Positions 1 through 20,190 of a stretch of DNA of 20,190 nucleotides are shown here, piece after piece (position 1 is the first letter of the stretch; every line of letters begins with the position of its first letter). The stretch is taken from IMG/VR virus record IMGVR_UViG_3300008216_000113, positions 1 to 20,190 of that record. The stretch is one strand, 5' to 3'. The DNA comes from a virus. The notes below the pieces were generated by a model that saw only the letters and a list, made by a program, of their open reading frames with translations, had not been told where the DNA came from and did not search any database. The position numbers and the translations under genes are program-made.

Positions 1-90
1 CGCCAGGTTCAGGGGCAGCGTGATGCCGACAAACGGTATCCTCGGAAACCTGATTTCTCGCTCTTTTATTACGAACTTAATCTTTTTCAT
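1..90 (-). CDS. Start of an unidentified gene, cut by the window edge
   Basis: A reading frame opens with ATG at 90-88 and stays open for 30 codons to the window edge. Its start overlaps the stop of the upstream membrane-protein gene as ATGA, which suggests translational coupling and supports it as a real gene. The visible N-terminus is basic (begins MKKIKFVIKEREIRFPRIPF) and then turns hydrophobic (VGITLPLNLA). That pattern could be a short basic leader before a membrane segment, but too little is visible to decide. I do not recognise the family. By position, after the tail genes and two membrane proteins, it could belong to a lysis or membrane module; that is inference only. Confidence 0.6.
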   Translation of the reverse strand, partial: MKKIKFVIKEREIRFPRIPFVGITLPLNLA

Positions 91-365
91 TTGTCGCTCT
101 TATCACCCTCAAATATTTTAGCCAGACCCGCGCTCACAGGTATCGTTATGACTGCGAGTGCCGTCAGAAGACCTTCGATATTATCTAGTGTTTCGGGATT
201 GGAACTGGCCGACCATATTATACGCGCAGCCAGGAACAACCACGTGAAAACCACAGGCGTGAAAATAACGAGTTGTATCAGTTCTCTGCCCGAAAGGGTG
301 ACTGATTCCTTGCCGTTACTTCGACTCCCGTGGTTTGGCACCTCCTTGTCTGATTTATCTGGCAA
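87..365 (-). CDS. Small two-helix membrane protein, holin-like candidate
   Basis: This 92-residue protein has a polar N-terminus (about residues 1-28) and two hydrophobic stretches, about 29-51 and 64-85, separated by a short polar loop. It ends in a charged tail (EGDKSDK). Size, two predicted membrane segments and position just after the tail genes fit a class II-like holin or another small phage membrane protein, but no family motif proves it. The only start that gives the full frame is TTG at 365-363, which overlaps the upstream gene by 11 bases. A GTG at residue 9 is the other possible start, but the AAGGAG before it lies directly against the codon. The stop overlaps the next start (ATGA). 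No endolysin is visible nearby, so a lysis role is inference. Confidence 0.65.
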   Translation of the reverse strand: MPDKSDKEVPNHGSRSNGKESVTLSGRELIQLVIFTPVVFTWLFLAARIIWSASSNPETLDNIEGLLTALAVITIPVSAGLAKIFEGDKSDK

Positions 366-534
366 CCAACATCCCTATCAGTCCCAATATTACCACCATC
401 CCGCTCAATAGGCAGGCCATACCTATCCAGATGGTGGTCTGGAGTACATTCTGCCGTCGCCGAATCTCCTTGATGTCTGGGCTGATGTGCAGGGCCAGAA
501 TCTCCCTCAATTGCTCATACCGCACCTTTTCCAT
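355..534 (-). CDS. 59-residue protein with C-terminal membrane anchor (XhlA-like layout)
   Basis: Translating the minus strand from the ATG at 534-532 gives 59 codons and a TAA at 357-355. The first half is charged and amphipathic (MEKVRYEQLREILALHIS, then KEIRRRQ). The second half, about residues 34-58, is one long hydrophobic helix (begins TIWIGMACLLSGMVVILG). A charged helical head with a C-terminal membrane anchor is the layout of XhlA/hemolysin-like small phage proteins that work with holins, but I can claim similarity of layout only. It starts 7 bases after the tail-hub stop and overlaps the next membrane protein by 11 bases, so it fills an otherwise empty gap in the operon. No strong ribosome binding site is visible. 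Confidence 0.7.
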   Translation of the reverse strand: MEKVRYEQLREILALHISPDIKEIRRRQNVLQTTIWIGMACLLSGMVVILGLIGMLVAR

Positions 535-541
535 GTCGCGC

Positions 542-3340
542 CTAGACAGCCCGCAGTAGTAGCTGTTGCTCTATCACTGTGCCGCCCTCGGAGATGTCCC
601 AGGTCTCACCCTCGACATAGAACGCCTTGTTCAGTGGACTGCCGCCCGTGGTAGTCATGCCCATGTTAGCGTTCTGGACTATGACCCGGTCACTGAATCT
701 TCGCTGGAGCATATGGTGCAGGGTCGCAGCATCTCCAGCCGCCAGCGACAGGGTGACAACCGCCCTCGGGTCTTTCTTTCGGGCCAGTCTTACGTCTACC
801 GTTATTTGGCCGGTCTCTGGGCTGGTGATGAAGAGATTCTTGAGCTTCGCCTTCCGTTCGCCATACTTGGTGACGGAGGTGCTATCGGTAGCCTCTACGA
901 TATTCTTGGCCCCTTGCTTGTACCCACCGTGAGGGTTGCTAGTCCCTGTGTCTATCTCGAACTTCCGCATATAGGATGCGGCACCGACTTCGGAGACGAA
1001 CTTGAACTTGAACGCGCAGAACTGTGGGTCACCCACTCCCTTCTCCTGGGTCACTGCCACGCTGCTGGTGACATCGCTGCCGCTAGTCCTGGTAGTGTAG
1101 ACCTCATGGTCGACTGCCACCGTGTGGACAGTCTCATAGGCTGACGGCATCTCTACCAGTAGGTAGGATGTTCCGTTAGGTATCTCGATGCGCTGGTCAG
1201 GGTCATCAGCCTCTTTGCTTGTCCAAACCGTGAAGGCAGTTGTCGCCGTTGTCTTCTTCTCCATGCTCGTCACAGGCATGTGGATACGATTCTCGACGAA
1301 CTCATGGCCGTCGGAATAGCTGATAGCCGTGTACGCAGGATTATTGGAGCCGTAGGTCTCGGCATAGGTCGCGTTGCTGGTAGTCTGGCCGTAGAGGATG
1401 TGGTCAGCAGCGACGTGGCCCGTGAGCGTACCGCTAGACGGCAGGCTGCCGTGTGCGTCAGTGTGTGCGTCTCCGTTACTGGCGAAAGGAGTCCAGGTCT
1501 CAGGAGCCACGCCCGCCACCCCAGCACCAGAGCGATGTACCTGGCTCTCCAGCCTGAGAAACCCCTCGCCGTCAACGTAGAAGAACCCGTCCTCTTCAGC
1601 CTGGGCAATCTGCAACAAGTCGAAGACGTTGGTGTCTATCTTCTTCAGTGCCGTGTATGTATTGGTCGTGGTCGCGCCCGAATACGGCCCGGACGTGGTC
1701 AGCATAGGCTCGTAGATGATATTGGTGGCCTGGAAGTTCGTGTGCGAGGTCCAAGAGAACACATATAGCCCTGCGACGTACAGTATCTCTATCAGGCTGG
1801 GGTATATCGGGACTCGCGTGACATCGTCGGAGACCGCATACTGGATATCGGTGCGCCTTGCTATCTCTGTCTCGTCATATGCCTCGACATAACAATACTG
1901 GGCCAGAGGGTCTGGGTCTGGTGTGATGCTGCTGAGATAGCCGGAGAATAGTGAGCGGTAACCCCCGAACTCCTGATATATCTCGATGCCGTCAATGAAG
2001 GCGTCCCCGCTCTGTCCGTAGTACGTGCTATGAGCGGCTCGTGAAGACCGCCACATCCCGTGCTTAGTGCCAGTAGACGCCGACGCCTCGGTCTTGAACG
2101 TGTGTGAACTGTCGGCTTCCATTCCTCCGTATAGAGAATTAGCGGACGCCTGGGTGCTTCCGAACTCAAACATACTATTACTAGTGCCGTTCGGCGGGCA
2201 GTGCGCTCCATCGAATGTCACGTCGATATAGTGGCCTCTCGCGTGTATCTGTACCTCGTGGGCCACTCCTTGCAGCCACGGCACTGGCGTCGTCGAGTGG
2301 CGGTTCTTCAGGTAGCTCCACTGAAGCAGAGGAGCCTTGAACGGGCCAGCCTCTGTCGTTGATGAGGACGAGCCATGTACCCTCGCAGCCGTTCCCAACA
2401 TACCCCTTGTGACTGTCAGAACGTTGGCGGTTGGCCCAGTCCCAATAGACGTGACCTGCATAATCTCCCGCTCGACGAGGATATGCTGGCCCACCTTGTA
2501 GAGACCACCGTCTCCAGCGGTCACCGTTGTCGCCGCAGCCGTACACTCTGCGATAGTCCTATCCGTAGAGTAGGTTAGCAGGAAGACCTTGTCGTTTCGG
2601 TCTTCCCGTGACGTGGCGCTGACATTGGCGTTCTCGACGGCATCGAAGCCGACGGCTTGATAGTTATTGACGTCCGTGTATCGGATAACGAATCCGAACA
2701 TAGATACCATCGTGTCACCGCTGACGCCCTGGTGATAGGTATGGCTCGTATAATAGGCAGGGTTGGAAGTGGCTGGAGTGCCTGAACCTAGCGCGATGGG
2801 TCTGTCAGGCGTGGTTATCTTGGCGTGGAGTTGGACGTTCTGGTCATTGAACTCCAGATAGCTAATATGGTTCCCCACATTGCCTGCGCCGGTTTGGACG
2901 TCAATCCTCGCATTGCCCGAACCGTCCTCCTCGAACCCTCCGCTGATGCGGCTGCCTGGTGTGCCGCTGTACGCTAGATTGACCCATGACCATGCTGAGT
3001 CCTCGTCTGGATTAGTGCCATTCAGGGTCGCTTCGCTCCCGCCGAAGCTGTCGTATGGATAGAATAGCTGCACCCAGACAGGCTTGCCGGGTAGTAGTAG
3101 TCCCGTGAGCGCCGACGAGGCATTCGTGGGGCTGTAGTAGTTCGCCTGATTGTTAAGCTCCAGGGACAGCACCGCCGATTCCATCGTCTCCGACTTGAGG
3201 TCGCGATTATGCGACAGCGAGAGGCTCCTAACGTCTGAGGTTATATCGTCGATGGCCGTGGTGAAGTCTGCCGCCGCAGACCTTGCCCCGACACCGCCAT
3301 GATTCCAGTCAACGCGGACTCTATAGTGTGGCTTCGCCAT
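542..3340 (-). CDS. Tail-tip / hub minor tail protein with large inserted domains
   Basis: This 932-residue protein directly follows the tape measure (TAG then ATG), the position of distal tail and tail-associated hub proteins. The N-terminal ~100 residues form a beta domain of the kind found in siphovirus minor tail proteins (an SLSLSHNRDL segment, then LSLELNNQANYYSP, then LLLPGKPVWVQLFYP). Residues ~100-460 look inserted: a jelly-roll-like region (DVTFDGAH, then DAFIDGIEIYQEFGG) carrying a small beta module at ~262-330 that also occurs in the connector. The hub-like part resumes at ~460 (YRSLFSGYLSSITPD) and includes ADDGFFYVD-like sequence (EEDGFFYVDGEGFLRL, ~583-598). Probable role: tail tip and perhaps receptor or glycan contact. 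No lytic or protease motif is evident. It may replace separate Dit and Tal proteins, because no other tip gene is seen. Confidence 0.75.
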   Translation of the reverse strand: MAKPHYRVRVDWNHGGVGARSAAADFTTAIDDITSDVRSLSLSHNRDLKSETMESAVLSLELNNQANYYSPTNASSALTGLLLPGKPVWVQLFYPYDSFGGSEATLNGTNPDEDSAWSWVNLAYSGTPGSRISGGFEEDGSGNARIDVQTGAGNVGNHISYLEFNDQNVQLHAKITTPDRPIALGSGTPATSNPAYYTSHTYHQGVSGDTMVSMFGFVIRYTDVNNYQAVGFDAVENANVSATSREDRNDKVFLLTYSTDRTIAECTAAATTVTAGDGGLYKVGQHILVEREIMQVTSIGTGPTANVLTVTRGMLGTAARVHGSSSSTTEAGPFKAPLLQWSYLKNRHSTTPVPWLQGVAHEVQIHARGHYIDVTFDGAHCPPNGTSNSMFEFGSTQASANSLYGGMEADSSHTFKTEASASTGTKHGMWRSSRAAHSTYYGQSGDAFIDGIEIYQEFGGYRSLFSGYLSSITPDPDPLAQYCYVEAYDETEIARRTDIQYAVSDDVTRVPIYPSLIEILYVAGLYVFSWTSHTNFQATNIIYEPMLTTSGPYSGATTTNTYTALKKIDTNVFDLLQIAQAEEDGFFYVDGEGFLRLESQVHRSGAGVAGVAPETWTPFASNGDAHTDAHGSLPSSGTLTGHVAADHILYGQTTSNATYAETYGSNNPAYTAISYSDGHEFVENRIHMPVTSMEKKTTATTAFTVWTSKEADDPDQRIEIPNGTSYLLVEMPSAYETVHTVAVDHEVYTTRTSGSDVTSSVAVTQEKGVGDPQFCAFKFKFVSEVGAASYMRKFEIDTGTSNPHGGYKQGAKNIVEATDSTSVTKYGERKAKLKNLFITSPETGQITVDVRLARKKDPRAVVTLSLAAGDAATLHHMLQRRFSDRVIVQNANMGMTTTGGSPLNKAFYVEGETWDISEGGTVIEQQLLLRAV
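2351..2557 (-). other. Small beta module shared with the connector (copy in the tail hub)
   Basis: Residues ~262-330 of the tail hub read ATTV, then GQHILVEREIMQVTS, then NVLTVTRGMLGTAARVHG. The connector (8014-8212) has ATTF, GHTILVDSEQMYVQS and NTLTVLRGVNGTSGATHS in the same order and nearly the same spacing. The shared positions (ILV, E, M, V, S, LTV, RG, GT, A, H) suggest one mobile beta fold inserted in two unrelated virion proteins. Confidence 0.6.
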
Positions 3341-5242
3341 CTAAGCGAACCCCGGCTGGCCCCGCAGAGCCTGTCTAATCAGAGGAGTCAGTGCCTGGGC
3401 CAGCTTCCGCGCTGACATGTCGTCCCCTAGCAGCACAGTCCCTCTGCGCGGGAAGTTGATGTTGACCGTGACGCCCATCCCAGCACCACCGCCACGACTG
3501 AGCGGGATGACAGCCTCTGGGCCACGCTCCCCGACCATTGCGAGGGTGGGGCTGCGGACGATGCCGCCCTTCGCGAGAAGAGGTATCTCTGGAATGTTCA
3601 GGCTGAATCCCTTGCCGCCAATCACTGGAACCCAAGAGGGGACGGATATCTTAATCTTGTTAGCGCCTCGTATCAGGGCGTTGAATGCGGAGAGGATGAT
3701 GTTGACGCCACCCTTCAGGCCACTCACGACAGTGTCGAACGCGGTCTTCATGAAGTTCCATATGAGGCTCCAGTAATTGGCGAGACTCTCCAGAGCTTTG
3801 GACAGCGACCCGCCTGGGAACATCCATCCCAGAGCGGAGTCGACCAATCCCTTAATCTTGTCAACGACTACCTTGAAGGTGCTCTTGACCTTGTCCCAAA
3901 TCGCCTTCCAGTTGTCTTTAATCCAGAGGATGCCTTTAACGAGCGCGCCACCAGGGAGCAGCCAGCCGAATTTAGAGTCGAACAGCGCCTTGATTTTGGT
4001 GGTCACCAACTCCCAGGTGGCCTTGAAGACCTTCACAATCTTGTCCCAGTTCTTAAACACCAGAATCACGCCTGCGATTGCCAGGGCGATTCCGAGGATT
4101 ATCAACCCTATAGGCCCCATAGCCACGTTGAGGACGGCCATCGCTGTGGCCTGAGCGTAAGTAGCCACTGTGTTAACAACCTTCGCGCCAGACAGAGCCG
4201 CTGTCAGCGTGGTGAGTGTCGGGAGTATCATCAGCATCGGCCCTGCCTTAGCAGCAAAGTCCCCGATGGGTGCCATCGCGCCCATGACTTTGTTCTTCAT
4301 AATGTCGAACTTCTCGGCGCTCGTCAGCGTACTTTCGGACAAGGTCAGCAAAGTGTCGTCCGAGTTCGCCATCGCTGCCATCATCTCATCGAGGCTAAAC
4401 ACCCCCTTGTCGATGGCATCCTTGAAAATAACGCCCGCGCCCGCTCCGAACGTATCCATTGCAAGCGCCAGGGCGGCAGTGTCATCCTCAGTGGCACCAA
4501 TCTCTTTTATGGCATCCTGAAGCGCTCCTGAGATGTCGGTAACACCCTCGTCGGCCAACTTCTTCATGGCTGCGGACAGCCCCGGCATCATTTTCCGAGC
4601 ATCTAACCCCGCCGATTCCATGTTGGTTATCAGAGCGATGGCCTCATCCATCGCGAGTCCCATCGCATTTAGCTGCGGGCCGAACTTGATGACCTTGTCC
4701 GCAATGCCCTGCATTGATACGCCGGAAGCCTGGGACGCGACGGTGAGCTTGTCCAGTAGAATCTCGGCGTCCTCCGCTGGTTCGCCAAATGCTATGAGGG
4801 TGTCAGCCGTGGCCTTAATCAGCCCCGCCATGTCCTCGCCCATTGCCCTGCCAGCACCAAGAGCCAGCGCGGCCACACTCTCCAGCTTGTCCCCGGTGAA
4901 CCCGAACTCCGTATTTACATCAGCGATGGCTGCGGCTACGGTCTTCGCGTCGTCGGGGACGTCCTTGAACACGTCCTTAAACGAGGCTTTCAGGTCTTCG
5001 AGGTCATCCCCGACGGCCCCTGTACCGGCAGCGATGATGTTCTCCGCTTCCTTGAACATATCGCCCAGCTTGAGGGCAGCAGCAGACGCAGCCATCAACC
5101 CAGCCGCGCCTATGGTTCCAATCTTGGAAAGATTGTCCTTTATCTTCCCGGCATGGGCCTTGATATTCTTGGACGCCTTGCCCATGCCCTTGGACGCATC
5201 GTCCTTGAGCTTGAGCTTAATCGTCAGGTCTTGTGTGCTCAT
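3341..5242 (-). CDS. Tail tape measure protein
   Basis: The tape measure sets tail length and is threaded through the tail tube. From the ATG at 5242 it has 633 residues. The sequence is Ala/Lys-rich and helical, with a phage-tail TP901-type central region (about 70-330: GLIKATADTLIAFG, VSMQGIADKVIKFGPQL, then SAGLDARKMMPGLSAAM). A hydrophobic stretch lies at about 370-397, a tandem repeat around W(L/M)xPGG at about 427 and 473, and the C-terminal LLAKGGIV, then AMVGERGPEAVIPLS, is typical of these proteins. The start at 5242 forms ATGA with the gp10-like stop; an in-frame ATG at 5257 would add five residues. The next gene begins immediately after its stop. With about 0.15 nm per residue, as is usual for this family, a tail near 95 nm is implied. 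Confidence 0.93.
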   Translation of the reverse strand: MSTQDLTIKLKLKDDASKGMGKASKNIKAHAGKIKDNLSKIGTIGAAGLMAASAAALKLGDMFKEAENIIAAGTGAVGDDLEDLKASFKDVFKDVPDDAKTVAAAIADVNTEFGFTGDKLESVAALALGAGRAMGEDMAGLIKATADTLIAFGEPAEDAEILLDKLTVASQASGVSMQGIADKVIKFGPQLNAMGLAMDEAIALITNMESAGLDARKMMPGLSAAMKKLADEGVTDISGALQDAIKEIGATEDDTAALALAMDTFGAGAGVIFKDAIDKGVFSLDEMMAAMANSDDTLLTLSESTLTSAEKFDIMKNKVMGAMAPIGDFAAKAGPMLMILPTLTTLTAALSGAKVVNTVATYAQATAMAVLNVAMGPIGLIILGIALAIAGVILVFKNWDKIVKVFKATWELVTTKIKALFDSKFGWLLPGGALVKGILWIKDNWKAIWDKVKSTFKVVVDKIKGLVDSALGWMFPGGSLSKALESLANYWSLIWNFMKTAFDTVVSGLKGGVNIILSAFNALIRGANKIKISVPSWVPVIGGKGFSLNIPEIPLLAKGGIVRSPTLAMVGERGPEAVIPLSRGGGAGMGVTVNINFPRRGTVLLGDDMSARKLAQALTPLIRQALRGQPGFA

Positions 5243-5730
5243 AGCTTCTTGCCCCATGCCTTCTTCAAGTCCGCGCCAAGTCGGGAAAGAATCTGCTTAA
5301 TCTTCGGCTGGGCCTTCTTGGCTCCAGGAGCCAGGAACGGCTGCGGGTCGATGCCCTCCCGCGCTATCTTCCGGGCTATCAGGAATGCGACTGCCATAGG
5401 GTTCGAGACTTTGAGCTTCTGACGCACCCACGGCTCCAGCGCGGCCACAGGGGGCATCTTCCCAGGCTTACGTCCGAACTCCACGTATCTCCCGTAGGTA
5501 ACTGTCGGGCCAACTTCGACCCACAACGCGAACGGAGGCCGCTGGTCGACCTCCGTGGTGATGCTCTGGCGTAGCGCTCCCGTGTTCACTGGGGCCAGAA
5601 TAGCAGCCTCTCCCTGGATGGCGAGTCCGCTCTGGCGCATGGCTTTAGTTACGGCATCGCCCATCCATTTGTTGGAGTCGAGGCGCTTCTTGGTGAGCTT
5701 AGCCAGTCCCTCGACGACTTCTTCAGGCAT
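5239..5730 (-). CDS. HK97 gp10-like neck / tail completion protein
   Basis: This 163-residue protein has the hallmarks of the HK97 gp10 family: an N-terminal helix with IQGEAAILAPVNTGALRQSI (about 39-58), then a beta segment with TYGRYVEFGRKPGKMPP, and near the C-terminus DPQPFLAPGAKKA. Family members work at the head-tail junction or in tail completion. The start ATG overlaps by 8 bases the stop of the chaperone's frameshift extension, and its stop overlaps the tape measure start (ATGA). The position is odd: in most related phages this gene lies between the connector and the tail terminator, whereas here it sits between the chaperone and the tape measure. The family call is firm; the exact role in this virion is inferred. 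Confidence 0.88.
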   Translation of the reverse strand: MPEEVVEGLAKLTKKRLDSNKWMGDAVTKAMRQSGLAIQGEAAILAPVNTGALRQSITTEVDQRPPFALWVEVGPTVTYGRYVEFGRKPGKMPPVAALEPWVRQKLKVSNPMAVAFLIARKIAREGIDPQPFLAPGAKKAQPKIKQILSRLGADLKKAWGKKL

Positions 5731-5887
5731 CGTTGAAGCTCATATCCCCGCCCGACTCCACGGTGCCGCGCACTGCGAGGAACAGCATCAGTCTGTCCAC
5801 CACCTCTGCGGGCGTATCCTGTAGCTGCTGCCAAGTCCAATGGGTCTCCGCTAGGATTTGCGACTCTTGCCACTCTGGCGAGATTTC
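5723..5887 (-). CDS. Tail assembly chaperone, -1 frameshift extension (T-like)
   Basis: In the -1 frame relative to the chaperone, codons run open from within that gene to a TGA at 5725-5723. The sequence looks like real protein: EISPEWQESQILAETHW, then TWQQLQDTPAEVVDRLMLFL, ending SFNDA. The frame has no ATG, GTG or TTG before the Val-Val pair in the middle, so it cannot start on its own upstream of its conserved-looking part. The likeliest slip is at A_AAG (5890-5887, zero-frame GCA AAG), which lets a Lys tRNA move from AAG to AAA. A small GCCA/UGGC stem (5869-5879) begins 7 bases downstream. Slipping there joins 117 zero-frame residues to 54 new ones, about 171 in all. The extension fills what would otherwise be a 120-base gap before the gp10-like gene. 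Confidence 0.78.
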   Translation of the reverse strand, partial: EISPEWQESQILAETHWTWQQLQDTPAEVVDRLMLFLAVRGTVESGGDMSFNDA

Positions 5888-6237
5888 TTTGCGGGCAAGG
5901 TCGGCGGCGAGACTTTCTGCGGCTCTCTTTCTCCCACCGCTGTTAATAAAGGGAGCACTCTCTCGTTGACGAGGTGCATCACCTCCGCAGCATCGACCAA
6001 ATCCATGTCGTTGACACTCTCAATGGAAATCGGCAGAGGGCCAGACCCATTCTGGTACGACCACGCACGAGTCAACGAGGACATGATGGCCGTCAACTGG
6101 TCTTCGTCCTCGCCCTTGTCCTCCTCAATACGCACCATATCTCGGCGTATCTTCATCATCTCGCCCCAGCGTGGTTGTACTTCGACCTCCCACCAGTTGC
6201 CTGAAGGGAGGTCGAGTCGGACTATCTCACTAGGCAT
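5851..6237 (-). CDS. Tail assembly chaperone, zero-frame (G-like) product
   Basis: This 128-residue protein lies between the tail-tube genes and the tape measure, where siphoviruses encode their tail assembly chaperones. It starts as a compact domain (MPSEIVRLDLPSGNWWEVEV) with a helical body (about 40-100, including SVNDMDLVDAAEVMHLVNE). It ends in a low-complexity basic tail (KKSRQSGKSRKS) that looks like read-out past a frameshift site. A -1 frame stays open across its end and encodes the T-like domain. Its start forms TAATG with the upstream tail protein. By analogy with lambda gpG/gpGT, the short and long products coat the tape measure during assembly. Family assignment rests on position, size and frameshift architecture rather than a named motif. 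Confidence 0.8.
   Translation of the reverse strand: MPSEIVRLDLPSGNWWEVEVQPRWGEMMKIRRDMVRIEEDKGEDEDQLTAIMSSLTRAWSYQNGSGPLPISIESVNDMDLVDAAEVMHLVNERVLPLLTAVGEREPQKVSPPTLPAKKSRQSGKSRKS
5869..5890 (-). promoter_or_regulatory. Candidate -1 ribosomal frameshift signal (A_AAG plus hairpin)
   Basis: The tetramer A_AAG lies at 5890-5887 in the right phase for a single-tRNA -1 slip. It is followed by a 7-base spacer and a short stem GCCA-GAG-UGGC. The stem is only 4 bp, and no full X XXY YYZ heptamer exists, so the exact slip site is uncertain; the -1 frame is open upstream to about 5969. Confidence 0.5.
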
Positions 6238-6665
6238 TAGGCCACAGTGCCTTTCGTGACAGTGCCGTCCACCTGCAAGGATGCTGTGAACGTGACATGG
6301 CTTCCGACAGTGGAGCTTATGGTGTAGTCAGTCACCCAGCACTCCGCAATGTAACTAGGATAGCCGGATGTCTTCCCAGCCGGATAATACTCCATAGTGA
6401 GGGCAGCGGTATGCGTTCGGAGTGCGCCGAGTACCACGTCTGGGCCAGACGTCGCCGTCGTGTCATAGTGTCCGCTGATTGATGGCGTGGAGTTCTGAAG
6501 TCCAGGGTGGAATTTAGAACCAGAGTCCCCCAGTGCCGTAATCTCGTTGAGGTTCCTCGGCCCTGGCAGTCCAGAGACATCCGTCAGGTATGCCGAGATT
6601 TCTCTGAGAGTGCCACCAGTGTCTTCAATCCAGAAATCCGATAGAGAACTGTCAAACTTTGCCAT
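6237..6665 (-). CDS. Tail tube protein, shorter paralog
   Basis: This 142-residue protein shares its full layout with the 244-residue protein encoded just upstream: both begin MAKFDSS, and both have NEIT, SGS.FHPG, and YDTTATSGPDVVLG followed by LRT, then a YYPAG or YWPAG turn. Beta-rich sequence, size and position between the tail terminator and the chaperone fit a tail tube subunit that polymerises around the tape measure. It has a strong AGGAGG site 5 bases before its ATG, consistent with high expression. It lacks the C-terminal beta domain of its paralog. It may be the main tube subunit, with the larger protein as a decorated or second ring subunit, or the reverse; the sequence does not decide. 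Confidence 0.8.
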   Translation of the reverse strand: MAKFDSSLSDFWIEDTGGTLREISAYLTDVSGLPGPRNLNEITALGDSGSKFHPGLQNSTPSISGHYDTTATSGPDVVLGALRTHTAALTMEYYPAGKTSGYPSYIAECWVTDYTISSTVGSHVTFTASLQVDGTVTKGTVA

Positions 6666-6674
6666 TTCGGCCTC

Positions 6675-7409
6675 CTACAACCTTGTGTATGAAATCCCAT
6701 ATGTTAACGACCCACTGCTTGCGTCCAGCACCACCCTGGATTTGACGTACCGGTTCAATGTCCCAGTGAAGGCGGTGTGTGCGGCTCCGACACCGTCAGA
6801 CGCAGTAACCGTAGCTGACGACACGTCTGAATATGTGCCGCCGCTTGAAGTTGCGTGTTGAAGATTTAGGTGCCACCTGGCGTTGCCGCCGACTGCGGAC
6901 AGCGCGAAGATGTGGTACGTCCACGACCCGCCAGCGGTAGAGGATGCAGCGTCGTCGATGTAAGTCGTAGAGGTGGACGCCGTCACTGTCGCGTAGGGAG
7001 CCGCCGCCTTGATGCGGAAGATCTGGCCCGCATCTATGGCGCTCGTTGCTGTCACCACGCTGCCAACGGACGACGACGTCTCGTAGGAGTTGGCCCATCC
7101 CTCTGGCACTCCTCGCCCCGTATAGCCGAGAGTGTCCCCAGCGGGCCAGTAGGAGACCACGGCTGCGGTGGATGATGTCCTCAATGTCCCTAGCACCACA
7201 TCGGGGCCAGATGTTGCGGTGGTGTCGTAGAAGCCTGACCAGGACAGCGTCTCGGCCTGGTTGCCAGGGTGGAACGTCGAGCCAGAGGAGCCGAACGTGG
7301 TTATCTCGTTGACGGCTCTGCCACCCCCGACAGAGAGGTCGGTGGTGTAAGTCGTCAAGTCGAATTCATTCAGGTAAAACTTGGATTTGCTGCTGTCGAA
7401 TTTTGCCAT
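6675..7409 (-). CDS. Tail tube protein with extra C-terminal beta domain
   Basis: The N-terminal ~125 residues are the paralog of the next gene's product (MAKFDSS start, NEITTFGSSGSTFHPG, FYDTTATSGPDVVLGTLRT). Residues ~130-244 form an added beta-sandwich-like domain (HIFALSAVGGNARWHLNLQH, then TGTLNRYVKSRVVLD, then GSLTYGISYTRL), of the kind appended to tail tube proteins and exposed on the tail surface in other phages. It starts directly after the tail terminator stop (TAA then ATG) with only a weak GAAGAG upstream, whereas the shorter paralog has a strong binding site. That contrast suggests the shorter form may be made in larger amounts, which is inference. Confidence 0.82.
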   Translation of the reverse strand: MAKFDSSKSKFYLNEFDLTTYTTDLSVGGGRAVNEITTFGSSGSTFHPGNQAETLSWSGFYDTTATSGPDVVLGTLRTSSTAAVVSYWPAGDTLGYTGRGVPEGWANSYETSSSVGSVVTATSAIDAGQIFRIKAAAPYATVTASTSTTYIDDAASSTAGGSWTYHIFALSAVGGNARWHLNLQHATSSGGTYSDVSSATVTASDGVGAAHTAFTGTLNRYVKSRVVLDASSGSLTYGISYTRL

Positions 7410-7829
7410 TTAGCTCTTCAGGCAGGTGAAGGCAAAATCTGCCGCCACATACCTACCCCCTCCTATCTCTCGGAATCCCACCGCAGAGATGCCGACCAGT
7501 CTTCCATCGTCCACAGTGCTGCCCCAGGTGTTGTCCCCGTTGACAGCCGCCTCGACGCTGTTGGTTCCTGCTGGCTCCATATATGTGTCCAACTCGTCGA
7601 ACGCCTGCTTGGTAGCTGCCGAGCTTATGAGTAGCGTCATAACGAACGTACCCACGAACGTCCCCGAACCCATAGTCTGCTGCCCCACGTCCCTACTCTC
7701 GAACCGCACAACTGCCGCCGGGAACTCGTTGAGTCCGTCTGGCGGGTAATCAAACGTAGCCTTGATGGCCGATATCGTCGCAAGTCTTGTGAGCAATCCG
7801 TCTTTAGCATTGGCTATCTCCGATGCCAT
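7410..7829 (-). CDS. Tail terminator / tail-to-head joining protein
   Basis: This 139-residue protein has the length and layout of tail terminator proteins (lambda gpU-like role): an N-terminal helix (ANAKDGLLTRLATISAI), then the start of a beta sheet with a proline-rich turn (KATFDYPPDGLNEFPAAVV), a central GTFVGTFVMTLLISS strand, a helix (TKQAFDELDTYMEP), and C-terminal strands ending FAFTCLKS. The segment AFDELDTYMEPAGTNSVEAAV resembles the 'Lxxyl...g..sv..al' pattern of these proteins. It sits between the connector and the tail tube, the expected site for a ring that stops tube growth and joins the head. Start and upstream stop overlap as TGATG. The family call rests on layout and position. 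Confidence 0.75.
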   Translation of the reverse strand: MASEIANAKDGLLTRLATISAIKATFDYPPDGLNEFPAAVVRFESRDVGQQTMGSGTFVGTFVMTLLISSAATKQAFDELDTYMEPAGTNSVEAAVNGDNTWGSTVDDGRLVGISAVGFREIGGGRYVAADFAFTCLKS

Positions 7830-8665
7830 CAGGCCACCCCTATCGCTATCTTGCGGTAGGGACTCAACGCCTGTTTGACATCCTGGTCAATGCCTCTGAA
7901 TATCTCCATCAGGCCACCCTCTAGGCCGAGAGCGTTGGCATACGAGGAGTCCTTGCGCTTCCAGAGGCGGGACGCCTGGATGATGACCGCCTCTTTAACA
8001 GGCTCAGGATACTCGTACAGGCTAATTGCGGCCCCGGCGCTATGGGTTGCCCCGCTTGTGCCGTTGACACCCCTCAAAACGGTGAGCGTATTGCCCGAAT
8101 ATGACTGCACATACATCTGCTCGGAGTCCACGAGAATAGTATGCCCAGCCTCGACGTCCGTCCTTGCGGACACGCTGAAGGTCGTGGCCGTTGTTGACGA
8201 TATGGCGTCCGCTGTTTCGGTGGCCGTGGCCTTGTGACTCCACCAGCCCCACTCGCCCACTATCTGGACTGTCTCATCGCCCAACGTGAACGACCTCGTG
8301 CCGTTAGAGTCCACGATGACCGAGGTGTAGGGCCGGGAGTTAGAGTTCGTTCTAGTTGCCGGGTCGGCATTGCTGGGTCGTAACCTGTAATCGGTAGTGG
8401 CCCAGGTGGTCTCGAACGTCCTGTCTATGTTGTCGTCAGTCTTGAGGCTAGTAATAGCCGCAAGGTCAGGGAGCAACACCCTCTCGATATTAGCCACATC
8501 GAACGTCCTGGTCGCCGTCAGAGCGTAGAACTGCCGGTTGACGAGCCTATCCACCACTCGGCTCTGGGACTCCGCTAATAGGCGCAGCCTGGTATCGTCC
8601 CCGCTGCCTGTGACATTGAGGACGCTGCTTGATTTCAGGAGGTCAACCGAGACGTAGGCGTTCAC
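7829..8665 (-). CDS. Head-tail connector (gp6-like adaptor) with inserted beta module
   Basis: The ends of this 278-residue protein match small helical connector adaptors that bind below the portal: an N-terminal helix pair (DDTRLRLLAESQSRVVDRLVNRQF) followed by a strand region (SLKTDDNIDRTFETTWATTDYRLRP, VQIVGEWGWW). The C-terminal helices are PEPVKEAVIIQASRLWKRKD, then GLMEIFRGIDQDVKQALSPY. Ordinary members are much shorter; here residues ~152-217 insert a small beta module (GHTILVDSEQMYVQS, NTLTVLRGVNG) also found in the tail hub. The start is GTG, and its GTGA overlaps the upstream stop. The connector assignment is well supported by the helical C-terminus and the neighbouring tail terminator; the insert's role is unknown. 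Confidence 0.82.
   Translation of the reverse strand: MNAYVSVDLLKSSSVLNVTGSGDDTRLRLLAESQSRVVDRLVNRQFYALTATRTFDVANIERVLLPDLAAITSLKTDDNIDRTFETTWATTDYRLRPSNADPATRTNSNSRPYTSVIVDSNGTRSFTLGDETVQIVGEWGWWSHKATATETADAISSTTATTFSVSARTDVEAGHTILVDSEQMYVQSYSGNTLTVLRGVNGTSGATHSAGAAISLYEYPEPVKEAVIIQASRLWKRKDSSYANALGLEGGLMEIFRGIDQDVKQALSPYRKIAIGVA
8014..8212 (-). other. Small beta module shared with the tail hub (copy in the connector)
   Basis: Residues ~152-217 of the connector read ATTFSVSARTDVEAGHTILV, then DSEQMYVQS, then NTLTVLRGVNGTSGATHS. The same order occurs in the tail hub at 2351-2557. It interrupts the strand-to-helix junction of the connector fold and probably faces outward. Confidence 0.6.
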
Positions 8666-8868
8666 TTCGAGCTTGTGGTGTCCGTTGCAGACGTTACCGA
8701 TGGCCCTGGAGTCGCTTCTAAGGCCTCTAGGCGCCGTTTTAAGGCGCTGTTCTCGCTCTCCAGCAGGATTGTACGCATTACCTCGCTCGCGGCCGGGAGA
8801 CGCCGAAACAACTCCTGCAAATGCTCGGTGGTTATCTGGACTTCGGCGGCCCCGTTATTGCTGGGCAT
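8662..8868 (-). CDS. Small coiled-coil protein after the fiber gene
   Basis: This 68-residue protein is mostly one predicted amphipathic helix: ITTEHLQELFRRLPAASEVM followed by ILLESENSALKRRLEALEA, with a flexible Ser/Thr tail. The heptad-like Leu spacing in the second half suggests a coiled coil. It starts 5 bases after the fiber stop, with AGGAG 9 bases upstream of the ATG (inside the fiber's last codons), and its stop overlaps the connector's GTG start. I do not recognise the family. Position right after the fiber suggests a fiber-attachment or assembly partner, or a small neck component; both are guesses from context. Confidence 0.7.
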   Translation of the reverse strand: MPSNNGAAEVQITTEHLQELFRRLPAASEVMRTILLESENSALKRRLEALEATPGPSVTSATDTTSSK

Positions 8869-8872
8869 GCTA

Positions 8873-11692
8873 CTAAACTCCTGCCAGTTCGAGACGCTTG
8901 TCTAGTTTCTCTATCTGGGCATGAAGCGCCTGCACAGATAGCACGGTATAGCCTAGAGTGTTCACGGGATTCACAATGTTTCCCTTATAATGCATGGCCC
9001 AAGGCGCTTCATCCGCCATCACGCCGACATACTCTGTACTAGAGTCGCCCGTCCCCTTGCGCTCTTTGTAACGGAAATGGTAAGCAGGCGTGCTTAACAT
9101 GGCCTCCAGAGCTTCCTCGGGGCTTGCCTGCTCGCCTATGTCCTTGTGCTCCTTGAGAGAGCTTGCCGCTGTCCAGTCGCAGGCTGTGTCATCTCCGCCA
9201 GATGTTAGCTGCTGCCCATCGTCCCCGTGGTCAGTGCCGAGCGAAATCGCCCCGTCGAATCGGCTAGTACCAGCGTCCACGAAAAGGGCGTAGTTAGTGG
9301 CTCCTGCTGACCCCCCGGTGGCGATATACAGGGTCGAGGCCGTAGTAATGGTGGGAGTCGCTCCGCCACCGCCATTCGAGACGACGGGCTGAAGCACCAT
9401 CGTGCGGGCGTTAGTGACTGTTTGATTTGCGTTCGTCGCGGTATAGGCGAAGCCCTGGAACCTCGACGCGTGGACAGAGCTATAGGTCGTGGGGTCGGAG
9501 CCTGTCAGCGTGACGGTGTCGAAGTCCTGGATAAAAAACTCCATACTCCCAGAGGCTAACTGTGTGATGGGGGATACTGTCAGCCCTCCTCCGCCACTGC
9601 TTGTCCGAAGGTTGAAAGCGTACGTGGCCGTGGGACTGCTGTTGGTGTGCTTAAATGTGGCAGTCCAATCGTTACCCGCTCCGCCTACATTCAGGACGTG
9701 GTTATTCGCGAGGTCAATGTTCCCCGCCAATGTCAGCGTGCCCGCGGCCAGAGTCATCAGGTCGGTGTCACCCGTGTGGCCGATGGTCGTGCCATTGATG
9801 GCCACGTTGTCCACCGTCAGCGCTGTCAGTGTGCCAAGGCTCGTGACGTTGGTCTGTGCAGCCGTGGAGAGCGTCCCTGCAAGCTCTCCAGAACTCCCGT
9901 AGATTACCGCCTTGGAGTTAACCACCGAGTTGGCGCTGGAGCCATCCAGAAGGTTAATCTCGGCGGCTGTCGAAGTGACCCCGTCAAGGATGTTAAGCTC
10001 TGCTGCCGTAGAGGTAACCCCGTCCAGAATGTTTAGCTCTGCTGCTGTAGAGGTGACCCCATCAAGGATGTTTAGCTCTGCCGCTGTGCTGCTGACGTTA
10101 GTACCGCCGATGTCCAGCGTGGTCATACTGACCTCGCCAGCCGTCAGGATGTTGGTGGTAGCGTTATAGGTCAGCGCCGCCTCGGAGGAGAGGACGCCGT
10201 CGGCGCCCGTATAGACCACCTGCCCGGCAGTCAGCCCGTCAGCCAGGAATCCCGACGCTCTTACCGTGTAGCTCCCAACGTCCACGTTATTGGCGATGGT
10301 CAACGAGGTAATCGCGTCAACTGTCCCGCCATCTATGTCAGGAGTGTTGATGTCGCCCGTCGTGATTACTGGAGAGGCCAGGGTCTTGTTGCTGAGAGTG
10401 TCAGCAGTTGCCAAGCCCACGAACGTGTCCGTGGCGTTCGGCAGAGTCCACGTCCTGTCGGCAGTCGGGTCGGTGATGGCAAGAGTCGTCTCGTATCCGT
10501 CGGCCGTACCGCCCTCGAAGACGAGTGGGCTGGCTCCCTGGATGGTTCCTGTGATGGTCACCGTGTCCGAAGCAGCGTTGCCCAGAGTCACGTTTCCTGT
10601 CGCCGTTAGATTGGCAAACGTCACGTTGGCGGTAGTGGCGAGGTCTTGGTCGATGGTCGCCGTCTCTGAGATTGTGAACGTCTTGCCACTCCCTCCGAAG
10701 GCGAGAGTGTTGGAGTTGGCAGAAGGGTCGATGCTCAGAACTCCTGCTGTGCCGGGAGCCTTGAGTTCCCACCCTGCCCGGTCTGCTGCTGTCTTAAAAT
10801 AGCCCGTCACGCTGGAGTCCTCTTCGACCTCTATCCCAACAGCAGTTCCGCTCGACGCGCTGCCGCCGTCGTTCAGAGTGATGAGCTTATCGGACACCAG
10901 CAGGTTGGTCGTGCTGACTGTCGTCTGCGTCCCTGACACCGTGAGGTTCCCAGGAATAGTGACAGTCGTCCCAGATGCCCCTATCGTGAGCGTGTTGGCT
11001 CCGATAGTGTCGAGGATGGTCTTGTCCCCGCTCGTCATATCGAGGTCGGTGAGCGCTGTTAGAGCGCCACCGTTGAGGACAGGAGACGTCAGGGTCTTGT
11101 TTGTGAGCGTCTCAGAGCCTGTTAGAGAGACGAGGCCAGCCTCAGCGTAGGTTCTATCAACCCAGGCGCTTCCGCTGTACTGTAGGACGTCGTTAGAAGC
11201 TGGCCCAGAGATGGTCGTGTCATTAAGCTCAGCCAGGGTGTCCTCGGTTGCCACCTGTGCATCCACATAAGCCTTGATGGACTGCTGAGTGGCAAGCTGG
11301 GTGGCCGAGTTCCCCGACATGTCATCCTGGTCGAGGACGGCAGAGCCGGAGACCCCAGTGTTCAGGACAGGCGACGTGAGGGTCTTGTTCGTCAGGGTCG
11401 CAGCGAAGGCATTGAAGGTGAACGTGTCGTTCCCTGTCAGGAGTGGCAGCGTGATAGTCCTGTCTGCCGCTAACTCGGAGACAGCGAAGACGTACTGATG
11501 GTCGGCGCTGGAGTCCTCGATTTGAGGAGTCGTCAGGGCAGCAACATCGACCCATTTTCCCGCGCTGGTGGAGTACTGGAGCCGGTCAAGATTAGCTGCG
11601 GACGCAACGGTCACGTCAGACAGCCCGGTCAAGCTCGTCGGAGCAGCTACGTACTGTAGATTAGCGCCTCTGAAGGTCGCATTCCTGCTCAT
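8873..11692 (-). CDS. Fiber with C-terminal S74 intramolecular chaperone, probably head-attached
   Basis: This 939-residue protein is a long beta-repeat fiber. N-terminal residues 1-60 (LTGLSDVTVASAANLDRLQY) look like an attachment domain. TLTNKTLTSPVLN-type repeats occur at ~98, ~196 and ~434, and four 13-residue STAAELNILDGVT repeats at 535-584. A globular region follows (about 660-830). The C-terminus, from ~843, is a peptidase S74/endosialidase-type chaperone: AASSLKEHKDI, then EALEAMLSTPAYHFRYKE, EYVGVMADEAP and the helix GYTVLSVQALHAQIEKLDKR. Such domains help the fiber trimerise and then cut themselves off, usually at a Ser just before Leu-Lys; here S844 or S845 with K847 are the candidates. 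No enzyme domain is evident. It lies between possible decoration proteins and the connector, not after the tape measure, so a head fiber is likely, though a tail or neck fiber is possible. Confidence 0.88.
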   Translation of the reverse strand: MSRNATFRGANLQYVAAPTSLTGLSDVTVASAANLDRLQYSTSAGKWVDVAALTTPQIEDSSADHQYVFAVSELAADRTITLPLLTGNDTFTFNAFAATLTNKTLTSPVLNTGVSGSAVLDQDDMSGNSATQLATQQSIKAYVDAQVATEDTLAELNDTTISGPASNDVLQYSGSAWVDRTYAEAGLVSLTGSETLTNKTLTSPVLNGGALTALTDLDMTSGDKTILDTIGANTLTIGASGTTVTIPGNLTVSGTQTTVSTTNLLVSDKLITLNDGGSASSGTAVGIEVEEDSSVTGYFKTAADRAGWELKAPGTAGVLSIDPSANSNTLAFGGSGKTFTISETATIDQDLATTANVTFANLTATGNVTLGNAASDTVTITGTIQGASPLVFEGGTADGYETTLAITDPTADRTWTLPNATDTFVGLATADTLSNKTLASPVITTGDINTPDIDGGTVDAITSLTIANNVDVGSYTVRASGFLADGLTAGQVVYTGADGVLSSEAALTYNATTNILTAGEVSMTTLDIGGTNVSSTAAELNILDGVTSTAAELNILDGVTSTAAELNILDGVTSTAAEINLLDGSSANSVVNSKAVIYGSSGELAGTLSTAAQTNVTSLGTLTALTVDNVAINGTTIGHTGDTDLMTLAAGTLTLAGNIDLANNHVLNVGGAGNDWTATFKHTNSSPTATYAFNLRTSSGGGGLTVSPITQLASGSMEFFIQDFDTVTLTGSDPTTYSSVHASRFQGFAYTATNANQTVTNARTMVLQPVVSNGGGGATPTITTASTLYIATGGSAGATNYALFVDAGTSRFDGAISLGTDHGDDGQQLTSGGDDTACDWTAASSLKEHKDIGEQASPEEALEAMLSTPAYHFRYKERKGTGDSSTEYVGVMADEAPWAMHYKGNIVNPVNTLGYTVLSVQALHAQIEKLDKRLELAGV
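9941..10090 (-). repeat. Four tandem ~39-bp coding repeats in the fiber
   Basis: Three full units encode STAAELNILDGVT and a fourth partial, diverged unit encodes STAAEINLLDG. The DNA copies differ at many synonymous positions, so the repeat is kept at the protein level. Repeats of this kind are common in phage fiber shafts and form short beta turns or collar segments. Confidence 0.9.
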
Positions 11693-11695
11693 GCG

Positions 11696-11998
11696 CTATA
11701 CCTTCTGAGCGTAGAAGTCAGCCTTGTCTCCGTTGGTGCCGACATCTATCCAAACATCATATAGGTCAAGGAAATTTTTATCAGTTTCCAGGGTTATACT
11801 TTCGCCACCATCTAGGCCCGTAGATGTCGAAGAAGCCACGTCAGAACCGCCAACGAATAGCTGTCCAGAGTTTGTTTTCTGGGCATAGATAAGAACTCGC
11901 CTAGCTCTCAGGCTAGTTGCATGGAGTCGAACCGCAGTCCCAGCCGTTCCCACTGCGGTTGAACCCATCGCATGGGTCGGTGTATGAGAAGTTGCCAT
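11696..11998 (-). CDS. Small beta protein, possible head decoration protein (paralog 1)
   Basis: This 100-residue protein is a small beta-sandwich candidate: GTAGTAVRLHATSLRARRVL, then IYAQKTNSGQLFVGGSDVA, a GESITLETDK turn, and the end LYDVWIDVGTNGDKADFYAQ. It is clearly related to the 91-residue protein encoded just upstream (shared STAGTAV-type start, F/YVG strand, TN.DK.DF ending). It has a strong GGAGGATAG before ATG and runs straight into the fiber gene (3-base gap). Position between capsid and fiber suggests a capsid surface or fiber-base protein. I do not recognise a named family, so decoration is an inference from place, size and expression signals. Confidence 0.72.
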   Translation of the reverse strand: MATSHTPTHAMGSTAVGTAGTAVRLHATSLRARRVLIYAQKTNSGQLFVGGSDVASSTSTGLDGGESITLETDKNFLDLYDVWIDVGTNGDKADFYAQKV

Positions 11999-12027
11999 CG
12001 TCTATCCTCCAGCCACCACCGCCAGCC

Positions 12028-12303
12028 CTAACTGTTGTCAGCTACGAAATCGACCTTGTCCGAGTTAGTAGCTGCGTCGGCATACCAATTCTCTAATCGT
12101 TCATATCCGTCGAATAGCACAGTGAAGGCATCCCCAGGCGAGATTGCCACCCCGTTCGAGGAGCTTACCGTGCTATACCCCACGTAGACTATGCCGGTGT
12201 TTCCTGCCCGCGCCCGCCACATGATGCCCCGCACAGTGCCAGACGTGCCGCTCTGCACTGCTGTCCCAGCCGTAGACACAGTGATGGTGCCTATAAGGGC
12301 CAT
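12028..12303 (-). CDS. Small beta protein, possible head decoration protein (paralog 2)
   Basis: This 91-residue protein opens with MALIGTITVSTAGTAVQSGT, has IVYVGYSTVSSSNGVAISPG in the middle, and ends NWYADAATNSDKVDFVADNS. Each segment lines up with the 100-residue paralog downstream. Alternating hydrophobic residues and many Thr, Ser and Gly residues suggest an all-beta fold. Its start overlaps the upstream stop as TAATG, with GGTGGAG just before. The pair could form mixed capsid spikes, or one could anchor the fiber. Function is inferred from position only. Confidence 0.72.
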   Translation of the reverse strand: MALIGTITVSTAGTAVQSGTSGTVRGIMWRARAGNTGIVYVGYSTVSSSNGVAISPGDAFTVLFDGYERLENWYADAATNSDKVDFVADNS

Positions 12304-12500
12304 TACTCCACCACCCTGTTCTCTGACTTCTTGTCAGCCATCGAGCGGTTGTTTGAGTTACGGGCCAGCCGAAACCTGTCCGGCATAGCCTCGGCCATCG
12401 CCTTAGCCTGGGCTGTCGGCACCTCTACAGCCTCACCAGCCTTAAATACCTGTCCCTTATAGCCAAGGTCGTCCGTCGTTATGTTGCGAATCTTGCTCAT
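12303..12500 (-). CDS. Small capsid-linked protein of unknown function
   Basis: This 65-residue protein has a short beta-like first half (YKGQVFKAGEAVEVPTAQ), a helix (AKAMAEAMPDRFRLARN) and a charged tail. Short proteins with an 'F..G..VEV....A..l.....rF.l' pattern often follow major capsid genes in HK97-like phages, but their role is not settled. A strong GGGGGAG lies 4 bases before its ATG, just after a stable hairpin (12511-12544). The stop overlaps the next start (TAATG). The frame is supported by that tight packing. Confidence 0.75.
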   Translation of the reverse strand: MSKIRNITTDDLGYKGQVFKAGEAVEVPTAQAKAMAEAMPDRFRLARNSNNRSMADKKSENRVVE

Positions 12501-12510
12501 AAAGCTCCCC

Positions 12511-12544
12511 CAGGGCGGGACACCCGTAAAGACGCCCCGCCCTG
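12511..12544 (-). other. Stable hairpin between the capsid gene and the next gene
   Basis: A perfect 9-bp GC-rich stem (CAGGGCGGG with CCCGCCCTG) encloses 16 bases. No T-run follows, so it is unlikely to be a simple intrinsic terminator. It may protect the 3' end of capsid mRNA or reduce read-through into the downstream genes. Confidence 0.55.
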
Positions 12545-12557
12545 ACTGCCGCTAGCC

Positions 12558-12573
12558 GTCAGCCCTAGCTGAC
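12558..12573 (-). other. Short inverted repeat over the capsid stop codon
   Basis: GTCAGC and GCTGAC pair perfectly around a 4-base loop that includes bases of the capsid TAG stop. It lies 13 bases before the larger hairpin, so the capsid message ends in two successive stems. It could also be chance. Confidence 0.35.
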
Positions 12574-13986
12574 GCCGGTGATGTCGTACTGGAGAGCCGT
12601 GTGGGTCTGCGCTGACAGGGTCGCCCTCTGCGTGAGCGCGTGACGGAAGCTGATGGTCACGATGTTGCTGCGCTTCTGGGTGTCTCTGAAAACGTCCACT
12701 GCCATGTCGCGCCTAAACCCTTGCTGCCACTGACCCTTGTTCACAATGAGCAAGCTGCCGGTGTCCGCGCTGTTGCCTGCGCTGGTTATCTTGCCGTCGG
12801 TGTCTGCCAGCCGCATCAACTCGGAGGCTATAACGGGAATCCCACTCACTGCCCCAAGCTGGCCGGTCAGGATGGTGGCGTTCGGCCCCAGCTTGTCCAT
12901 CGTGCGGAAGTTGCTGATGCCCTGCGCCCTGATGAACGTGTTGACGTCCATAATCCAGACCAGTTCTGACGGCCTGGTGCCGTACTTGTCGAGCTTGCTG
13001 CGAATCTCGTTGAACATGTCGTCAGAGACCGCCGCATTGTGGTTGTTCGCCTGCCCGGTGTTATCGACTAGGCAAGCATGGCGAAGACCGTCGTAGCCTA
13101 TGAGCCACTGAGCCTTGTTCGCCGTCGAGGTTGCGATAGTCGCACCATCAGCATTGATGCTGTTGGCGGCTGTCGTGTCAGCGTTCAGGATGACATCATC
13201 CAGAACCTCGGCTGCGTTCCGTACCAGCCCCGACCTAATCTCTGGGAGCAGGGCGATGATGCTGTCCTCTTCGATGCTGAACGAGAAGCTGACCTGGGAG
13301 ACTAGCTCATAGGCGGTCAGGGTCTTCTTCGCCGTCGCTGGGGTGGACTCCGTCGCCGTGGTGTTCTCAGTCCCTGGATACCAGGATGCATCCCCTAGCT
13401 GTGTCGGGATGTCGAACGGGTTGGAGGGCATCGCTATCGTCGGGATGAGCGGTGCCACCTGGGTCTGGAGGTTCACGTCCATCCACAGGGCTGACGCCTC
13501 AAGGGTCGGCACTAGCTCGTCACCAGTGGCCGAACCCGTCGCAGTCAGAGCGCGAGTATTGCTATCAATGGCCCTGCTGAGCTCTCGGAGCATCGACTTG
13601 GCATATGGGTGCCGGGAGAACTTCTCCTCGACAGCCGGGGAGACCCTACCAGACGCCCCTTCCACGAGTTGCCCGGTGGCGTCTGAAATCTTCTCGCTCC
13701 ACTGGCGGTTGCCGTCTGCTATGCCCCTCATAAGAGCAAGGTCGACAGCGTCCATCCCGGCGTAGGGGCCATCCTGCACCCGAAGCTCTTCGTCCCCTGC
13801 ACTGGCTCGGACTTGCGCCCGCTTCGCCTCGCGCTGGGTCTCCTGAACCTCGGTGATGCCCGCCTTGAGCTTGTCGATTTCCTCCGCTTGGAGGTCGACC
13901 TGCTCGGTGACAGGGTCGAACCTGTCCGTCACGAACTGGTTAATCTGCCCCAGTTCCCGTCCAATCTTATCCATCTCGTCAGACAT
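12565..13986 (-). CDS. Major capsid protein, HK97 fold, with N-terminal scaffold region
   Basis: This protein (473 residues from the ATG at 13986) builds the icosahedral head. Residues 1-~70 are a charged coiled coil (EMDKIGRELGQINQFVTDRF, then QAEEIDKLKAGITEVQETQR), the usual delta/scaffold domain removed by the prohead protease. The HK97-type shell domain follows, with LVPTLEASALWMDVN, then IEEDSIIALLPEIRSGL and a C-terminal QGFRRDMAVDVFRDTQKRSN, then FRHALTQRATLS. The ATG at 13986 has GAGAGGTGA 5 bases upstream; the in-frame GTG at 13995 lies inside that site, so the ATG is preferred. It overlaps the end of the protease gene by 8 bases. The cleavage site and any crosslink residues cannot be fixed from sequence alone. 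Confidence 0.94.
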   Translation of the reverse strand: MSDEMDKIGRELGQINQFVTDRFDPVTEQVDLQAEEIDKLKAGITEVQETQREAKRAQVRASAGDEELRVQDGPYAGMDAVDLALMRGIADGNRQWSEKISDATGQLVEGASGRVSPAVEEKFSRHPYAKSMLRELSRAIDSNTRALTATGSATGDELVPTLEASALWMDVNLQTQVAPLIPTIAMPSNPFDIPTQLGDASWYPGTENTTATESTPATAKKTLTAYELVSQVSFSFSIEEDSIIALLPEIRSGLVRNAAEVLDDVILNADTTAANSINADGATIATSTANKAQWLIGYDGLRHACLVDNTGQANNHNAAVSDDMFNEIRSKLDKYGTRPSELVWIMDVNTFIRAQGISNFRTMDKLGPNATILTGQLGAVSGIPVIASELMRLADTDGKITSAGNSADTGSLLIVNKGQWQQGFRRDMAVDVFRDTQKRSNIVTISFRHALTQRATLSAQTHTALQYDITGVS

Positions 13987-15085
13987 GCTTGTCACCTCTC
14001 AGTCGTGTATTTATGCCACGTACCGCTGTTAATAGCCGCTCTGCGTCTGCTGCTGATTCCTCTGGCTCTGGCTCTGACTCTTCCTCGGTCTCTGGCTCCT
14101 CCTCGGCTGCCGCGTCTAGTAACTGCCGGATGGAGCAATCAGGATTGCCCGCCTCCCAACACGCCCCTGTCGTCTCCTCTGTTGGGGCTTCTTCTTCCTC
14201 TTCCTGCCTCTGCCTTATTTTCTCATCGATATTATTATCGACTTTGTATTTACGGAAGGCGTCCTGTGCCTCGAAGCCCGACCAGACATCGTCATCGTCA
14301 ACCTTCTCGGTGAGCAAGCCTTCCATCATCCGAGAATAAATCTGCCTGACAGCGTCGGGGTCTGACGGCACCGATACGATAGACCACTCCAGTAGATCGG
14401 AGCGGACGTCCCGCTGGTGGCCGTCCTCGCTCTCTTCAGATTCCAGAGGGAGCCAGGAGACCGAAGCCGCCTTGAGGAAGCCCTTGTCCCAGGCGTTGCG
14501 AACCCGGTCAGCGAACGGGTCGTCGGTGAGGAACTCGAAGTCGACCTCAATCTTGCCGTCCGTGTTGGTCAGGCGGTTGGTGCGCCCAATGGGCAGACCC
14601 GCACTCTCCGTCTTGCCACTCATATCATGGCTCCAGAGGACGACGGGATTCCGCATATAGTTCTCTAGCTGAAGCCCTGCGATGTCGAGGTCTGGCCCCT
14701 GCCTCGCCCGTTCGTTCACGAATATGGTCGCCCTGTAGGCTCCTTCTGTCGTCGCCTCTCGACGCTCAAGGACTACCTCTCGGCTATGGACTAGTGCTTC
14801 AGGCATAGGCTCCTCCTGGCATGGTTCGCAATCTATGGCTCGTTTCGATTGCTCGAATAAAGCCCCCTCGTGGTCTCGGCAGTGACGCCGAGCCTGGGAC
14901 GATGTCCAATCCTCGCTGGGGTAACGGTAGGACTGAAGCACCATCGCAGCGCCGTCCTCGGCCAGTCGGCCCATGATGGCGTCCAGTGGCCTAGCGCCCG
15001 ACTTGCGCCTTACCCGCCTGAACGAACCCCGACGGAAGTCAGCAGGGTTTCGGACTCTACAGGCGTGTTCGTTTGGGTATGGCAT
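13979..15085 (-). CDS. Prohead maturation protease with extra N-terminal domain
   Basis: This 368-residue protein cuts scaffold and capsid during head maturation. Residues ~94-250 match HK97-type (U35) proteases: NYMRNPVVLWSHD with candidate catalytic His153, PIGR, DFEFLTDDPFADRVRNAWDK, GFLKAASVSW with candidate Ser208, and LLEWSIVSVPSDPDA. Residues 1-~75 form a separate domain starting PYPNEHACRVRNPADF and ending ARRHCRDHEG, a type often joined to phage proteins and of unclear role. The C-terminus (~295-345) is very acidic. The ATG lies directly after the T7 run of an intrinsic terminator and has only a weak GGTGGG upstream. A second ATG at codon 94, just before the protease domain, has a strong AGGAGGAG, so a shorter product is plausible. 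Confidence 0.9.
   Translation of the reverse strand: MPYPNEHACRVRNPADFRRGSFRRVRRKSGARPLDAIMGRLAEDGAAMVLQSYRYPSEDWTSSQARRHCRDHEGALFEQSKRAIDCEPCQEEPMPEALVHSREVVLERREATTEGAYRATIFVNERARQGPDLDIAGLQLENYMRNPVVLWSHDMSGKTESAGLPIGRTNRLTNTDGKIEVDFEFLTDDPFADRVRNAWDKGFLKAASVSWLPLESEESEDGHQRDVRSDLLEWSIVSVPSDPDAVRQIYSRMMEGLLTEKVDDDDVWSGFEAQDAFRKYKVDNNIDEKIRQRQEEEEEAPTEETTGACWEAGNPDCSIRQLLDAAAEEEPETEEESEPEPEESAADAERLLTAVRGINTRLRGDKHV
13992..14000 (-). promoter_or_regulatory. Ribosome binding site that sets the capsid start
   Basis: GAGAGGTGA ends 5 bases before the ATG at 13986. It contains the alternative GTG, so the upstream GTG start would have no binding site of its own. Confidence 0.7.
14804..14817 (-). 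promoter_or_regulatory. Strong internal ribosome binding site and ATG in the protease gene
   Basis: AGGAGGAG (14817-14810) precedes an in-frame ATG (14806-14804) by 3 bases, or 5 from the AGGAGG core. The ATG is codon 94 and lies between the N-terminal domain and the protease domain. Confidence 0.55.
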
Positions 15086-15113
15086 AAAAAAACGCCCACC
15101 GATGGGGTGGACG
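15086..15113 (-). terminator. Intrinsic terminator touching the protease start codon
   Basis: On the minus strand an 8-bp stem (CGUCCACC with GGUGGGCG, one G-U pair) with a 5-base loop is followed by seven T residues. The next three bases are the ATG of the protease. It lies after the portal and Cys-rich genes and could uncouple packaging/portal genes from capsid genes, or hide the protease start. Confidence 0.85.
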
Positions 15114-15152
15114 TCTAAAGGGCGTCTCTGGAACGTGGGCGACTAAAGGGCG
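15107..15152 (-). repeat. 18-bp direct repeat before the protease gene
   Basis: GTGGACGTCTAAAGGGCG (15107-15124) and GTGGGCGACTAAAGGGCG (15135-15152), written on the plus strand, match at 16 of 18 positions with a 28-base period. The left copy supplies one arm of the terminator. The right copy's CGCCCAC (minus strand) could also pair perfectly over 7 bases with the terminator's other arm. Confidence 0.75.
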
Positions 15153-15158
15153 CTCTGG

Positions 15159-15362
15159 TTATTCAGTTGTCTCGTCAGTCTTGGAGTCTACTTCCTCGTC
15201 CGTAGTCCTGTCAAGGAGAACCACGGCAACGTGAGTCCTGCCGTGCTTCCTCGATTGTATCTCCAGCAGGTGGTCGCCTACCTTCTCGGCCATGACTACA
15301 GGAGAGCCAGGGCAGCACGAGCAATAGACAGGGTGTACGTCTACCGTGTTCCCCTTACCCAC
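15159..15362 (-). CDS. Small Cys-rich protein, Com-like layout, function unknown
   Basis: This 67-residue protein begins MGKGNTVDVHPVYCSCC, then has EKVGDHLLEIQSRKHGRTHV and an acidic tail. The layout (a Cys cluster, then 'LEI..r..G..h') recalls the small Com-like zinc-ribbon proteins of many phages, but the second Cys pair is absent, so metal binding is doubtful. The start is GTG at 15362, which overlaps the portal stop by 8 bases, with GGAGGG about 8 bases upstream. It is the last gene before the terminator at 15086-15113. I cannot assign a function. Confidence 0.7.
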   Translation of the reverse strand: MGKGNTVDVHPVYCSCCPGSPVVMAEKVGDHLLEIQSRKHGRTHVAVVLLDRTTDEEVDSKTDETTE

Positions 15363-17382
15363 CTGTCATGCCCTCCGGGATTAGGACGCACCGGCAGTTG
15401 ATGTTCTCAGCAGGGTCTGAGCCTTGCCCCGGCCCGTCCATAGAATCCCCGCCGACCTGGAACTGTTCCGAGAGCGCCCGTATCTGTCCGTGGATTTCCA
15501 TGTGTGAATCTCTGACCCGTTCGTCGAGCGCCGTATACCACCGCTTGCCGGGAACGTCAGCCTGTTTGAACGCCTGTAGGCTGCCCTGCCCCTGCGCTAC
15601 TGTCATCTCTGTACGAGCTACCCTCTCAGACCGGGCAGTAGTGGCGAACTCTCGATAGTCTCGCAGCTTCTTAGCTATCTCCATCGGCCCCTGACCTTCC
15701 TTGCGGCCCTTGCTGATGAGGTTCAAGACCGTGTCTGCCGTGCTACTGTTCACGTTCTCAGCCCAGAATTTCGTCCTGGTCAATATCCAACTCTTGACCG
15801 TCGGGGCCGTTATGTCGAAGGATATGCCCAGCTTGAACTTGTTGTTCTGCGCCTCGGCACCACCCAGGAGTCCGGCAGTTAGGTGCTTGCGGGCCAGAGT
15901 CGTGAACTGCGGTATCCAATCAGTGACGTTCAGCACCGGGGCAGCCCTAACTTTTACAGCGGCAGTGCCGTTGGTTCCTCGCTCCTCGCCTTCGGTCTGC
16001 TTCTCAAACTCTCGGATGACGCTGTTGGCCTGTTTGCGGAATAGCTCCGAAACATCACGCCGCATGGCTTCCTGTAGCTTCTTGCCCTTGCGCCGGAGGG
16101 AGTCGTCTATAGCCCTGCCGTCCGCTTCCCAGTCCAGTGACCGGGTGCTGGCCGTAGCGTCGCTTATGGAGAAGGCTGGCGGTGGCGCTGCCGGTGCCGA
16201 GGGCTTGTCGCCCCACTCTACGTTCTCCAGACCCATCTCGCCTCTGACTTCGTTGACCGTGAGGACGCCCATCTTGACGTATTTCTCACGCCTCGCGGCC
16301 TTGGCGTCCTCGTCCTCTTGGAGAGCCTGGACGCCAGAGGTGTCGAACCTGACCACCAGCCCTTCCTCGCCGTAGAGAGGCAAGAGCATCTCGGTCAATT
16401 CCTCCTCATAGAACGCCAGCTGCGGCCCGATGCAGTCCTCCCAGAAGCTCTTGCGGGCCGTCATGATGTTGGCGTAGGTGGCCCTGGATAAATCGTGCAG
16501 CATCGGCGTCGGTACGTTGAACACCCGCGCCACATCCTCGTTGCTCCATCTCATGGACTCCAGGGCCATCATGTCCTTCGGGCTGAAGCCGAGGTTGCTG
16601 GCCGTCATGCCCTCACTGAGGATGGCGGGTCGGCGGCTGTTCTTACTACCAGCGAAGCGGGATTCCCACCGCTCGTAGAACGACATCACCTCGTCGTCGG
16701 TAGGGGTGTCGCTCACGCTGATGATCATCCCAGGCGTCGAGTCGTTAGCCAGAGCGAACCTATTAGTCCGCAGGGCATCGACCCCCATGTCCACCGACAG
16801 GGCCACCGGGGCTATAGGTGACAGGCCGGATAGCTCATCGAGCGGGTTGAAGTAGCGGAACCAGATAATCTCATCGGGGGCGAACGCCCTGCTCTCCTGA
16901 CCAGTGCCATACACAAAGCCCTTGATGTACTCCTCAGAGTCGGGCAAAATCTTCATTTTGTCGGGACGCAGGGGCCATATCTCCGTAATGGCATTACCCT
17001 CTCGAACTACCGACCAGTAGGCCGAACCCCAGAGCGACAGGTATGTCTCGGTAGCCCGCCAGAGGTCGCCCCTAGTCCACCACCTGTTGACCCGGTTCAG
17101 CACCACCTGGAGAGGGTGGTCAGGCTCGACCTTCTCAAGCCCGTCCTCGGTCTCCCGGTAGACGAACAGCGGCACCCTGGCGATGGCTTCCTGCCGCAAC
17201 TTTATGGCCGCGTACACCGAGACGCTAGAAGGGTAGTAGTTGCCATAGCTCGACTTGGCCCAGGCGTCCCCGATGCCCCAGGTCTTTGACAGCTTATCGA
17301 AGAGAGAGCCACCCACTGGGTTAGCCCTCTCCCGGCCCCGAAGGGTATCCCACGCGCCTGCAACGTTCCCTCTTATACCCAT
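15355..17382 (-). CDS. Portal protein fused to a MuF-like C-terminal domain
   Basis: This 675-residue protein has an HK97-type portal at about residues 40-390: SSVSVYAAIKLRQEAIARVP, then LSLWGSAYWSVVREGNAITE, IIWFRYFNPLDELSGLSPI, and RWSNEDVARVFNVPTPML. After a Pro/Ala linker (about 393-402) and a helical region, residues ~560-670 match the Mu F/SPP1 gp7-type head morphogenesis domain: ARTEMTVAQGQGSLQAFKQA, RWYTALDERVRDSH and the closing NINCRCVLIP. The portal forms the DNA entry ring; MuF-type domains sit near it and are often separate genes. Single-protein fusion is less common but known. The ATG overlaps the terminase stop by 10 bases, which supports this start. Confidence 0.93.
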   Translation of the reverse strand: MGIRGNVAGAWDTLRGRERANPVGGSLFDKLSKTWGIGDAWAKSSYGNYYPSSVSVYAAIKLRQEAIARVPLFVYRETEDGLEKVEPDHPLQVVLNRVNRWWTRGDLWRATETYLSLWGSAYWSVVREGNAITEIWPLRPDKMKILPDSEEYIKGFVYGTGQESRAFAPDEIIWFRYFNPLDELSGLSPIAPVALSVDMGVDALRTNRFALANDSTPGMIISVSDTPTDDEVMSFYERWESRFAGSKNSRRPAILSEGMTASNLGFSPKDMMALESMRWSNEDVARVFNVPTPMLHDLSRATYANIMTARKSFWEDCIGPQLAFYEEELTEMLLPLYGEEGLVVRFDTSGVQALQEDEDAKAARREKYVKMGVLTVNEVRGEMGLENVEWGDKPSAPAAPPPAFSISDATASTRSLDWEADGRAIDDSLRRKGKKLQEAMRRDVSELFRKQANSVIREFEKQTEGEERGTNGTAAVKVRAAPVLNVTDWIPQFTTLARKHLTAGLLGGAEAQNNKFKLGISFDITAPTVKSWILTRTKFWAENVNSSTADTVLNLISKGRKEGQGPMEIAKKLRDYREFATTARSERVARTEMTVAQGQGSLQAFKQADVPGKRWYTALDERVRDSHMEIHGQIRALSEQFQVGGDSMDGPGQGSDPAENINCRCVLIPEGMTGG

Positions 17383-18707
17383 ACCTTTAGCTCCCCCCGA
17401 CGCCCGCCAAAGGTCATTGCCAAGGCGTCGGCCTCGTCAGGTGACTTGCTCATCTTATCCTTTGATTCTAACATGAGCCGCTTATCTGACTGGATGCTAT
17501 AACGTCGCGAGGTTAGTTGTCCAACCAGGGCCGGGTCATTGGGCAGCTTCCCGCCCGCTATCACCCACTCCCTGACCATCCACCATGACTCGGTCACCCG
17601 GTTGGCGAACCGCTTCTCCTGTCGCGCCTTCTCACCGCCCTTGAAGGCGACGATCTTCGTACCGTTCAGCCCCACCTCTCGGAGCCGGTCAGTCACCCCA
17701 CCGCCCAGGCCAGTGTCGTCGACCACCACGGTGTCAACCTTGTTGTCCTCGCAGTACCTACCCAGCCACCCGGCTATCGCCATCAAGTCCTTGCCCTGTA
17801 CCCTGTAGACCACCTCGGCCACGTTACCCTGTCTCCGCGCCACTACCGTCTTGTCCCTGCCGAACCTCGCAACGTCGCAGCCTATCACCACCTCGCCCTC
17901 GGCCTCGACCTCTCGCGCCATCGACTCCCGTGCCAGCCAGAGCGGCAGCAGGGCGTCGTCAAGCTCCTCTGGAAACTCGCCCAGCACCGACCCCTGGTAC
18001 ATCGGGGAGTCCTCGCCCCACTCCGCTGCCCGGTCTGCCACGTCCTCGGCTGTCACCATGCCCCTGACCACCGTGCGCCCCGCCTGGAGGTTCGGGGTAT
18101 CAAAGGCGCTGATGCTGAAGGTCGCCCAGTTCCCCCGGTTCTGGTGGTGGCTGGCGTAGAACGGGCCAGTGGTGGCGAACGGGTTGCCCACCATTAGCAA
18201 CGTGTCTGGGTTGAGCCGATAGAGGGCATTGATGGAGTCCTCTGACATCGCGTGAGCCTCGGTGACGATGACCATAAGACTCGGCGAGTGGAATCCCTGG
18301 AGGTTCCAGGGCCGGTCAGTACTGAACCCCACGATGAAGGTGGTCTCGTCTAGCTCCCAGCGAGGAGACTCAAAGAGCCGCCCGCCCAGGATGGCCGGGG
18401 CCGAGCGGTACGCGGCCCTCAACTCGTTGAAGATGACGTCGTCAACCTGCCGATAGGTCGGCCCGGTGATGACCACCTTGGCCGGGTAGTGCGCCGTGAC
18501 CCACCAGAGCGCCATACGTGCGGCCAACCAGTCCTTGCCGCTACCGTTGCAGCCAACGACAGAGACGCGCCGGGAAGACCCAACGGCCTCGGCTATCTCA
18601 GTCTGCCTCTGGTAGGGCTTCGCCCCCAGTGCGTCCGTTAGAAAGAGGGTCGGGCTGGCCGTTATCTTCTGGGCCAACTCCACCAACTCCGTTGTCGCCG
18701 TTGCCAT
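17373..18707 (-). CDS. terL: Terminase large subunit
   Basis: This 444-residue ATPase-nuclease pumps DNA into the head and cuts it. The ATPase has a Walker A at 52-59 (GCNGSGKD), and a Walker B-like strand MVIVTEA with Glu150 as the catalytic acid; the usual Asp before it is Thr149. The RNase H-like nuclease begins near 270, with candidate metal ligands Asp278 (VIGCDVARFGRDKT), Asp330/Asp331 (TVVVDDTGLGGG) and Asp427 (SPDEADALAM). An N-terminal FLTDALGAKPYQRQ segment fits the usual adenine-binding region. Length matches the family. Its first 36 or so codons overlap the small subunit gene in another frame. Confidence 0.95.
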   Translation of the reverse strand: MATATTELVELAQKITASPTLFLTDALGAKPYQRQTEIAEAVGSSRRVSVVGCNGSGKDWLAARMALWWVTAHYPAKVVITGPTYRQVDDVIFNELRAAYRSAPAILGGRLFESPRWELDETTFIVGFSTDRPWNLQGFHSPSLMVIVTEAHAMSEDSINALYRLNPDTLLMVGNPFATTGPFYASHHQNRGNWATFSISAFDTPNLQAGRTVVRGMVTAEDVADRAAEWGEDSPMYQGSVLGEFPEELDDALLPLWLARESMAREVEAEGEVVIGCDVARFGRDKTVVARRQGNVAEVVYRVQGKDLMAIAGWLGRYCEDNKVDTVVVDDTGLGGGVTDRLREVGLNGTKIVAFKGGEKARQEKRFANRVTESWWMVREWVIAGGKLPNDPALVGQLTSRRYSIQSDKRLMLESKDKMSKSPDEADALAMTFGGRRGELKVWV

Positions 18708-19143
18708 TCGCTATGTGCCTCGCTAACTCCATCAGACCCATACCCTCACCGACCTGGATGGTCTGCGTCCTCATGTCTATCAGTGGCCTGTCTGGGATGA
18801 TGCCGTTGATCGTGTCGATGCGGGCCATGATGGACAGCACCATGCGGGTGGCCTCAGCGTCGCCCTGCATCGCAGGGAGCCACCAGCGGGACAAGAGCGC
18901 CAGATACCGCTCCATCTGTAGCGCCCGCACCGCGTCGGCTGTCCTGGTGGCGCTACGGGCCAGGTCACCGAGGACACGCTTGACATCCTTATTCACCAGA
19001 GACCGCGCCACGCCCAGATGCTCGGCTATCTCCTTCTCGGTACGGCCCGCCTTGGTAAGCTCCAGCATCTGGTAACGCCGGGTCTCAGCGACGACCCGCT
19101 GGCCCTTGGTAGGGCTTAGCCCCGGCTGCTTACGTTTGGGCAT
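18598..19143 (-). CDS. terS: Terminase small subunit
   Basis: This 181-residue protein recognises phage DNA and guides the large subunit. A helix-turn-helix lies at about 31-58 (GRTEKEIAEHLGVARSLVNK), followed by a helical oligomerisation region (RALQMERYLALLSRWWLPAM, then ATRMVLSIMARIDTINGI) and a Gly/Asn-rich tail (about 146-181). The ATG at 19143 forms TGATG with the methyltransferase stop and has GAAGG upstream; an upstream in-frame start at 19224 would run 81 bases into the methyltransferase and is less likely. The tail overlaps the terL start by 110 bases. The call rests on the HTH, helical middle and position beside terL. Confidence 0.88.
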   Translation of the reverse strand: MPKRKQPGLSPTKGQRVVAETRRYQMLELTKAGRTEKEIAEHLGVARSLVNKDVKRVLGDLARSATRTADAVRALQMERYLALLSRWWLPAMQGDAEATRMVLSIMARIDTINGIIPDRPLIDMRTQTIQVGEGMGLMELARHIANGNGDNGVGGVGPEDNGQPDPLSNGRTGGEALPEAD

Positions 19144-20190
19144 CAGACCTTCACCGCCTTCTTGAACGTGATGACGTACTCGTGCGCCTTGGCTGTGCGC
19201 CGTCGGTCGTGAGCTTTTCGCCAAAAGCGGAGCTGCTGACTAATTAGATGCTGAACAACTATATCGTGAAGCACCAGCCCCCGACGCATTGCTTCCTCTA
19301 TCCAAAGGGAATGGAGAGAAATGAAGGTGCCATCAATGCGAGCATCTGCCATCACCGTGACAATCAGCGCGTCGTCGGTGGCAACGCGGGCCAACTCCTC
19401 CATCATATCGCCAGACCTCGACAGCCAATCCTCCAGGGATTGGTCGCGAGATAGGTCACGCTCGTCGTCGCTGTATGTCTCCAGCTGGTAGAACGGCGGG
19501 TTGCAATACACAAACCCGAACGACCCATCCGAATACGGCAGGGAGCAGGCATCCGCTTCGACGACTTTGAACGTGCCAGCCTCCGGCGGCAGAACGCCTC
19601 GTTGTTTGCGCCCGAAGGTCAGCGAGGTCTCCCAGATGTCCACTCCTTCACCAGAGTATCCCCAGACGGCGGCGGTGGCTGAAAACGTGAACCATCCAGC
19701 GCATACCTCAAGGAATGTATCGCCTGGGCGCATATACGTCCGAACAATATATTCCATCTCCTCCAAGGGTGAACGGCTATATTTGGCAGTAAAAGCGATG
19801 TCATCCTTAGATGGGTTTTTAGGAAGCGGGAGAATGTAATCGGATACTCGGGTTTCACTTCTCCCGCCCCGCAGCCAAACCGATGATAGATCATAGCCCA
19901 CCGCATCTTGGGCTGTCCCTTGAATAGTATTGTCTGGTGGGTTCCAGAATTCCTGTGGTTGCTCAAACTCTGTCAGTCCAGCCAATAATGAGGCAATGGC
20001 TTCGTTGTCGGTCTCAAGATTAGCCAACAACTCGCCCAGCCGCTCCTCGTCCCGCCCCGCCATCGCCGCCAGCGGGTCAAGCGTTGCCAGCATGAGGTCT
20101 GCCTCAGCCTCATTGATGTCTAAAACAAGAACGGGAACCTTAGAGTCCGGCGTTGTCTCAGCGCGGAGATGGCCGTCAACCAGCATCAGC
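19143..20190 (-). CDS. ParB-like / DNA methyltransferase fusion, N-terminus beyond the window
   Basis: The frame is open to the right edge, so the start is missing. The first visible part is the end of a ParB-type N-terminal domain (LVDGHLRAETT, VPVLVLDINEAEADLMLATL, LAAMAGRDEERLGELLANL). Numbering from the first visible Met (20186), a Rossmann methyltransferase follows: motif I-like FLEVCAGWFTFSATAAVWG (~158-176), acidic VDIWE, and motif IV NPPF at 229-232, typical of N6-adenine (or N4-cytosine) enzymes. The C-terminus is basic. ParB-methyltransferase fusions are common in phages and may protect phage DNA from host restriction or regulate it. It is coupled to the small terminase by TGATG. 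The target sequence cannot be told. Confidence 0.88.
   Translation of the reverse strand, partial: LMLVDGHLRAETTPDSKVPVLVLDINEAEADLMLATLDPLAAMAGRDEERLGELLANLETDNEAIASLLAGLTEFEQPQEFWNPPDNTIQGTAQDAVGYDLSSVWLRGGRSETRVSDYILPLPKNPSKDDIAFTAKYSRSPLEEMEYIVRTYMRPGDTFLEVCAGWFTFSATAAVWGYSGEGVDIWETSLTFGRKQRGVLPPEAGTFKVVEADACSLPYSDGSFGFVYCNPPFYQLETYSDDERDLSRDQSLEDWLSRSGDMMEELARVATDDALIVTVMADARIDGTFISLHSLWIEEAMRRGLVLHDIVVQHLISQQLRFWRKAHDRRRTAKAHEYVITFKKAVKV

Follow-up and report, generated by a model that had tools for sequence, protein, structure and literature searches.

Frameshifting in G/GT-type tail assembly chaperone genes is widespread in long-tailed phages (PMC5009743), a distribution also described for tail chaperones in connection with PRFect (PMC10885494). 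In phage lambda, the gene for gpG/gpGT follows the tail tube gene, precedes that of the tape measure and yields a short 0-frame product and a longer -1 fusion with a common N-terminus (PMC5009743). The locus considered here lies in a stretch of 20,190 nucleotides from an uncultivated phage (IMG/VR record IMGVR_UViG_3300008216_000113, positions 1 to 20,190, hereafter the window) and likewise contains, between its tail tube and tape measure genes, a gene for which the same pair of products is predicted, in the absence of any detectable sequence similarity to lambda gpG/gpGT. A sequence-only reading of the window had proposed programmed -1 frameshifting in this gene, a proposal that gained support from the position of the gene, the conservation of -1 coding in relatives and the missing start codon. 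From comparison of these sequences, we consider a programmed -1 frameshift at the heptamer C_CCU_UUA in this G/GT-like gene very probable, each comparative test applied having spoken for the frameshift. The known picture of tail assembly is left unchanged. The mechanism would be an ordinary one, following the two-product scheme of many tailed phages in a family of novel sequence; what is gained is the annotation of a gene family of uncultivated phages that is otherwise without matches.

Gene order and overlapping frames

The genes are encoded on the minus strand in the order tail terminator (phrog_17840), two tail tube paralogues, chaperone gene, gp10-like gene and tape measure. The candidate G-like chaperone gene, identified from its open reading frame, homologues and position, occupies 5851-6237 and encodes 128 amino acids in the 0 frame, ending at a stop at 5853-5851. 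It is located between the genes for the major tail (tube) protein (6237-6665; phrog_10528, E 3e-30) and the tape measure protein (3341-5257; phrog_991, E 4e-61; PF10145), the position expected of a G/GT-type pair. The -1 frame is stop-free from 6019 to a stop at 5725-5723, so that both the extent of the 0-frame gene and the open -1 frame described in the sequence-only reading are borne out. As that reading had also noted, the -1 frame runs into the next gene, which encodes an HK97-gp10-like tail completion/neck protein (5239-5730; PF04883, phrog_5): the -1 stop overlaps the gp10-like ATG at 5730 within ATGCCTGA, an overlap which reads ATGGCTAA in one of the two clades of relatives (clade B, below) and is found in every relative.

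Several other features of the tail region were observed. The gp10-like gene is located between the chaperone and tape measure genes, unlike in lambda, the more usual place of such a gene being before the tail tube. The two tail tube paralogues are adjacent (6237-7409, minus strand) and encode 142 and 244 amino acids, the larger carrying a C-terminal extension, and a second, weaker tube-protein match was detected in all five relative contigs checked. A 939-amino acid open reading frame (8873-11692, minus strand) contains tandem TSTAAELNILDGV repeats, and its C-terminus, judged by eye, resembles the end of a tail fibre or spike.

Relatives and the protected frame

Relatives were identified using as queries the 0-frame protein, the peptide of the -1 frame and alignments of each, and originate from several IMG/VR samples. 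One contig (L002) is identical to the window over the 1,200 nt compared. Homologues of the 0-frame protein are present in seven further contigs at 61-85% amino acid identity (tblastn), with identity of 69-93% in the -1-frame segment, and fall into two clades only. Clade A (L003, L004 and L005) shows 81-85% amino acid identity (tblastn), rising to as much as 93% in the -1 frame, and clade B (L028/L010, L011, L029/L026 and L030/L027) shows 61-63% in the 0 frame (tblastn) and about 69% in the -1 frame. The domain encoded in the -1 frame had no relative in bacterial genome contigs, and the chaperone of the window was absent upstream of the gp10-like gene in six loci inspected (L018, L019, L021, L022, L023 and L025), in which the gp10-like protein is 30-44% identical.

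Stops in the -1 frame of relatives, or a proper start codon for it, had been named beforehand as observations that would speak against a frameshift. The -1 frame is open in all eight sequences, the window included, and a TTG in clade B (below) is the one start that precedes the conserved domain; the proposal thus withstood this test. The pattern of substitution also points to conserved coding in the -1 frame. Upstream of the heptamer, substitutions are distributed over the three 0-frame codon positions as 46/23/101, an ordinary third-position pattern, changing to 8/26/19 between the heptamer and the 0-frame stop and to 9/43/16 past that stop. Since the second codon position of the 0 frame corresponds to the third of the -1 frame, it is at the heptamer that protection passes from one frame to the other. 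For the -1 frame, pairwise pN/pS amounts to 0.28 over the entire segment and to 0.18 beyond the 0-frame stop. Within the overlap the ratio does not cleanly separate the frames, being 0.47 for both when all representatives are considered and 0.50 (-1 frame) versus 0.69 (0 frame) in clade A. Thus, as in a G/GT-type pair, an overlapping -1 frame that has no start of its own is under purifying selection.

A single-base shift between two reading frames always invites the interpretation that they are parts of a disrupted gene, or that the assembly contains an indel error. The probability of this is close to negligible, since the arrangement recurs in seven contigs besides the window, taken from several IMG/VR samples, at protein identities of 81-93% (clade A) and 61-69% (clade B), and purifying selection is detected on both sides. 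No relative was found in which both parts are fused in one frame without a slip site.

Two additional, distant loci (L012 and L013) were left out as evidence; they share with the window only a 20-residue motif of the -1 frame, at 65% identity. Each contains a two-frame gene of its own (about 2896-3138 in L012 and about 1205-1400 in L013), in which the 0 frame ends in GGCGCGGGGGACTAG or GGCGCGGGGGCCTAG and the -1 frame carries WTWQQLQDTPA, that short motif being all that is common to the -1 domain of the window.

The slippery heptamer

The sequence-only reading had concluded that the region lacks a canonical X XXY YYZ heptamer, a conclusion which is incorrect: CCCTTTA is found at 5953-5947 (minus strand; 0-frame codons CTC CCT TTA), its first C occupying the third position of a 0-frame codon, exactly the canonical phase. 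C_CCT_TTA is the sole canonical X_XXY_YYZ sequence within 6300-5600, and so the only in-phase one in the overlap of the frames. Across 6,136 codons of the window's minus-strand open reading frames there are 6 in-phase XXXYYYZ sequences. Upon synonymous resampling of the chaperone gene, 15% of trials placed a heptamer in the overlap zone, or 6% if the second triplet was restricted to Y = A or T. In the window alone, the heptamer is therefore modest evidence; it becomes strong because the heptamer is invariant across relatives. The alignment of the slip region, which the sequence-only reading had recommended, shows CCCTTTA at the same place and in the same phase in all seven other contigs (L003, L004, L005, L028, L011, L029 and L030), pointing to it as the site. 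In comparison, of 21 upstream fourfold-degenerate sites at which the amino acid is conserved, six representatives all agree at only 2.

The limits of the frames in clade B lead to the same place. In three members (L028, L011 and L029) a -1-frame stop is located 12 nt before the heptamer, and the 0 frame of this clade reaches its own stop 43 nt past the first base of the heptamer; the clade B slip must fall between these two stops. These positions bear directly on the slip site favoured in the sequence-only reading, single-tRNA slippage on the tetramer A_AAG at 5890-5887 (minus strand), 63 nt past the first base of the heptamer. The tetramer is present and in the phase described, clade A relatives retain GCAAAG, and A_AAG ranks first among single-tRNA motifs in E. 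coli (PMC4066793). However, the clade B 0 frame ends at +43, 20 nt short of the corresponding position, and A_AAG is therefore not the slip site in that clade. In addition, the -1 coding pattern is already observed between the heptamer and A_AAG, and INSGGRKRAAESLAADLAR, which precedes KEISPEWQ, belongs to the conserved -1 frame and would be left out by a junction at A_AAG. The small GCCA-GAG-TGGC stem reported 7 bases past the tetramer does occur in the window but is not kept in L007, L008 and L009. A role for A_AAG as the slip site is thus highly improbable, and the tetramer was rejected on account of clade B, of the -1 conservation upstream of it and of the loss of the small stem. Here comparison of relatives fixed the slip site where a single sequence had misled.

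The heptamer itself is suited to slippage, as C_CC.U_UU.A is among the motifs that gave more than 0.10% -1 frameshifting in vivo in E. coli without stimulators (PMC4066793). A heptamer measured as shift-prone in E. coli would thereby join the natural sites proposed for tail chaperones. No phage paper linking CCCTTTA or CCCUUUA with frameshifting was found in the open-access literature, a result that says little about subscription papers, nor was an example of C_CCU_UUA as a tail-chaperone slip site found in the open-access papers searched. The slip site of lambda is G_GGA_AAG, compared with C_CCU_UUA in the window. An identical CCCUUUA heptamer has been proposed for the -1 shift of Giardiavirus, which, unlike the window, is a eukaryotic dsRNA virus producing a CP/RdRp fusion, and the report concerned disputes that site (PMC8230311).

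Start codons and predicted products

The sequence-only reading was correct in finding no early start codon in the -1 frame. In the window, no ATG, GTG or TTG occurs in this frame before 5803, a position that falls inside the conserved domain. The possibility of an independent small gene in the -1 frame, with its own, perhaps unusual, start or with coupling to upstream translation, could draw on two codons. One is an ATT that every relative has in the -1 frame immediately past the slip, a poor start codon whose presence the slip site itself accounts for. The other is a TTG in clade B, 69 nt past the first base of the heptamer and the only start found before the conserved domain in any relative, but it is missing from clade A and its use would drop the first 21 residues, and with them the first helix, of the -1 domain. 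A separate gene would also leave unexplained the invariant in-phase heptamer and the -1 conservation that begins right at it, and we regard such a gene as very unlikely. The arrangement of the frames, the conservation of heptamer and -1 frame and the missing start codon are established by the sequence comparison, and we infer that slippage at C_CCU_UUA occurs at a useful rate.

With a programmed frameshift at this heptamer, two products are predicted, a 128-amino acid G-like protein and a 171-amino acid GT-like fusion. Most ribosomes would read the 0 frame to its stop and release the former. In a minority, tRNA-Pro on CCU and tRNA-Leu on UUA would slip back one base on C_CCU_UUA to CCC UUU, and reading would resume in the -1 frame from AUU, giving the fusion ending at 5723. 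The fusion would consist of 97 residues from the 0 frame (...NERVLPL|INSGGRKRAAESLAADLARKEISPEWQ...) and 74 from the -1 frame, the latter encoded by an open and conserved segment at 5723-5947 (74 amino acids plus stop) with a T-like domain, INSGGRKRAAESLAADLARKEISPEWQESQILAETHW...FNDA. The conserved -1 peptide is longer than the 54 residues given in the sequence-only reading since the heptamer lies upstream. The -1 part is modelled as all-helical with a mean pLDDT of 83; for the 0-frame protein the structure model reached a pLDDT of 42, a confidence too low for use. If the products act as lambda gpG/gpGT do, the N-terminal part common to both would coat the tape measure protein and the helical domain encoded in the -1 frame would recruit the tail tube protein.

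RNA structure around the probable slip site

Downstream stimulatory structures are common, but not obligatory, in G/GT-type frameshifting. In the window, a 9-bp stem can be formed 6 nt after the heptamer, in which GCGGUGGGA (5940-5932) pairs with UCUCGCCGC (5912-5904) in a candidate stimulatory hairpin (5904-5940, minus strand), and stems can be drawn 5-9 nt downstream of the heptamer in the relatives with differing registers. Consensus folding returned only a short hairpin past the heptamer, with one compensatory pair, and the folding of this region relative to shuffled sequences is weak, with z-scores between about +0.4 and -2.6 according to the relative and the length considered. A downstream stimulatory structure past the heptamer is possible. 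Before the slip site, inspection by eye revealed no evidently conserved Shine-Dalgarno-like stimulator. We suggest, tentatively and with some doubt, that the locus represents a G/GT family new in sequence and missing from Pfam and PHROGs, with slippage at C_CCU_UUA and possibly little or no conserved RNA stimulator.

Elsewhere in the gene, a strong RNA hairpin (UCGACCUCCC...GGGAGGUCGA) is observed near the start (6182-6215, minus strand); its z-score is about -4 in the window, -3 in L004 and weaker in clade B. This hairpin could affect translation of the chaperone gene, or may merely follow from the conserved protein sequence.

Family searches and the chaperone of phage CRP-823

Scans of the chaperone products against Pfam and PHROGs gave no family match, and comparison with PDB sequence profiles gave no meaningful match. 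Matches in PDB to leucine-rich-repeat proteins were discounted as they covered only 17-19 residues. A Foldseek search of viral models with the -1 domain returned no match, and tblastn of the fused protein against phage records, the search proposed in the sequence-only reading, was uninformative. In these searches, similarity to a described chaperone family was detected neither in sequence nor in fold; low sequence similarity is a known trait of the G/GT-type class (PMC5009743). The name chaperone is proposed from position and architecture, and we infer a chaperone function.

A comparable arrangement is present in Roseobacter phage CRP-823 (PV211013), in which the putative tail assembly chaperone gene (CRP823_34) follows a distantly related tail tube gene whose product is 36% identical to that of the window. 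Ahead of its tape measure, CRP-823 has a -1 frame that is open yet unannotated, together with an in-phase heptamer of its own, A_AAA_AAC. It differs from the window in the identity of the heptamer and in having no gp10-like gene in between, and profile comparison detected no homology between the chaperones of the window and of Roseobacter phages. In the CRP-823 record (PV211013.1, 4640-4800), annotation of the chaperone is confined to the 0-frame part, and the in-phase A_AAA_AAC together with the open -1 frame suggests that a frameshifted product has been missed.
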